A DNA stretch of 64,000 bases from Saprospiraceae bacterium (GTDB taxonomy: Bacteria > Bacteroidota > Bacteroidia > Chitinophagales > Saprospiraceae): assembly GCA_020628855.1 (NCBI GenBank), contig JAHDEL010000004.1:1-64000 (forward strand), written 5' to 3'. A model generated the notes under the pieces. It searched no databases. It saw nothing but the letters and a program-made list of their open reading frames with translations, and was not told the DNA's origin. The translations under genes and the position numbers were made by a program. Below, piece by piece: positions 1 through 64,000 of the stretch. Positions within the stretch are counted from its first letter, which is position 1. Every line of letters begins with the position of its first letter.

Positions 1-3
1 GGT

Positions 4-639
4 CTACCCTCTCTTAGAGATATAACCACCTACAGTTTTTTGAAACTCTTCCAAAGTCTTCGTATAACCAGTCTTGCCAAGTGCTTCAAAACTATACTTA
101 CCACTATCGTCTTTGCTTGCGTCGAATACCCATATAGTTGGATATCCTCTCACTCCAAATGACTTTTGCAAGTTCATATTTTGTGCTGCAACATCTTGCG
201 GCAATCTGAAACGTCTTGGAAAATCTACTTCGAGTAAGACAACATTTTCGTCTGCCCACTTCTCAAAACCTGGTTGGTGAAAGACTGACTTATCAAGTCT
301 TTTACACCATCCACACCAATCACTACCAGTAAAGTTTGCCATGATAGGCTTTCCTGATTTTTGCGAAAGCTCATATGCCTGATCAAGATTGACTAACCAA
401 CCTTCATTCTTCGCACTATACGGCTTATTCGGATCTCTTGGTGGTGGCTGTTGTCTTTTTGCCTGAGGCTGATTGACGACTTTTCTTTGTGCTGGATTAT
501 TCACCACAGGTCTCTGCTGCTGTTGCTGAGTCGGTTGTTTTGCGACTTGTTTTGGTGTTTCAGCAGTTGTAGTTGCTTGCTCTCCTGAGTTGCATGCTAA
601 CACTCCAATGCATACTATGAATGCAATTAAATATCTCAT
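4..639 (-). CDS. Thioredoxin-fold lipoprotein
   Basis: A 211-residue lipoprotein. Residues 1-16 form a lipoprotein signal ending in a lipobox with Cys16 as the lipidated residue. Residues 20-75 are a Q/P/K-rich low-complexity linker, so the catalytic domain is probably held away from the membrane. A thioredoxin-like domain (about 80-208) has a CGWC redox motif at 109-112 in a DWCGWCK context and a likely cis-Pro in RGYP at 167. This pattern belongs to the thioredoxin_7/DUF255-like group of exported Bacteroidota disulfide proteins, which reduce or exchange disulfides in the cell envelope; the substrate is unknown. The gene is complete, with its stop at the window edge. It is divergent from a second thioredoxin-fold gene at 842, with a 21-bp inverted repeat between them. 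Confidence 0.85.
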   Translation of the reverse strand: MRYLIAFIVCIGVLACNSGEQATTTAETPKQVAKQPTQQQQQRPVVNNPAQRKVVNQPQAKRQQPPPRDPNKPYSAKNEGWLVNLDQAYELSQKSGKPIMANFTGSDWCGWCKRLDKSVFHQPGFEKWADENVVLLEVDFPRRFRLPQDVAAQNMNLQKSFGVRGYPTIWVFDASKDDSGKYSFEALGKTGYTKTLEEFQKTVGGYISKRG

Positions 640-673
640 GTTTAAAATTTTGACAAAGATTATGAATTATTAT

Positions 674-694
674 AACATATTGTAATAATATGTT
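674..694. promoter_or_regulatory. Inverted repeat between divergent thioredoxin-fold genes
   Basis: AACATATT, 5 bases, AATATGTT: a perfect 8-bp inverted repeat in the 202-bp AT-rich spacer between the divergent genes ending at 639 and starting at 842. It is the size and symmetry of a dimeric repressor operator. Its AACAT/ATGTT half-sites resemble the palindrome in front of the nearby MarR gene (1949-1962). Operator function is inferred; AT-rich chance symmetry is possible. Confidence 0.35.
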
Positions 695-829
695 CTTAGC
701 AATACTTATAACATAGCGTAAAACGTCTTGTTGTGACTGTCAGTATACTTTTCATTCAATTATTGAGATAATCGAGAGTTTCGAGGAGAATTTGACATTC
801 TATTAACCTTCATACTTCTTTCAAAAGAC

Positions 830-837
830 TACATTTG
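830..837 (+). promoter_or_regulatory. -7 promoter element, thioredoxin-fold gene
   Basis: TACATTTG matches the Bacteroidota -7 consensus TAnnTTTG exactly and lies 4 bases before the ATG at 842. No TTG is seen at the expected -33 distance. Such closeness predicts a transcript starting at or next to the start codon. Confidence 0.5.
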
Positions 838-841
838 GCTT

Positions 842-1429
842 ATGAGATTACTCCTACTATTTTGTTGCCTTTCGGTAAATGTCTTATTAGCACAACACGA
901 TGATATCAAATGGTATACTTGGGAAGAAGCCATGGAACTGGGCAAAGAGACTCCTAAAAAATATTACATTGATCTCTACACAGACTGGTGTAGTTGGTGT
1001 AAATACATGGACCAAACCACCTTCACGAATAGAGATGTGGCAGCTCTACTCAATGAACACTTCTATCCAATTAAGTTCAATGCTGAGCAAAAAGACTCTA
1101 TTATGTTCAATGGTAAGAAATTTGGCTTTGTAGATAATGGTGGCAGAGGATTCCATGATCTTGCTTTTTCATTAACGAAAGGCCAATTGGGTTATCCATC
1201 ATTCGTGTTTCTCGATGAAGAGTATACTAGGATTATGGTTTCTCCGGGCTATAAAGATGAATTTGCACTCCAAGAAGAACTCAACTTTGCTATTGCCGAA
1301 GCTTATAAAAAGATGAGCTTCGAAGATTATCAAGCCAGAGGGTCTGATAAAGCAACAACTAAGACTGTCCAAAAACTAGAAAAAAAAGCTAGAAAGAAAC
1401 GGCTAAAAAAAGAAAAAGACCACCAATAA
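842..1429 (+). CDS. Exported thioredoxin-fold protein
   Basis: A 195-residue protein with a signal peptide (1-17, cleavage near LLA|Q) and a thioredoxin-like domain carrying CSWC at 50-53 in a DWCSWCK context. It has the same DUF255/thioredoxin_7-like layout as the lipoprotein at 4-639 but lacks a lipobox, so it should be soluble in the periplasm or processed by signal peptidase I. The last 30 residues are very lysine-rich. Expected role: thiol-disulfide exchange in the envelope; partners are unknown. The last three codons and the stop lie inside a terminator hairpin (1417-1439). The ATG is supported by the signal peptide and by a -7 element 4 bases upstream. Confidence 0.82.
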   Translation: MRLLLLFCCLSVNVLLAQHDDIKWYTWEEAMELGKETPKKYYIDLYTDWCSWCKYMDQTTFTNRDVAALLNEHFYPIKFNAEQKDSIMFNGKKFGFVDNGGRGFHDLAFSLTKGQLGYPSFVFLDEEYTRIMVSPGYKDEFALQEELNFAIAEAYKKMSFEDYQARGSDKATTKTVQKLEKKARKKRLKKEKDHQ

Positions 1430-1439
1430 CTGGTGGTCT
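1417..1439. terminator. Bidirectional rho-independent terminator
   Basis: AGACCACCA, 5-base loop, TGGTGGTCT: a perfect 9-bp stem between two convergent genes. It is followed by ATTTTC on the plus strand, and on the minus strand by a T-rich tract made by the A-rich 3' end of the upstream gene. The stop codon of the plus-strand gene (1427-1429) lies in the loop. Confidence 0.85.
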
Positions 1440-1455
1440 ATTTTCTGGGGTTATG

Positions 1456-1920
1456 CTATTTAACCTGGGGATCTACCCGTAATTGATCGAGTAGCAGATT
1501 AAGCATCTCTGTTTGTTCTTTATCAAGATGTACCAATTCTCTAAATTGTACTAGGACTTTTTCATTAATGCGATTGAGCAAAGTATCTCCATTTTTTGAT
1601 ATATGAATATCTACTTTTCGTTGATCGCAAGAACGCACTTGTTTTGTCACAATACCCTTACTAGCCATCCTATCCACTATCCTACTGACATCAGACATTT
1701 TATCTAACATACGCAGTCTTATCTCAGAAGTCGACAGTGGTTCATTACTTCCTCTTAATATCCTAAGAATATTATATTGCTTGAGGGTAATATCATAGGC
1801 TTCTAGTAAAGCCTTTTGTTTATTGATCAGCCAGTTACTGGTGTAAAGGATGTTAACTAAAGCTTCTTCTCGCCCATCTTCGAAAGGCTTGGTTTGCTTT
1901 AGGGCAGTTAACAAGTTCAT
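1456..1920 (-). CDS. MarR-family transcriptional regulator
   Basis: A 154-residue protein with the MarR winged helix-turn-helix fold: N-terminal dimerization helices, a HTH at about 60-92 (including SDVSRIVDRMASKGI) and a wing with the CDQRKVDIHISKNG pattern at 98-111. MarR proteins are dimeric repressors or activators that bind palindromes of roughly 16-20 bp and respond to phenolics, oxidants or other ligands. Cys98 near the wing could be redox-sensitive, but that is a guess. A palindrome at 1949-1962 lies just upstream of its -7 element and is a candidate autoregulatory site. It is convergent with the thioredoxin-fold gene at 842. Confidence 0.88.
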   Translation of the reverse strand: MNLLTALKQTKPFEDGREEALVNILYTSNWLINKQKALLEAYDITLKQYNILRILRGSNEPLSTSEIRLRMLDKMSDVSRIVDRMASKGIVTKQVRSCDQRKVDIHISKNGDTLLNRINEKVLVQFRELVHLDKEQTEMLNLLLDQLRVDPQVK

Positions 1921-1928
1921 CAGCGATG

Positions 1929-1962
1929 CAAAATTAATGAAAAATTATAATGTTCTAACATT
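1929..1962 (-). promoter_or_regulatory. Putative marR promoter and operator
   Basis: The minus strand has TAATTTTG (1929-1936), an exact TAnnTTTG -7 element 8 bases before the MarR start. Upstream, at 1949-1962, is the perfect palindrome AATGTT-CT-AACATT, covering the space between -7 and -33 where a repressor would block RNA polymerase. Autoregulation is typical of MarR genes; here it is inferred. Confidence 0.45.
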
Positions 1963-1979
1963 GAGAAACCAACTATGTT

Positions 1980-2804
1980 TTAGAATTTGCTTTCTAATAA
2001 GCGTTGCATAGCAGATTGCAATCTGAGAGCTGATGTTCTTGCTGCTTGAGCAAAGTCAGGTTTTGAAGAGGAAAAGATGATTCCTCTTGAACTATTAACC
2101 AAAAGACCTACATCTGCATTTGCTCCATGGTTAAATACCTTTTCCAGATCTCCTCCTTGGGCTCCAACACCAGGCACTAGCAAAAAATGATTAGGAATGG
2201 TTTTCCTTATTTCAGATAAATATTCAGGCTTTGTGGCTCCTACAACATACATGATTTGATCTTCGGTTCCCCAAGACTGAGTTCTCTCAAGTACTTGATT
2301 GTATAGCGGAATCCCTTCAGTATCTTCAATCATCTGAAAATCCTTACTACCCTTGTTAGAGGTTAATGCCAGGATAATTGTCCACTTCTCTTCAAAACTG
2401 AGGAAAGGCTTTAACGAATCTTCTCCCATATAGGGTGCAACTGTAATCGCATCACACTGCGCTTCCTCAAAAAATGCTTTTGCATACTGAAGACTAGTGT
2501 TGCCTATGTCACCACGTTTTGCATCGGCAATAATGAGATGTGTACTAGGGATATAGTTTACTGTAGCTTGGAAAGCTTCCCAACCTTTAACCCCGAGGCT
2601 TTCGTAAAATGCTGTATTGATTTTGTAGGCTACGCAAAGATCTTTTGTATGATCAATGATATGCTTATTGAAGGTTAGTACTGGGTTGTCAGATGACAAA
2701 ACACTTGAAGGCAATCTGGATATATCAGAATCAAGACCAACACAAAGAAAAGAGCGCTTAGACAAGATTTGTTCAGCTAGCCAAGCTTTGTTCTTTACTA
2801 TCAT
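1980..2804 (-). CDS. pyrF: Orotidine 5'-phosphate decarboxylase
   Basis: A 274-residue TIM-barrel enzyme that decarboxylates orotidine monophosphate to UMP, the last step of de novo pyrimidine synthesis, in the cytosol. The catalytic D-x-K-x-x-D signature is in DAKRGDIGNT (Asp94, Lys96, Asp99). CVGLDSD near residue 21 and the phosphate-binding GVGAQGGD loop near 215-222 also fit. The length and motif spacing match the longer type 2 PyrF family rather than the 230-residue E. coli type. The ATG overlaps the end of the NifU-domain gene by 4 bases, so the two are probably co-translated. Confidence 0.95.
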   Translation of the reverse strand: MIVKNKAWLAEQILSKRSFLCVGLDSDISRLPSSVLSSDNPVLTFNKHIIDHTKDLCVAYKINTAFYESLGVKGWEAFQATVNYIPSTHLIIADAKRGDIGNTSLQYAKAFFEEAQCDAITVAPYMGEDSLKPFLSFEEKWTIILALTSNKGSKDFQMIEDTEGIPLYNQVLERTQSWGTEDQIMYVVGATKPEYLSEIRKTIPNHFLLVPGVGAQGGDLEKVFNHGANADVGLLVNSSRGIIFSSSKPDFAQAARTSALRLQSAMQRLLESKF

Positions 2805-3061
2805 GCACCTACACCATTGACTGCAACAACATGGGTGACTTGCGGTACCCTCTGCTTAATAGTCTGCTCCACACCAGCTCGCATTGTCATGGCAGACATT
2901 GAACATGATTCACAGTTTCCTAACCACTTAATTTTCACCGTATTATCATCATCTATATCTACAACTTCAATATTCCCTCCATCAACTGCAAGGTGAGGTC
3001 GAAGCTCATTGAGTGCTTCATCAATTAATTGGATGAGTTCTTGTTTTTTTGCTGTAGACAT
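2801..3061 (-). CDS. NifU-domain Fe-S cluster scaffold/carrier
   Basis: An 86-residue protein that is essentially one NifU C-terminal domain, with the cluster-binding CxxC pair in CESCSM (Cys50, Cys53) after the typical HLAVDGGNIEVVDI stretch. Such proteins bind a labile [4Fe-4S] cluster across a dimer and hand it to apo-enzymes. It is preceded by its own strong promoter and sits just downstream of an Mrp-type ATPase gene, another Fe-S carrier. It overlaps pyrF by 4 bases, although PyrF itself needs no cluster. Confidence 0.93.
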   Translation of the reverse strand: MSTAKKQELIQLIDEALNELRPHLAVDGGNIEVVDIDDDNTVKIKWLGNCESCSMSAMTMRAGVEQTIKQRVPQVTHVVAVNGVGA

Positions 3062-3066
3062 TGGTA

Positions 3067-3096
3067 CAAAGATAAGTGTATTCAGACTAATAACAA
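3067..3096 (-). promoter_or_regulatory. Consensus Bacteroidota promoter for nifU-pyrF
   Basis: The minus strand reads TTG (3094-3096), 19 bases, TATCTTTG (3067-3074), a full match to the Bacteroidota primary sigma consensus TTG-N19-TAnnTTTG. The -7 element ends 5 bases before the ATG, so transcription should begin at or next to the start codon. It also means nifU-pyrF can be expressed independently of the upstream mrp gene. Confidence 0.75.
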
Positions 3097-3108
3097 GTTA
3101 GACTTTAT

Positions 3109-4191
3109 CTAGGTGACTTTGACTATACTAGATGCGTCTTTGGTATTCTTTCTTATGTTCAAGGCTTGGATAAATTGCGTCGTCATACTGTCAAAGTAGC
3201 TATAGACTATCTGTGCTTTATCAAGTGTAATAGGTTTACCATTATCACCTGCTTCTCTAACACCTTCCACTAAAGGGATGTTCCCTAACAGTGGAGTTTG
3301 CCCCATTTTTGCTAATTCTTCCCCACCACCTTGACCAAAGAGATAATATTTATTCTCTGGTAGCTCTTTAGGAGTAAACCACGACATATTTTCTACAACA
3401 CCTAATACCGGAACATTCACATTTGGTAATAGAAACATATTCATCGCTTTCAAAGCATCTGCAACTGCAACTTGTTGCGGTGTGGTCACGATTATCGCCC
3501 CTGTTATTGGTAATGTCTGGACCATGGTTAACTGGATATCACCAGTCCCTGGGGGTAAGTCAATGATGAGAAAATCCAGCTCTGGCCAAATAGTATCATA
3601 GACAAACTGTTTGATGATACCTCCAAGCCTTGGGCCTCTTAACACTACAGCTTGTTCCTCTTCGAGCAAGTATCCTAATGATATGGTATGTAGCCCATAT
3701 TGTTCAATAGGTACAATCTTAGGCTTATCAGCTACCTTCTTTATCTGAGGTCTCTTCCCTCTCAGACCAAGCATAGTTGGCATAGAAGGACCATACAAAT
3801 CAGCATCCATAAGTCCCACCTTAAATCCTCTATCCTTGAGGCAAAGTGCTAGATTTGCTGACATTGTAGACTTTCCTACTCCTCCTTTCCCTGAAGCAAC
3901 TGCAATGATATTGGTAATTTGCGGCAAAGGAGTTGAAGGCGCTTGCTGCGCTTTCTTAAAGGAGATTAGCACCTGAGCTTCAGGGTATTTTGCTTGTATT
4001 TTTTGCTCAGCCTCAGCCAATAATACCATCTTCAGATTTTCTTCTGAGGGATGGAGAACCATGGCAAAAGAGACCTTATTGTCGCGGACTTGGTAGTCCA
4101 TCATTTTTCCACTATCTACAATATTCTTTCCTGTATTTGGATTGAGTATCGTTCGTAAAATATCTAGAATCGTATTATTATCTAATGCCAT
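3109..4191 (-). CDS. Mrp/NBP35-family Fe-S carrier ATPase
   Basis: A 360-residue P-loop ATPase of the Mrp/ApbC family. Residues 1-85 are a DUF59 (MIP18-like) domain. The deviant Walker A is GKGGVGKST at 101-109, followed by MDADLYGPS and LIIDLPPGTGD, all diagnostic of the family. These proteins carry and transfer Fe-S clusters in an ATP-dependent way. The CPxC pair that normally bridges the cluster after VENMS is absent: the segment reads NMSWFTPKELPENKYY, and there is no CxxC anywhere, so cluster binding must differ or depend on a partner. The NifU-domain gene next door is an obvious candidate partner. It lies 79 bases downstream of the ABC cluster on the same strand. Confidence 0.92.
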   Translation of the reverse strand: MALDNNTILDILRTILNPNTGKNIVDSGKMMDYQVRDNKVSFAMVLHPSEENLKMVLLAEAEQKIQAKYPEAQVLISFKKAQQAPSTPLPQITNIIAVASGKGGVGKSTMSANLALCLKDRGFKVGLMDADLYGPSMPTMLGLRGKRPQIKKVADKPKIVPIEQYGLHTISLGYLLEEEQAVVLRGPRLGGIIKQFVYDTIWPELDFLIIDLPPGTGDIQLTMVQTLPITGAIIVTTPQQVAVADALKAMNMFLLPNVNVPVLGVVENMSWFTPKELPENKYYLFGQGGGEELAKMGQTPLLGNIPLVEGVREAGDNGKPITLDKAQIVYSYFDSMTTQFIQALNIRKNTKDASSIVKVT

Positions 4192-4221
4192 AGTGTATCC
4201 TTCTATTGATTGGACATGATT

Positions 4222-4237
4222 TGAACAGATTTGTTCA
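4222..4237. repeat. Inverted repeat upstream of mrp
   Basis: TGAACA-GATT-TGTTCA, flanked outside by ATGA and TCAT that can extend pairing across a 2-base bulge. It lies in the 79-bp gap between the ABC ATPase gene and mrp, on the transcribed side of both. It could be an operator or a weak transcript hairpin; no U-tract follows it. Confidence 0.3.
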
Positions 4238-4270
4238 TCATTTCATTCACTCTTTCGAAAAATGCTTAGA

Positions 4271-5077
4271 TTATCCCATATCACTCACTTCCATCATTGT
4301 ATCCTCTACCAAATGGACTAGTTCGGTATACTTCGGGTCTCTCTTTGTCTCTCGCGTCCTAATTAAAGGCAAATCTATTGGTATGTGTCTTACAAATTGA
4401 GATGGTGCTGACTTCATGATATAGATATCATCCGCTAAGTAAACTGCCTCAGCAATATCATGTGTAACAAAGATGACAGTGCTTTGGAATTTGTTCCAGA
4501 GATTAGAAAGCAATTCTTGCATTTGTAATCTAGTCCTAATGTCTAGGGCACCAAACGGTTCGTCCATTAATATGATTTCAGGATTAGCAATGATACTTCT
4601 CGCAATCGCAACCCTTTGTAATTGACCTCCTGATAGTGTTGGGTATTGAGCATACTTCCATTCATGGCCTTCAAGACCAACTAGTCGAATAAGTTCTCTT
4701 GCCTTCTCTTCTCTTTCTAGCTTAGGGACACCTTTATACTTCAGAGCCAAAGCAACATTCTCAAGAACAGTCAGCCATGGCAAAGAAGAATATTGTTGAA
4801 AAACCATACTCACACGATTATCCTCTGTTACAGCTTTGCCATTAATCTTGACAACTCCCTCAGTTGGCTTCTGGAGTCCTGCAATGTAACGGAGCAAGGT
4901 AGATTTTCCACAACCAGACATCCCTAGTATTACAATAAACTGCCCTTGGTCAGGTTTGTCTTCTATTAAAAACTCTAAGTCTTTAATAATCCAATTCTGA
5001 CCGCCATCATAACTCTGGCATACCCTATTGAGTTCAATAATATTCTTTCGATCTGCCTTGTCAGTAAATAGACTCAT
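4271..5077 (-). CDS. ABC transporter ATP-binding protein (NitT/TauT type)
   Basis: A 268-residue nucleotide-binding subunit. Walker A is GMSGCGKST (52-60), the Q-loop is in VFQQYSSLPW, the signature is LSGGQ at 148-152, Walker B is IILMDE near 168-173, and the switch His is in VIFVTHDIAEAVYLADD. The sequence pattern is that of the SsuB/TauB/NrtD group, which powers uptake of nitrate, sulfonates, taurine or related small anions with NMT1-like binding proteins. It overlaps the permease gene by 4 bases (ATGA), so it is translationally coupled to it. The substrate cannot be told from the sequence. Confidence 0.92.
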   Translation of the reverse strand: MSLFTDKADRKNIIELNRVCQSYDGGQNWIIKDLEFLIEDKPDQGQFIVILGMSGCGKSTLLRYIAGLQKPTEGVVKINGKAVTEDNRVSMVFQQYSSLPWLTVLENVALALKYKGVPKLEREEKARELIRLVGLEGHEWKYAQYPTLSGGQLQRVAIARSIIANPEIILMDEPFGALDIRTRLQMQELLSNLWNKFQSTVIFVTHDIAEAVYLADDIYIMKSAPSQFVRHIPIDLPLIRTRETKRDPKYTELVHLVEDTMMEVSDMG

Positions 5078-6234
5078 AGTGTTTTGGCCGTAGCTGGTTT
5101 TTTATAGAGTAGCGGTTCTACATACTTTCTCAATTTGAAAAAGATGATAGCTAAGAATATTGAGTGCACTACCCAACAGGTATCTTCAAAGAGGTACGAA
5201 ATGAGATTAATTCCACCAAGTATCCCTAACAGTTCGTCTAAGGCTAAAAGCACATAGATTCCCAGCCCTATCCACACAGCAGCCTGTAAGAAATAGTCAA
5301 TAATAAGATCAACCATTGTAGGTGCCTTTATTTCAGAGCTGTATTGATCTTTGACTTGGTATTTATGCGGAAAAAACTTCTTGTCTAGGTAAAGAAATAC
5401 TCTATCCTGTATTAGTCCTATCAAAATAAATATGATCAATATGGCGAACACTTTATCCGGCCTTCCCATCCTTTTCCCTGCCTTATAAATGAGTGATCCT
5501 AGCCCACCTTGGTCTCCAATACCTTCTGCTACAATGATATAAGTCCAACTAATTGCCGTTAATACTCTCACATCGTCAGACAATTTAGAAAGTACAGCCG
5601 GAATATAAACAGACCGAATTGTTTGCCAGGTTGAAGCACCTAATGTATAGACTGTTTTGACGTAGACATCCCTTACTTCTTTAATCCGTTGAATAATGAC
5701 CGGCACCAAGTATATCATGATACCAAATGCTAAGAAATTCACTTTGAGTGGTGTCCCGATACCATAGGCAGAGACAAAGATTCCTGTGACTGCTGTCAAG
5801 GGGATGAATCGATAAGCATCTATTTGGGATTGAAAGGATGCATTGAACAATGGAAATAAACCAATGATAAATGCGAGCGGTAATGACCAAAGGAGTGCTT
5901 TGATATAACCCCCAATGTTAAATCCAAGAGATAGACAAAGATTCTTAAAGAGATTGCCATCTTTATACAAGTCCTTGTAAGCACAAATGACGGAGTTATT
6001 TCGTTTAGCTACCTGATTCGTGATTACTTTGCCAAACTCATCCTCGTAAGTCTGCTCTACCATGATGGTATCACAAGCGCTAAATGGCTTTGGCAGTATA
6101 CCATTTGGCACCACAGGATCACTACCTGAAGACAAAGCCATCCAGACTCCCAATATAAACAGGAAGCCTAAGAGACCAAATATCAGTCTTTGTTGCTGAG
6201 AGACTGGACCTCTCAATTTAAACATCCAAGACAT
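5074..6234 (-). CDS. ABC transporter permease, enlarged
   Basis: A 386-residue inner-membrane permease of the BPD_transp_1 (SsuC/TauC-like) type. The EAA-loop that contacts the ATPase is in YTLGASTWQTIRSVYIPAVL. Two features are unusual. Between the first and second membrane segments there is a hydrophilic insert of about 60 residues (about 37-95, with Cys54 and Cys84), predicted on the periplasmic side. After the core (about 110-300) there is a further membrane pair at about 313-370. Typical SsuC/TauC permeases are 250-290 residues. It overlaps the ATPase gene and lies 2 bases after the binding-protein gene, so all three should be one unit. Confidence 0.88.
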   Translation of the reverse strand: MSWMFKLRGPVSQQQRLIFGLLGFLFILGVWMALSSGSDPVVPNGILPKPFSACDTIMVEQTYEDEFGKVITNQVAKRNNSVICAYKDLYKDGNLFKNLCLSLGFNIGGYIKALLWSLPLAFIIGLFPLFNASFQSQIDAYRFIPLTAVTGIFVSAYGIGTPLKVNFLAFGIMIYLVPVIIQRIKEVRDVYVKTVYTLGASTWQTIRSVYIPAVLSKLSDDVRVLTAISWTYIIVAEGIGDQGGLGSLIYKAGKRMGRPDKVFAILIIFILIGLIQDRVFLYLDKKFFPHKYQVKDQYSSEIKAPTMVDLIIDYFLQAAVWIGLGIYVLLALDELLGILGGINLISYLFEDTCWVVHSIFLAIIFFKLRKYVEPLLYKKPATAKTL

Positions 6235-6236
6235 AT

Positions 6237-7895
6237 CTATCCTGGGATAAGTTGAAAGTCTGTCCTTCTGTTTTTAGCTTTACAATCCGCTGTTGCATTG
6301 GTCTCACAACCTTTGACTGGTTTGTTTGGACCATTACCAACGATGACGAATCGATTAGGATCCATGCTGTAAGTTGTCTTTAAGTAGTCTGCAACAGACT
6401 GAGCTCTCTTTTGAGAAAGTGAAATATTATTCTGCAATGAACCTACATTATCTGTATTTCCTTCGATCCTCACTTTCATTCCAGCAAAAGACTTCGCTAC
6501 ATCAGCAAATTGTAAGTCAATAATTGTCTTCGCATTTTCAGTTAACTGAAATTGTCCTGTATTAAAGTTGATACTCACAGGTTTTGTAGCCACAGGTGCA
6601 GCTTTCCTATCTGCAGCACTCGGTGCTGAGAATGTCTTATCTTTTTCAGGGTTATATTTTGTGCCAAGGAGTGTTGCTTGCGCCGCTTGTACAGCACCTG
6701 TATAAATCACGGATCTCCAAGATGGTGCTTGCTTCTCTGCATCTCCAGTTTTGACAAAATTCTTTGCCATCTTAGTATAAAGGTCATTTCCTTTCTGTCC
6801 TTTGTAGTTCGAATCAAGCCCAAAGAAGTTGACATTATCTCCTTGCGATGTCCAATGCACCACTGACATCATACCTTTAGCATCATCCACTGAAACTCCA
6901 TTAAGTTCTGCTAAATATTTTGCCGCTTTATCCTGATTAGCAGGCATCCTCATTTCTGCTACACCTTTCATCCATCCTTCATAGAACTTATGAATCATAT
7001 TTCGCTTCGAATTGATAACCTCTTGCTTTGCCATCATGATATCAGCAATCACGTGTGTCTGCTCCATAGTAGTCAATAATATCTTAGAACCTGCAACATC
7101 TCTAGTAGCAAGTATATCATCTGGACTCCATACAACAGCTGCATCGACATCATCACTTCTGAAAAGCTCAGCAGCTTTTAAGTTATCTGTTGTTTTGATC
7201 ACTTCTACATCAGAATAATCCAGACCAGCCGCTTCCAGTGATGTGATAAGTAAGGTCTGTGCTGGAGAAGGAACAGCAACAACAACTTTCTTTCCTTTCA
7301 AGTCATTAATCGTGTTGATGCCTCTCTTCACTATGATAGCATCACCACCTCTTGACCAGTCGACTTGCATGAATGCACGAGGACTCACAGCATTAATCTC
7401 ATCTGGTGCAGTATAGAGTGGGAATGCATCTGCAGTTTGCACAATGACATCGTATTCTCCTGCCAACCAAGCATCAAGTGCATTAATCAGGTCGTTTTCT
7501 AATTTGAAGTCTACTTTAAAGCCATAGTCTTTAAAGAAACGCGATCTTTCATTAGCAGCAGCTCCTTCATTGAAATAGAGACCTGGAGCATATCCTCCCC
7601 AACTGACTAATTGCACTTTTAATGTATTATCCTCATCTGAACCTCCCGAAGAATTCGCATTGTTCTTCTTGGAGTTATTCTTTCCAAGAATCGTCGTTTT
7701 CTTCCCAGAAGAGGTTGTTCCTTCGGATGTACCAGAATTTCTATCAGTTTGCTCAGTTCTCTCACCTCCTTGTGCATCGCTGACTAAGTCACCTAATGCG
7801 GTATTTCCAACTAACCATCTGAATCCAAAAAAGATAGCGGCTAGAATGAGGAGTGTTATTAATAATTTCGAGAAAGTGGTCAATCGCCTTGCCAT
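6237..7895 (-). CDS. Membrane-anchored solute-binding protein fused to OmpA domain
   Basis: A 552-residue fusion. An N-terminal membrane anchor (about 10-30) has no lipobox and no clear cleavage site. Residues 31-90 are a Ser/Gly/Lys/Asn-rich linker. Residues 92-430 form an NMT1/PhnD-like periplasmic binding protein (VQLVSWGGYAPG at the start, then YDVIVQTADAF and AAVVWSPDD). Residues 440-552 form an OmpA-like peptidoglycan-binding domain with the diaminopimelate-contacting Asp and Arg in GNTDNVGS and LSQKRAQSVADYL. It would thus be tethered to the inner membrane and to the cell wall at once. This is incompatible with a freely diffusing receptor and suggests a fixed sensor or scaffold for the permease encoded 2 bases downstream. 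Confidence 0.9.
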   Translation of the reverse strand: MARRLTTFSKLLITLLILAAIFFGFRWLVGNTALGDLVSDAQGGERTEQTDRNSGTSEGTTSSGKKTTILGKNNSKKNNANSSGGSDEDNTLKVQLVSWGGYAPGLYFNEGAAANERSRFFKDYGFKVDFKLENDLINALDAWLAGEYDVIVQTADAFPLYTAPDEINAVSPRAFMQVDWSRGGDAIIVKRGINTINDLKGKKVVVAVPSPAQTLLITSLEAAGLDYSDVEVIKTTDNLKAAELFRSDDVDAAVVWSPDDILATRDVAGSKILLTTMEQTHVIADIMMAKQEVINSKRNMIHKFYEGWMKGVAEMRMPANQDKAAKYLAELNGVSVDDAKGMMSVVHWTSQGDNVNFFGLDSNYKGQKGNDLYTKMAKNFVKTGDAEKQAPSWRSVIYTGAVQAAQATLLGTKYNPEKDKTFSAPSAADRKAAPVATKPVSINFNTGQFQLTENAKTIIDLQFADVAKSFAGMKVRIEGNTDNVGSLQNNISLSQKRAQSVADYLKTTYSMDPNRFVIVGNGPNKPVKGCETNATADCKAKNRRTDFQLIPG

Positions 7896-7929
7896 GTATT
7901 AATTTGTTTAGAATATTACGTATTAAATA

Positions 7930-8943
7930 TTAGTCTTCAAAGAAGTCATCATAATCATTAGACTTCACTTTTACTTTTTGCTTCGATGTTGAAAGGTCTA
8001 AAATATCTTCGTTGTTCACTTCATCAAGAATATCTTGCTTAGCTTCTCCAAGGAGCATGGAAGTACTTTCTTTCTCCCATTGTTCAAGCATTTTCATGCC
8101 TTTTTCTTCAAAGATGCCGTTCTGAATATCAATTGACTTCATGAAGTCCTCTGACATATCCATAAATTTTTCCATCTCTCCAACCTTCAAAGAGACATCA
8201 TCTGCAATCACTTCCATTGCTTGGTCAAACATAGCCTTCTTATCGGGATCACCTTTGATAATATTCATGGCTGATTTCATTGCAGAATGGCTTGCTAAGA
8301 TTGCTTTTTGCTCTTGTTCTTTAATCCTTACTTGATCTTCTGTATCCTCAATCAAGATTGCTGAATTATCACGCATTTTTGTCAGTACTCTTTGCATGAT
8401 TTCCATCTTCTTCAAAAGGTCCGAAAGCTTAACATTAGATTCTTTCAATCTTCCAGCTTTTCTTGTCTTCAAGATGAGTACCTTTTCATCTTTAGTGGTT
8501 TTGGCTTGACTTGCCATTTCCATATTTGACTTGATCTGCTGGGTATTTTGATGGATGAGTTCCATCAATTTATGTTTCTGTCCTCTCAATTTGCCAATCT
8601 GAATATTCATCTTCTTCAGATTATACTTCAAATCATCAAGATAACCTTTGATGATACTCATTGGGTCTATTTTGATAAATAGACCTGTAATCCATCTCAT
8701 TAATGACTTATAGAGATACCCAACTAATTTTCGGGTCTTTCCATCTAGAGCCATGAAAATGATTAATCCCAATGTTAGGAGACCAACAATAGCACCTAAT
8801 GTTGTCTGCAAAAAACCGTAAATAACTAATCCAAAAGACATCACTAGATAGGTTACCAAAGCAGCGCTTCCTGCAAGAAAAAGAGCTCCAACAACACCTT
8901 CTGGTTTCGACCAAAATGATTTTCCGGTAATAGTTTGCGACAT
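7930..8943 (-). CDS. Two-TM coiled-coil membrane protein, PspA-like topology
   Basis: 337 residues from the ATG at 8943, chosen because it begins MSQTITGKSFW just before the first membrane segment; an upstream ATG at 8997 would add 18 residues of unlikely sequence. Two transmembrane helices lie at about 16-42 and 46-64. About 230 residues of almost uninterrupted charged helix or coiled coil follow (about 95-300), ending in an acidic tail rich in Asp and Glu. The long helical part recalls PspA/IM30-type membrane-stress proteins, but I cannot show homology. It lies 34 bases upstream of the SBP-OmpA gene and is the fourth member of the cluster. Function unknown. Confidence 0.75.
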   Translation of the reverse strand: MSQTITGKSFWSKPEGVVGALFLAGSAALVTYLVMSFGLVIYGFLQTTLGAIVGLLTLGLIIFMALDGKTRKLVGYLYKSLMRWITGLFIKIDPMSIIKGYLDDLKYNLKKMNIQIGKLRGQKHKLMELIHQNTQQIKSNMEMASQAKTTKDEKVLILKTRKAGRLKESNVKLSDLLKKMEIMQRVLTKMRDNSAILIEDTEDQVRIKEQEQKAILASHSAMKSAMNIIKGDPDKKAMFDQAMEVIADDVSLKVGEMEKFMDMSEDFMKSIDIQNGIFEEKGMKMLEQWEKESTSMLLGEAKQDILDEVNNEDILDLSTSKQKVKVKSNDYDDFFED

Positions 8944-8995
8944 AAAGTTTATCGTGAGATGTGTAAAATTACTAATTATAACACGAACTCTGAGC

Positions 8996-9059
8996 AATTC
9001 ATTTCATGAACTGGTTGTCTCTGTCTAAGTACTGCTTGTGTTCATCGATAAAATGAATT
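8996..9059 (-). other. Long intergenic stem-loop inside the ABC cluster
   Basis: AATTCATTT (8996-9004) pairs with AAATGAATT (9051-9059), and ATGAAC (9006-9011) with GTTCAT (9040-9045). That gives 15 bp of helix with a small internal loop and a 28-base apical loop. It fills most of the gap between the two coiled-coil genes and includes most of the upstream gene's stop codon. No U-tract follows, so it is not a standard terminator. It could set the expression ratio by mRNA processing or attenuation. Confidence 0.45.
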
Positions 9060-9738
9060 AGCTCAACCGCTGCATTATTGCGAGGTCTGCTTTTATTTGA
9101 TCGACCACAATGTGATAGGCATTATAAAAGCCTGACTTTGTAGCATCAACCTTTGCTTGAGCTTGATTGGTTTCTTGCTTGAGAGCCGCAAGCTTTTCTT
9201 CTAACTCTTGAATTTGAGCATTTAGCTCCTCAATACGTTTTTTTCTATCCTCGATTCCCTTTAAATAGCCTTGCTGATTCTCTTCTCTTTGCTTGACTTT
9301 GGCTTGTTGTTGGTTATCAAAAGCAACTCGAAACTTTTGCTCTTCATCAGAAAGCACAGCAATGTAATGCTCAGCAGATTTGATCAACTGAGTTGGCTCA
9401 GCACCCATCGTTTTCGCCATAGCAAATGCAGACTTATACCTTGTATCTTCATCCATTGCAACTGCATCAAGATTTTGCAAGGCTTGTTTGAACTCCAAAT
9501 AATCAAAACCTTCAAGATTATTTGCCTCTATTGCTCCAAGAAGTTTATTTACAAATCGCTCGCTTGGTTGACCACCAGTAGGCTTAGGTATCTCCGCAGC
9601 GGGTGCTGACTTCTTACTATTATGATCTTGTGCAGAAGAGGACTTAGTCTTACTTTGATTGTCCTTAGGTCCACTTTGCTTACCTTCTTTCCCATCCTCC
9701 TCTTCTATGATAAAAAGTCCTTTCAGCTTCTTTAGCAT
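9058..9738 (-). CDS. Unknown coiled-coil protein of the ABC cluster
   Basis: A 226-residue protein with no signal peptide or membrane segment, so probably cytosolic. Residues 1-55 are a charged, low-complexity, likely disordered tail. About 58-135 is a helical domain with no family I recognise. About 140-200 is a strong coiled coil (RKKRIEELNAQIQELEEKL pattern), followed by a short C-terminal helix. It is the first gene of the five-gene run 9738 to 4271. An exact TAnnTTTG element lies 16 bases before its ATG. The pairing with a second coiled-coil protein suggests the two interact. Function unknown. Confidence 0.75.
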   Translation of the reverse strand: MLKKLKGLFIIEEEDGKEGKQSGPKDNQSKTKSSSAQDHNSKKSAPAAEIPKPTGGQPSERFVNKLLGAIEANNLEGFDYLEFKQALQNLDAVAMDEDTRYKSAFAMAKTMGAEPTQLIKSAEHYIAVLSDEEQKFRVAFDNQQQAKVKQREENQQGYLKGIEDRKKRIEELNAQIQELEEKLAALKQETNQAQAKVDATKSGFYNAYHIVVDQIKADLAIMQRLS

Positions 9739-9754
9739 ATCTTCTATTTTTCGT

Positions 9755-9762
9755 CAAAGGTA
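9755..9762 (-). promoter_or_regulatory. -7 promoter element for the ABC/coiled-coil cluster
   Basis: The minus strand has TACCTTTG, an exact TAnnTTTG, 16 bases before the ATG of the first gene of the cluster. No TTG is present at the -33 distance. The predicted leader is about 10 bases. Confidence 0.5.
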
Positions 9763-9777
9763 AGAGAATTGAGAGTA

Positions 9778-10236
9778 TTATGAGTAGTCGGTAGGGAAGC
9801 TATCTAGCTCTCTATACTCACCTTTGTCATCTATGGTAAACATCTTGTTCTCTATCCCGTTTGTTACCCAAACATATTTGAACGGAACAGCATTCTGGTA
9901 TCTCGCTGTTTGGTTGAATACCAATTGATTCAATTTTACATCCCATGACTTACACTCGACCAACATATAAGGAGTAACTCCTTCAACAAAAATGGCAATA
10001 TCAACACGGTCTTTATTCTGCAAAGCCAGTTGTTTTTCAACAGTAATCGAAGATATTCGAATCGATTGCTCTTTTACGAGATACTGGATACACAGTTGTC
10101 TGACAACTTCTTCGGGTTGTAAGGTCAACCATTGTTTACGAATGGAACAAAAGAGTTTCTTTTCCGCATTTGATCCAACAATCTTTAAATGGGACTTGTA
10201 TTGTAAAAGCTGCGGAATCCAAACTGAGTTAGACAT
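9778..10236 (-). CDS. HsdR N-terminal-domain-like nuclease-fold protein
   Basis: A 152-residue protein resembling the stand-alone HSDR_N_2 family (N-terminal domain of type I restriction subunit R). A PD-(D/E)XK-like set is visible: Glu67 in VEKQL, Asp79 in RVDIAIF, and the E-x-K of VECKSW at 94-96. Members are common single-domain proteins in Bacteroidota and are not linked to HsdM/HsdS; none is found here. A nuclease or DNA-binding role is plausible but not proven for such short forms. The gene overlaps the 502-residue gene upstream by 8 bases, indicating a two-gene operon. Confidence 0.75.
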   Translation of the reverse strand: MSNSVWIPQLLQYKSHLKIVGSNAEKKLFCSIRKQWLTLQPEEVVRQLCIQYLVKEQSIRISSITVEKQLALQNKDRVDIAIFVEGVTPYMLVECKSWDVKLNQLVFNQTARYQNAVPFKYVWVTNGIENKMFTIDDKGEYRELDSFPTDYS

Positions 10237-11737
10237 GATGAAGAGGGATATCTATACTATTTACTCCGAGCTGTTCAATATACCGAGAAAATGCAACCTG
10301 ACTGATCAGTGTATCCAATCTGGCTGGTTGCAGTATTCGCTCATGACAAAGCAGACTAGTAACTCTTTCGGTATCTAGAAATACTTCTGTAATGGTGTGA
10401 GCATAAGTGCTTTGTATCTCAACTTCTTGATATCCCTGATATTGCAGCTGTCTAGCATAAATATCAATGAGGCTTGGATGTAAACACAGTAGCACATATT
10501 GGTTTTTATCTATGAATATTTTTGGTTTAATATCTAAGGCTTCAAATCGCATGGCAAGACTTTCTGCATAGTACAAAGAAGACTTATAATCTCCTGGAGT
10601 TTTAAAATCAGATCTAGTGAGTTGTATATCAGGAATCTGTTCTGAATATTCGAATAGCAGCTTTTGTTGGCCGCTTTGCAGTAGACACACTGAATGATTA
10701 TCAAGCTCCGGATTTATCTCGAAAACAATAGTAAGGGAATCAACCTCTTGGTTAGAATGAGATTTAAAATATGCCCTCGCAAGCGTATCAATATTTTCAT
10801 TAATAACAGATGACCAATCATAGTCATCTCCAATATGACAAACTAATTCTTCAATCACAGATTCTACAGTCAGAGAACACTGAGTGACTATTTCTTTCCA
10901 CCGTTTTAAATGCTTATTCTGCAAAACGTTTTGGAGAGTTCTTACGAATGTCAGCTGCCTACTCACCTCTTGAGAAAGCTGGTCGAGATTCATAGGATTT
11001 TTTGCTTCATTATCTTTAAGCATCTTCAATTTCTCCAATTCAATTTTGAAGAGATCAAATCTTTCGAATAAACTTTGACACTGCAGATTTGCATTTCGAC
11101 CTGCTCTTACCCATGAAGCTAACCTTTGACGCACTCTTTGTTGCATCCACTCTGCTTCTACCAATCGAACTTCCATTTGGCCATTTATTGCATAATCCAG
11201 CAAGTCTTGATACAATGCTTGGAGTAATGTGAGAATATGACTTGTATTAGAAGCATAATCATCCCAGTCAAAAGCAAGAGATTCAAATAGCTGATACAAT
11301 GATTGGTAGTCATTGCCTGACTTATATTGGTTTTGGAGAAGTGTTATTTTCTCTAAGAGCTGTGTAGCACCCTCAATAAAGTCTGTCTGATGAGTCAACT
11401 GGATTGAGGCTAATTTTGGGTATGTGCCACTAGTTCTAGAAACTAAATCAAAATATGATCTAGAAAAGTGTCGTCTGCTCAGAGCCAGACTTTGGCGAAA
11501 CTGGGCATTATTATTTGGTAAGAGAGAATGATTGCGATCATTGTCAATAAGCACAAAAGCCTGTTCGGATAAATATCGCTTATATGCTTCTTGCTGATCT
11601 GTATTACTGAACTCGATCACCAAATTCTGAGTCGAATGTAGAAAGAGATGATAGGTAAGACTTTCAAAACTTAAGGCTCTGGACAGAAATGCAAGCCGAG
11701 TTGGCAAAGCGCTTACCTGATCTATGGTAGAATTCAC
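10229..11737 (-). CDS. Unknown 502-residue protein
   Basis: I do not recognise this family. The protein has no signal peptide or membrane helix. It seems mostly alpha-helical in the first 330 residues (leucine- and glutamine-rich helices), then a mixed alpha/beta C-terminal part from about 335. The start is GTG at 11737, since no ATG precedes the conserved-looking N-terminus; the TAnnTTTG element 4 bases upstream supports it. It overlaps the HsdR-N-like gene by 8 bases, so the two proteins probably act together, perhaps on nucleic acid. That function is inferred only from the neighbour. Confidence 0.7.
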   Translation of the reverse strand: MNSTIDQVSALPTRLAFLSRALSFESLTYHLFLHSTQNLVIEFSNTDQQEAYKRYLSEQAFVLIDNDRNHSLLPNNNAQFRQSLALSRRHFSRSYFDLVSRTSGTYPKLASIQLTHQTDFIEGATQLLEKITLLQNQYKSGNDYQSLYQLFESLAFDWDDYASNTSHILTLLQALYQDLLDYAINGQMEVRLVEAEWMQQRVRQRLASWVRAGRNANLQCQSLFERFDLFKIELEKLKMLKDNEAKNPMNLDQLSQEVSRQLTFVRTLQNVLQNKHLKRWKEIVTQCSLTVESVIEELVCHIGDDYDWSSVINENIDTLARAYFKSHSNQEVDSLTIVFEINPELDNHSVCLLQSGQQKLLFEYSEQIPDIQLTRSDFKTPGDYKSSLYYAESLAMRFEALDIKPKIFIDKNQYVLLCLHPSLIDIYARQLQYQGYQEVEIQSTYAHTITEVFLDTERVTSLLCHERILQPARLDTLISQVAFSRYIEQLGVNSIDIPLHHV

Positions 11738-11741
11738 ACTT

Positions 11742-11749
11742 CAAAAATA
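11742..11749 (-). promoter_or_regulatory. -7 promoter element for the 502-residue protein gene
   Basis: The minus strand has TATTTTTG, an exact TAnnTTTG, 4 bases before the GTG start. The surroundings are very AT-rich and no -33 TTG is seen, so chance is possible. Confidence 0.35.
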
Positions 11750-11870
11750 CATATAAAGTTTTTTGAAATATATCATTGAAGCTACTTTCTGAATTTGGAT
11801 GAAATAACATGATACAAATCATTACGATTGCCTAAATTCGCAAGAATCGTCAAGGTTAAGAAAACACAAT

Positions 11871-13940
11871 ATGAAGGAAATTCTTCCTTATATACATAGA
11901 GACATCAGTTGGTTGCATTTCAACTACCGAGTTTTGCAAGAAGCAAAAGACAAGTCTGTACCGCTATTGGAAAGGCTAAAGTTCTTAGCTATTTTCTCTT
12001 CCAATCTAGATGAATTCTTCAGGGTAAGAGTGGCAAATCACAGGAATCTAGTAAGAGCTGGTAAAAGAGCTCAAAAAAATCTTGCGTTCGAACCAAAAGA
12101 AGTACTTCGCCAAATTCTCAAAATTGTAGAAAAGCAACAAATCGAGTTTAGCGAAATATTCGAAAACAACATAATTCCTCAACTCAAAAAGGAGAATATC
12201 TACATTCGGAAACTTGAAGATCTGAGTAAAAAGCAAAAAGAATTTATCCATAATTATTACTTCGACAAACTCCAACCTTATGCTGTGCCAATTGTTTTAA
12301 GAGGGGTCAAAATCAAGCCATTCCTATCCAATGCTGCGGTATACTTGGCTTTGGAGTTGGAGGACAAAGAAAATACAAACAAAATCTACTATGCGCTCCT
12401 CAGGATTCCATCAAAAGAAACGCCAAGATTTGTAATACTTCCTGCTACAAATGCGCATAGACATGAGGTGATCTTGCTTGATGAGATAGTGCGTTATGGT
12501 GCTCCATTCATCTTCCCAGGGTATACCATAAAATGCATGCACTCCATCAAATTGACCAGAGATGCAGAGCTATATATTGACGATGAATTCAGTGGTGATC
12601 TCATCGCAAAGGTCAAAAAGTCTCTTGAAAAAAGAAATGTAGGTGTTGCCAGTAGATTGGTCTATGATAGAGAAATGCCTAAGCGAATGTTGAATTACCT
12701 GATGCAGGTTTTTGAGATTAATGAATTAGACCTATCACCAGAAGGAAGACAACACAACAATTCGGACTTCTTTGGATTTCCATCCTTTAACATGACAAAT
12801 CTTCTGGATAAACCACTCGAACCACAATCCTACCGTCCTCTGGAGCAGCTCAAAAATGTTTTGGATGGGATAGATATAAAAGATCATCTTCTCCATGTTC
12901 CTTTTCAAAGTTATGAATCAGTGGTTCGATTTTTTGAAGATGCTGCTGAAGATCCTAATGTGACACATATCAAAATCATCCAATATCGTGTAGCCAAAAA
13001 GTCTCGTATCATGAACGCATTAATGCGAGCTGTCAAAAATGGCAAAAAAGTATTTGCATTTATTGAAATTAAAGCCCGATTTGATGAAAAAGCAAACCTC
13101 GAGTGGGGGGAGAAACTGGAAGAAGCTGGTGTGAAAGTACGGTATAGCATGCCAGGACTAAAAGTACACAGTAAGATGGCTATGGTCCGAAAGCAAATTG
13201 GTGACAAAGTAAGAGATTATGCATTCTTCAGCACAGGCAACTTTCATGAAGGCACTGCAAAATTATATGCTGACATTGGCCTGTTCACTGCTGACGAGAG
13301 GCTAACAAATGAAGCATGGAGTTTCCTCAAATTTCTTGAAGTAAAATCTAAGCCAAAGCAGGCTTTTGAGCATCTTGGCATTGGTCAATTTAATCTCAAT
13401 AGAAAATTATTTAAACTCATTGATAAAGAAATCCAAGAGGCAAAAAAAGGAAGGAAGGCTAGAATCACTTTAAAGCTTAACAGTCTTCAAGACAAAGAAA
13501 TGATTGGCAAACTTTATGAAGCAAACAAGGCAGGTGTAAAGATTCGGCTCATTGTGAGAGGGATTTGCTCAATTGTTCCTGGTGTTAAAGGAATTAGTGA
13601 AAATATAGAAGCGATTAGTATTGTGGATAGATTTCTGGAGCATGCTAGAATCTACTGGTTCCACAGCGAAGGCAAAGAAAAAATCTTTATAGCTTCAGCT
13701 GATTGGATGGTGAGGAACCTACATTATCGATTCGAAACTATGATACCAGTGTATGACGATGATCTCAAAAATGAAATCAAGAGCATCATTTCTTTACAAC
13801 TTCAAGACAACGTCAAGGCAAGGCTACTTGGCAAAAACGTAACTAATGAGTATAAAAAGAATGAAAAGAATAAGGTAAGGTCTCAGCTAGAGTCCTACTA
13901 TTATTTCTCTAGAAAAAGTGAAGTAGAAGCTTGGTCGTAG
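11871..13940 (+). CDS. ppk: Polyphosphate kinase 1
   Basis: A 689-residue PPK1, the family's usual length. It polymerises ATP gamma-phosphate into inorganic polyphosphate and can run in reverse. The N-terminal domain starts with the typical YIHRDISWLHFNYRVLQEA. The phospholipase-D-like catalytic domains carry the autophosphorylated histidine in PGLKVHSKM (His433) and the second essential histidine in EHARIYWFHS (His591). FHEGTAKLYADIGLFT is also diagnostic. The gene is alone on the plus strand and ends 5 bases from the convergent rplS stop. No exopolyphosphatase or phosphate regulator is adjacent. Confidence 0.97.
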   Translation: MKEILPYIHRDISWLHFNYRVLQEAKDKSVPLLERLKFLAIFSSNLDEFFRVRVANHRNLVRAGKRAQKNLAFEPKEVLRQILKIVEKQQIEFSEIFENNIIPQLKKENIYIRKLEDLSKKQKEFIHNYYFDKLQPYAVPIVLRGVKIKPFLSNAAVYLALELEDKENTNKIYYALLRIPSKETPRFVILPATNAHRHEVILLDEIVRYGAPFIFPGYTIKCMHSIKLTRDAELYIDDEFSGDLIAKVKKSLEKRNVGVASRLVYDREMPKRMLNYLMQVFEINELDLSPEGRQHNNSDFFGFPSFNMTNLLDKPLEPQSYRPLEQLKNVLDGIDIKDHLLHVPFQSYESVVRFFEDAAEDPNVTHIKIIQYRVAKKSRIMNALMRAVKNGKKVFAFIEIKARFDEKANLEWGEKLEEAGVKVRYSMPGLKVHSKMAMVRKQIGDKVRDYAFFSTGNFHEGTAKLYADIGLFTADERLTNEAWSFLKFLEVKSKPKQAFEHLGIGQFNLNRKLFKLIDKEIQEAKKGRKARITLKLNSLQDKEMIGKLYEANKAGVKIRLIVRGICSIVPGVKGISENIEAISIVDRFLEHARIYWFHSEGKEKIFIASADWMVRNLHYRFETMIPVYDDDLKNEIKSIISLQLQDNVKARLLGKNVTNEYKKNEKNKVRSQLESYYYFSRKSEVEAWS

Positions 13941-13963
13941 AAAGATTATTTAAAGATCTTTCT
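13939..13963. terminator. Weak bidirectional hairpin between ppk and rplS
   Basis: AGAAAGAT, 9-base loop, ATCTTTCT: an 8-bp AT-rich stem at the junction of two convergent genes. It starts at the ppk stop and extends into the last codons of rplS, with T-rich sequence on its right side. It could end both transcripts, but the stem is weak. Confidence 0.35.
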
Positions 13964-14299
13964 TTCTTTAATCTTCGCTTTCTTACCAACAAGGTCTCTG
14001 AGGTAGAATAATCTTGACCTTCTGACTTTTCCTCTTTTCAGAACTTCAACATCAACGATGTTAGGTGAATTGAGTGGAAATATTCTTTCTACACCTACAC
14101 CATTAGAAATCTTTCTGACAGTAAAAGTCTTTGTAGCGCCATGACCTTTAATCTGAATGACATCACCTTTGAACTTCTGAATACGCTCTTTCGCACCCTC
14201 CTTAATCGAATAACTTACAGAAACATTGTCTCCAGATTTGAAATCAGGAAATTGATTAATTGTTGTTATTTCGTCGTGTACAGATTTAATAATATCCAT
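13946..14299 (-). CDS. rplS: 50S ribosomal protein L19
   Basis: 117 residues, the full length of bL19, which sits at the 30S-50S interface. The family signature is plain: [16 protein letters not shown] near the N-terminus, the [15 protein letters not shown] stretch, and [20 protein letters not shown] near the C-terminus. The gene stands alone here, without the rpsP-rimM-trmD neighbours it has in many other phyla. An exact TAnnTTTG element lies 20 bases upstream of the ATG. Confidence 0.97.
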
Positions 14300-14319
14300 G
14301 GCTGTATATTTTGGAAGCG

Positions 14320-14327
14320 CAAAGGTA
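14320..14327 (-). promoter_or_regulatory. -7 promoter element for rplS
   Basis: The minus strand has TACCTTTG, an exact match to TAnnTTTG, 20 bases before the rplS ATG. It predicts a leader of roughly 13-15 bases. No -33 TTG is clear. Confidence 0.5.
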
Positions 14328-14356
14328 AGTATATCTTCCGAATTAAATAATAATTT

Positions 14357-16615
14357 CTATCTGAGAAGCAAAATTTTTCCTTCACCTTGAACTTCTCCTC
14401 CTCGTCCATCGGTATAGCTGTAAGTATAGACGTATGCACCTTCTGGTGAAAGTTGTCCAGTATTATTCTTTTGGCCATTCCATCCTTGGTAGAAGTCATC
14501 AGTAGAGAAGATGGTTTCACCCCATCGATTCCATATTGTCATAGAGTATTCTGTTAAGCCTTCTATGAATCCAACAGCTTTAAAATCATCATTCTTACCA
14601 TCATTATTTGGAGTAAAGGCATTTGGAAAGAAAATATTATTGAGCGGAACAACATCAACAAGCTTTTTCAATGTATCCGGACATCCACTCTCATGGATTG
14701 CAATGAGTGATATTTCATACATTCCTGTATCTGGGAGTGTAAATATTGGGTCTTCTTCTTCTGAAACACCTACTCCTGGAATGATCCATTGTAAACGTTC
14801 TGCGTCAATTGACCTATCGAATAATTGAATCTCACTCTCAAGACTGTTGAGTTCATCTGTCGAACAATCAAACGCCGCTTCGGGTGCTGCTTTGATTGTA
14901 ATCAAATTAGGAAAATCTCGGTCAGCATAGCAGCCGATAGGTGAAGTGACTTCAAGTCTCACAGAATACACACCTTCATTCTCATAGAGGTTTGTTGGGC
15001 TCACTTCGTCACTGAAAGAACCATCTCCAAAATCCCAAACAATCGTGTATGTGGAATCAATTGGTATGGACAAATTATCAAAAAGGACATTTGCCGGAGC
15101 ACAGCCTACAAAACTACTCGGTACTGCAATCAATGTTTCTGGCACTGGTTGATATCTTATGGTCTGTATTCTTTCTGAGGTACATCCATTGACATCTGTG
15201 ATTATGAGAGAAACATCCTTGAAACCAGGTGTTGGATATTCGAATGATGGACTTGCCACAGAGTCAATGCCTTCACCAAAATTCCAATCGTAAGATACGA
15301 TGCCTGTACTCATTGTTGTACTTAAGTCAGTGAAGGTAATAGGCCCAGCGACGCAAGTATCGTAATCAAAACTATAATCAGCTAGAGTTTCTGGAAATAC
15401 ATCAACTCTAATAAAAGCAGAATCAGCACAATCTGTTTCCTTATTGAGAAGAAGCAGGCCAGTATAGCTTCCTGGACCAGGAAAAGCATAAGAAGCATCT
15501 CTAGTCGTTACAGTATCGAATACTCCATTAATTTCCATAATCCAGTCATAGGAGATAATCTTATCTTCTCGCACACTTGTATTTTCAAAATCGATTTCAG
15601 TTTCTCCACAGAGAATATGCAAATAGGATTTAGGGCCCAATAGACTATCAGCAACCATACTAGCATCAACTAAAGGGTTGCACTCCACTACATTAAATTG
15701 AAAATCTCGAATTATCTCCCCAATTTTCACATTCCCAATAAATTCTTCAACACAAATACCGACCACATATTGACCAATCATATCAGGCACTCCAGTGATG
15801 AGTCCAGTGTTTTGATTAATTGAAATACCCGCCCCTAATGGAGCTGTAGCTGTAAATGGTGCTGCAAAAGGTATTTGATTATACGGAGGAGGACAATTTG
15901 CAGGATTGGGAGTTACGCCGGTACATGAAGTAGCCAAGAAAGCATCAGCATTTGTCAGACCATCCGTCCCTCCAGCAGTTAATGGTGCACAGAAACTATA
16001 TCTCAAAGTATGCCCATCGATATCAGAAGCTGCTTGCGAAACAAACAAGTCTTCATCTTGGCAGATAAAAATTGGAGGGAAGTCCAAGAACTTTGGACTC
16101 GAGTTACAAATATCTTGTGCTTCAGGTGAAATCGTCACGTGGACTGCTGCTCCCTGATCACCCGGATTGATTACATTGGTTATCGTACTATTCCGACAGC
16201 ATCTCTGATAGACTATGAGATACGGCTCATCTATCTTTTCGAGTGTAAGTAAAAATCTATAGGTTGCCTCTTCTACCCCAACATTCGGTGGTATTTCAAC
16301 ACATGGGTTAGATTCATCAAAATCTATTGTTGCTTGGTCTTCAAATCCTTCTACCCCAACATTCTCTACATGAATCCAAGATGTTCCATTAAATCTAAAC
16401 ACACCAAAATCTACGTCTTCATCAAACGTCGCTCCTGTACTAAACAGATCTCGGTAAATGGTGCACTCCATCAAGTAGGTCACTTCATTATCTGTCAAAT
16501 CAGTATCTTGACAAGTATAGACAAGCTGACCGCCAACGATATGAGCACCATAGTTATCAACTACGAAGAGTAGAATCACTAATGGGATCAAGATCAAATG
16601 ACGAAGAATTGGCAT
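14357..16615 (-). CDS. PKD-repeat protein with T9SS type B sorting domain
   Basis: 752 residues from the ATG at 16615; a TTG two codons upstream is a less likely start. Residues 1-22 form a signal peptide ending before the HIVGGQLVYTC start typical of this family. The middle contains Ig/cadherin-like sequence and at least three PKD-type domains with the YDWNFGEG / VWDFGDGSFSDE pattern. The last 90 residues are a gliding-motility-associated (type B) C-terminal domain: FFPNAFTPNNDGKNDDF, then IWNRWGETIF and GAYVYTYSY. It should cross the outer membrane by T9SS and stay attached or be released at the surface. Likely adhesive or structural; the ligand is unknown. Confidence 0.92.
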   Translation of the reverse strand: MPILRHLILIPLVILLFVVDNYGAHIVGGQLVYTCQDTDLTDNEVTYLMECTIYRDLFSTGATFDEDVDFGVFRFNGTSWIHVENVGVEGFEDQATIDFDESNPCVEIPPNVGVEEATYRFLLTLEKIDEPYLIVYQRCCRNSTITNVINPGDQGAAVHVTISPEAQDICNSSPKFLDFPPIFICQDEDLFVSQAASDIDGHTLRYSFCAPLTAGGTDGLTNADAFLATSCTGVTPNPANCPPPYNQIPFAAPFTATAPLGAGISINQNTGLITGVPDMIGQYVVGICVEEFIGNVKIGEIIRDFQFNVVECNPLVDASMVADSLLGPKSYLHILCGETEIDFENTSVREDKIISYDWIMEINGVFDTVTTRDASYAFPGPGSYTGLLLLNKETDCADSAFIRVDVFPETLADYSFDYDTCVAGPITFTDLSTTMSTGIVSYDWNFGEGIDSVASPSFEYPTPGFKDVSLIITDVNGCTSERIQTIRYQPVPETLIAVPSSFVGCAPANVLFDNLSIPIDSTYTIVWDFGDGSFSDEVSPTNLYENEGVYSVRLEVTSPIGCYADRDFPNLITIKAAPEAAFDCSTDELNSLESEIQLFDRSIDAERLQWIIPGVGVSEEEDPIFTLPDTGMYEISLIAIHESGCPDTLKKLVDVVPLNNIFFPNAFTPNNDGKNDDFKAVGFIEGLTEYSMTIWNRWGETIFSTDDFYQGWNGQKNNTGQLSPEGAYVYTYSYTDGRGGEVQGEGKILLLR

Positions 16616-16727
16616 GGACAAAAATAAATTTTAAATTAAACACAATTACCGCAATCAAAAACGTTCATGTTCTTTGTTTATTCTTGATTTCAGAATAATT
16701 TCTAATAATAATATATCCAATAATACA

Positions 16728-17300
16728 ATGTTGCTGCCTGATCAAATTGAAGATATAGTAGAAAAATTGAGAAATGGTCAAGTTACACTACTACCAACTC
16801 AGACATTATGGGGATTATCCTGTTCAGCTTTCAATGAAAAAGCTGTCAATAAGATATCCAAAATAAAAGACCGAAAAGCTGACCACCCATACATATTGCT
16901 TGTTTCTTCAATAGAAATGCTTCATCGATTTACTACTGGTATCCATCCTCGTGTCGAGACATTACTCTCTCTGCACGAAAAGCCAGTGTCTGTCATCCAT
17001 CGTGCTGCTAATCTACCACCGCATTGTGTGACAATCGAAAACACGGTAGGAATACGGGTAACTCACCATCCACTATTGACAGCAATTATTGATCAACTTG
17101 ATGGACCAATAGTAAGTACAAGTGCAAATGTATCTGGGGAAGTATTTCCTCACACATTGGCCGACATTGACAAGAGTATTATGGATGCAATTGATTTCTT
17201 GCCACCTTATCCTCCGCAGATAGTTGAACAGACCTTGGACTCTCCTTCAGTAATCATCAGCTATGATGAAAAAGGAGAGATTACTTTTCTTCGTTCTTAA
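16728..17300 (+). CDS. YrdC/Sua5-family threonylcarbamoyl-AMP synthase-like protein
   Basis: 190 residues from the ATG at 16728, where the protein begins MLLPDQIEDIVEKLR; an ATG at 16674 would add 18 Asn/Ile-rich residues unlike the family. Only the YrdC domain is present, as in TsaC, without the Sua5 C-terminal domain. Visible motifs are PTQTLWGLSC near the N-terminus, KIKDRKADHPYILL (nucleotide and substrate contacts) and STSANVSGE. The expected reaction makes threonylcarbamoyl-AMP from Thr, bicarbonate and ATP for the tRNA t6A37 modification. Related YciO proteins are hard to exclude. Its stop shares a TTAA overlap with the convergent protease gene. Confidence 0.87.
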   Translation: MLLPDQIEDIVEKLRNGQVTLLPTQTLWGLSCSAFNEKAVNKISKIKDRKADHPYILLVSSIEMLHRFTTGIHPRVETLLSLHEKPVSVIHRAANLPPHCVTIENTVGIRVTHHPLLTAIIDQLDGPIVSTSANVSGEVFPHTLADIDKSIMDAIDFLPPYPPQIVEQTLDSPSVIISYDEKGEITFLRS

Positions 17301-18775
17301 TTTACCGGTTGTTTTAATACAGCTTTGACTCCTGTTTGGAGTTTGTCAACTGCAAGTAAGACAAGAGGGTCCTGCTTGAGCAAATTATACTCTGCTTCAT
17401 CGAGTCCAATAGTTCGCTTGGTATATACATATTCCAAATCTTCCAAGAAATCACTTTTACAAGACTGAGATAATTGGAGATTATATTCACTCAAAATAGC
17501 ATCGAAGTTGGCTTCTACATCTTCAACCGAATCGTAATCAAAACTCACATTGTACACTCTCTTATAGCTGACGTCGCAAGATGCTTTGGTTGGGCCAACC
17601 ACATCCGGTACTATGCCAGAGCATGCGACTACTTCTCTTCTCAAGAATCGCGTTTTGAATAATTCTTGGGTTGTCGAATCACAAATCTCTTGGCCTAGTT
17701 TTCCATGCCTTGACCATTTGTGAATGCCTCTACCTGATGGCAAAATATATTCTGAGACAGTCAATCGCATTTGGGACCCTGAGGGCAAATTGTATTGCTC
17801 TTGGACTAGTCCCTTACCGAAGCTTTCTTCACCAAGGATAATCGCGCAATCTAAATCTTGTAAAACTCCGGCCAATATCTCGCTTGCGCTAGCACTGTTT
17901 TCATTGATAAGTACAGCTATATTCTTAACCATGAAAAAATTCTTCGCCTTGGAATAATAGGTATTCAGGTCTTTTTCTCTGTCTTTTGTCTTTAAGAGTA
18001 GAATATCTTTTTCATAAACCAATTGATCCAAAATCTTCAACACTTGTGGTAGATATCCGCCTGGATTATCTCTGACGTCTATTATCAAATGTAGATTCTG
18101 ATTTGTAATGCTGTCAAGACGTTCCAATGATTGCATAAACTGTGCATAAGTATCATCATTAAAATGCTTGATCTTAATCACTCCCACTGAGTCATTCAAC
18201 ACCATATTGATGGAGGCATCTGGATTAATTACTTCCATTAATTCAATGTCTTTTGAAAGCGTATTCTGAGTCTGATGATCAAGAAATGTTACTTTACAAT
18301 ACTCTTTGCTTGCAGTGACTTCATTCCTAACCGTAGTAAAAGTTATGCTATCCCCTGTCACATTCCTATCATTGATTTGCAAGAGTCTATCACCGTAATC
18401 TAGTCCAGCAGTTCTGGCAAATGATTCTGGTTTGGAATAAGTAACTACTATGGTATCATTCTGCAACATCATCTCAATTCCTAGACCTTTGTACTTACTA
18501 TTCATTTCGAATTTTGAAGCTCTTGAATCTTCAGCATTGATGTATACGCTATAATCATCTAATTCGGTGAATGTGCTTTTAACAGCACTTTCGACAAGTT
18601 GCTTTCTATCAATATCTAAGAGATACTTACGATCAATAAGATTAATGACGGTCTCCACTTCGCCTGCACTATACTGTGTTTGTGAATCAGTATTTACATT
18701 CTGAATAAGTACAGAGTAATCTTTAGCATAGAAGGTATATCCCAAAACTAGACCTAAGGCTAGAGTTAAGCCCAT
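17297..18775 (-). CDS. S41 C-terminal processing protease (Ctp family)
   Basis: A 492-residue exported serine protease. An N-terminal membrane anchor or signal is followed by the S41 N-terminal helical part, a PDZ domain (YKGLGIEMMLQNDTIVV to YGDRLLQINDRNV), and the catalytic core: Ser near residue 292 in NENSASASEILAG and Lys about 25 residues later in GEESFGKGLVQE. Ctp enzymes trim or degrade envelope proteins from their C-termini. The ATG at 18775 falls inside the hydrophobic segment. The frame stays open upstream to 18851 and encodes a basic STRKNNPYFWIPF stretch typical of an N-in anchor, but has no ATG, GTG or TTG. The true start may therefore be upstream and non-canonical. Confidence 0.9.
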   Translation of the reverse strand: MGLTLALGLVLGYTFYAKDYSVLIQNVNTDSQTQYSAGEVETVINLIDRKYLLDIDRKQLVESAVKSTFTELDDYSVYINAEDSRASKFEMNSKYKGLGIEMMLQNDTIVVTYSKPESFARTAGLDYGDRLLQINDRNVTGDSITFTTVRNEVTASKEYCKVTFLDHQTQNTLSKDIELMEVINPDASINMVLNDSVGVIKIKHFNDDTYAQFMQSLERLDSITNQNLHLIIDVRDNPGGYLPQVLKILDQLVYEKDILLLKTKDREKDLNTYYSKAKNFFMVKNIAVLINENSASASEILAGVLQDLDCAIILGEESFGKGLVQEQYNLPSGSQMRLTVSEYILPSGRGIHKWSRHGKLGQEICDSTTQELFKTRFLRREVVACSGIVPDVVGPTKASCDVSYKRVYNVSFDYDSVEDVEANFDAILSEYNLQLSQSCKSDFLEDLEYVYTKRTIGLDEAEYNLLKQDPLVLLAVDKLQTGVKAVLKQPVN

Positions 18776-18839
18776 TAGAAATGGAATCCAAAAATAAGGG
18801 TTATTCTTGCGGGTTGAGATAGGAAGATGTATTAAAAGA

Positions 18840-19712
18840 TTAGCTTTCGCCTAAGTAATGCTTAAGCAGTTTGCTTCTACTTGCGGATCTCAGCTTATTG
18901 ATAGCCTTATCCTTAATTTGTCTCACTCTTTCACGAGTCAGGCCAAACTTTTCTCCGATATCTTCAAGAGACATTGGGTGCTCTATTCCAAGACCAAAAT
19001 ACAACTTAATCACATCCATCTGTCTTTCGCTTAATGTGTTAAGCGATCGCTCAATCTCTCTACGTAACGAATCCATGTATTCTAGCTGAGAGTCAGTCTT
19101 TGGTGTAGCTCCATTTTCTAAAACATCCAATAAAGAGTTATCCTCTCCATCAACGAAAGGAGCATCCATAGATACATGCCTAGATGCAACTCCCAATGTG
19201 GTCTCAACCTCATCAGAAGAGATTTCTAAAAGATCTGCCAACTCCTCAGAAGAAGGTTCTCTTTCAAATTCTTGCTCCAATTCAGAGAAAGCTCTATTAA
19301 TCTTATTAAGTGACCCAACTTTATTCAATGGAAGTCTTACAATTCTTGATTGCTCAGCGAGTGCTTGTAAGATTGATTGTCTAATCCACCAAACGGCATA
19401 AGAGATAAATTTGAATCCTCTTGTTTCGTCAAATCTTTGTGCTGCTTTGATTAGACCAAGGTTACCTTCGTTGATTAAATCACTCAAAGACAGCCCTTGA
19501 TTTTGATATTGCTTTGCAACAGAAACAACAAATCTTAAGTTTGCTTTCGTCAGTCTTTCTAAGGCATCTTGATCACCTTCTTTAATTTTCTTAGCCAAAT
19601 CTACTTCCTCCTCCGGAGTCAATAAGTCGACCTTTCCAATTTCTTGAAGATACTTTTCAAGAGATTGGCTTTCTCTGTTAGTAATTGACTTAGTGATTTT
19701 AAGCTGACGCAT
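18840..19712 (-). CDS. rpoD: Primary RNA polymerase sigma factor (RpoD/SigA)
   Basis: 290 residues from the ATG at 19712 ([15 protein letters not shown], the usual Bacteroidota start; an ATG two codons upstream is possible). Regions are in order: 1.2 in [19 protein letters not shown], region 2 with [27 protein letters not shown] and [15 protein letters not shown], region 3, and region 4 with [19 protein letters not shown]. No region 1.1 or non-conserved insert is present, as usual for this phylum. It recognises the TTG/TAnnTTTG promoters seen across the window. It precedes the Ctp gene on the same strand. Confidence 0.96.
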
Positions 19713-19777
19713 TCCCATAAGAAAGACAATTTTGTTAGAGTGGTTAAGAGATTAAGGTAAATTAATCAACAAGCGTG

Positions 19778-19811
19778 CAAAAGTAACATAAGATTCTTAA
19801 TAGTAAAGCAA
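19778..19811 (-). promoter_or_regulatory. Promoter of the primary sigma factor gene
   Basis: The minus strand has TTG (19809-19811), 23 bases, TACTTTTG (19778-19785): an exact -7 element with a -33 TTG at the long end of the allowed spacing. It lies 65 bases before the ATG, giving a leader of about 58 bases, and is preceded by A/T tracts that could act as an UP-like element. Confidence 0.55.
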
Positions 19812-19903
19812 CAAAAAAAGTTCAATTTTTCAATTAATTAAAAAAATATGTTTTATTTGCCGTTAGGTTACCAATTGTGGCCCTATTGACATTGACAATA
19901 TTT

Positions 19904-20281
19904 ATGAAAAGAGTTAAGATTGACCTGGAATATATCATGAGAGCTTCTCCGGAAATTCTCTACAAGTTTCTCACAGCACCAGAATGTATAGTTAGATGGT
20001 TTTGTGATGCTGTTGACATTACAGCAGACGAATTTACATTTAGCTGGGATGGTGATGAAGAAATTGCTGTGTTGATTGATGACATAGAAGAAGAGAGGCT
20101 CAGGTTTGTCTGGGAAGATTCCGAACCAGATGAATATTTAGAGTTTCGCATGTATAAGTCTGATGTGACAAATGAAACTATACTGGAGATCACAGACTTT
20201 TGCGACGAAGGTGAAGAAGACACCCAAACAGATTTATGGGACAGTCAAATCACTAGATTGAGAAAAGAAACAGGTGGATAG
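19904..20281 (+). CDS. SRPBCC/START-like domain protein
   Basis: 125 residues from the ATG at 19904 (MKRVKIDLEYIMRASPEILYKFL); a start at 19877 would add nine hydrophobic residues without family support. The layout matches small SRPBCC (AHSA1-like/START-like) proteins: an N-terminal beta strand, the ASPEILYKFLTAPE helix, alternating strands with FSWDGDEEIAVLIDDIEEERLRFVWE, and a C-terminal helix. The fold makes a hydrophobic cavity, but this Bacteroidota subgroup has no assigned ligand. It is very acidic. It is divergent from rpoD and is followed 47 bases later by the phosphoglucosamine mutase-type gene. Confidence 0.8.
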   Translation: MKRVKIDLEYIMRASPEILYKFLTAPECIVRWFCDAVDITADEFTFSWDGDEEIAVLIDDIEEERLRFVWEDSEPDEYLEFRMYKSDVTNETILEITDFCDEGEEDTQTDLWDSQITRLRKETGG

Positions 20282-20287
20282 ATCCAC
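20274..20287. repeat. Palindrome at the 3' end of the SRPBCC gene
   Basis: GTGGAT-AG-ATCCAC, a perfect 6-bp inverted repeat with the stop codon TAG (20279-20281) at its centre. The loop is too short and no U-tract follows, so it is not a clear terminator. Confidence 0.3.
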
Positions 20288-20328
20288 TATTCATTTGATA
20301 TTTCAATAGACAACACCTTCCCCACTCT

Positions 20329-21711
20329 ATGACATTAATTAAGTCCATCTCTGGAATCAGAGGAACTATCGGAGGCAATCCAGGAGATAATCTTACTCCA
20401 ATTGACATTGTTGAGTGTGTCTCAGGCTATGGCTTTTGGTTACGCGATCAACATGAAAGGATTACTGTTGTCGTTGGGAGAGATGCGCGCATTTCTGGTG
20501 AAATAGTTGCTAACCTTGCAATTAATACCTTAATTAGCATCGGTATCAATGTAATCGATCTTGGTCTTTCTACAACACCAACTGTTGAAATGGCTGTTAC
20601 TCGTCACTCTGCTCAGGGTGGTATTATTTTCACAGCAAGTCACAATCCTAAACAGTGGAATGCTTTGAAGTTCTTAAATGAGAAAGGTGAATTTATTTCT
20701 GCAGAAGCTGGTCAAACGATTTTAAAAAGTATTGAGAATAAAGCTTGGCAGTTTGCTGATATTGATGCAATTGGTACTGTTTACAAAGATGATGAAGCAA
20801 TTAGTGAACATATCCAAAGCATCATTGCTCTTGATTATGTCCTGACGGATGAAATTAAAAAGCAGAAATTTCATATAGTTGTAGACTGTATTAATAGTAC
20901 TGGCGCTCTGGCCTTACCTGCTCTACTGAAGAGTCTAGGGTGTAGCTACACACTGATTAATGAACAGATGAATGGTGAGTTTGCGCACAATCCAGAGCCT
21001 CTTCCTCAGCATCTCGATCAACTTTGTAAGAAAGTAGTTGATGAAAAAGCTGATTTGGGTATAGCTGTTGATCCAGATGTTGATAGACTTGCCTTTGTTG
21101 ACGAAAAAGGGGTTTTCATTGGTGAAGAATACACACTTGTTCTTGTTGCCGATTATCTCTTGCCACACTTGAAAGGTGGTGCAGTGAGCAACCTCTCATC
21201 TTCGCGAGCATTACGCGACATCGCCAAAAAACATGATTGTTCCTATCATGCTGCAGCAGTTGGCGAAGTCAATGTTGTCACTACTATGAAGGAAAATAAT
21301 GCAACCATTGGGGGCGAAGGGAATGGAGGAATAATACTGCCAGATCTCCATTATGGTCGTGATGCAGTCGTTGGTGTTGCATTAGCCCTGAGCAAATTGG
21401 TGGAAAGTGGAAAAACCTTATCTCAGCTCAAAGCAATATATCCTGAATACACCATCATAAAGAATAAAATTTCTTTAACGCCGGAAATAGATGTTGATGT
21501 TATAATCAATACTTTGAAAACATTATTTTCACAAGAAGAATTAAATACAAGCGATGGCTTGAAGATTGATTTTGCCGAAGGTTGGGTGCATTTGAGAAAA
21601 TCAAACACTGAACCTATCATCAGAGTGTATGCAGAATCTTCAACTTCAGAAAAAGCACATGAGCTTGCTCAGAAAATAATGGATCATGTTCAGCACATTA
21701 TTCAAAAATAA
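20329..21711 (+). CDS. glmM: Phosphoglucosamine mutase-type phosphohexomutase
   Basis: A 460-residue alpha-D-phosphohexomutase. The phosphoserine is Ser104 in FTASHNPKQW, the Mg-binding loop is DPDVDR (Asp248, Asp250, Asp252), the sugar-specificity loop is GEGNGGIILPD, and the phosphate-binding C-terminal loop is in RKSNTEPIIRVYAE. The GEGNGG form and the HNP-x-x-WN stretch fit the GlmM-like branch that converts glucosamine-6-phosphate to glucosamine-1-phosphate for peptidoglycan and LPS. A phosphoglucomutase or phosphomannomutase role cannot be excluded. Its 3' end overlaps the following aminotransferase gene by 26 bases. Confidence 0.88.
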   Translation: MTLIKSISGIRGTIGGNPGDNLTPIDIVECVSGYGFWLRDQHERITVVVGRDARISGEIVANLAINTLISIGINVIDLGLSTTPTVEMAVTRHSAQGGIIFTASHNPKQWNALKFLNEKGEFISAEAGQTILKSIENKAWQFADIDAIGTVYKDDEAISEHIQSIIALDYVLTDEIKKQKFHIVVDCINSTGALALPALLKSLGCSYTLINEQMNGEFAHNPEPLPQHLDQLCKKVVDEKADLGIAVDPDVDRLAFVDEKGVFIGEEYTLVLVADYLLPHLKGGAVSNLSSSRALRDIAKKHDCSYHAAAVGEVNVVTTMKENNATIGGEGNGGIILPDLHYGRDAVVGVALALSKLVESGKTLSQLKAIYPEYTIIKNKISLTPEIDVDVIINTLKTLFSQEELNTSDGLKIDFAEGWVHLRKSNTEPIIRVYAESSTSEKAHELAQKIMDHVQHIIQK

Positions 21712-23194
21712 ATCGCAATCCACAAAGTCTAACTTAGAGGCTTATTTCGAACCCTTTAGAACAAGAATCATTGGGAACGATATGGAATTCAATACACCCT
21801 ATGGCAGGCAAAAACTTCTGTATGCAGATTGGACTGCAAGCGGTAGAATGTATGAAGATATTGAGACCATTTTTCAAAAAAAGATTTATCCTCTAGTAGC
21901 AAATACACATACAGAGACAAATACTTCTGGGAGTTGTATGACCAAAGCCTACGCTGAAGCTAAATCCATTATTAAGGCACACGTCAATGCAAAAGACACT
22001 GATATCTTAATTTCGAGTAACTCAGGAATGACAGGTGTAGTGAATAAATTTCAACGGATACTTGGCCTCAAGATTCATGAAAAGTTCAGAAAGCAGATTA
22101 CCCTAGCTGAAGACGATAGACCAATAGTCTTCATTACGCATATGGAACATCACAGCAACCAAACTTCTTGGTTAGAGACCATTGCTGATGTTGCTGTTAT
22201 TGCAGCATGCCCAGAAGGAAGAGTGTGTCTGGACAGCTATCAAAGCTTACTTGATCAATACAAGAATAGAAAGCATAAGATTGCAGCTATTACTTCATGT
22301 AGCAATGTTACTGGCATAAAGACTCCTTATGAGGTTATGGCCAAAATGATTCATGAAGTAGGTGGGTATTGTTTTGTAGATTTTGCCTGTGCTGCACCAT
22401 ACATCGAAATAGACATGCACCCTGAAGACCCACTTTGCGCTTTGGATGCTATTTACTTTTCACCACATAAATTTCTAGGAGGACCTTCGAGCGCCGGTGT
22501 ACTACTTTTTAATCATCACCTCTATAACAACAGAATTCCCGATAACCCTGGAGGTGGCACTGTTGATTGGACAAATCCTTGGGGTGAGCACAAATACCAT
22601 GATGCAATTGAAGCGAGAGAAGATGGTGGCACTCCAGCATTCTTACAAACAATGCGAACAGCATTGTCCATTAAATTGAAGGAAGCGATGGGTATTGATG
22701 CAATCTATAGGCGCGAAAAGGAAATTTGTGATAGTATTTGGAAATCACTTGAGGGTATTAAGAATCTTCATATTCTCGCTGAAAATAATAAAGAAAGACT
22801 TCCTGTATTTTCATTCTATATTGATGACTTACATTATAATCTTGGCGTCAAATTATTGAATGACAGATTTGGAATTCAAGTAAGAGGAGGATGTTCTTGC
22901 GCTGGAACATATGGTCACTATCTGTTAGATGTATCTAAATCTCAATCAAAGTCAATTACTGACCAAATCGACTTTGGCGATCTAGCAAATAAACCAGGAT
23001 GGATCAGAGCATCATTTCATCCAACAATGTTAGATTCGGAAATCATTACTATCTGTGATGCAATCAAATCCTTAGCAGAAAACCATAAAACTTGGGCCAC
23101 GGATTATATCTATGATTCTAAGACCAATGATTTTGCGCATCACTCCGGAGAATGCCATGAAGATGAAATGATTTCAGGTTGGTTTGATCTCTAG
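21686..23194 (+). CDS. Class V aminotransferase, cysteine-desulfurase-like
   Basis: A 502-residue PLP enzyme of the fold-type I class V family (SufS/Csd-like). The PLP lysine is Lys262 in YFSPHKFLGGPSSAG. HMEHHSNQTSW and AAITSCSNVTG, and the aspartate in FVDFACAAPY, form the cofactor pocket. GGCSCAGTYGHYLL near residues 407-420 has two cysteines close to where the SufS active-site cysteine lies. At about 500 residues it is longer than SufS (about 400). It may be a desulfurase, selenocysteine lyase or another lyase; specificity is unclear. The ATG lies inside the glmM 3' end, and its stop shares a CTAG with the convergent smc gene. Confidence 0.85.
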   Translation: MFSTLFKNKSQSTKSNLEAYFEPFRTRIIGNDMEFNTPYGRQKLLYADWTASGRMYEDIETIFQKKIYPLVANTHTETNTSGSCMTKAYAEAKSIIKAHVNAKDTDILISSNSGMTGVVNKFQRILGLKIHEKFRKQITLAEDDRPIVFITHMEHHSNQTSWLETIADVAVIAACPEGRVCLDSYQSLLDQYKNRKHKIAAITSCSNVTGIKTPYEVMAKMIHEVGGYCFVDFACAAPYIEIDMHPEDPLCALDAIYFSPHKFLGGPSSAGVLLFNHHLYNNRIPDNPGGGTVDWTNPWGEHKYHDAIEAREDGGTPAFLQTMRTALSIKLKEAMGIDAIYRREKEICDSIWKSLEGIKNLHILAENNKERLPVFSFYIDDLHYNLGVKLLNDRFGIQVRGGCSCAGTYGHYLLDVSKSQSKSITDQIDFGDLANKPGWIRASFHPTMLDSEIITICDAIKSLAENHKTWATDYIYDSKTNDFAHHSGECHEDEMISGWFDL

Positions 23195-26100
23195 TTTAAG
23201 ATCGGCTGATAATTGAAGTCGTAAGATTTGTCGCTAAAGTCTACAGCACTTATCTCACTGATTCCTACTTCTTGCATAAAGACTCCATAGAGCATATCTA
23301 CAGCTGCCATTGTTACCTTGTTATGTGTAATTATAACAAATTGGCTATTCTTCGAGAATTGACTAATTAACTTTGTAAACTTCTGCACATTCAAATCATC
23401 TAATGGAGCATCGACTTCGTCAAAAATGCAAAATGGAGCAGGTTTTAAAAGATACAAAGCAAACAGCAAGGCTGTGGCAGTGAGTGTTTTTTCTCCTCCA
23501 GATAATTGACTCAAAGATTTTGGTCTCTTTCCCTTTGGTTTTGCAAGTATTTCAATTGGTGAATCCAAAGGTGAATCCTCGTTGAGCAAAATCAAATCAC
23601 ATGCATCATCTTCAGTGAAAAATGTTCTAAACACATTTTTGAAATGTTCCTTAATTTGTTCGAAAGCATCCACAAACATCGCATTCGCCTCAACTTCTAT
23701 TTCTTTGATTGTCTGTTCGAGATCATCATTCGCTTTGAGAATATCATTCTTTTGACCTGTGATATAATCATATCGTTCTTGAATCTCGTTGTAGGCCGTG
23801 ATTGCCATTGGATTGATGTCACCGTAGTTTTGTATTCGTAATTCTAGCTTATCTAATTTAAGCTGAGCTTCTTGGACATCCATCTCAAAAGTATGCTCTT
23901 CAATTTCTTTCTTGACCTCTTTTGCACTCATACCAAACTCAATATTTAGCCTATCAAAAAATCCTTGAAGTTCATACTTTAAAGTTTGCTCTCTCTCTTT
24001 GGTTTGATTAATAGTAGACTGTAAGTTGAGATGCTCTGAGTTTAACTCTCTGAGTTGCCTTTCTTTTTCTTGTATATGCGACTTTTCTTCAAAGTAGAGT
24101 TGCTCTACATCTGATATCTTCTTTTTTAACTGTGATTGCTCCTCATAAAGTTTTTGATCCTTTACCGTCGTAGATCCAGCTTTCTGAGTAAGCTCTTCAA
24201 GCTTTTGTGATGTTGCAACTAGTTCTTGTGCATTCGTTTCTTGTTGAGATTGAAGAGCTGTGCTTTGATCTGTCAACCCAGTAATTTCGGTTGTCAAGGC
24301 GATGATGAGGTTCTCCTGCTGTATTTTCTCGATGTTCTTCCGATTAACCATCTCGCTTCGCTTACCTAATTCAGATTGCAATTCGGCAAGTTGAGCTGAC
24401 TGCTTATCTACCAATGATTCTCTTTGAGCTTTACTTGCATTGATCTCTTGAATCTTTGCTTTCAGTAATTCTAACTCCTTTTGGTCAGCTATACTTGACT
24501 GCTCTATTTCTTGCTCTGTTTTATCTGCTAGACTGCCTTTTGCTTGCTCTTCTTCCAAGCGTTCAGAGATATCTTTTACTTTGAAATTTAGGCTATTGAA
24601 AGCTAAATCAGCTTCCAATTGTCGCTTTCTCAAGTCTTCTAGAGTAATTGCATCGAGGTCAGATTGAATTTTTTTGGTGATTTCCTCAAGATTTACGACA
24701 GTCTTTTCTTCCTTTTGTATCTGCTTTGTCAAAGCTTCATATCTCTTCTTTCGACCCACTTTTTTGCCTTCGAATAGCCCAACAGAACCACCAGAAATAG
24801 TGAATTCTTTATCAATCATTGTCGAATCAGCAAGGATAAAATCATACGACCCCTCTTTGACGCCATCTGTTAGCACCACATTACCAAAAAGATAAGCGAA
24901 AAGTTCGTGAAACTTCTCCTCATATTTCAGTTGGTGCAAAATACTGTTTGGGAGTATTTCATGCTGCTTTCCTTGGAATCTATCCAGAATAAAAAATGAG
25001 GCTCTACCCTTCTGACCTGACTTCAGTAAGTTAATAGCTTCTAGTGCATCTTCTTCGTTGGTTGCAACAAAGAAATGTAACCTTTGATCTAGATAATTCT
25101 CAAGACCATTCTTGTAATCCTCAGGACACATAAACAAGTCAGACAATAAAGGAATATTACCCTTTGTATGATTGTGGACAAACTTTACTGACTCAGGAAA
25201 TCCTTCTAAAGATTCAATCATATTTCTGAGCAAAGCTTGCTCGTTTATCGCCTTATCCAAAGACCTTCTAGAAGCCTGTAATATACTTGTATTCTCTTCT
25301 TTTTTAGCTAATAACTCCCTATGCAAAACCAAATTCTTCTCCAGATCTTCATTAGCTTGGTTAAGAAGTTTCTCTCGTTTTTTATGGTCAGATTCCAGTC
25401 CTTTGAGATCTTCTTGTAATTGCTTAATGAGGTCTGCTTTATCTTGCTTATCACTTTCCATCCTTAGCAATTGGTTCTTTGCCAAAGATATTTTTCCATC
25501 TAATTGGACTATAAGTTTTTCTGTTTCGAAAGATGATTTTTGCAAATTGAGTAACTCTCTTTGTTGTTCATTTGATTGAGCATGCTCATCTTCAACTTTC
25601 GATCTAAATTCGATATATTCAGCTTCAAGTTTTGTGAAAGCCTCTTGAAGTTTTTCTTGTTTCTCTGACTCAAGTTTGAGTTTATGCTCTTTATTTACTA
25701 AGGTTTCTTTCAGACTTGCCAATCCTTCTTTCAACTTGGATTGCTCTTCGTACAGTCTTGTCTCGCTTGTCCTGAGAAAGCTTATCTCTTGTTTTCTTAA
25801 AGACTCTGCACCCTCAAATTCTTGAATCCTGGCAACTAATTGATTCAGAGATTTCTGAAGTTCACTAAGCTCTTTTTCGCCTTTCAGGTTCTTTGTTTTC
25901 AGTTGTTCTAAGTCAGATTCAGCATTTCTTATACTCGATAGTATTTGAGTGAGATGATCGTGACGCTCCTTCTGTTTCGTGGCTATGCTGAAAATATCTG
26001 CTTCATAGGTGGTGATCTTTGCTTTAGATACTTGGACCTTAAGTAGTTTATAGTCTTCTTTGATTTTATAGAAGCGCTCTGTACGTCTTGCTTGTTTCTC

Positions 26101-26715
26101 CAGGCTTTTCATGTTAGTCTCGAGTTCGAATAATAAATCCTCTACTCTATCAAGATCAGCCTTTGTTAATTGCAATTTATTTAGAGCCTCCTTTTTCCTG
26201 ATTTTATATTTAGATATCCCAGCGGCCTGCTCAAACATTTTGCGTCTAGCATTCTCCTTGTCACTGAGAATGGAATCTACCATTCCTAACTCTATAATTG
26301 CATAGGTATTAGAGCCTATCCCACTATCTAAGAATAAATTTCTAATATCCTTCAGTCTACACTTTACATTATTGAGTTGATACTCACTTTCTCCCGATCT
26401 ATACAGTGTTCTCGAAATGGAGACTTCTTTGTATTCCGTGGGAAGTATGTTCTTTGTATTCTCAAAAGTCAGAGTGACCTGTGCCGCACCACTTTTCTTT
26501 TTCTTTTTGGTACCATTGAATATAACATCTCCCATTGATTCAAGACGGAGTTCTTTACTCTTCTGCTCTCCCAAAACCCACCTGATGCTATCAACAATAT
26601 TAGACTTACCGCTTCCATTAGGTCCAACAACGCCAGTAACACCTTCATCAAATTTGATGATAGTCTGGTTCGCGAAACTCTTAAACCCCTTTATCTCAAG
26701 ACTCTTTAAGCGCAT
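23191..26715 (-). CDS. smc: Chromosome segregation protein SMC
   Basis: A full-length 1174-residue SMC ATPase. The N-terminal head carries Walker A GPNGSGKS (31-38). Two long coiled coils flank a hinge near residues 510-640. The C-terminal head has the ABC signature LSGGEKTLTATALLFA and Walker B in PFCIFDEVDAPLDD. SMC dimers with ScpA/ScpB extrude DNA loops and condense the chromosome; scpA and scpB are not in this window. The start at 26715 (MRLKSLEIKGFKSFANQT) is canonical, and an exact TAnnTTTG lies 7 bases upstream. It is convergent with the aminotransferase gene, sharing a CTAG with both stop codons. Confidence 0.97.
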   Translation of the reverse strand: MRLKSLEIKGFKSFANQTIIKFDEGVTGVVGPNGSGKSNIVDSIRWVLGEQKSKELRLESMGDVIFNGTKKKKKSGAAQVTLTFENTKNILPTEYKEVSISRTLYRSGESEYQLNNVKCRLKDIRNLFLDSGIGSNTYAIIELGMVDSILSDKENARRKMFEQAAGISKYKIRKKEALNKLQLTKADLDRVEDLLFELETNMKSLEKQARRTERFYKIKEDYKLLKVQVSKAKITTYEADIFSIATKQKERHDHLTQILSSIRNAESDLEQLKTKNLKGEKELSELQKSLNQLVARIQEFEGAESLRKQEISFLRTSETRLYEEQSKLKEGLASLKETLVNKEHKLKLESEKQEKLQEAFTKLEAEYIEFRSKVEDEHAQSNEQQRELLNLQKSSFETEKLIVQLDGKISLAKNQLLRMESDKQDKADLIKQLQEDLKGLESDHKKREKLLNQANEDLEKNLVLHRELLAKKEENTSILQASRRSLDKAINEQALLRNMIESLEGFPESVKFVHNHTKGNIPLLSDLFMCPEDYKNGLENYLDQRLHFFVATNEEDALEAINLLKSGQKGRASFFILDRFQGKQHEILPNSILHQLKYEEKFHELFAYLFGNVVLTDGVKEGSYDFILADSTMIDKEFTISGGSVGLFEGKKVGRKKRYEALTKQIQKEEKTVVNLEEITKKIQSDLDAITLEDLRKRQLEADLAFNSLNFKVKDISERLEEEQAKGSLADKTEQEIEQSSIADQKELELLKAKIQEINASKAQRESLVDKQSAQLAELQSELGKRSEMVNRKNIEKIQQENLIIALTTEITGLTDQSTALQSQQETNAQELVATSQKLEELTQKAGSTTVKDQKLYEEQSQLKKKISDVEQLYFEEKSHIQEKERQLRELNSEHLNLQSTINQTKEREQTLKYELQGFFDRLNIEFGMSAKEVKKEIEEHTFEMDVQEAQLKLDKLELRIQNYGDINPMAITAYNEIQERYDYITGQKNDILKANDDLEQTIKEIEVEANAMFVDAFEQIKEHFKNVFRTFFTEDDACDLILLNEDSPLDSPIEILAKPKGKRPKSLSQLSGGEKTLTATALLFALYLLKPAPFCIFDEVDAPLDDLNVQKFTKLISQFSKNSQFVIITHNKVTMAAVDMLYGVFMQEVGISEISAVDFSDKSYDFNYQPILN

Positions 26716-26722
26716 AAGGGGT

Positions 26723-26730
26723 CAAAGATA
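26723..26730 (-). promoter_or_regulatory. -7 promoter element for smc
   Basis: The minus strand has TATCTTTG, an exact TAnnTTTG and identical to the elements before nifU and guaA. It lies 7 bases before the smc ATG. No -33 TTG is visible. A leaderless or nearly leaderless transcript is predicted. Confidence 0.55.
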
Positions 26731-26776
26731 GTCAAATTGAAAAATGTACTATATGTGTTTTCACGATATGTGTTGA

Positions 26777-26811
26777 TAAAAAAATGCCGGAGAAATTGCT
26801 TTCGCCGGCAT
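26777..26811 (-). terminator. Rho-independent terminator of the 1328-residue T9SS gene
   Basis: On the minus strand ATGCCGG and CCGGCAT pair (7 bp), then after one mismatch GAAA/TTTC add 4 bp around a 4-base loop. A run of seven T follows (26777-26783). This is a textbook intrinsic terminator 28 bases after the stop codon at 26839. Confidence 0.88.
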
Positions 26812-26838
26812 CCATAACTTACAAAACTAGTACATTAA

Positions 26839-29800
26839 TCATTTGAGCACGATCATCTTTTTGATTGCACTCATTGCTCTTGTTTCGACTCTGTAAAAGA
26901 GAACCCCATGATTGTTCAGTTCGTCAGAATTCAATTCAAAAGCATTATTTCCTTTGGCCGCAGCCATTGTTTGTCTATAGAGCACCTTCCCTTCAGCATT
27001 GTAAACCTCGAGGCTTACATCAGAAGCTGTATTTATATAGAAAGGTATTTGCGTTGTTCCAGCAAAAGGATTTGGTTCGTTCTGGTAAAGTGCGAACTCA
27101 ACACCTTCTTGAGCCGTTGAATTAATTTCTAATTCAAGATTAACAACTTCCTTCTCTGTAGTATAAACTTGAGCATCAGTTACATCAGAAGTTATATCAA
27201 GCGCCTCACTCAATTGACCATTTGTCAATGCCGTAAACGCTAACTCAATTACTTGTACATCTTTCGCTATTGCTTGTCCTAAAGCATTATCAATACTTAC
27301 AGTGATTACTCCTTGGTTTGCCTTTGCAGTACTAATCATGTCAGCTCTCACTGGCAATTGCCCTGCAGTGATACCATTAAATGCTAACACTTGTGGATCA
27401 AAATCTAAAGTAAACTGCATACCGTAGATATCAAGATCTGCTCCTGCAAGAAGCGGAATCGTAACAATATCTTGTTCAGCAAAGTCTTGATCTTTAGTAA
27501 TTAATGCAAAGTCTTCATGTCCTCTAGCCTCTACTTCATCACCGTGTAGGAAGAAGTTGACACTGTTATTGACATCACCGGTCTTTACAGCAACAAACTC
27601 TACATTAGCGTAATCAACATATAATTCAGGAATATTCACCGCAGTCTGATAATCCCATGGGTGCATAGGATCAATAAACTGATGATTAGCATCAACAAAC
27701 TGCCAAGAGTTGTTAGATGGGAAATGTGAGTATTCATCTAGAATTACTTTTCTAATATCTACCATATCAGCAGATGTTACACTGTTATTCTTATTTGCAT
27801 CAGCTGCTATCAACTTAAATGGAGAATCAAGATTCTCAAGATTTAAGATATGTCTCTGAATTAATACTAAATCCAGTGTTGATACACCTTCTTTGTGTAG
27901 ATCATTTCTTTGAGGAGCCACATAGTACTCATCATAGTACTCAACAGACTCAAACATATAATCTCCTTCCTGATCAGTATACTCCATATACATCTCTGCA
28001 TCACTGATATCCTCAAGTGCTACTTCGAAGTCTTGGACTCCTGTGTAGAACTCATCATACACTCTACCTGATACAAAAGCCATTCTGTTAGTATTGTCAG
28101 TACAGACATCAAGGTTGTCTTGTAGTATCAAAGTAACTTGACAGAACTCAGCTTGTCCACTAGGATCAATCACGTACATATTTAATGCTATCTCAGCACC
28201 AATTCCATTAGGAATATCAGCACAAGAGAATGCGAGTGCTTGAGTATTACCATCAGCTGTGAAAGAGAAAATAAGATCTCCTTCTTGACCACATGGTGAT
28301 TCAGACTTGATATTAAAATCAGAAGCCCAAACCTCTGTAGTTCCATCTCCACCTAATGCCCATACTAGCTCAGCTCTACATATTGGAGTAGGAGCTCCGC
28401 TATTCGTAATCATGAACATGTATGTACATGACTCAGTCATACCGCAGGCATCTTTTGCAGTAAATGTGATATTATGGTTACCAACTGGATAAGTACCAGA
28501 AGCATCATTTCCGTTTCCAGAATGATCAACTGTTCCGTCTTTATCCAAGTCTATTTCGTATGTATATTGTATCAAAGCATCAGGTGTACATCCGTCACCA
28601 TCTGTAGATGTCACAGTCAATTCTACGTAGTGTTGACAATCATTGTCACTATCAGCAACAGTAACATTTGTACAATTGAGCATTGTCGGTCCTTGACTAC
28701 TCACAAAATTTAATTGTTGAGTACAAGTATAGATACCATCCACAGGATTATCTGGATCGTACACACACCAGTCAATTGCAGTCCAAGTTCTCAAGATCGA
28801 GTAACATGCAGATGCATCCACATCTTCAAATGGTGCACCATCAACGTACGAAACAACGACATTAGAACAAGAACCTACTGTATTTGCAGTAGCAAATGAA
28901 TTCAAGTCTTCCGGTGTATAACCTGCAGCACAAGAAATCAAGTTTACAGCGCTAGGACAAGTAATACCCGTCAATGTAGCAGGGTCACCTGAAATAGTAA
29001 TTGTTTGATAGCAAGTCTCAACTAATGTTCCATTAACATAGACTTCTACAGCTCTTATAATATCACCTGTTCCACAAAGACCATCTAATGTGTGACCTGG
29101 GTCACCACTCTCTGAGAATGATTTAACCATTGTAACTACACCTCCGCCTAAGTCAGCACAAGTACTGGTAACAGTAGGGTCAGCATAAGTTGAATGATTA
29201 GGATCATTAAAGTTGACGAACTGCGAACAAGTAAAGTCATAATCATCATTAGGGCAAGTCACTGTGACTTGGTCAAAGTCATCAATAAGAACGATACCTT
29301 GAGCCTCATCCATGTTACCTGCACAATCAGTAACTTTTAGCATTACTGTAATTTGATTACCAACATCAGCATGGCAGAATGTTACACTCGGACCATAATT
29401 TAAGTCATCAGCAAATCCAGTACAGTGGCTTCCTACTCGCTTAATCTCATATTCTACGATATCACAACAGTAGTCAAAACTTCCATCATCAAGTGATTCA
29501 GCAAGCATCATCACTTCACAAGAAGCATCAAGTGTCAATTGGGTAAATCCTTCAGCAATTGCTATTGGGTTTCCACCATCGACGACAACAATATCTTTTG
29601 TACAATAATCAGTTACATTTCCACAAGCATCAGTGAGTTGGTATCTTATCCATGCACATCCAGGCTCCAAGTCTTGGATAGTATAAACACCTCCAACAGG
29701 AGTAACTGGTATCCATGTTAGGATAGAAGTATCAAAGCTTAATGCCTGCGCCTCAGCTACGGTTGTACAATTGAATTCGTCTGGCAATACAGAATATTCA

Positions 29801-30825
29801 ATAGTATAAGTCACGTCGCTACAGTCAAAATATACAGGGTTATAAATAGTTGTACCAACAGTAGGCTCTGGTAAATGCACAACATAGTCAGCTTTACAAG
29901 AATACGGATCCGTTGGAACTTCAAAGTAAGTTTCAACACAAGTAAGTGCTGGTGGCTCATCATCAAAAGCTTCAATATTTTGACCAGCTTCTGCATATTC
30001 ACCAGAACACCAATCAATAACGAACCACTGCCTCAACATCTTTGTACCTGCACCACACATTTCGAAAGGTGTATCAGTGTAAGAGAATTGAAGGCAAGCA
30101 CAGTTATAGCTAGTTGGTGCCCCTGAAACAGCAGGATCTATCCCAGTCACATCAAGGTCCGCACATGGTGTGCTCACATCGTAATCTAAGATGTAATCTA
30201 CAGGGAAAACCACTGTTGTTACATCTACTGAGTTAAATCTAATTTCCTGTGTACAAGTTGCAGTATTGCCAGCAATATCTGTTGCTGTCCATACTCTATC
30301 AATTGTAGAACAATATCCACCATCGCACATCACGCCGTGAGGCTGGTCAACATATGACCAAGTTACAGGAGAACAGTTATCTGTTGCTGTAGGCTCAACG
30401 TATGGAGTAGAATCATCACAGTCTACTACAATTGGTGCGCATGCAGTTATGATAGGATCTTTCGTATCTCTAACAATGATATTTCCCCAACATGTGATTC
30501 CACAGTCGATCATCGTTACTTTTACTTTTAGTGTATCTCCTTCATTTGCACCTGTCACATTTGGACTAGTGGCTATGGGTCCATTATCGTCTTCTACAAC
30601 TACTAAGTAAGAAGCGAATTTATTTGGATCTTCTAGTACCATATCAAATTCGACAGTGGTTTCGCAATCATCATCCAATGATATTGTTACCAAGTCGTTG
30701 CACGAAACAGTCACTGTATTGCAGTCTACTGCTTGTGCGTTGGTATAGCTTGTGAAAACACACAACAAAAGGAAAGTTGTTGTAGCTATCTTCATAAGCA
30801 TGTTTGTAAGTAATGTTTTCTTCAT
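26839..30825 (-). CDS. Giant secreted protein with HYR-like, dockerin-like, cohesin-like and T9SS type A domains
   Basis: A 1328-residue exported protein with a signal peptide at 1-31 (ends SYTNA|Q). Residues 32-920 are tandem Ig/HYR-like segments with recurring TATDNCSPVTWSY, VVDGGNP and TWTAIDWC patterns and many cysteines. About 925-990 is a carboxypeptidase-regulatory-like domain (SGRVYDEFYTGVQDFEVAL). About 995-1110 is a dockerin-like EF-hand segment (STLDLVLIQRHIL, DANKNNSVTSADMVDIRK, KTGDVNNS). About 1130-1235 is a cohesin-like beta domain (YGMQFTLDFDPQVLAF). The last 84 residues are a type A T9SS sorting domain. Likely a cell-surface adhesin or matrix protein. It shares its tail plan with the next gene. 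Confidence 0.9.
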   Translation of the reverse strand: MKKTLLTNMLMKIATTTFLLLCVFTSYTNAQAVDCNTVTVSCNDLVTISLDDDCETTVEFDMVLEDPNKFASYLVVVEDDNGPIATSPNVTGANEGDTLKVKVTMIDCGITCWGNIIVRDTKDPIITACAPIVVDCDDSTPYVEPTATDNCSPVTWSYVDQPHGVMCDGGYCSTIDRVWTATDIAGNTATCTQEIRFNSVDVTTVVFPVDYILDYDVSTPCADLDVTGIDPAVSGAPTSYNCACLQFSYTDTPFEMCGAGTKMLRQWFVIDWCSGEYAEAGQNIEAFDDEPPALTCVETYFEVPTDPYSCKADYVVHLPEPTVGTTIYNPVYFDCSDVTYTIEYSVLPDEFNCTTVAEAQALSFDTSILTWIPVTPVGGVYTIQDLEPGCAWIRYQLTDACGNVTDYCTKDIVVVDGGNPIAIAEGFTQLTLDASCEVMMLAESLDDGSFDYCCDIVEYEIKRVGSHCTGFADDLNYGPSVTFCHADVGNQITVMLKVTDCAGNMDEAQGIVLIDDFDQVTVTCPNDDYDFTCSQFVNFNDPNHSTYADPTVTSTCADLGGGVVTMVKSFSESGDPGHTLDGLCGTGDIIRAVEVYVNGTLVETCYQTITISGDPATLTGITCPSAVNLISCAAGYTPEDLNSFATANTVGSCSNVVVSYVDGAPFEDVDASACYSILRTWTAIDWCVYDPDNPVDGIYTCTQQLNFVSSQGPTMLNCTNVTVADSDNDCQHYVELTVTSTDGDGCTPDALIQYTYEIDLDKDGTVDHSGNGNDASGTYPVGNHNITFTAKDACGMTESCTYMFMITNSGAPTPICRAELVWALGGDGTTEVWASDFNIKSESPCGQEGDLIFSFTADGNTQALAFSCADIPNGIGAEIALNMYVIDPSGQAEFCQVTLILQDNLDVCTDNTNRMAFVSGRVYDEFYTGVQDFEVALEDISDAEMYMEYTDQEGDYMFESVEYYDEYYVAPQRNDLHKEGVSTLDLVLIQRHILNLENLDSPFKLIAADANKNNSVTSADMVDIRKVILDEYSHFPSNNSWQFVDANHQFIDPMHPWDYQTAVNIPELYVDYANVEFVAVKTGDVNNSVNFFLHGDEVEARGHEDFALITKDQDFAEQDIVTIPLLAGADLDIYGMQFTLDFDPQVLAFNGITAGQLPVRADMISTAKANQGVITVSIDNALGQAIAKDVQVIELAFTALTNGQLSEALDITSDVTDAQVYTTEKEVVNLELEINSTAQEGVEFALYQNEPNPFAGTTQIPFYINTASDVSLEVYNAEGKVLYRQTMAAAKGNNAFELNSDELNNHGVLFYRVETRAMSAIKKMIVLK

Positions 30826-30855
30826 TTTTTGATATTTATATCAGTTTTAGCGATT

Positions 30856-30885
30856 GAAATTTATTCAAGTCTCAATGCAAGCCAA
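30856..30885 (-). promoter_or_regulatory. Putative promoter of the 1328-residue T9SS gene
   Basis: The minus strand has TTG (30883-30885), 19 bases, TAAATTTC (30856-30863). The -33 and spacing are ideal and the -7 has one mismatch (final C for G). The ATG is 30 bases downstream. This suggests the gene can be transcribed separately from the 2023-residue gene upstream. Confidence 0.42.
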
Positions 30886-30889
30886 TACA

Positions 30890-30914
30890 GAGGCAATGCA
30901 ATACACATTGCCTC
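30890..30914 (-). terminator. Hairpin after the 2023-residue T9SS gene
   Basis: GAGGCAATG and CATTGCCTC form a perfect 9-bp stem with a 7-base loop, 11 bases after the stop codon at 30926. The U-tract is poor, so it may be a weak terminator or a 3'-end stabilising or processing hairpin between the two giant genes. Confidence 0.6.
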
Positions 30915-30925
30915 CAGATTTGCTT

Positions 30926-33900
30926 TTATTGGATGATGATCATTTTTCTGATTGCTGAATGAGTTTCGGTTTCAACTTTTAAATAGAGAATGCCCGTTGT
31001 TTGTACAGATGTAGTGTTGAATATGACTTCGTTATAGCCTTTGTTGTAGCTATCTGTAAGTGCATAGAGCACTTTACCAGTCATTTCCATTACAGTAATT
31101 GTTGCAGTTTGAGATTTTGGTAATGAGAAACTAAATGTAGTCTCATCACTGAATGGGTTTGGCTTGTTTTGGTATAAAGCAAAACCATCTGCAACATCTG
31201 CCTCATTCGCTAATTGTAAATTCTGTATTTCAATGTCTCCTCCATTGTCTTGATACACTTCATTATCAAAACTTTGTGAAAGTGTGACATCACTTGCATC
31301 AATCGTTTTATCAGAATTGAGTACTAAAGTGAATAATACATCACCTGCTTTCACACTCTGATTTTGAGTAGCATTCCAACTCACTCTAACTCCATTTTCA
31401 CTAGTAGTATAGTAGTCAGTTGAGATTGGTAAAATTCCTTCTGCAATGCTCTCTACATTAGCAGGTAGATCCAATTCAAACTGGAGACCTGCAACAGTAT
31501 AATCACTTGAAGCTTTTACAGGTATCAATACTTGTCCATTCTGAGAAGCAGTAGGAACAAGCGTTATATTCAGTGGGCTTGTACGTACATCAACATCACC
31601 GGATGCAAGTCCATTGAGTGTAACACTACCATTTACATCCCCTACTTTCACTCCGACAAAGTCAACAGCTATAGTAGATGTTGGTAAGTCAAAGACATCA
31701 ACTTCTTCCTCAAAAGGGAATGGGTGTGCTTCATCTGTAAATGTGTATTCTTTATTAATAAATCTCCAAGATGTGTTATTCTGGTATTCATTAATATTCT
31801 CAAGAATCAAGTTTCTTATTTCTACTAAGTCAGCAGCTGATACCTCCGCATTATTGTTTGCATCGGCAGCAATAAGCTTGTACGGAGAATCTAAGTTTTC
31901 AAGATTCAATAAATGTCTTTGAATCAAGATGATATCTAATGTCGATACTCCATTCGCATGATTATCATTCTTGGATGGAGTCACCATATAGTTCTCATTT
32001 GATGTAAGATCACCAAAGTCATAAGAACCTGTCTCTGACATATCCAACATTGGGAACTCAGGCTGAGTAGAATGTAAGTGCATCATAACTTCTTCGATCA
32101 TCTCATCTTCTTCAGTTCTTACTTCTCCAGCTATTCTTCCTGAACCATTTGTGTCATCTGGAACATCTGGACAAACATCAGAGTTATCTTGAACTATAAT
32201 TTGTGTTAAACAGAAATCATAGTTTCCATCAGCATCAATGACGTATAATCTTACTTCGAACGTGTCAACAACGCCATTCTCTAGATCATCACAGTCATAG
32301 AATCTTACATTATCTCCTGGTGTTGGAGAGAATGATACTGTTACATCATCTGTATTATTAAAGCAGTTATCATAGCTACCAGCGTCCAAGTCTATAGCCC
32401 AAATTTCTGCTTGAGCTGTAGCCGAGTTAATCACGGTAATCACTTGATCAACACAGTAAGGTGTAGGAAGAACATCATCTTCTACCTCTACATTAATCAT
32501 ACATGATTCTACATTACCACAAAGATCAGATACATAATATGTCACTTTGTGATCACCTGCAGGGAATACTCCGCTTGCATCATTTGAGTTACCGTTGAAG
32601 TCTGAAAGTCCAGTCGCACTATCATATTCAATAACATAAGACCATACAAGGTCATCAGTAGCTGTGCAATTATCTCTTGCTGTAGCTTCAAGCCCACTGA
32701 CTAACAGTTGGCAAGTTGCTGGATCAAGAGCACCTGTCGCTTTGACATCAGCACATCCTGTTAAGAATGAAGGATCTTCATTATCTGCAATCTTAATCAC
32801 TTGTACATGCGTAAAGTCTGCAGATGGGTTACACCAGTCTTTGATAGTCCATGTTCTTACTACTTTCTGGCAATAGTCTGCATCACCTTGAACATATTGG
32901 AATGGTAGGTCGTCATATCCTGAGATAATATTACTACATCCTTCAGTCGTCCAAGAAGGCTCACCAATTGCAGGGTTACTTGGATCCAAACTTGCAGAAC
33001 AATCTACAGTTACTTCATCCGCTGGCCAATTGATATTACTCAAGCCAAATGGCGTTGTATTGTTTACAGTAATTGTCTGTAGACATTGAGTAGATGGAGC
33101 TCCATTATCATATGTGATAGTCCAAGATCTCTCTATTCTAGTTATCTGACATTCTCCATAGTATACATATGGAGCATTCTCTGTTACCGTTCCTCCGATA
33201 CAAGCCAAGTTACTTGGATTCAATATAGAAGGTGAACCGAAGCTACTAGGAATCACAGATGCGTTACTCTGAATGATTGACGGACTTGTTGTACCAAGGT
33301 TAAGATTATCTAACCAAGATGCTTCACAATCAACAGTTCTTGACACATCTGGACAATCAACCGCTGTTGGGTTTGGATTTTCCACAGTTACTTGGACTAA
33401 GCAACTACTGCTATTTCCAGCTGCATCCCAAACACCAAGGTAAACTCCAACTGTACCATCACCAATATCAGAAGCATCAAACTTCACTTCATCTTGCCAA
33501 GTGAAAGCACCATTTGCATCATCTTCTCTGATAACCTTCATATAATCAAGCTCACAATTATCATAGCTACCATCATCGAATGTTTCTGGTCTTGCAAAAG
33601 CCATACACATATCATCTAAAGCAACTACAGAGAATACATCGCACACTGGTTGTGGATCAGTAACATCATTAAATCGTATTTCGAAAGACGACACACCTGG
33701 GAATATTGGTAGACCAGTAATTGGGTCCAAGTTATTCTGAGCTGTTGCAATCGCAACATTGCCACATGCATCTTCGAATTCATATCTTATCCATACCGCT
33801 GTACCATCTACAGCTGGAATTGTCACACTATCATCTACATCACAAATTTCATTAGGAAACATGATGAAATCTTGAGTAAGATCCGGATCAGGAGTTCCAG

Positions 33901-36900
33901 GAATTGGTACTAAGTATCCGACTCTAATTGTAATATCAGAGCACTCATCTATTAACCCTTCAAATTCTCCTAACTTATCACTACCAGGGAATGGGTAAAG
34001 AGTGACATCATCACTACAGTCGTATTGGTGAGCATCATACAAGTAGTAACCTTCACTATCTTGAGTCATACCACCTACTTCAAAAGCAGGAGCCAATACA
34101 GGGATATCGTGATCAACTAAAGAGATAATCTGATTTACAGAGTAATCTTCTCCAGAGCAAGAATCCCATACAGTCCATTCTCTGATTATTTTTCTTGCTG
34201 GGCTTGAAAGTTTAGCACCAGGGCATTTTTCAATTTCTAATACATCATCGTATCCAACAATTGAAAGGTTTAAGCAGATTAAACCAGTCGGATATCCAGT
34301 AAAGTCTGGATGAGGATTACCATTATCATCAGTTGGCCAACCTCCAGGGTTATCTGTCGTCATAACATCACAGACATCAATTGAAGGATTAGCACCAGCT
34401 ATATTGTCATCCCATGATAAAGGCCATACAAGTGTAAGGTCTGTAGGTCTTGTCACTTCGATGAGGTAAGAACAAGATGAAGAACCTCCTGCACCATCCA
34501 TGATAGTCCAAGTTCTTCTATAAGTATTACCTGGCTCATCTGGATCGCAAGAACTAGCTTCAAGAGCATCATCGAAAGTCAATAATGCATCATTGCTACA
34601 ATTATCAAATCCAGCTACAGTCCAAGTATCATCACCATTTGGAGTCACTACGACGCCAACATCAAATACTGGAAAACCAGTTAATGACATATCACCAATC
34701 TCATCACAATCGATGACGAAAGGTCCGTCAGGGCAAACCAATTGAGGAATACTCTTATCTTCTACCGTGATATATCCCCAACAAACATTGTCAGAACACT
34801 CCTCAGAAACCATCACCTGATAAGTATTTCCAACTGCATCTCCATCAAGAGGACCAGTAACTACATCTCCAGTACTAGGATCTGTAATTGTTACATCGTA
34901 TCTATCTTCTTCTGGATGATCAACACCTTCAAGAATCATATCTGGTGTTACGATCAATGCACATGCTTGATTAAGCGTGATATATACATGATTATTACAA
35001 GCTATTTGACCAGCTGGAGGGTTATCTACAACTTCGATTACTTTCTCAGCTTCAAAAGGGCAATTTCCACCATCTCTGTTACCTGTTAACTTAATATTAT
35101 ATGGTGAGTTTGCTGCTGCACCTGCAGGCCAATTAATTGTTACTTTAGTTCTGTCAGCAACATTTACCGCAAGGTAAGAACTCACATCATTGCCAAAGTA
35201 ATCCGTAAGTGTGTAAGTCATTCCTGGATCAAGATCAGTTTCAGAAAGTGCAAAGCAATATTCTGTAAAATCTTGGTCATCTTCACATACGTAAAAATCT
35301 CCCGTTATGTGTAGATCAGAAAGTGGGAACACTTCAATATATTGACATCTAAGTTCAAATTGACAACCATCGGCAGTTTGACCAGCAAAGACAACTTCGA
35401 TATTAGCTGAAGTACTCACTGGTGACCACTGAATTTGTGCAGTCCTGAAATCAGGCGACACAACAGGTGAATACAATGCCGTAACATCAACTCCACCCTC
35501 TACAACAGACCAAACATTTGTCAAAGGAGCTACTGGAGTAATAGGACCAGTCAAGCAACTGAGGTCGAAACCATTAGCTTCATCTGCTACTACTTCATAC
35601 AATACCCAATCACCACAGTATGGAGTCTTATCACCTTCTATTGTCCAGTGATCAGCTACATCAGTTACATCGATTTCGATCTCATCAGTAAATGGACAAC
35701 CAGTTGCTCCATGCGTACCTGAAACAGTAACTGTAATATCAGTAGTTAATGGCACATTTGAAAGATCAATAGAAACTGCACATCCATTTGGATCAAGTGG
35801 CGTAACATCAGCTGGATTAAATCCTCCTGGGTTAGTTACTGTCCAAACAGCATTATTATCATATGAAATTAGTGTGTCTTTGTAAAGTTCTAAAAGCACT
35901 ACACCACCTTGGCACAGCTTATTACCTGCACTTTGAAGAATCACACCATCAGAGATTTCTTCAACAACTACAGGACACTCCACTACGAAAGTGCAACCAT
36001 CAGCATTCATACCAGTAGCTCTTACATAGTAAGTACCAGCTCCATCTTGGAAAGTAAATGTAGCAGAAACTGTACTTGGATCTACTGTCTGCGTACCATT
36101 CGTTGTAGTAAGTAAAGCACCTCCAGGTAATGGAAGATCATATACTCCCCATGACGTAATAGTATTAGAGGAAGCTGGATCACTAAGACCAGTTACAGTA
36201 TAAGTTTCTGTGTAACCACAAACAACTTCTTTCTCACCTTCTACAGATACTCTGTCAGATAGATCATATGTTTCTACTAATAATGTAGCATCATGCATAC
36301 ATCCATATGGGTCTGTCCCAGTGACACCTACAGTGTAAGTATCTTCAACGCCCGCAGGAAATGCAAATGTGAAGTTCTTGTCAGTTAATCCACTTGTATG
36401 GATGTTAGTAGATGATCCATCTTCTACAGTCCATGTGTAATTAGCTAGACCATCTGCCTCACTAAGCATGAAGTTACCAATCATTCCACCGCCTAAACAT
36501 AGTTCAGTTGGTCCCATAATGAGATCCAAAGGATACTTAGGTGATGGTCCAATCGTATGAATCTGACCAGAATTGATTGTCATCTTTCCTGTAGCATTTT
36601 CTTCCATTAAGGCAGTAACACAGTACATACCTACAGGTCCTTCTACTAAAGGAATAGGATAACTATCAAAGTTGGTTAAAGGAAAAGCAGGTCCAATGTA
36701 GTTTGGATCGTAGATATGATTAAATTGAGTTACATTGTAAGTTCCGCCTGTTGGGGCAGAATAACACAACTCAACTTCATACTGACCATTTCCCGGCGCT
36801 GTCTGGTTATCTAGACAGGTGTAAGTAGCCGTGACGGTCTGACCAAATGTTTGACCTACAAAAAGGAGAAAGGAAAAAGGTATCAAGAGACTAGGTCTAA

Positions 36901-36997
36901 ACTTGACACCATAGATCGTTTGTACCAATCTAATAAAGTTTGTAAGTGATGGTTTTCTCATCGATTCTTGGTTTTTGTAAAATTCTTTTTCACTCAT
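30926..36997 (-). CDS. Giant secreted protein with HYR-like, dockerin-like, cohesin-like and T9SS type A domains
   Basis: A 2023-residue exported protein and the longest gene here. A hydrophobic signal near residues 33-52 ends FGQ, and Met13 (36961) could be the start. The first 700 residues hold repeated Ig-like segments (VWTVTNPGGF, GTHGATGCPFTDE). About 720-1620 has HYR-like segments rich in DNCS, TWTIKDWC and DLCGNVESC patterns. After an IAGEVRTEEDE linker domain comes a dockerin-like EF-hand part (STLDIILIQRHLL, DANNNAEVSAADLVEIRN, KVGDVNGS; about 1700-1815), a cohesin-like domain (VAGLQFELDLPANVE; about 1830-1930) and a type A T9SS sorting domain (YQNKPNPFSDETTFSFSL to the end). The tail is clearly paralogous to that of the 1328-residue protein. 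Confidence 0.9.
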   Translation of the reverse strand: MSEKEFYKNQESMRKPSLTNFIRLVQTIYGVKFRPSLLIPFSFLLFVGQTFGQTVTATYTCLDNQTAPGNGQYEVELCYSAPTGGTYNVTQFNHIYDPNYIGPAFPLTNFDSYPIPLVEGPVGMYCVTALMEENATGKMTINSGQIHTIGPSPKYPLDLIMGPTELCLGGGMIGNFMLSEADGLANYTWTVEDGSSTNIHTSGLTDKNFTFAFPAGVEDTYTVGVTGTDPYGCMHDATLLVETYDLSDRVSVEGEKEVVCGYTETYTVTGLSDPASSNTITSWGVYDLPLPGGALLTTTNGTQTVDPSTVSATFTFQDGAGTYYVRATGMNADGCTFVVECPVVVEEISDGVILQSAGNKLCQGGVVLLELYKDTLISYDNNAVWTVTNPGGFNPADVTPLDPNGCAVSIDLSNVPLTTDITVTVSGTHGATGCPFTDEIEIDVTDVADHWTIEGDKTPYCGDWVLYEVVADEANGFDLSCLTGPITPVAPLTNVWSVVEGGVDVTALYSPVVSPDFRTAQIQWSPVSTSANIEVVFAGQTADGCQFELRCQYIEVFPLSDLHITGDFYVCEDDQDFTEYCFALSETDLDPGMTYTLTDYFGNDVSSYLAVNVADRTKVTINWPAGAAANSPYNIKLTGNRDGGNCPFEAEKVIEVVDNPPAGQIACNNHVYITLNQACALIVTPDMILEGVDHPEEDRYDVTITDPSTGDVVTGPLDGDAVGNTYQVMVSEECSDNVCWGYITVEDKSIPQLVCPDGPFVIDCDEIGDMSLTGFPVFDVGVVVTPNGDDTWTVAGFDNCSNDALLTFDDALEASSCDPDEPGNTYRRTWTIMDGAGGSSSCSYLIEVTRPTDLTLVWPLSWDDNIAGANPSIDVCDVMTTDNPGGWPTDDNGNPHPDFTGYPTGLICLNLSIVGYDDVLEIEKCPGAKLSSPARKIIREWTVWDSCSGEDYSVNQIISLVDHDIPVLAPAFEVGGMTQDSEGYYLYDAHQYDCSDDVTLYPFPGSDKLGEFEGLIDECSDITIRVGYLVPIPGTPDPDLTQDFIMFPNEICDVDDSVTIPAVDGTAVWIRYEFEDACGNVAIATAQNNLDPITGLPIFPGVSSFEIRFNDVTDPQPVCDVFSVVALDDMCMAFARPETFDDGSYDNCELDYMKVIREDDANGAFTWQDEVKFDASDIGDGTVGVYLGVWDAAGNSSSCLVQVTVENPNPTAVDCPDVSRTVDCEASWLDNLNLGTTSPSIIQSNASVIPSSFGSPSILNPSNLACIGGTVTENAPYVYYGECQITRIERSWTITYDNGAPSTQCLQTITVNNTTPFGLSNINWPADEVTVDCSASLDPSNPAIGEPSWTTEGCSNIISGYDDLPFQYVQGDADYCQKVVRTWTIKDWCNPSADFTHVQVIKIADNEDPSFLTGCADVKATGALDPATCQLLVSGLEATARDNCTATDDLVWSYVIEYDSATGLSDFNGNSNDASGVFPAGDHKVTYYVSDLCGNVESCMINVEVEDDVLPTPYCVDQVITVINSATAQAEIWAIDLDAGSYDNCFNNTDDVTVSFSPTPGDNVRFYDCDDLENGVVDTFEVRLYVIDADGNYDFCLTQIIVQDNSDVCPDVPDDTNGSGRIAGEVRTEEDEMIEEVMMHLHSTQPEFPMLDMSETGSYDFGDLTSNENYMVTPSKNDNHANGVSTLDIILIQRHLLNLENLDSPYKLIAADANNNAEVSAADLVEIRNLILENINEYQNNTSWRFINKEYTFTDEAHPFPFEEEVDVFDLPTSTIAVDFVGVKVGDVNGSVTLNGLASGDVDVRTSPLNITLVPTASQNGQVLIPVKASSDYTVAGLQFELDLPANVESIAEGILPISTDYYTTSENGVRVSWNATQNQSVKAGDVLFTLVLNSDKTIDASDVTLSQSFDNEVYQDNGGDIEIQNLQLANEADVADGFALYQNKPNPFSDETTFSFSLPKSQTATITVMEMTGKVLYALTDSYNKGYNEVIFNTTSVQTTGILYLKVETETHSAIRKMIIIQ

Positions 36998-37407
36998 AAT
37001 GTACTAGCGCACCTCTTTCACAGAGCTGCGACTTTTAGTAAGTTTCATGCACTAAAGACCAAGATTTGTTCCAAAAGGGATAATAGATTATGATGAGTTT
37101 TAATATGAAAACACATTACATTTTTCTATCAATTATATGTGTCACATTATCACGAGAATGGGAGGATAAACTGAGTATAAATAAAATTGACGAAAAATTA
37201 TGAATTCTATTCAGACTACCAAGATTCTTCAGTATTGGCACTGTGATTTACATTTAGAATACACAATGCTAAAAGATAAATACAACACAAACACCATATC
37301 TATATTGTTGTTTATCAGCTATTTACATATTGAATAATAATAAGATATTACTAAGCGAAGTTTGTACAAAGCAGCAATAACATTACCTTTAGGATATTTA
37401 CTAGCAA
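36998..37407. other. 410-bp divergent intergenic region
   Basis: This is the only gene-free stretch above 300 bases. It separates the 2023-residue gene (minus) from the 1041-residue gene (plus) and is strongly AT-rich. The right end holds a near-consensus promoter for the plus-strand gene. I see no convincing promoter for the minus-strand gene, no tRNA-like fold and no repeat family. A 32-codon ORF at 37105-37203 has a hydrophobic start but nothing else to support it. Confidence 0.6.
37361..37391 (+). promoter_or_regulatory. Promoter of the cysteine-rich modular protein gene
   Basis: TTTG (37361-37364), 19 bases, TACCTTTA (37384-37391): a perfect -33 and spacing, with one mismatch in the -7 element (final A for G). 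The ATG is 16 bases further on. The -33 is part of the 10-bp palindrome TTTGTACAAA. Confidence 0.62.
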
Positions 37408-40400
37408 ATGCATAAAATGACGGTTACCATTCTACACAGATTGGGAAAAGCTTGGTATATAGTTGCGATTCTCACTAGTTTGCTTGTATTCCCTCCCTCT
37501 GAAGCTTTTGGACAATGTGCCATAGAAGAGTTATACGCTGAAGTCCATCCTTGTAATGATGAAGGTCAGATTTACATTGATTTTGAATTTAGCGCGAAAG
37601 GTGGACTCAGTGATTGGTTTGTAGTCAGAGGTAATGGCGTCATCTATGATACACTCCCCTATGGAGAAACATTCTACACGATAGGACCAATTGAACCAGA
37701 TTGTGAATTAGTCTATGAATTAGTCGTCCATGATGTTAATAATCCTGAATGTAATGATGCTATAGGTTTTGAAGAACAGCTGTGTTGCAATACATGCGAA
37801 TTTCAGAATGTAGCTTTTACGAACATTGATTGTCAAGAAAACACTATTTCACTGACGCTAGATTTTGATGTCATCAATCCAACAAATGACTTTTTTGATC
37901 TGTATGTTGGAGAGACATTTCTTGGTTTTTTTGCTCATGAGGCTCTTCCTATTGCCTTGCAAATTCCTCAAAATGAAGTTGGTAGCTCAATTTTCACAAT
38001 ACAAGACAATGATAACCCAGACTGTATCCTTGAGATAACGTTTAACCACCCTCTTTGTGAAGGTGAGGTCTGCAACTTTAGTGAAGCTGTATATGAGGTT
38101 TCAGAATGTGCAGACTTCGACTCTATTTTCTTACATATAGCATTTGATTATAATCAGAATCAAGGCAATGATTTTGTTCTCTTTGTTGAAGGTGAACAAT
38201 TTGGCCCTTTCACTTATGGAAATCAATATTATGAAATTGGACCGTTCTCTCAGCAATGCGACGAATCCTTAACTCTTGTCATCTATGATGAAGAAGCAGA
38301 GTGTGAAGCTATACTTATTGACGAGGTAGTCATCTGTTGTCCACAGAATCCAGAGTGCGACATCACAGAGTTCGAATATTTTGATGTAGAGTGCATACAG
38401 GGAGATGAGCCTTCCTTCCATGTTTCCGTCAATTTCGCTTATGAAGGATTTACTAACCCCTTTGTAGATGTCTTTATCAATGATCAATTCTATGACTTTC
38501 TAGCTCTTGAAGAACTACCTTTTAGGTTACTCAACCTTGATGCTACTTCAGACATAACAGTGATCACTCTTTGTCAAAACGATTCTGATTGTTGTCATGA
38601 GTTTATCATAGAGAATCCTGATTGTGGTAGTAATGAGGAATGCAACATTTCTGAAATCGAATATTTTGATGTAGAGTGCATACAGGGAGATGAGCCTTCC
38701 TTCCATGTTTCCGTCAATTTCGCTTATGAAGGATTTACTAACCCCTTTGTAGATGTCTTTATCAATGATCAATTCTATGACTTTCTAGCTCTTGAAGAAC
38801 TACCTTTTAGGTTACTCAACCTTGATGCTACTTCAGACATAACAGTGATCACTCTTTGTCAAAACGATTCTGATTGTTGTCATGAGTTTATCATAGAGAA
38901 TCCTAATTGTGGTAGTAATGAGGAATGCAACATTTCTGAAATTTTTACAGAGATCCATCCTTGTGATGCTAATGGAAACTTCTTCGTGGATATCATATTT
39001 GATGTCACTAATCCTGAGAGCAATCAATTTATTATTGTAGGTAATGGGGTTGAATATGGCACTTTTGAATATGGCCAAGATTTCTATACAATAGGTCCAC
39101 TATCAGGAGATTGTCAAACACTCTATGAATTTATTATTATTGATAATGAATCAGAGAGTTGTGCTGGCGAGACTGGGTTTGAAGAACCCATTTGCTGTGA
39201 TTCAAGTTGTCAAATTTTTGATGTTTTTGCCGAAGTATCTGCCTGTGAAGGAGAAGTATTTGACGTAAGTGTAGGTTTTGAATACCTTGGAGAAGTAAGT
39301 GGAAGTTTCAGTATTATAGGTAACGGTAATAACTACGGCACCTTCGATTACGGATTACCTTTCTATACTCTTACAGGTTTGATTGCAGACTGCGAGACGA
39401 TTTACGAATTTGCAGTCATCGATTTTGAAAATGAAGAATGTAGTGATTTCGTTGTGTTACAAGAACCTGTCTGTTGTGACGATAATCCAGAGTGTGCTAT
39501 TTCTGATTTTGAAATCTTTGAAGTGTTCTGTGAGAATGCTATTATATCCTTTCTCTTAAACTTCGATGTGAATCAACCAACAAATGAATATTTTGATCTT
39601 TGGGTTAACGAAGAATTTTATGGGTTCTACCCTCTTGAAGATCTTCCGATAGAAATTACTCTTGAAAACAATACTACTGAGATTGTCCATTTGCTAGCCT
39701 GCATTAACGATAATGAAACATGTTGCGGAGAAGCAGAATTTGAAGTACCAGAGTGTGACAATGAAGCTGACTGCAATATTACCTGGCTGGAATACGAGCA
39801 TTCGGATTGTGATGAAGCAGGTATGTTTACCATTGATTTTCTTTTCGGCATTGACAACCCTGCTTCAGGAGGTTTTCATGTATTATCCGATGGAGTAATA
39901 CTTACAACCTTTGAATATGGTGCAGACTTTTATACAATTGGACCTTTTGAAGGCGATTGTGAAACACTCTATGTTTTTACCATAGTAGACCAAGAGGATG
40001 AAGGATGCATGGCTGTTCTTGAATATGACGAACCAATTTGTTGCACTGATTGTCCTTCAGAATTCGATATCTATGTTGAAGAGAATGCTGCTGGAGAACT
40101 AATCTTGTACATAGAAAGTGAAAGTGTAGAAGGAGTCTTCTTGCTTTATATTAATGATAACTTAGTTGGAGAGTTTCCATATGGTGGCATCCAATCATTA
40201 GATCTTGAATCTGGAACATCTTATTCGATAGTAGTACAAGATGTCGAAAACGAAGACTGTTTTGAAATTTTCGAAATAGAAACTGAAGGCCCTTCTTCAA
40301 CACAGCCTGCTTTTATTAACTCAGAGACAGTGTATCATGATGGAAGCAAATTATACTATCTTGTACATCAAACAGCTAGGATTACAATTTTTGACATGAG

Positions 40401-40533
40401 CGGAAAATTAGTACATCAATTTTCAGAATTCAGCGGACCTTCATCAATAGAATTAGCTATACTGTCAGGAATCTATTTAGTGGAAATACAGTTACCAACT
40501 GAAAGAGCGCTGTTAAAAATCGCAGTCAGATAA
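37408..40533 (+). CDS. Cysteine-rich modular secreted protein with T9SS type A domain
   Basis: A 1041-residue exported acidic protein. Residues 1-36 are a signal peptide ending AFGQ. From Cys37 there are nine full modules and one degenerate module of about 90-95 residues, each opening with a C-x-I/F start and a second Cys about 11-12 residues later and usually closing with a CC or single-Cys segment. Two subtypes alternate: one with GNGV, YG, FYTIGP and DC-x-x-LYEF, the other with NDFFDLYV-like and LEELPF stretches. Modules 4 and 5 are nearly identical because of a 285-bp tandem duplication. The last 75 residues are a T9SS type A-like sorting domain (ARITIFDMSGKLVHQF). I do not recognise the module. 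A surface or matrix role is likely. Confidence 0.85.
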   Translation: MHKMTVTILHRLGKAWYIVAILTSLLVFPPSEAFGQCAIEELYAEVHPCNDEGQIYIDFEFSAKGGLSDWFVVRGNGVIYDTLPYGETFYTIGPIEPDCELVYELVVHDVNNPECNDAIGFEEQLCCNTCEFQNVAFTNIDCQENTISLTLDFDVINPTNDFFDLYVGETFLGFFAHEALPIALQIPQNEVGSSIFTIQDNDNPDCILEITFNHPLCEGEVCNFSEAVYEVSECADFDSIFLHIAFDYNQNQGNDFVLFVEGEQFGPFTYGNQYYEIGPFSQQCDESLTLVIYDEEAECEAILIDEVVICCPQNPECDITEFEYFDVECIQGDEPSFHVSVNFAYEGFTNPFVDVFINDQFYDFLALEELPFRLLNLDATSDITVITLCQNDSDCCHEFIIENPDCGSNEECNISEIEYFDVECIQGDEPSFHVSVNFAYEGFTNPFVDVFINDQFYDFLALEELPFRLLNLDATSDITVITLCQNDSDCCHEFIIENPNCGSNEECNISEIFTEIHPCDANGNFFVDIIFDVTNPESNQFIIVGNGVEYGTFEYGQDFYTIGPLSGDCQTLYEFIIIDNESESCAGETGFEEPICCDSSCQIFDVFAEVSACEGEVFDVSVGFEYLGEVSGSFSIIGNGNNYGTFDYGLPFYTLTGLIADCETIYEFAVIDFENEECSDFVVLQEPVCCDDNPECAISDFEIFEVFCENAIISFLLNFDVNQPTNEYFDLWVNEEFYGFYPLEDLPIEITLENNTTEIVHLLACINDNETCCGEAEFEVPECDNEADCNITWLEYEHSDCDEAGMFTIDFLFGIDNPASGGFHVLSDGVILTTFEYGADFYTIGPFEGDCETLYVFTIVDQEDEGCMAVLEYDEPICCTDCPSEFDIYVEENAAGELILYIESESVEGVFLLYINDNLVGEFPYGGIQSLDLESGTSYSIVVQDVENEDCFEIFEIETEGPSSTQPAFINSETVYHDGSKLYYLVHQTARITIFDMSGKLVHQFSEFSGPSSIELAILSGIYLVEIQLPTERALLKIAVR
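38372..38941 (+). repeat. 285-bp tandem duplication within the cysteine-rich gene
   Basis: Copy 1 spans 38372-38656 and copy 2 spans 38657-38941, head to tail and in frame (95 codons each). By eye they differ at one base, the G/A that changes a Pro-Asp to Pro-Asn near the end of the module. Other modules of this protein are far more diverged, so this duplication is recent or has been homogenised by recombination. Confidence 0.95.
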
Positions 40534-40535
40534 CC

Positions 40536-40886
40536 ATGGGTAAAAATGAAAAAACATTGAGTTGGGATGCCTTTAAGGCATTAGGTAATCCTGACAATGC
40601 GCCAGAGATGCCAGAAGAAGACATTGAAGAAGTTGATTTAGCAATTCCTGTAAGAGTACATCTTGAAAAAAAGCATCGCGGAGGCAAAACAGTTTCAATT
40701 ATCAGAGGGCTCGAAGAATTGGATGATAACACCTTACAGGACTATTGCAAAGCATTGAAAAAACAATGCGGCGTAGGTGGAAACATGAAGAATGGAGAGA
40801 TATTAATACAAGGCAACAATAGAGATAAGATTAAAGACTTCCTTCTCAAACAGGGCTATAAAGACGTAAAACTAGCTGGAGGATGA
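40536..40886 (+). CDS. yciH: SUI1/eIF1-like translation factor (YciH family)
   Basis: A 116-residue protein with an N-terminal acidic tail and a C-terminal SUI1 domain (about 45-113). Diagnostic motifs are RGGKTVSIIRGLEEL, LKKQCGVGGNMKNGEILIQGN and LKQGYKDVKLAGG. Bacterial YciH is the homologue of eIF1 and affects start-site fidelity in vitro. Its ATG is 2 bases after the stop of the T9SS gene, so the two may be co-transcribed although functionally unrelated. Its 3' end overlaps the convergent methyltransferase gene by 15 bases. Confidence 0.92.
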   Translation: MGKNEKTLSWDAFKALGNPDNAPEMPEEDIEEVDLAIPVRVHLEKKHRGGKTVSIIRGLEELDDNTLQDYCKALKKQCGVGGNMKNGEILIQGNNRDKIKDFLLKQGYKDVKLAGG

Positions 40887-41507
40887 TTGCCTTCTTCCTG
40901 CTTCGTGAATTCTGATATACTCTTCCATCATTTGTTGATGCAACCCATTATTCGGGTCAAAATCACTGGAGTATAGTCCTTTTTCTATCCGCTGTCTTGC
41001 AACTTCAAACAAAGTGACTGCACATGCAACTGAAATATTCAAACTTTGGACCATGCCCATTTGAGGAATAAGAATATTACCATCACACTCCTCCACTAAT
41101 TCACTAGAAATACCTGCATGTTCATTTCCAAATACAATAGCAAGTGAGCCTGTCAGATTAGTACTATAGATACTCTCTGCGGTATGTCCAAGATGAGTTG
41201 CTAGAACCAGAGAATACTTCTTTCTTAACACTGTCATACACTCCCCCAATTCAACGAAGCGATTGACCTTAATCCACTTTTTGACTCCAGTGCTAGTTGA
41301 CATTGCATTCTGAAAAACTCTATCCTTCAGATTATCGTCTGTGTCCAGTACATAGACCTCTCTCAAGCCTACAGCATCACATGACCTGAGTACTGCTCCT
41401 ATATTATGCGCGTCATGCACATTCTCTAATAGAATTGTCAAGTCAAATTGCGTATTGCCAATTACACGCTTGAAGAGTTCTTGTCTAGCGGGAGTGAGAA
41501 AAGACAT
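40872..41507 (-). CDS. TrmH/SpoU-family RNA 2'-O-methyltransferase
   Basis: A 211-residue SPOUT methyltransferase. Motif 1 is in LENVHDAHNIGAVLRSCDA, motif 2 in LAIVFGNEHAGIS, and motif 3 in IPQMGMVQSLNISVACAVTLFEV, which together form the trefoil-knot SAM site. The length and the C-terminal helix fit TrmH, which methylates the ribose of G18 in tRNA. Other SpoU enzymes share these motifs, so the target is not certain. Its first base overlaps the stop codon of the upstream lipoprotein gene, implying an operon from guaA downward. Confidence 0.9.
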   Translation of the reverse strand: MSFLTPARQELFKRVIGNTQFDLTILLENVHDAHNIGAVLRSCDAVGLREVYVLDTDDNLKDRVFQNAMSTSTGVKKWIKVNRFVELGECMTVLRKKYSLVLATHLGHTAESIYSTNLTGSLAIVFGNEHAGISSELVEECDGNILIPQMGMVQSLNISVACAVTLFEVARQRIEKGLYSSDFDPNNGLHQQMMEEYIRIHEAGRRQSSSS

Positions 41508-42868
41508 TATTTCTTCTGGAATCGTCCATTTCTAAATTCTATAACCGACAATGATCTGTTTTCATAATATTTAATCATGTCTGGCTTATTTGATGGTTCA
41601 CCTGGTGATTTAGGCACACCTACGAGGTCGTAGCTCGTCTGAATATATGCATTCCGATCCGCACCAACCTTGGTATGAAAATTCTGACCATAATCATCAA
41701 GGTTATTGAGCACAAATGTCATGAGATCATAACCTTCATACAGGTCTTCTGTTGGAAATGCATTGAATTCGTTGAAGAAGCGACTACGCATATTTTTAGC
41801 TTTCTGCGATGCTTTATCCATGAATTCTGACCGAACAATGTGGATATTGAGGTTATTATAAAAGTCATAGGTGATCTTCTCGGTATCCATCATTTTTGGC
41901 ATTCCAAAAACGACCACTTTAGCATCTCCCTTTTCAACCCTCAGTCTTCGCACACATCCATAAATAAACCCTTCATCATTGGAACTCCAATTTGGCACCA
42001 TAAATACATTTGTTTTACCCTGTACAAAAATGGAATCAAACGCCGTTTCTCCAATGCGAAGAGAGTCTTCATTAACTGTGTATTTGGTGATGTCATCTCG
42101 TCCCATTGCAGATGCTAGCCTACCTATATAGTCCATTCTTTTCTTATCCGATGAAGAAGATTTACCAACCACAAACAATTTGCTACCTGGAAAGCTCTTT
42201 ACAGCACTCTCTACCATTTTTTCATAATGCTGTAACAAAGATGGTCGAGTCTGAACATGATAAGGATTGGATGCCGCAATGGACTTGCTCGACTTCCACG
42301 GGGAAATATGAGTAATTGCATTTTCTTTTGCAAATTCTGCTACTTGCTTTAACTCCTCAGTATCATAGGGTCCAATGATGACATCTGAAGCTTGCAGACG
42401 ACCGTCGTTAAGGATTGAAGATAATGACATAGACTTTGAGTCAAACACATTAACATCTACGGAAGATGCTGTCGGTCTATCTTCACTTGCCATCTTAGCT
42501 CCAGCGTAATAGCATAAAAATTTGTACGCAGGTGAGGACTTACTTGTCAACTCTGCACTACCAGCCTTTTCACCATCAAAGGGTATCAACATACTGACAG
42601 AATATGCACCTTGTTTCTTTGTCTTTATTATTGTAGGAGCACCAATCGGTGGTTTTTCTTCCGGATCTATAATTGTCCATTGGATCTCCTCAACATGAGG
42701 GTTAGTCTTCTTGGTTGTCGAGTTCTTCTTTGTAGTTTTTGACGATCTCGTGCTACTACTGGTAGAAGATCTCTTTGTAGTCTTACACCCAAAAGAAAAC
42801 ACCAGAAAACATAGTAGAAGTATTTTACTCCCACTCAATAGTGGAAGGTGGCTTCGTGCTGATATCAT
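41507..42868 (-). CDS. PBP1-like periplasmic-binding-fold lipoprotein
   Basis: A 453-residue lipoprotein with a signal ending in lipobox FSFGC (Cys28), a Ser/Thr/Lys-rich linker (about 30-60), and a type 1 periplasmic-binding-fold domain from about 85 to the end ([40 protein letters not shown]). Similar proteins are often labelled amino-acid ABC transporter binding proteins or LpoA-like, but no transporter genes accompany it, and its role is unknown. The ATG at 42868 overlaps guaA by 44 bases. A TTG at 42838 would give a shorter overlap and a cleaner signal starting SGSKILLLC. Confidence 0.78.
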
Positions 42869-44363
42869 AGACTACTCTATTTATTCCTTTAACATTATTA
42901 ATTATCTCATTAGACACCTCGGCTAATAACTCGTAAGGCACTCGAGCCCATTCAGCTGTCATCCCATCGGTTGAAGTGACGCATCGCAGGGCAAGAGTAA
43001 ACTCATAAGTTCTTTCATCTCCCATTACTCCAACGGATTTGACAGGCAATAGTATTGTTCCAGCTTGCCAGACCTTGTCGTAATACCCTGATCTTTTCAA
43101 GGCATTAATGAAAATTGCATCGGCCTCTTGATTTAAGCGTACCTTCTCACTATCTACAGCACCTAGAATCCGAATTGCTAGACCTGGACCTGGAAACGGA
43201 TGTCTTCCTAAGATCTCATCATCTACTTCCATGTGTTTACCGACACTTCTTACCTCGTCTTTGAAAAGCATTCGCAATGGCTCTAAAAGCTTTAAGTCTA
43301 GAGTTTCAGGGAGACCACCGACATTATGATGACTCTTAATGGTAACTGATGGACCAAACACTGATACAGATTCGATAACGTCAGGATAGATAGTACCTTG
43401 AGCCAACCAAGAAACATCTTGCATTGATTGAGCTTCTCTTTGGAACACATCAATGAAGATCTTACCTATGATTTTGCGCTTTTCCTCTGGATCTGTCACT
43501 CCTTTCAGTCCTGATAAAAACTCTTCAGAAGCATCGATGGCTATGACATTGAGCCCCCATGATTTATAGAGGTTTGTAACATCTTCAAATTCGTTCTTCC
43601 TCAAAACACCATTATTGACAAATATGCCAGTAAGCTGATCCCCAATTGCTTTATGAATAATTGCTGCAGCAACAGAAGAGTCAACTCCTCCAGACAACCC
43701 AATAATAACTTTCTCATCCTTGACCTCCTCTTTGATAGAAGATATCATGTCCTCCACAAATTTCTGTCGTGTCCAATCTTTCTTGGCATTACACACTCTG
43801 AGCACAAAGTTTTCTAGAAACAGTTTTCCATCAAGGCTATGTGTAACTTCTGGGTGAAATTGGACACAATAAATTGGCTGATCAAACTTTCCTTCTTTGC
43901 TCTTGTAAGCAGCTATAGGAATTGATTCAGTGGCAAGTAACACTTCAAAATCCTCTCCTAGCTGAGCAATAGTATCAGCATGGCTCATCCACACTTGTTC
44001 TTGCTTAAACCCATTAAAAACTGGGTCGTTTTGTTTACTGAGATCAAGGTTTGCCCTGCCATACTCTCGCTTTTCAGAAGCTTCTACTCTTCCTCCTTTA
44101 TATTGAGCAATATACTGAGCGCCATAGCAAATTCCCAAGACTGGCTTCTTCCCTAAGATCGAATCAAGATCAACGTGTAAAACTTGCTCCCCTCTTACAG
44201 AACAAGGGCTACCTGATAGTATAACACCCTTAATCTGAGGGTCAGAAATATCAAATGGCTTATTGTATGGGATAATTTGAGCATTGACACTAAACTCTCG
44301 AATCCTCCGCGCAATTAACTGCGTGTATTGCGATCCAAAATCAAGTATTATAACCTTATCCAT
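42825..44363 (-). CDS. guaA: GMP synthase (glutamine-hydrolysing)
   Basis: 512 residues from the ATG at 44363 ([16 protein letters not shown]). A class I glutamine amidotransferase domain (about 1-190) has nucleophile Cys79 in GICYGAQY and the His/Glu pair in QFHPEVTHS. The ATP-pyrophosphatase domain has the P-loop [12 protein letters not shown]. The C-terminal dimerization domain ends KPPSTIEWE. It converts XMP, Gln and ATP to GMP. A TTG three codons upstream lies inside the -7 promoter element and cannot be the start. The gene overlaps the downstream lipoprotein gene. Confidence 0.97.
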
Positions 44364-44369
44364 AGACCG

Positions 44370-44399
44370 CAAAGATAGCCTGATTTGCGAGATGGCAAA
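44370..44399 (-). promoter_or_regulatory. Promoter of guaA
   Basis: The minus strand has TTTG (44396-44399), 18 bases, TATCTTTG (44370-44377), a near-perfect Bacteroidota promoter. Only 6 bases separate the -7 element from the ATG at 44363, so the transcript should start at or just before the start codon. Confidence 0.75.
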
Positions 44400-44427
44400 T
44401 GCAATACCTGAGAAGAGTTAGATCGAG

Positions 44428-46707
44428 TTATTGCTTAACAAACACTTGAGTATGAGAATATATGTTGTTCTCTATAACAAGAGTATATATTCCTGGCTGT
44501 AATTGATCGACCTTGAGTCGCTGTAAGCCTTCTTCCAATTGCTTTGTGATAAGTAGTTGGCTTACGCTCGAAAAAATACTCACTGTACTTCTCCTATCTA
44601 GTTCAACATTTAAGATTGATACTACTGGGTTTGGATATATAAGGCGCTTTTGCTCACTATGTATTTCTACAGAATTGACAAATTCAGGGTTACTAACTAT
44701 ATCTGTATCATGTATGGCCAATCCCCCTCTCTCATTCGCCACAAGCATTTCTAAATAACCATCCATATCAATATCTGCGACGTCTATAGTAGTCAAGTTA
44801 CCCTCATAAACTCCACCTAAGTTAGCACTTACCGTGTCAAACTTCCCTTCTATATTGTTCTTAATGTTAGTATACATATGTAGCTTTCCCGATTTACTAC
44901 CGGAGAATAGCCATAATGAGTCCACAGTTTCATAAAATACAGGACAACTTCTAGCTTCACTATCTCCTGACCCCTTAATTAGCACTTCTCCCAGTGTAGG
45001 TGTATTTGGCGCCATGGTCAAATCATTATCAAATATTGGATCTCCATCTGTTCCTATATTTTGATAATAGTTCAAACTACCCAATTTGCCATTAAATGAA
45101 TTACCGTTACGCTCTCCAATGACTAAGTCTGCAAGACCATCAGCATTGACATCGAAGATTGCAGGTTTGGCATATTGTCCAGGACGAATATTAAAATATT
45201 GATAGATAGGGTTAGCAAAATCCAATGGGTTACCCTCTCCTGCGATATTTTCTGAATAATAAATGTAGCCAGCAGCGTCACCAACAACCATATCTATGTC
45301 ATTGTCACCATCTAAATCCCCAAAGCTGGGTGCGAACTCGACAGACTCTGCTGAGAACTGATTGTAATCAGCAAAATCAAAATCTACTAAGGAATATGCT
45401 GGTGTTTCTTGTGTTCCAACATTTTCAAAATAGATGAGTCTTCCATTCATTTGGCTATTGTTAGAGAATTCCCCTCTTGTTCCTGCAACAATATCAGCTA
45501 AGCCATCACCATTTACATCGACAAAACGAGCCGATGCAAAAGATCCCAAATCTAGCATCTCATCCTTAAGGAAATCTGACTTTACAAAATCTAGATCATA
45601 ACCGGAATTAGTGCTGTTTTTGTAATACCAGACATTATTTACATTAGCAACATTACTTTCTCCATTGGGTGAAATAATCACATCATTGTTGCCATCTTGA
45701 TTGACATCTAGAACATAAGCTGCAAGGTAAACAGGCATATCTGCTGTTGTAGTCTCTATCGGAAAGTTATAATCTACAGCATTCATCCAAGGAATATCGG
45801 CAGTCCCACCATTTGTCAAAACCGCAATCTTGTTTGAGGTGAGATCACCGATGAGAAGATCATAATCACCATCACCTTCTTGGTCAAATGCAGTAATACA
45901 CGAACCAGCATGACGAAATTCAGTCAATGGCTCTCCAGTCAATTCTGTGTAACAATCTCCAGGGCTTGGGCTGAGCAAAATAGTCTCATTCAATCCACTT
46001 TCTTGAAAACCGCCGTAGCAATCATTTGTCTTTTCAAAGCGCATTTCATCAAAATCTGCACCTTGCTCGACAGTCATATTCTGATAAAAATCCACCTTGC
46101 TTCCAGAAGGATTAAACGAAATGATATCGACATCACCGTCATTATCAAGATCAAGGATTTCTGGCTTATCTATAATACTATTGTAGATTTCTTTCCTTCC
46201 ATCCGGTGACTCATAATAGAGTAACTCCAAATCTTCTCCATCTTTTGCCAACAGTTCAAACTCGTACTTGTCATTAATTATCGATCCTTTGTAACAAGAA
46301 ATTGCTGCAAAACTGCCAACAACTGAACCTGTGAAAATATCACTCACTCCGTCATTGTTATAGTCTCTAATAATAACCCACTTTAAGAGTGTCGGTAAGA
46401 TTGAAGCATATTCAGGAGCATAGATGTAAGTCTCTTTTTCAACATCAAATAGATAAGTGATAACAATATCACCAACTCTATCAAAGATCACCAAATCATT
46501 ATAGCCATCAAGATCTAAGTCCATAGCATTGAACTGTGGGGCAACTAAGCCACCTGCAAAAGGACTATTCAAGATTTTACCATTCCAATCAAATCTAACA
46601 TCAGCCAATTGATAGGACTGCGCAAAACTCACAGAAGCTAGGCTTGATAAACAAAAGATGAACCACAAACTCTTGATATGGAAAATTAAAGCTTTACTTT
46701 GGTACAT
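44428..46707 (-). CDS. FG-GAP/VCBS-repeat protein with T9SS type A sorting domain
   Basis: A 759-residue exported protein with a signal peptide at about 1-29 (ends SVSFAQ). The body is a likely beta-propeller of FG-GAP/VCBS repeats with at least nine calcium-binding-type D-x-D/N-x-D-G motifs (DLDLDGYNDLV, DYNNDGVSDIF, DLDNDGDVDII, DVNGDGLADIV, DIDMDGYLEML and others). The last 70 residues are a type A T9SS sorting domain (LIYPNPVVSILNVEL to the end). Such proteins are surface or secreted adhesins or carbohydrate-binding factors. The start codon is only 14 bases from the divergent antiporter gene, so its promoter must lie within that gene. Confidence 0.92.
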   Translation of the reverse strand: MYQSKALIFHIKSLWFIFCLSSLASVSFAQSYQLADVRFDWNGKILNSPFAGGLVAPQFNAMDLDLDGYNDLVIFDRVGDIVITYLFDVEKETYIYAPEYASILPTLLKWVIIRDYNNDGVSDIFTGSVVGSFAAISCYKGSIINDKYEFELLAKDGEDLELLYYESPDGRKEIYNSIIDKPEILDLDNDGDVDIISFNPSGSKVDFYQNMTVEQGADFDEMRFEKTNDCYGGFQESGLNETILLSPSPGDCYTELTGEPLTEFRHAGSCITAFDQEGDGDYDLLIGDLTSNKIAVLTNGGTADIPWMNAVDYNFPIETTTADMPVYLAAYVLDVNQDGNNDVIISPNGESNVANVNNVWYYKNSTNSGYDLDFVKSDFLKDEMLDLGSFASARFVDVNGDGLADIVAGTRGEFSNNSQMNGRLIYFENVGTQETPAYSLVDFDFADYNQFSAESVEFAPSFGDLDGDNDIDMVVGDAAGYIYYSENIAGEGNPLDFANPIYQYFNIRPGQYAKPAIFDVNADGLADLVIGERNGNSFNGKLGSLNYYQNIGTDGDPIFDNDLTMAPNTPTLGEVLIKGSGDSEARSCPVFYETVDSLWLFSGSKSGKLHMYTNIKNNIEGKFDTVSANLGGVYEGNLTTIDVADIDMDGYLEMLVANERGGLAIHDTDIVSNPEFVNSVEIHSEQKRLIYPNPVVSILNVELDRRSTVSIFSSVSQLLITKQLEEGLQRLKVDQLQPGIYTLVIENNIYSHTQVFVKQ
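46673..46701 (+). promoter_or_regulatory. Putative promoter of the NhaC-type antiporter gene
   Basis: TTG (46673-46675), 18 bases, TTACTTTG (46694-46701), with one mismatch to TAnnTTTG. It lies 20 bases before the ATG at 46722 and is entirely inside the 5' coding region of the divergent FG-GAP gene. Confidence 0.45.
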
Positions 46708-46721
46708 AAAGTCACTGTTAT

Positions 46722-48725
46722 ATGAAGAAGTTTTTCACTATCCTACTCACAATCTGCACATTGACATTTGGGTACACCCAGCTGGATAGTCTTCAAGTCA
46801 ACAAAGTTACTCCTCTACAAACAACCAAACTTGATATTCAAGGTAAAGTGTCTGAAATACTACCTCTCAACGACAAAATAGAAATCAAACTCAAAGAAAA
46901 TCTCTCAGGGCACTCAACAATTCAATGTAATGATGAAGCAAAGGCTTTACAGTTTACAAATGGGGTTGCCTATCTACCACTGGAAGAAAGTGGTTTGCAT
47001 TTTATCAAGCATGATTCTGGACAAAGTTTGATGTATCATGACTCTCAGAAGAACCAAACGAAAAAAATACCACTCTGGCTGTCACTCATTCCACCTTTAC
47101 TTGCTATCCTTTTAGCTCTGGTTTTCAAGGAAGTGCTGACTTCTCTATTTATAGGTATCTGGGCTGGTGTATTTATCATCTATGGAATGCAGTTTGGCTC
47201 TATTTCAATGTATTTCAAATCATTGATGTCGTCATTAGATACCTATATTATTGGAGCTTTGGCAGATGCCGATCACTTATCTGTAATTGTTTTCTCTCTA
47301 CTTATTGGTGCTATGGTTGCATTGATATCTAAAAATGGAGGTATGCACGGCATCGTAGATAGCCTAGGAAGATTTGCAAAAAACAGAAAATCCACACAAA
47401 AGACAACTTGGTTATTGGGTATACTCATCTTCTTTGATGATTATGCTAATACTCTCATTGTTGGAAATACTATGCGCTCAGTGACTGACAAATTTCGCAT
47501 CAGTAGAGAAAAACTTGCTTACATTGTTGATAGCACAGCTGCGCCAGTGGCAGCAATTGCATTTATTACGACGTGGATAGGGGCAGAACTTGGGTATATA
47601 GGAGATAGTATTCAAGCTTTGAATATTCAATCTACACCCTATGCGCTTTTCATTGCTTCTTTAAAATATTCATTCTATCCCATCCTGACTCTCTTTTTCA
47701 TTTACTTCTTAATAAATCAAGAAAAAGACTATGGACCAATGTACAAAGCAGAGCAGCGTGCTATACAGACAGGTCAGGTTTCTCCAGCTGCAAATCAGGA
47801 TGAAGATGAGCCAAACATGGAAGACCTTTCTCCTGTCAAAGACGCTCCACGTAATTGGCTTCATGCAGCTATACCTATCGTGACGGTTATTGATGTTACT
47901 ATTCTCGGATTATTAATTACAGGATTCCAATCAGCGAGTGAAACATATGGTGTTGATGGATCATGGTTTGATATTTGGCCTAGTTTAGAAGGTTCTAATA
48001 GTTTTTCGAAATTGGGAACCTTAATAGGAATGTCTAATTCTTATGCAGCCTTACTTTGGTCATCTTTTGCTGGCGTCTTGGTAGCACTTATAATTACTAT
48101 AGGATCTGGAACAATGCGATTGCATGATTGTATGCATTGGCTAGTTACTGGCTTCAAAACAATGTTACCTGCCATCCTAGTCCTAGTCCTTGCTTGGTCT
48201 TTGGCAAGTGTTACTGGAGAATTAAGGACTTCTGAATACTTGAGTAACCTGTTCAGTGATAAAGTAAACCCTTATCTGCTACCAGCAATTATCTTCATTC
48301 TTGCTGCATTTATAGCATTTAGTACTGGTAGTAGTTGGAGTACAATGGCAATACTCTATCCTATTGCAATACCAACTGCATATGCTGTCTGTAATGCCTC
48401 AGGTATTGACCCTGTTGTCACCCATGAAATATTACTTTGTACTATTGCAACTGTACTTGCGGCAAGTGTACTTGGAGATCATTGTAGTCCCATCTCTGAT
48501 ACGACCATCCTGAGCAGCCTTGCTTCAGATTGTAATCATATTGATCATGTCAGGACTCAACTTCCTTACGCACTGACAGTTGGGGTTGTAAGCATAATAG
48601 GTATTACAGTAGCTATTCTTTTGGGTGGTGGGTTACTTATTTGCTTTTTGACCTTACTTGTCTGTCTTGCTGTTTTGTATTTCTTTGTACGTTGGATGGG
48701 ACGGAATCCTGCAATTGCTGAATAG
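46722..48725 (+). CDS. NhaC-family Na+/H+ antiporter with N-terminal exported domain
   Basis: A 667-residue protein. Residues 1-19 look like a signal peptide (ends FGYTQ), and about 20-115 form a soluble beta-rich domain that should face the periplasm. From about 118 on there are roughly a dozen membrane segments with NhaC-family motifs: FFDDYANTLIVGNTMRSVTDKF near 235-260 and VLGDHCSPISDTTILSSL near 585-605. The family exchanges Na+ for H+, though some members carry organic acids or amino acids. The extra exported N-terminal domain is not part of typical NhaC. Its last 89 bases overlap the convergent lipoprotein gene. Confidence 0.88.
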   Translation: MKKFFTILLTICTLTFGYTQLDSLQVNKVTPLQTTKLDIQGKVSEILPLNDKIEIKLKENLSGHSTIQCNDEAKALQFTNGVAYLPLEESGLHFIKHDSGQSLMYHDSQKNQTKKIPLWLSLIPPLLAILLALVFKEVLTSLFIGIWAGVFIIYGMQFGSISMYFKSLMSSLDTYIIGALADADHLSVIVFSLLIGAMVALISKNGGMHGIVDSLGRFAKNRKSTQKTTWLLGILIFFDDYANTLIVGNTMRSVTDKFRISREKLAYIVDSTAAPVAAIAFITTWIGAELGYIGDSIQALNIQSTPYALFIASLKYSFYPILTLFFIYFLINQEKDYGPMYKAEQRAIQTGQVSPAANQDEDEPNMEDLSPVKDAPRNWLHAAIPIVTVIDVTILGLLITGFQSASETYGVDGSWFDIWPSLEGSNSFSKLGTLIGMSNSYAALLWSSFAGVLVALIITIGSGTMRLHDCMHWLVTGFKTMLPAILVLVLAWSLASVTGELRTSEYLSNLFSDKVNPYLLPAIIFILAAFIAFSTGSSWSTMAILYPIAIPTAYAVCNASGIDPVVTHEILLCTIATVLAASVLGDHCSPISDTTILSSLASDCNHIDHVRTQLPYALTVGVVSIIGITVAILLGGGLLICFLTLLVCLAVLYFFVRWMGRNPAIAE

Positions 48726-49062
48726 AGTCAGATAATACAGTTATACGAGTTGTTACTGAATCTAAAAAGAGCTTATAGTGGTCAGGATCATCTTGCAATG
48801 TTTCTAAAAAGCTCCTAAACTTTTGGTGCTCGATTCCATGTATTTCCTCAATTTGCGAAATCAGATTCTCCATTACGCTATCTCTTTGATTATACGATGT
48901 TTTAGAATACACTTTGTTGGCAAAAATGAGGTCAGCCATCATATTAATGTGGCCTTGATCGAATTCAATCCGAGTATTGGTTTCTTCGGACTTACAACCG
49001 ATAAAAACATTGGGGGCTAATATTACAATAATTAATATCTGTAATAATCTTGAGATCGTCAT
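48637..49062 (-). CDS. DUF4296-like lipoprotein
   Basis: A 141-residue lipoprotein with a lipobox ending in Cys23 (FIGC). The mature part fits the small Bacteroidota family DUF4296: a helix with an N-terminal H-x-x-M pattern, a central segment I-x-x-x-x-F-x-x-x-L, and a DPDHYKLFLDSV motif at about 92-103. The tail is Gln/Lys/Arg-rich. No function is known for the family. It overlaps the convergent antiporter gene by 89 bases, unusually long for this window, and much of that lies in the tail, so a shorter true 3' end cannot be ruled out. An exact TAnnTTTG is 8 bases upstream. Confidence 0.72.
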   Translation of the reverse strand: MTISRLLQILIIVILAPNVFIGCKSEETNTRIEFDQGHINMMADLIFANKVYSKTSYNQRDSVMENLISQIEEIHGIEHQKFRSFLETLQDDPDHYKLFLDSVTTRITVLSDSIQQLQDSVPSNVQRNTKQQDRQVRSKSK

Positions 49063-49070
49063 AAGTTGAC

Positions 49071-49078
49071 CAAATATA
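49071..49078 (-). promoter_or_regulatory. -7 promoter element for the DUF4296-like gene
   Basis: The minus strand has TATATTTG, an exact TAnnTTTG, 8 bases before the ATG at 49062. No -33 TTG is seen and the context is AT-rich. Confidence 0.4.
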
Positions 49079-49096
49079 AATCTATATTTACGAGTT

Positions 49097-50731
49097 ATGG
49101 AATCTTCCTTTCTTCAAAAACTCTTATTTCTCGAAAGTATTTTCAATGAAAATGAATTTCTTGAAGGAGAAGAAAGGTATGACACGCTCTCTGATTCGAT
49201 TAAAATCAAGAAACAAAGGAGTAAATTTCTTATTAGTATAGAGGAAAAAGAAATTGAGGTAAGCATCAAAAAAGGAAAACTTGTCTTTGCTGCTGAACCT
49301 CCCACTCCAAAAAACAAACCAAGAGTCGATGAGGTTGTCTCAGCCCTTGCCCTCAGAAAGTTTCTTCAAGATGCAGAAATCGCGAAAAAAAATCAGGTCA
49401 GGAAAAGAAGGAGTACAAAGAAATCGGATCAAATCTTAGATAAGATACCTCATGAACAACTTATCCTTTTCTTAAGAAGATATGCAAGAAAGGATCCTCA
49501 CTTTGAAATTAAACTCTTATCGAACTTTATACTGCAATATTCTGATGCAGAGCACAAATATGACAAAGTACTAGAGAAGATTATAAAACCTAAATCTGAA
49601 CACAGTCCTAAACTGCCTCAAAAGTCTTTGCAAACTTTCTATTTTATGCTTGAATCCTTCAAAGGTCAAGCAGAAGACCTCTATTCCTTACAAAAATTTG
49701 ATGAACTCCTTCCACTTCTTATTGCCTGCATTAAGAAAACAGCTTATGCTTCGAAGGTTTATGAAATAAATCAAGATAAACTTGAAGCGTATAATAGCAC
49801 TTTTCATGACATTCTTGATAGAATGTGCAAGCAAGAGCTAGCACCTAGTTTTGCTGTTTCTGTCCTGAATCATATAGTTGAAATCGTTACGCTGAGTTAC
49901 TATTTCCCTAAGAAAATAACAAACAGTGCTTATCATACTCTTTACAAACATCCATTATTAGACAAAGCAAACATTGTAGAAATCTTAGATGCTCTAAAAT
50001 TAAAGTTTGCTAGATCCGAAAAAATAGGAAGACTTCCACTGCAAACTACAGCTGCTATGTTAGCGAGTAGATATGCATCAACTTGCGAAACCTATTTTGA
50101 GTACTGGAATAACCAAGAACACATTCATGTGCTACAGAACCTATTGGATCTAGGTTGTGATGAAGCATGTGATGTCTTGACTGGCAAACTTCAATATACA
50201 GAAGGACTTGAAAAAGATTTAGCTTTGGTAATAGCTGAAAAAGAATTGAGAATTGGTAATGAAAAATCGGCGATTAAACATTACTTAAAATGGATAAACT
50301 ATAAGCCAAAAGTATTCGAACTCATCAAGCGACTTGAGCGTATAAACCCTGAAATTCTTGATGAAAGTGGCAAAGCACTGTATCAACAATTAGGTGGTTA
50401 CAAAATTGAAGAACAGGCAAAAGTCCTAAGTAGACTTGCACTCCATACTCAGTTAAAATCTCTTCTTCAAGAACATATGCGTCTAGACATTATGCAACAT
50501 TATGATAAGAGTTTGTTGATAGAAGATGCTGATTTTGTCAAAATGTTTTATACATCTTGGATTAAGAAATATCTCATCGAGCATTTTGGAGATAAAAGTG
50601 TACAACAAGTTGGCAAAGTGATTAATCATTTGAAGTCAATCGGAATGAAACAGTTTTCTGAAAGTCTCAAGTCTGAATTAAAAAAAGAATTTAACGAAAG
50701 GAAAAGTTTAAAAAATCAAATTACACTATAG
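49097..50731 (+). CDS. Unknown helical-repeat protein
   Basis: 544 residues without signal or membrane segments. The first 70 residues look beta-rich and charged. From about 105 on it appears all-helical. A segment near 113-140 (DKIPHEQLILFLRRYARKD) resembles the helical region that follows the zinc finger in SWIM-type proteins, but no SWIM C-x-C-x(n)-C-x-H motif is present here. The rest reads as TPR/HEAT-like helix pairs. I do not assign a function. It ends 5 bases before the phosphoglucomutase gene, so the two could be one operon. Its start is 34 bases from the divergent lipoprotein gene. Confidence 0.7.
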   Translation: MESSFLQKLLFLESIFNENEFLEGEERYDTLSDSIKIKKQRSKFLISIEEKEIEVSIKKGKLVFAAEPPTPKNKPRVDEVVSALALRKFLQDAEIAKKNQVRKRRSTKKSDQILDKIPHEQLILFLRRYARKDPHFEIKLLSNFILQYSDAEHKYDKVLEKIIKPKSEHSPKLPQKSLQTFYFMLESFKGQAEDLYSLQKFDELLPLLIACIKKTAYASKVYEINQDKLEAYNSTFHDILDRMCKQELAPSFAVSVLNHIVEIVTLSYYFPKKITNSAYHTLYKHPLLDKANIVEILDALKLKFARSEKIGRLPLQTTAAMLASRYASTCETYFEYWNNQEHIHVLQNLLDLGCDEACDVLTGKLQYTEGLEKDLALVIAEKELRIGNEKSAIKHYLKWINYKPKVFELIKRLERINPEILDESGKALYQQLGGYKIEEQAKVLSRLALHTQLKSLLQEHMRLDIMQHYDKSLLIEDADFVKMFYTSWIKKYLIEHFGDKSVQQVGKVINHLKSIGMKQFSESLKSELKKEFNERKSLKNQITL

Positions 50732-50736
50732 GCACT

Positions 50737-51393
50737 ATGTCGAAACTAGAAGCATGCATTTTTGATCTTGACGGCGTACTTGTAGATACTGCAAAGTATC
50801 ACTACACTGCTTGGCACGACTTGGCCCAAGAATTTGACATTGAGCTAACAACAGAAGAAAATGAAAAGCTTAAGGGTGTGAGTAGAAGAGACTCCCTAAT
50901 ACATATTCTAAATCTTGGTGGTAAGGTACTTACTGAGGACGAGATTAATCATTGGTGCGAAGTGAAGAATACGCACTACCTTGAACTTATAGCCGGAATG
51001 GATGCCGATGAACTCTTACCTGATGTCATTAGAATACTTGATTTGTTAAAAGACAATGCGATCAAAATAGGATTAGGTTCGGCTAGCAAGAATGCTCCTT
51101 TCATTCTAGAAAAAACCAATATTGCTCACTATTTCCAAAGTGTAGTCTGCGGTCTAGATGTTATCAATTCAAAACCGCACCCTGAAGTATTCTTAAAAGG
51201 AGCAGAACAATTGGATGTTGATCCTAGCAACTGTATTGTTTTTGAAGATTCTATCAAAGGGATAATAGCGGCTAATACGGGTGGTTTTATTTCAGTTGGG
51301 GTCGGAGATCCAGAAGAATTGAATCAAGCAGCACATAACATCAAAGACTTTACAGGTCTTACTCTCAAGAGCCTACAATCACTTTTTTCTTAA
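50737..51393 (+). CDS. pgmB: Beta-phosphoglucomutase-type HAD enzyme
   Basis: A 218-residue HAD-superfamily phosphotransferase. The nucleophile and general acid are the two Asp of FDLDGVLVDT near the N-terminus (Asp9, Asp11). The cap domain contains KLKGVSRRDSLIHIL, the substrate-specific loop of beta-phosphoglucomutases. GLGSASKNAP carries motif II, SKPHPEVF motif III with Lys, and VFEDSIKGI motif IV. It converts beta-glucose-1-phosphate to glucose-6-phosphate after disaccharide phosphorolysis. It is followed 20 bases later by a GH13 lipoprotein, which fits alpha-glucan or maltose use. No maltose or trehalose phosphorylase is in view. Confidence 0.92.
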   Translation: MSKLEACIFDLDGVLVDTAKYHYTAWHDLAQEFDIELTTEENEKLKGVSRRDSLIHILNLGGKVLTEDEINHWCEVKNTHYLELIAGMDADELLPDVIRILDLLKDNAIKIGLGSASKNAPFILEKTNIAHYFQSVVCGLDVINSKPHPEVFLKGAEQLDVDPSNCIVFEDSIKGIIAANTGGFISVGVGDPEELNQAAHNIKDFTGLTLKSLQSLFS

Positions 51394-51413
51394 TACTAAC
51401 TTTATCTAAGCAT

Positions 51414-52835
51414 ATGAAATACTGTTTTTACCTTTTAACTCTCTTTTGCATGTTCTCATGTCAACAAGGCCAATCGCCTTCGTCTAAGGCATCAGAAGCT
51501 ACCTCAACCACAGTACAAGATCCTGTCAGTCCAGAAGAAATAACAATGGCTGATGACTTTTTCCCAATTTGGTTGAAGAACGCAAATATTTATGAGGTGA
51601 ACATTAGACAGTATACAGAAGAAGGCACATTCAATGCTTTTGCTAAGCATATCCCTAGACTTAAGCAAATGGGAGTCGATATTCTTTGGTTAATGCCAGT
51701 GTATCCAATTTCAAAAACTAAGCGGAAAGGTACACTCGGGTCGTACTACTCAGTGTCAGATTATGCTAAAGTCAATCCTGAATTCGGAACACTTGAGGAT
51801 TTTAGAAACATGGTGAAAACAATCCATAAGAATGATATGAAGATCATACTGGACTTTGTTCCTAACCATACTGGATGGGATCATTCATGGATTACTGAGC
51901 ATCCTGATTATTACACTAAAGATGCAAAAGGGAATATAATTGATCCTATCGATCCCAACACTGGTGAAAGCTGGGGCTGGACTGATGTAGCTGATCTTAA
52001 TTTCGATAATGGAGACATGAGAAAAGCAATGATCAAAGATTTGAGATATTGGGTAATGGCTGAGAACATTGACGGCTTTAGAATGGATGTGGCAAGTAAT
52101 GTACCTGAGGGCTTTTGGGCTCAGGCTAGCAAAGAATTATTTGGAGCTAAGAAAGAGATCTTCATGCTTGCAGAAGCGGAAGCACCCGAACTGAGAAATA
52201 AGCGTTATTTCCAAGCGGATTATGGATGGGAATTTCACCACATACTCAACCAAGTAGCCAAGTCAGAAGCTGGGCCTAAAGAAATTGTAGAATGGTATAC
52301 TGCGAATCAGGCAAAGTATAGTTCAGGTTTCCATATGCACTTCACATCAAATCATGACGAGAATAGCTGGAATGGTACAACTGAAGAGCGTATGGGTGAG
52401 GCACATCGAGCGCTTTCTGCCCTTGCTTTTACTTTTGATGGTATGCCTCTTATCTATGGTGGTCAGGAAGAACCTCTACGCAAAAGATTAGAGTTTTTTG
52501 AGAAAGATAATATTGGATTCAAAGAATTTGCTGAAGAAGACTTCTATCAAAAACTGCTACACATTAAGCATGTCAATCCAGCGCTTTGGAATGGGAAATT
52601 TGGTGGTAAACCTCAAATTTTACAAGCAGATGATCAGATTCTAGCTTACAAGAAGCAAAAAGATAATTTCTCCTGCTATGGCATATTTAATCTCTCTGAA
52701 GAAAATGCCACTTACATTCTTCCTGAGACATTGACTCGGTATAATAACGTTATACCTGGCAAGAATTTCACAATGAGTAAAGGAGGAGAAATCAATCTTG
52801 AGCCATGGGGCTACATGGTACTGAGTAATTTCTAA
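51414..52835 (+). CDS. GH13 alpha-amylase-family lipoprotein
   Basis: A 473-residue surface or periplasmic lipoprotein with lipobox CMFSC (Cys16), then a Ser/Thr linker to about 45. The (beta/alpha)8 barrel shows the GH13 motifs: DFVPNHT, GFRMDVASN (nucleophile Asp225), a catalytic Glu in LAEAEAPE, and TSNHDENSW (transition-state Asp). A beta-sandwich-like C-terminal part follows. It probably hydrolyses alpha-1,4-glucans or maltodextrins outside the cytoplasm and works with the adjacent beta-phosphoglucomutase. No susC/susD pair is nearby. The stop codon shares a CTAA with the convergent gene. Confidence 0.92.
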   Translation: MKYCFYLLTLFCMFSCQQGQSPSSKASEATSTTVQDPVSPEEITMADDFFPIWLKNANIYEVNIRQYTEEGTFNAFAKHIPRLKQMGVDILWLMPVYPISKTKRKGTLGSYYSVSDYAKVNPEFGTLEDFRNMVKTIHKNDMKIILDFVPNHTGWDHSWITEHPDYYTKDAKGNIIDPIDPNTGESWGWTDVADLNFDNGDMRKAMIKDLRYWVMAENIDGFRMDVASNVPEGFWAQASKELFGAKKEIFMLAEAEAPELRNKRYFQADYGWEFHHILNQVAKSEAGPKEIVEWYTANQAKYSSGFHMHFTSNHDENSWNGTTEERMGEAHRALSALAFTFDGMPLIYGGQEEPLRKRLEFFEKDNIGFKEFAEEDFYQKLLHIKHVNPALWNGKFGGKPQILQADDQILAYKKQKDNFSCYGIFNLSEENATYILPETLTRYNNVIPGKNFTMSKGGEINLEPWGYMVLSNF

Positions 52836-53098
52836 AAGATAAATCCAGCTTCTACTGGAAGATTCTTATTGATAATCTTCATTACTAATGCTGAGGTGTG
52901 CTCTGCCATAAAAGGTTGAGAGTACAAACTCTCTAATGTTGTGAACACATCCTTGGCGTTGCCTTTAATAAAGGTGCTCATTGCATGAGTTCTGACTTCG
53001 ATTTGGTTATTCTCTTTCAAGAAACGGATGACGTCAAAAATCAACTCTTCATAATCTTTGACGAGAGGATAAAGACTCACTTCACATGTGATCAACAT
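52832..53098 (-). CDS. YkoF-like/thiamine-binding-type small protein
   Basis: An 88-residue cytosolic protein with a ferredoxin-like beta-alpha-beta pattern: ITCEVSLYPL, a helix (YEELIFDVIRFLKE), TFIKGNAKDVF and a final strand pair. This resembles the YkoF/MTH1187-type thiamine or hydroxymethylpyrimidine-binding family, which is small and binds pyrimidines at a dimer interface. I cannot confirm the ligand. Its ATG overlaps the stop of the upstream gene by one base (TAATG), so it is translated with the exported 425-residue protein. Confidence 0.65.
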   Translation of the reverse strand: MLITCEVSLYPLVKDYEELIFDVIRFLKENNQIEVRTHAMSTFIKGNAKDVFTTLESLYSQPFMAEHTSALVMKIINKNLPVEAGFIF

Positions 53099-54375
53099 TA
53101 GGTCTTTCTTTTCTTCTTTTCAGCGGCAGGAAATAAGATATTATTGAGTATTAATCTATATCCAGGACTATTCGGGTGTAGATTGAGATCTGTCTCCGGG
53201 TCTCCAACAAAGTGTCTATAATCTTCAGGATCATGACCTCCATAGAAAGACCATGTTCCATACCCTTGTGTTCCGTGCATATATCTTACTTCATCAATGG
53301 ATTTATTTTCACCCATGATTAACACGTCAGTCTTCACATGACTTTTATGAAAAGCTGTAGTCTGCCCCATGAATCCTTTTACTGTTCTAGTGTGATTCTG
53401 AGTTAACATAGTCGGTATAGGATCCCACTTAGCACTAAAGTCAAACAGCGTAAAATAATCAGTTTCGGGACTTACCTTCCGTTTTCTATTATCTATTGTG
53501 CTATACTCGTATTCGTATGGATTCTCTATAAGTTCAAAGTCTTTGAAAGCAAAAGTCTTACTATAATCAATATCATCAGGGCTGATATTCTGTGCTGCAT
53601 CTCCATCATACATTTCAGCACAAATATCTTTACCGTCCATTGCTAAACAGATATCATAGGTATCAGTCGCACTGCACATAGCGAACATAAAACCACCGCC
53701 TTCAACATAGTCTCTTATCTTTTTTGCAACTGCCAATTTGAGCATACTCACTTTATCAAAACCCAGAGAGGTAGCTAAAGCTTCCATTTTCTTTTGATTT
53801 TCCTTGTACCAATTCTGGGTATGATAGCCTTTATAGAATTTCCCATATTGACCTGTGAAGTCTTCATGATGGAGATGAAGCCAATCGTACTCTGCCAATT
53901 TATCTTCCAGTACTTCTCTGTCGTATACTGTTTCATATGGAATTTCTGCATAAGTGAGAACTAAGGTCACAGCATCATCCCATGGCTGAATTTTCTCACC
54001 TCTACTATTAAAGTCAGGAGTATAGACTGCTATTTTCGGAGCTTGCTCCAACTTGATAACATCTTGATTGACTTCAGGGCTCGAGATATCTTGCCTAATC
54101 TTATGAAATTGAGCATCAGGGAGTACCTTATAAGAAACTCCTCTAGTTTTACATTCTTTTTCAAATTCACTGGTGTGAGGAAATGCGAAACTTCCTCCTT
54201 GATAATTCAGGAGCCAGTATGCCTCTATGCCTTGCTCAAGAACCCAATATGTTACACCATAAGCTTTGAGATGATCTTTTTGCTCATCATGACCCATTGG
54301 CAGAAAAATGTACGATGCTTGTAATTGAAGTACAAATATTACACAACTCGCAAGCAGAAAAACGCGTTTAATCAT
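53098..54375 (-). CDS. Exported amidotransferase-fold-like protein
   Basis: A 425-residue protein with a signal peptide (1-20, ends LQLQA|S). Residues from about 105 to 400 look like a class I glutamine-amidotransferase-like alpha/beta fold: IAVYTPDF, WLHLHHEDF, YVEGGGFMFAMCSATD with a Cys at the nucleophile-elbow position, and HPNSPGYRLILNNILF. Bacteroidota homologues are often labelled asparagine synthetase B, but no asparagine synthetase ATP-binding domain is present. That label is probably wrong. Substrate unknown. It is translationally coupled to the YkoF-like gene (TAATG overlap). Confidence 0.68.
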   Translation of the reverse strand: MIKRVFLLASCVIFVLQLQASYIFLPMGHDEQKDHLKAYGVTYWVLEQGIEAYWLLNYQGGSFAFPHTSEFEKECKTRGVSYKVLPDAQFHKIRQDISSPEVNQDVIKLEQAPKIAVYTPDFNSRGEKIQPWDDAVTLVLTYAEIPYETVYDREVLEDKLAEYDWLHLHHEDFTGQYGKFYKGYHTQNWYKENQKKMEALATSLGFDKVSMLKLAVAKKIRDYVEGGGFMFAMCSATDTYDICLAMDGKDICAEMYDGDAAQNISPDDIDYSKTFAFKDFELIENPYEYEYSTIDNRKRKVSPETDYFTLFDFSAKWDPIPTMLTQNHTRTVKGFMGQTTAFHKSHVKTDVLIMGENKSIDEVRYMHGTQGYGTWSFYGGHDPEDYRHFVGDPETDLNLHPNSPGYRLILNNILFPAAEKKKRKT

Positions 54376-54491
54376 AGTATGCTATTTCTTATCTAATTCC
54401 GTAACAGTCTAAACGCTGTTATTAGTTTACAATTTTACCAATTTTTATATTATTATTTTTTTAATATTTGCAATCTTAAGATTGACCCTAC

Positions 54492-56591
54492 GTGTTCGAA
54501 TCACTTAATATCCAATATCCAGAATATTTTATTGGCCTTTGTCTTGTACTTGGGCTACTTTATGCCCTTGTTCTTTATTTCAAGAATCAAAAGTGGAAAG
54601 AACATAGGAATAGCATTCCTTGGATCTTGGGTGTTTTGCGAACATTAGCTGTGGCTCTGATAGCTTATTTCCTTCTTGTTCCTATTCTTGAGAGATTCAA
54701 AAGTAGATCACAGAATGCAATAGTGGTTATTGCTCAAGATAATAGTGCAAGTATATCAGAAGGTACAGACCAAGCAGTACTTAATGCTTATAAGGAACAA
54801 TTAGCTAATTTAAATACTGCTCTGCAGGAAGACTTTACAGTAGAGTATTTCCAATTTGGAGAAGAGATTTCTGTTGGTAAAGGAGATTCTTTGGAGAGCC
54901 AATCAACAAACATTAGCCAAGCCCTGCAATATATTGAAGAGCAATACAGTGACCAACATATTGGAGCCATCATCATGCCTACAGATGGCATCTTTAATGA
55001 TGGAAGAAATCCTCTCTATGTTTCTAATGAGATGACTGCTCCATTCTACCCAATCGCTCTAGGCGATACAACTATTAGAAAAGACATTCTCATTAAGAAT
55101 CTTCTCTATAACAAAATTGCCTATCTAGGAGACAAGCATGAAATTCAAGTCGATATCCTTGGAACTAATGTTGCTGGTGCTAAATCCACTGTAACTCTAT
55201 CCAAAGTAGTGGATGGGAAGACTTCAAATTTGGACAGTAAGACAGTGACCTTTAAAAGCAATAATTATTTCGAGACTGTGAGTTTCCTGATTGATGCGAA
55301 TACACCAGGTGCTGTGCAATATAAAGTAAGTGTCAGTGGCGTAGCAAATGAACTTTCACAAACGAATAATATTAAATCGGCTTACTTAGATATCATTGAT
55401 GCAAGGCAAGAAATATTTATAATTGCAAATGCCCCACACCCAGACATTCATGCATTAAACCAGTCCCTAACTACAAATAAGAACTATAAAGTAAGCCAAT
55501 ATTTCGCAAAGGATAATATTCCTATTGAAAGTGCAGACTTGGTTTTGTTTCACAATTTGCCAAGTAGCAAGTATCCAATTGGAAAGTACCTATCAAGCTT
55601 AGACAAAAAGAAAAAACCGAGAATATATATAACTGGTAGTCAAACAGATTTTAAAACATTTAATTCAAATGGATTAGGTCTTAGGGTCTTAGGAGCAGTT
55701 GGCCAGACCAATGAGTCTCAAGCTAAATTTAACACACAGTTCAATAAGTTTTCACTTTCAGAAAGACTTGGCAAAGAGCTCAAAAATTATCCTCCGCTCA
55801 TTGCACCATTTGGAGAATATAATTTGGCATCTACAGCTGAAGCACTTATTTCACAGACTATAAATGGGATAGACACGAATTATCCGCTTATCGCTTTTGA
55901 CCAGACTCAAGGAATAAGAAAAGGCTTTATTGCAGCAGAAGGCATTTGGAAGTGGAGGTTGTTCAATTATTTGCAAGACAATAATCATGAATTGTTTGAT
56001 GAGCTAATTAAGAAAGTAGTCCAGTTTGTCAGCGTCAAAGATGATAAGAGAAAATTTAGAGTGAACATTGCCAAGACTGACTACAAGGTTAATGAAGATA
56101 TTCTCTTTGATGCTCAATTATATAACGATGTTTATGAGTTGACCAATGTACCTGAAGCAACCCTCTCAATTCAAGGAACTGATGGAAAAAAATATGACTA
56201 TACTCTAACCAGATCTAATAATTATTACACTTTAAATGCTGGCGCATTAAAGGAAGGCAGTTATAGTTATAAAGCTACAACTAATTATAACGGTAAGGTA
56301 TTGAGTGCTAATGGCAAATTCAGGATAGAGTCTGTGCAAAAAGAGTCTTATAACCTTACAGCAAATCATACACTCCTCTATCAACTTGCAGAGAAGTATA
56401 AGGGTAAAGTATTCTTACCTTCAGAAATTAATACAATTGCTGATTACGTTAAAGGAAACACAGCAATGAAACCGTTAGTTTTCCAAGAAAAAGACTCAAG
56501 ACTCCTCATCCATTACCCTTGGATGTTATTACCAATTCTTTTACTCCTTGCAGTAGAGTGGTTTGTCAGAAGGTATAGCGGCGGCTATTAA
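54492..56591 (+). CDS. BatA-like vWA-fold membrane protein
   Basis: A 699-residue membrane protein with a GTG start at 54492, since no in-frame ATG precedes the membrane segments. TM helices are at about 12-30 and 43-64, followed by a von Willebrand A-like domain (about 76-200) whose MIDAS-type metal site is D-x-S-x-S in AQDNSASIS (Asp83, Ser85, Ser87) plus the Asp of PTDGIF. Ig-like segments follow, with a closing TM helix near 672-692. The layout is that of BatA/BatB-type proteins linked to MoxR chaperone systems, but no moxR or bat genes are adjacent. A 50-bp gap precedes the next gene on the same strand. Confidence 0.8.
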   Translation: MFESLNIQYPEYFIGLCLVLGLLYALVLYFKNQKWKEHRNSIPWILGVLRTLAVALIAYFLLVPILERFKSRSQNAIVVIAQDNSASISEGTDQAVLNAYKEQLANLNTALQEDFTVEYFQFGEEISVGKGDSLESQSTNISQALQYIEEQYSDQHIGAIIMPTDGIFNDGRNPLYVSNEMTAPFYPIALGDTTIRKDILIKNLLYNKIAYLGDKHEIQVDILGTNVAGAKSTVTLSKVVDGKTSNLDSKTVTFKSNNYFETVSFLIDANTPGAVQYKVSVSGVANELSQTNNIKSAYLDIIDARQEIFIIANAPHPDIHALNQSLTTNKNYKVSQYFAKDNIPIESADLVLFHNLPSSKYPIGKYLSSLDKKKKPRIYITGSQTDFKTFNSNGLGLRVLGAVGQTNESQAKFNTQFNKFSLSERLGKELKNYPPLIAPFGEYNLASTAEALISQTINGIDTNYPLIAFDQTQGIRKGFIAAEGIWKWRLFNYLQDNNHELFDELIKKVVQFVSVKDDKRKFRVNIAKTDYKVNEDILFDAQLYNDVYELTNVPEATLSIQGTDGKKYDYTLTRSNNYYTLNAGALKEGSYSYKATTNYNGKVLSANGKFRIESVQKESYNLTANHTLLYQLAEKYKGKVFLPSEINTIADYVKGNTAMKPLVFQEKDSRLLIHYPWMLLPILLLLAVEWFVRRYSGGY

Positions 56592-56641
56592 GATAATAGC
56601 GGAGTTCTGATTACTTTAGTTCTTCAACAATTCTAACATGT

Positions 56642-57898
56642 ATGAAGTCGGTACCTCTCATTATTGGGATTTGTGTTATCTCTTTTTGTCTATGCTATGG
56701 TCAAGACAAACCAAAGAGAACAATTGAGTGGAATGCTTTCGAGGAAGCTAGTGGAAAGCAAGGCTATAGTATTTTCAATGGAGCTGCCAATCTGCAAAGT
56801 AATGATGCCAGCATAGAGTCAAGCAACTTCGCTCGAATATCTTATGCTTATACCTACCGAAAAGTAAGTGATTTGAGGATTCTAAATCTCATACCATCTT
56901 TCAGTGGACGCTATCATAGCAACGCAACGACTCCATGGCAAGGAGCCTTATCACTCAGCGGAGACTATTCACGCTATTTCAATGCAAGGCGTGGTCTACA
57001 TTTAAATATCAATGGCTTTGGGAGAAGCATAAATTCTGAGCAATTTGGCCCAGAAATAATAAATTTTCTGACATTAAACTTAGGCTTGGGTTTCGGGAGA
57101 TTAGAACGCATTGCAGCAGTCTATCATGCGGAAAGAATATTAGAAGGTCTATCCTCATTGAACCTAATTAGCGATAAGAGTGATAAGAGCATTTTTGATC
57201 TTGCAAAGCTCATTCAACAGTTGAATTATGACTTTCAAAGAGATGGAAGAAGATTCCAAATCTATAGAACTGAACAATTCTTTAATTATCTCAATACTCA
57301 AGGAATGGAGAATTTTAGCAATTTTCAAATTGCCTCATTATTTGATCTTTTTAATAATGAAGGAAATAATCTCTATCATTTGAGTTATTATCTTCCTTAT
57401 CCAATCTCAGGAACAAACGCCTCAATTCTTTATCCATATTATCAAACTGGAAGCCTATTGGCTCATGGCTTAGTGGGTAGAATAGGACTTCATAACACGT
57501 ACAACAGTACGTTAGAGAATTCTCAGTACAATCCCGCTATCTATTCCACAATAGCATTCCAAAGAGCTCTGAACACAAAATTTCATTTGAGTCTCGGTGG
57601 GGAATATTATCTTTTCTTTAATGAATTGAATAACCGTTCATTCTCTTCATTTGGGAGATTTGCCTACTTTGTTAACTCGAGAATGAGTCTACAGACGCAT
57701 TTATCTTATTCACGATCCAATAACAGTTTGTTTTATTCGGACCAAATTCTAGGTGGCCTCAATTTGAGCTTCGTAGTAAACTTTAATACTTCAATAAACT
57801 TATCCTATAGTAGAACTTTTCGTTCCACCAATCTTGTGAATACCATTGACAATAATTTTGCAAGCATTAATTTCAATATTGCTTACTATCTATTTTGA
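56642..57898 (+). CDS. Exported outer-membrane-type beta-rich protein
   Basis: A 418-residue protein with a signal peptide (1-20, ends CLCYG|Q). The remainder has no membrane helices. Many alternating Asn/Ser/Tyr-rich strands are visible, for example SFSSFGRFAYFV and SINLSYSRTFRS, and it ends in a Phe after an aromatic strand, as is common in outer-membrane beta-barrels. I do not recognise the family, and porin or transport roles are only possibilities. Its stop codon overlaps the TTG start of dnaG by 4 bases, so it should share a transcript with dnaG. Confidence 0.7.
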   Translation: MKSVPLIIGICVISFCLCYGQDKPKRTIEWNAFEEASGKQGYSIFNGAANLQSNDASIESSNFARISYAYTYRKVSDLRILNLIPSFSGRYHSNATTPWQGALSLSGDYSRYFNARRGLHLNINGFGRSINSEQFGPEIINFLTLNLGLGFGRLERIAAVYHAERILEGLSSLNLISDKSDKSIFDLAKLIQQLNYDFQRDGRRFQIYRTEQFFNYLNTQGMENFSNFQIASLFDLFNNEGNNLYHLSYYLPYPISGTNASILYPYYQTGSLLAHGLVGRIGLHNTYNSTLENSQYNPAIYSTIAFQRALNTKFHLSLGGEYYLFFNELNNRSFSSFGRFAYFVNSRMSLQTHLSYSRSNNSLFYSDQILGGLNLSFVVNFNTSINLSYSRTFRSTNLVNTIDNNFASINFNIAYYLF

Positions 57899-59835
57899 TT
57901 TCTCAAAAATCCATACAAGAAGTTTACGCAGTAGCAACTGTAGAAGATGTGATTCAAGATTTTGTTGAATTACGTAAGCGCGGTGTGAACATGATTGGAC
58001 TTTGTCCATTTCATGACGAAAAGACTCCTTCGTTTACAGTTTCTCCGTCAAAGAATATCTATAAGTGCTTTGGCTGTGGCAAAGGTGGTGATGCTGTGAA
58101 ATTTATCATGGAGCATGAACAACTCACTTACCCAGAATCAATCCGATGGCTTGCTAATAGATATAATATTGAACTTGAGGAGACGTATGAAAACAACGAA
58201 GAATATCGTGAAGAGAAGCAGCTGAAAGAAAGTCTAAACATCATAAATGCTTACGCAAAAGATTACTTCAGTGACCAGCTATGGAATAATAGCAAAGGCA
58301 AAGCAATTGGTCTCTCCTACTTTAAAGAGAGAGGATTTCGAGAGGCCACAATCAAGAAATTTGACCTTGGGTTTGCTCTTGACCTTGCAGATGACTTTAC
58401 TAAGACGGCTGTCTCGAAGCAATACAACATTGAATATCTGCGAGAGCTAGGTCTAACTTCGAAAAAAGATCTCGATTTTTTTCGAAATAGAGTCATGTTT
58501 ACAATTCATGGTACGAATGGTAAACCAATTGCTTTCGCAGGACGAACGTTGCTTTCTAACAATAAGAAGGTCCCAAAATATATTAACTCGCCAGAGTCTT
58601 CAGTATACAATAAAAGCAAAGTGCTTTATGGTATACACCTCGCGAAAAATAGCATAAACAAACTCAACAATTGTTACTTAGTAGAAGGGTATACAGATGT
58701 AATTAGTCTACATCAAGGAGGAATAGAGAATGTAGTCGCTTCTTCTGGAACCTCTTTGACTGAAGGCCAAATAAAATTGGTCAAGCGCTATGCTGACACT
58801 GTCACTCTTCTCTATGATGGCGATGCCGCTGGAGTTAAAGCCGCTTTAAGAGGAATAGATCTTGTCATTCAACAAAACATGAATGTCTTCTTGGTAGTAC
58901 TACCAGAAGGAGAAGACCCAGACTCCTATTTGACGAAGTCAGGCAAAGCAGAATTTGAGCAATACATCTCAGATAATCGTAAGGACTTTATCGAGTATAA
59001 AGCTGAGTCTGTAAATGAAGAATTTGCAAAAGACCCTATTGGTAAAGCTAAAGCTGTTGGAGATATTATCAGTACTCTTACCCTAATACCTGATAGTCTT
59101 AAGCGAACCTTTTACATCCAAAGATGTGCGGAAATATTGCAGATGCAAGAGCTTGTGATCCAAAGGGAAGTGGCCAAGACTTTGAAAACTAAGATTCAAA
59201 GGAATAGACAGAAAGCCAAGTACAATACGGCAAGAGAAGAGGCAAAGTGGATATCAACGCGGCCTCAAAGCACACCTGTGGCTAAGCAACCTCAAGTCAG
59301 CGATATTTACCAAGAAAGAGATCTCGCTCGAATATGTGTGAGTCAAGGTGATAAATTTATGGAGGTGGATGGCGAACAGACTTCTGTAGCTGGTTTTATT
59401 TACGCCAACATCTTTGATGTCATTGATTATTTTGATGAAAATCTGTACCGGGACATCATAATTGAAGCGTTTCAACTAGTAGAAAAAGAGCAATTTTCTC
59501 ACAAACACTTTATTCATCATGCAAACCCTAAGATCCAAGCACTTGCCGTCGATGTTTTAACAGAGAAATATGAATATGCCAGTTGGAAAGAACGAGGAGT
59601 AATCCTCCATACCCAGAGCATGCCCGAAGCCAATTTTGACAAGGATAGTTATCAAGCTATCATGCGGTTTAAGTACAAAAAGGTTCAGCGATTGATTAAG
59701 CAGATGAGTCAGAAGATTACAAGTCTTACTGAAAGCGAGGATGAAGAAGACCTTAAAATAGCATTAAAAGCTCTCCAAGCATTACAAACACAGAAGCAAG
59801 CAATTGCTAGTCAACTTGGAGTTATAATTGGATAA
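57895..59835 (+). CDS. dnaG: DNA primase
   Basis: A 646-residue DnaG that makes RNA primers at the replication fork. The start is TTG at 57895 (MISQKSIQEVYAVATVEDVI), overlapping the preceding gene's stop by 4 bases. The N-terminal CHC2 zinc finger has Cys37, His40, Cys58 and Cys61 (LCPFHDEKTPSF and KCFGCGKGGD). The TOPRIM domain has EGYTDVISLHQ, GTSLTEGQ and LLYDGDAAGVKA, with the metal-binding Glu and the two Asp. The C-terminal part is helical and would contact the DnaB helicase. No rpoD or rpsU is adjacent, so this is not the classical macromolecular synthesis operon. Confidence 0.97.
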   Translation: MISQKSIQEVYAVATVEDVIQDFVELRKRGVNMIGLCPFHDEKTPSFTVSPSKNIYKCFGCGKGGDAVKFIMEHEQLTYPESIRWLANRYNIELEETYENNEEYREEKQLKESLNIINAYAKDYFSDQLWNNSKGKAIGLSYFKERGFREATIKKFDLGFALDLADDFTKTAVSKQYNIEYLRELGLTSKKDLDFFRNRVMFTIHGTNGKPIAFAGRTLLSNNKKVPKYINSPESSVYNKSKVLYGIHLAKNSINKLNNCYLVEGYTDVISLHQGGIENVVASSGTSLTEGQIKLVKRYADTVTLLYDGDAAGVKAALRGIDLVIQQNMNVFLVVLPEGEDPDSYLTKSGKAEFEQYISDNRKDFIEYKAESVNEEFAKDPIGKAKAVGDIISTLTLIPDSLKRTFYIQRCAEILQMQELVIQREVAKTLKTKIQRNRQKAKYNTAREEAKWISTRPQSTPVAKQPQVSDIYQERDLARICVSQGDKFMEVDGEQTSVAGFIYANIFDVIDYFDENLYRDIIIEAFQLVEKEQFSHKHFIHHANPKIQALAVDVLTEKYEYASWKERGVILHTQSMPEANFDKDSYQAIMRFKYKKVQRLIKQMSQKITSLTESEDEEDLKIALKALQALQTQKQAIASQLGVIIG

Positions 59836-59836
59836 T

Positions 59837-60556
59837 ATGCTTGAAATCAAAAAGCACCTCTTTCATCTCATATTAGGATCTGTTTTGTTCTCAAGCTCTT
59901 ACTATAGCCTCTCTGGTCAAAAACACTCAGATCCACACTACTATAATGCTCAATACTATGAAGCAGTGACTGAGAACTTGAAGCCAATCAATGTGGATGC
60001 CACTTGCGAAACATTCTACTCTATTGAAAGTATCAATTATCGGTTAATCAAAGGATTACAGCGGATCGAAGGAAAGTATCCAGAACCTCTTAAAATTAAA
60101 GGTGAATATCTTCCTCAATCAGTAAAATGCCATATCCAACAGTATATTGAAGGGTTTATAGACGCTCCAGGAAAAATAGCTGATAGATTTTATAATCTGA
60201 GCAAGAGTAACCTTGAAAACGAAGTCACATTCTTTCTTATCTATGAGCCGATAGTCTGTGATGATACTCCTCAGTTTGATTTTTGGAAATTTGTCATTGG
60301 TGTATATCATAAACCAAATGGCAAACCATTCTTAATAGGCAAGGATATTGTTGATAAGAATGGAAACACCATCCTCATGCCATTTGATAATTACAGAATC
60401 TCAAAAGTGCAGAAGCAAAATGATATATACCGATTGCAAATTGTTCAATTTGATTCTGCTCGAGAAGAAAGAGGGAAAATCTTCTCTGTAGATTATAATA
60501 CCGATCATTGTATTATCGAAAAACTCACTTATGCAGGTAAATTTTCCGAAATTTAA
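59837..60556 (+). CDS. Unknown exported protein
   Basis: 239 residues from the ATG at 59837, one base after the dnaG stop; a TTG at 59828 would overlap dnaG. The signal peptide is about 1-26 (ends YYSLSGQ). The rest is a mixed alpha/beta domain with two cysteines and a DDTPQFDFWKFVIG stretch. I do not recognise it. It overlaps the downstream PqqB-like lipoprotein gene by 26 bases, so the two exported proteins are co-expressed and may act together. Confidence 0.68.
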   Translation: MLEIKKHLFHLILGSVLFSSSYYSLSGQKHSDPHYYNAQYYEAVTENLKPINVDATCETFYSIESINYRLIKGLQRIEGKYPEPLKIKGEYLPQSVKCHIQQYIEGFIDAPGKIADRFYNLSKSNLENEVTFFLIYEPIVCDDTPQFDFWKFVIGVYHKPNGKPFLIGKDIVDKNGNTILMPFDNYRISKVQKQNDIYRLQIVQFDSAREERGKIFSVDYNTDHCIIEKLTYAGKFSEI

Positions 60557-61508
60557 AGGAATATCGATTAGTATCGCTTATCTTTTCTTAGGCTTGTGGT
60601 TATCTGCATGCACTACTCAGAGTACCGCTAAATCAAACGTTCCGAATCAATATATAAAAATTCTAGGCGTTACCCAGGACGCAGGATACCCACAAATCGG
60701 TTGCCAAAAATCATGTTGCAAACAAGTGCTAGAGGGTAACTCTGAAAAACAGCAAGTTGTTTCTCTTGGAGTCATTGACCACGTGGAAGACAAACATGTA
60801 TTAATCGAAGCATCCCCAGATATTGTTTTGCAGGTGGCAGATCTCCTAGGCGAAACGAACAATGCTGTAAAATCCCAACCTGATGCCATCTTTATCACCC
60901 ATGCACACATTGGCCATTATACAGGCCTCATGTATCTCGGAAAAGAAGCAATGTTTGCTCGGAAAGTAGAAACTTATGTCATGCCAAGACTAGCTAATTT
61001 TCTGCAGACAAACGGGCCATGGGACCTACTTTGCCAAAATCAAAACATCATACCAAAAACCCTCACTGCGGACTCGAGTGTGTATATTACCGAGAGTATT
61101 CATATTGAGCCATTCTTAGTTCCTCATAGAGATGAGTATTCTGAGACTGCTGGGTTTAAGATCTCTGGTTCAACCAAGTCAGCTCTATTTATTCCTGATA
61201 TTGATAAATGGACTAAATGGGATAGATCTTTGATCGAAGAAATTCAAGCTGTTGATTATGCCATCATTGATGCCACCTTTTTTGATGGTGAAGAACTACC
61301 AGGAAGAGATATGAGTAGTATCCCACACCCTTTTGTAGTAGAAACAATTGACCTCCTTAAAGCACTGAGTAATGAGGAAAAATCAAAAGTGATTTTTATT
61401 CATTTCAATCATACTAATCCTCTTCTACAGGCAGGATCTGATGCACAGCAAAGGATACATGATCTCGGATACAGAATAGCTGAGGAAGGGATGATTCTAG
61501 CTCTCTAA
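60531..61508 (+). CDS. PqqB-like metallo-beta-lactamase-fold lipoprotein
   Basis: A 325-residue lipoprotein with lipobox LSAC (Cys27). The body is a PqqB-type metallo-beta-lactamase-fold domain: ILGVTQDAGYPQIGCQKSCC at the start, the metal loop THAHIGHYTGLMYLG, a later VPHRDEYSETAGF histidine and HPFVVETIDLL. In the metal loop the Asp of the classical H-x-H-x-D-H is replaced by Gly (HAHIGH), as seen in PqqB-like proteins. No pqqA, C, D or E genes are nearby, and an outer lipoprotein location is odd for a PQQ biosynthesis enzyme, so the role is probably different. It overlaps the previous gene by 26 bases. Confidence 0.85.
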   Translation: MQVNFPKFKGISISIAYLFLGLWLSACTTQSTAKSNVPNQYIKILGVTQDAGYPQIGCQKSCCKQVLEGNSEKQQVVSLGVIDHVEDKHVLIEASPDIVLQVADLLGETNNAVKSQPDAIFITHAHIGHYTGLMYLGKEAMFARKVETYVMPRLANFLQTNGPWDLLCQNQNIIPKTLTADSSVYITESIHIEPFLVPHRDEYSETAGFKISGSTKSALFIPDIDKWTKWDRSLIEEIQAVDYAIIDATFFDGEELPGRDMSSIPHPFVVETIDLLKALSNEEKSKVIFIHFNHTNPLLQAGSDAQQRIHDLGYRIAEEGMILAL

Positions 61509-62620
61509 GGCTGCAAACTCAATATATATTGACCAATCTTTTGTCCGATGATGGACAGGTAACTCCCAGCATGTTTTATTGCTTGGTCTGTATTCTCTGC
61601 AATGTCCATGATTGCAAAAGTCTTATTGGACAATGTTGCCCTAATAGCATCATCATACCCGCCACAAACTAAAACAACTGGCTTTTTTGCATCCTTGCAG
61701 AATTCTACAATCCTTCCTGGCACTTTGCCTTGAAATGATGAAGCATCCAAGTAACCTTCTCCTGTAATTATGATATCTGCATTCTCAATATGACTTTTGA
61801 GAGAAACAAGGTCAGCCAGAAAGTCAAAGCCAGATGTAATAGACGCATTCAATACTCCATGCAATCCAGCAGCTATCCCTCCTGCTGCTCCCCCACCCTT
61901 AACAGTACTAATATCTCGTCCAAAGTGTTTTTGGACTATCTCAGAAATATGCACCAATCCTCCATCTAAATCTTTGACTTGCTCTTCTGTTGCACCTTTC
62001 TGAGGGCCAAAAACATAAGCAGCACCATTGAGGCCATAAAGCGGATTATCAACATCTGATAGAATAGTAAAATTAGTCAGGGGAAGGTCTGGCATTCGGA
62101 TGTCCGCAATTGCTTGAAGATTACCTCCACAAGGAACAAGAATATCTCCTTCTTCATTCAAGAACTCGAAACCTAAGCTATGTAAAATTCCAAATCCAGC
62201 ATCTGTAGAACAACTGCCACCCAGGCAAAGAATAATTTCAGTACACCGACGTCTTATTGCATCTTGAATGAGTATACCAGTGCCTAGTGTAGTAGTCTGC
62301 ATTGGATCCAATTCGTGTGCTTGAAGATGAACTATCCCTGATGAAAGAGCAAGCTCTATCAAGGCTTTTTGCTCATTAATCAAATACCAACTAGTGATTG
62401 TCCGATGCAATGGATCCAAAGTATGCATCTCAATCTTTTCAAATTGAGGTAAGAGTTTCTGGATAATCTCTAATGTTCCATCCCCTCCATCAGCCATACT
62501 CACTTTATCTATAGAGACAGAGTCAAGATCTGACTCCTTTAATCCTTTCGCTAAATAATCAGAAACTTCAGCTGCTGTAAGACTGCCTTTGAATTTATCA
62601 GAGACAATTAGAATATTCAT
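61505..62620 (-). CDS. glxK: Glycerate kinase
   Basis: A 371-residue glycerate kinase of the GlxK/GarK type. Motifs are VSDKFKGSLTAAEVS at the N-terminus, SMADGGDGTLEI, LCLGGSCSTDAGFGI, GGGAAGGIAAGLHG and ITGEGYLDASSFQGK. It phosphorylates D-glycerate with ATP to 2-phosphoglycerate (some members give 3-phosphoglycerate), feeding glyoxylate or sugar-acid breakdown into glycolysis. Its ATG directly abuts the stop of the symporter gene, with no gap, so the symporter may import glycerate or a related acid. It overlaps the convergent PqqB-like gene by 4 bases. Confidence 0.94.
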   Translation of the reverse strand: MNILIVSDKFKGSLTAAEVSDYLAKGLKESDLDSVSIDKVSMADGGDGTLEIIQKLLPQFEKIEMHTLDPLHRTITSWYLINEQKALIELALSSGIVHLQAHELDPMQTTTLGTGILIQDAIRRRCTEIILCLGGSCSTDAGFGILHSLGFEFLNEEGDILVPCGGNLQAIADIRMPDLPLTNFTILSDVDNPLYGLNGAAYVFGPQKGATEEQVKDLDGGLVHISEIVQKHFGRDISTVKGGGAAGGIAAGLHGVLNASITSGFDFLADLVSLKSHIENADIIITGEGYLDASSFQGKVPGRIVEFCKDAKKPVVLVCGGYDDAIRATLSNKTFAIMDIAENTDQAIKHAGSYLSIIGQKIGQYILSLQP

Positions 62621-64000
62621 TTAGAAAATATTGACCAAGTATATACTTATCAAGATAAAGGAAATGAATGCTAAAATGAGTATACCTGCTTTACCTAGAT
62701 CTAGTTTCTCAGCATTGACTTCTGGAATCTCCTTGTTATTCTGACCAATAAATGAACTCACAATTAAGGAAACTAGAACTGTGACAACCGCACCTATTGC
62801 ATTCCACCAAAACCAAAAGACTTGTGGACAATAGAGCCAGAGATATACATTAACCAAAACACCAACCAGTATTCCAGCATTTGCTCCAATAAAGTTAGTG
62901 CGCTTAATGCCAATAGCACAAATGAAAGTCCCCAAAATAGGACCATAAAAAACAGACCCAATTTTATTTATAGCCTCTATGACTGTCTTAGCTATATCTC
63001 CTGTGAAGAATGCAAAAACAATGCAGAATACCCCCCAGAATATTGCTGAATACTTAGAGTACTTCATGTATGTTTCCGTAGGAAGATCTTTCTTTCTATT
63101 GAAAATATCTTCTACTGTAGCCGCACTCAACGAATTAATCGTACTACTCAATGAAGACATCGCAGCTGAAAAGATTGCCACCATAAGTATACCGATTATC
63201 CCATGTGGTAGATACTCCCGTATGAAGATTGGAATCATCAAATCGGGCTTGTCTGCCGGAATCATTTTTTGAAACTCAGGAACCTTCACTACCAATGTTC
63301 CTATGACTAATCCCATTATGCAATAGGTCACTGTGACAGGAAACCTCATCAGACCATTACATAACAAGGCTTTTTTAACTGTAGGCAAATCCTTTGCTGA
63401 AAACAATCTTTGTACTTGACTTTGATCAGTCCCATAATAAGATGCATACAAGAAAAAACCTCCGATTACCATTGGCCAAAAGCCAAACTCTTCACCTTCA
63501 TTAAACCCTAATGAACTGAAGTCCACAGCAGTCAGCCGATTAGGATCGACATCTGCCACAAAGGCATCCCAGCCACCAATTAGACTTAGTCCATAGCCAA
63601 GACATATTATGATGCCTAAGAAAAGGATAATCATTTGAATAACATCACCATAGACCACTGCCTTCATTCCTCCTTGATAAGAGTAGATTAGAGTTACCAC
63701 TCCTATTAATATAATCGTGACCCACATCGGAATAGCCATAACGCTGGTCAAAATGAGTGCCACTGTATAGATCATTACACTTGTAGCAAAACCTCTTGAT
63801 ATTTGGAAAACAATACTTAAGAGTACTCGGGTGGAGGCATCATATCTATTCTCTAAATATTCATAAACTGAAACGATACCCATCTTGAACATGGGAGGAA
63901 TGAGGTAAACCATTAAAAACAACATGGCCAACGGGACAGCAAATTCGTAAGTAAGCCACATCAATCCTCCACCATCCTTGAGCCCAACAAATGCTGGAGC
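62621..64000 (-). CDS. Sodium:solute symporter (SSS family), 5' end outside window
   Basis: At least 460 residues of an SSS-family symporter with about 11-12 visible membrane helices. The reading frame stays open through the right edge (AFVGLKDGGGLM before the first TTG/ATG), so the true start lies beyond base 64000. Family motifs include YQGGMKAVVYGDVIQ and the ATVEDIFNRK region after SSLSSTINSLS. SSS carriers import sugars, sugar acids, amino acids or similar with Na+. The adjacent glycerate kinase suggests a sugar-acid or glycerate substrate, but this is inference. Confidence 0.9.
   Translation of the reverse strand, partial: APAFVGLKDGGGLMWLTYEFAVPLAMLFLMVYLIPPMFKMGIVSVYEYLENRYDASTRVLLSIVFQISRGFATSVMIYTVALILTSVMAIPMWVTIILIGVVTLIYSYQGGMKAVVYGDVIQMIILFLGIIICLGYGLSLIGGWDAFVADVDPNRLTAVDFSSLGFNEGEEFGFWPMVIGGFFLYASYYGTDQSQVQRLFSAKDLPTVKKALLCNGLMRFPVTVTYCIMGLVIGTLVVKVPEFQKMIPADKPDLMIPIFIREYLPHGIIGILMVAIFSAAMSSLSSTINSLSAATVEDIFNRKKDLPTETYMKYSKYSAIFWGVFCIVFAFFTGDIAKTVIEAINKIGSVFYGPILGTFICAIGIKRTNFIGANAGILVGVLVNVYLWLYCPQVFWFWWNAIGAVVTVLVSLIVSSFIGQNNKEIPEVNAEKLDLGKAGILILAFISFILISIYLVNIF

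Follow-up and report, generated by a model that had tools for sequence, protein, structure and literature searches.

Gene cluster and transporter components

The window analysed here is the whole stretch of 64,000 nucleotides from contig JAHDEL010000004.1 of a Saprospiraceae bacterium. Between positions 4271 and 9738, five open reading frames (ORFs) lie on the minus strand, which agrees with an earlier sequence-only reading that had described a five-gene system on a single strand with overlaps or short gaps. The features are as follows:

9058..9738, minus strand: CC1, a cytosolic coiled-coil protein of 226 aa, an ORF without a transmembrane (TM) segment
7930..8943, minus strand: TM2, 337 aa, with two TM helices, an amphipathic helix, a PspA/IM30-like hairpin and a tail peptide
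6237..7895, minus strand: SBP-OmpA receptor, 552 aa, with an anchor, a linker, a solute-binding (SBP) domain of NitT/TauT (SsuA/TauA) type and an OmpA domain
5074..6234, minus strand: ABC permease, 386 aa (BPD_transp_1, 5e-14)
4271..5077, minus strand: ABC ATPase, 268 aa (ABC_tran, 2e-30), TauB/SaoA-like

The ATPase and permease ORFs overlap by 4 bp (5074-5077), while spacings of 2 bp, 34 bp and 114 bp separate permease from receptor, receptor from TM2 and TM2 from CC1, respectively. A TTG start for TM2 at 8997 is probably wrong, because both the homologues and the sequence favour the ATG at 8943. A promoter scan returned matches at chance level with a sigma-70 consensus, which is unsuitable for Bacteroidota. 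The cluster of the window contains no AAA+ gene, and none interrupts the other clusters that were read.

Upstream of the cluster and on the same strand lie a small HSDR_N-like protein (window 9778-10236; PF13588, 3.5e-26) and a 502-aa protein without an assigned family (10229-11737); counterparts of the former, together with proteins close in length to the latter, stand beside the cluster in L024 and the congeners L031-L033. Directly downstream (2801-4191) are genes for a NifU-like protein, recognised by sequence, and an Mrp/NUBPL-type iron-sulfur carrier, and the Mrp gene adjoins the cluster within the genus (L031-L033), not in other genera. One subclade has a further co-directional gene after the ABC ATPase (L100:6964-7989, L101:11291-12322, L104:11309-12331 and L119:11288-12319), whose product of about 340 aa resembles, by eye, the MeaB/ArgK GTPase.

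The receptor combines, in a single protein, an NMT1/THI5-like domain (residues 120-315, 1.1e-11) and an OmpA domain (444-534, 1.6e-16), preceded by one hydrophobic helix at about residues 4-34 and a low-complexity linker. The solved structures closest to its solute-binding domain are alkanesulfonate- and taurine-binding proteins, and the domain carries invariant pocket-like motifs including WGGY, TxDAFP, QxDWSRGGDA and DAAVVWSPDD. Within the OmpA domain, D482 and R497, the predicted diaminopimelate site with a spacing of 15, are invariant in 11 sequences, and 99 of 102 fusions retain the peptidoglycan-binding motif (TD...LSxxRA). Together with the conserved anchor helix, this motif supports the prediction that the receptor is attached to the inner membrane at one end and to the wall at the other. 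In this respect the receptor resembles MotB/PomB, Pal and other OmpA wall tethers, which share the membrane anchor and the OmpA domain with its TD...LSxxRA motif, but it differs from them in holding a solute-binding domain between the two and in adjoining ABC transporter genes. A single-sequence search of 296 genomes at 1e-30, a strict cut-off applied to a draw with few Saprospirales, found nothing beyond the genome itself, and profile searches recovered the relatives that it had missed. Restriction of the fusion to this genome, named in the sequence-only reading as a finding that would speak against it, can thus be set aside, as the fusion is widespread.

The permease is of SsuC/TauC/SaoP type, with a periplasmic loop and, by hydropathy, a C-terminal extension bearing extra hydrophobic helices. 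Its description as enlarged applies to Saprospiraceae, where lengths are mostly 347-453 aa, and not to other families (256-265 aa). The ATPase retains Walker A, the LSGGQ signature, the Walker B DEP motif and the H-loop. The gene set of a NitT/TauT importer is therefore complete, comprising an SBP, a permease and an ATPase of that family, and the cluster matches TauABC and SsuABC in receptor fold family, permease type and ATPase type. It departs from them in its OmpA-fused, membrane-anchored receptor, and all matches to named-equivalog models fall below the curated cut-offs.

These components raise the alternative that the cluster is an ordinary NitT/TauT importer for a sulfonate-, taurine- or urea-like substrate, in which OmpA merely parks the receptor and the PspA-like protein does no more than shield the membrane near a transporter that is leaky or abundant. 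The intact ATPase, the kinship of the SBP to alkanesulfonate- and taurine-binding proteins, the many invariant pocket-like motifs and the joint presence or absence of permease and receptor in the six genomes checked all agree with it. Because the receptor keeps its conserved pocket-like motifs and the ATPase its own motifs, the cluster may well transport a solute, and the earlier preference for envelope sensing or tethering rather than nutrient uptake is not demonstrated. The tethering of the receptor at both ends speaks against such an importer and, with the comparative evidence on the anchor and on TM2 described below, makes the ordinary-importer account somewhat unlikely.

Probable relationship of TM2 to PspA/IM30

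Proteins of the PspA/ESCRT-III superfamily protect membranes in every domain of life. TM2 is probably a divergent member of this superfamily (PspA/IM30) with two TM helices in front, a homology that is strongly supported and that bears out, for this protein, the PspA-like build noticed in the sequence-only reading. As a single sequence, TM2 exceeds the cut-off of no Pfam family. PF04012 (PspA_IM30) nonetheless matches 14 of 28 TM2 homologues (best 6e-6), and because the best scores, about 29-33 bits, fall below the gathering cut-off of 33.9, TM2 is called a divergent superfamily member instead of a canonical PspA. When the genome was searched as a whole with PF04012, the sole match was a paralogue of TM2. 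In the reverse direction, a TM2 profile (A5) run against 395 genomes of the phylum found matches outside its own family in five genomes of family f13 (5e-10 to 7e-9), four of which sit where PF04012, scoring above its cut-off, also identifies a PspA gene; the fifth genome was absent from the draw searched with PF04012.

Profile-profile and structural comparisons place the similarity in the same part of the protein. Alignment with hhalign joins TM2 and PspA over 92 ungapped columns and sets Asp93-Pro94 of TM2 on Asp24-Pro25 of PspA. Its probability is 59.7%, whereas 40 heptad-block-shuffled controls reached no more than 13.5% and the reversed alignment 1.1%. An AF2 model of moderate confidence (pLDDT 69.9) contains helices at 94-150 and 153-225; Foldseek searches with it rank Vipp1 first to third at weak E-values (0.034-0.10), and VIA-align superposes residues 93-229 on Vipp1 24-160 (137 residues at 1.9 A). 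Judged by fold only, the question would stay undecided, since BAR/F-BAR hairpins receive higher Z scores than Vipp1 in VIA-align. The main argument for homology is the agreement of register among sequence searches, profile-profile alignment and model, and the resulting identification is graded as probable.

It might instead be proposed that TM2 is an unrelated long-helix protein, BAR-like or a generic coiled coil, serving as a scaffold for the ABC complex. In addition to the equal or higher Z scores of BAR-type hairpins, this proposal gains from the tendency of coiled coils to yield spurious profile matches and from a sequence search of the PDB with the TM2 profile, which retrieved no PspA chain, only chance matches to ABCC4. 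It is considered quite improbable, as reciprocal family-level searches pick out PspA genes genome-wide, three methods converge on one register that includes the Asp-Pro with which helix 1 begins, and the block-shuffled and reversed controls fail.

Other features of TM2 accord with membership of the PspA superfamily. Its hydrophobic segments lie, by hydropathy, within residues 16-70, and between them and the Asp-Pro pair, residues 68-90 are predicted to form an amphipathic basic helix in the place of helix 0 of PspA, which is membrane-binding. The hydrophobic moment of this helix is 0.28-0.37, compared with 0.27 for a sequence that is taken here to be the N-terminus of E. coli PspA. TM2 thus shares with PspA/Vipp1 the helical hairpin, the Asp-Pro opening helix 1 and the preceding amphipathic helix, and differs from them in its two N-terminal TM helices, its conserved C-terminal tail peptide and its sub-threshold Pfam scores. 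All but one of 74 Saprospirales proteins end in NQYDxFFE or a near variant; in distant homologues the ending takes a looser form (Y/F..L/F-L/F-D/K/N). Regulators of the PspF, PspBC or LiaFSR type were not recognised beside the CC1-TM2 loci displayed, whose neighbours were read by eye and in part searched for domains. Snf7 (PF03357) is without a match in the genome, as was TM2 in a plasmid search.

CC1 lacks a TM segment by hydropathy. Its AF2 model (mean pLDDT 84.6) consists of a small helical domain at about residues 60-110 and, after it, a single helix about 110 residues long, and comparison with the PDB gave no convincing match. The idea that CC1 is a second PspA/Snf7 protein was rejected on hhalign probabilities of 20-24% and the lack of a fold match, so that CC1 is assigned to no family.

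Gene order across Bacteroidia and second TM2 copies

Conservation of gene order was assessed in 80 named Saprospirales/Bacteroidota loci that had been retrieved solely through their SBP domain; these loci are kin and do not represent independent observations. Where the upstream side is uncut, 73 of 74 loci have TM2 immediately before the receptor. CC1 adjoins TM2 on its upstream side in 63 of 73 Saprospirales loci, and the permease follows the receptor in 66 of 70 Saprospirales/Bacteroidota loci; the full five-gene set occurs in 52 loci (64 are uncut on both sides). With a wider TM2 profile, the CC1-TM2 pair was also found in eight other families of the class, where CC1 precedes TM2 in all 14 loci; 11 of these continue with an SBP-OmpA fusion and an ABC ATPase, and a permease is recognised in 10. 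Maintenance across so many families places the five-gene arrangement far beyond chance, and the coiled-coil genes, whose rarity beside the transporter had been named as a possible objection, do stand next to it in most genomes that have it. Among 41 relatives, 17 contain both TM2 and receptor, 8 TM2 only, 1 the receptor only and 15 neither (Fisher 1e-4, uncorrected for kinship).

Outside Saprospiraceae, two SBP types occupy the receptor. The type found in the window is present in L215 and L216, and a second type, barely matched by NMT1 models, in L155-L157, L217-L221 and L224; a plasmid search with the latter matched only OmpA domains. Two types of solute-binding domain therefore ride on one chassis, which stays constant while the ectodomain is exchanged. 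In family f10 (L154, L222 and L223), the receptor slot is filled by a TM protein without an SBP or OmpA domain, and neither permease nor ATPase follows. The N-terminal anchors of these proteins nonetheless take ranks 1-3 among 504 hydrophobic N-termini compared with the receptor anchor (scores 93, 92 and 69; next 49). This similarity despite the ectodomain swap makes the receptor anchor look like a conserved machine part and not a disposable signal peptide. Retention of the anchor without permease or ATPase, as well as the greater constancy of TM2 before the receptor than of the permease after it, counts against an ordinary importer. The slot proteins themselves (L154:6830-7897, L222:8848-9933 and L223:6229-7275) carry a DIGSGNTK motif, and their ectodomain has a weak match to exopolyphosphatase, which has an actin-like ATPase fold (TIGR03706, E 0.007).

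The transporter is less constant than the pair. Permease and ATPase genes are unlinked from the receptor in G311 and G330, in several loci they are unlinked or not seen beside it, and CC1-TM2 pairs occur without any transporter, for example in L043, L160 and L162. It follows that physical coupling to the transporter is not obligatory, and the same observations point to the PspA-like pair as the more fundamental unit and to the transporter as an addition.

Most Saprospiraceae carry a second TM2. In the genome of the window and in several relatives, this copy lies in the arrangement yidC-gpsA-(CC1')-TM2'-(apbE), where CC1' stands between gpsA and TM2' in relatives and is missing in the genus itself. 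The paralogue of the genome (G000:C47:25495-26481; L019:5996-6985), in the order yidC-gpsA-TM2'-apbE, is about 57% identical to TM2. In E. coli, depletion or loss of function of YidC is a classical inducer of PspA, so the adjacency of TM2' to yidC fits a PspA-like role for the family. Since no canonical PspA above the PF04012 cut-off was found in 26 relatives, the cluster also hints at a replacement for that protein in Saprospiraceae. Elsewhere, L158:7256-8164 encodes a strongly diverged, third type of TM2 beside CC1, downstream of an SbcCD-like gene pair, and in L046 and L048 the CC1-TM2 pair likewise follows sbcDC-like genes.

The second copies lend weight to the view that CC1-TM2 is an independent envelope-maintenance module, as it appears near yidC, and that its linkage to the transporter reflects co-regulation with no shared complex. 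Transporter-free pairs in several genomes, the differing neighbours of the two paralogous loci per genome and the unlinked permease in two genomes are all in keeping with this view, whereas the survival of the gene order in several other families with two SBP types and the conservation of the receptor anchor helix are not, and the view is judged improbable.

Described operons and a proposed mechanism

Operons combining a TM-bearing PspA/Snf7 protein with an AAA+ ATPase, an ABC ATPase, a permease and a PBPB-OmpA protein have been mentioned by Ravi et al. (2024, mSystems, PMC11237479), with OGG56892.1 as an example, and were proposed there to link membrane remodelling with solute transport. According to section 15 of the same article, some Bacteroidetes PspA-Snf7 neighbourhoods contain a third coiled-coil protein. 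As far as these passages describe them, the operons share with the present cluster the TM-bearing PspA/Snf7 protein, ABC ATPase, permease and SBP-OmpA protein; the cluster differs in having no AAA+ protein and a conserved CC1 instead, two TM helices before the hairpin and, in Saprospiraceae, an SBP of NitT/TauT type. On the strength of these accounts, the cluster appears to be a variant of a kind already described, and its designation as an undescribed system was too strong. What is new here is the AAA-less form, its conservation throughout the class, the constant partnership with CC1, the peptide that closes TM2, an anchor preserved under an exchangeable ectodomain and the yidC-linked TM2 paralogue. 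Literature searches found no experimental study of the cluster or its kind. A relation to TelA/XpaC-type "toxic anion resistance" neighbourhoods was rejected for want of such domain matches.

Among the readings weighed, the favoured one, in which evenly balanced confidence is placed, pairs a PspA/ESCRT-III-like module anchored in the membrane with an ABC complex tethered to peptidoglycan. In its favour stand the PspA kinship of TM2, the constant TM2-receptor linkage, the unchanging chassis under different ectodomains, the yidC-linked paralogue and the retained OmpA and tail motifs; weighing against it are the weak Foldseek E-value, the higher Z scores of BAR/F-BAR hairpins, the sub-threshold Pfam scores, the missing PDB sequence match and the loci where pair and transporter are apart. 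TM2 would be held in the inner membrane by its two TM helices, with the amphipathic helix and hairpin facing the cytoplasm; its assembly there would stabilise or remodel the membrane. The receptor would extend from the inner membrane, through its linker and solute-binding domain, to the wall, docking onto the permease and ATPase and, by its anchor, onto TM2. CC1, by binding TM2, probably at its conserved tail, would promote nucleation or assembly. As a whole, the complex would then behave as an importer responsive to the state of the envelope, in which the status of the receptor and ABC components (a putative ligand, wall distance or ATP turnover) would set the place and time of the PspA-like polymer, with signalling presumed to run in that direction.

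How PspA/ESCRT-III proteins are controlled without an AAA+ ATPase is treated as an open question by Ravi et al. (PMC11237479), in the passage concerned. To this question the cluster offers a testable answer, in the form of a self-anchored PspA-like protein, a coiled-coil partner, a tail peptide and a wall-fixed, ATP-driven complex. In a further elaboration, regarded as rather unlikely, TM2 would form a transmembrane ESCRT-III-like polymer gated or driven by the wall-referenced ABC transporter, whose ATPase would stand in for the AAA+ ATPase of Vps4 type. MIT domains bind the tails of ESCRT-III proteins, and CC1 would read the TM2 tail in an MIT-like manner.
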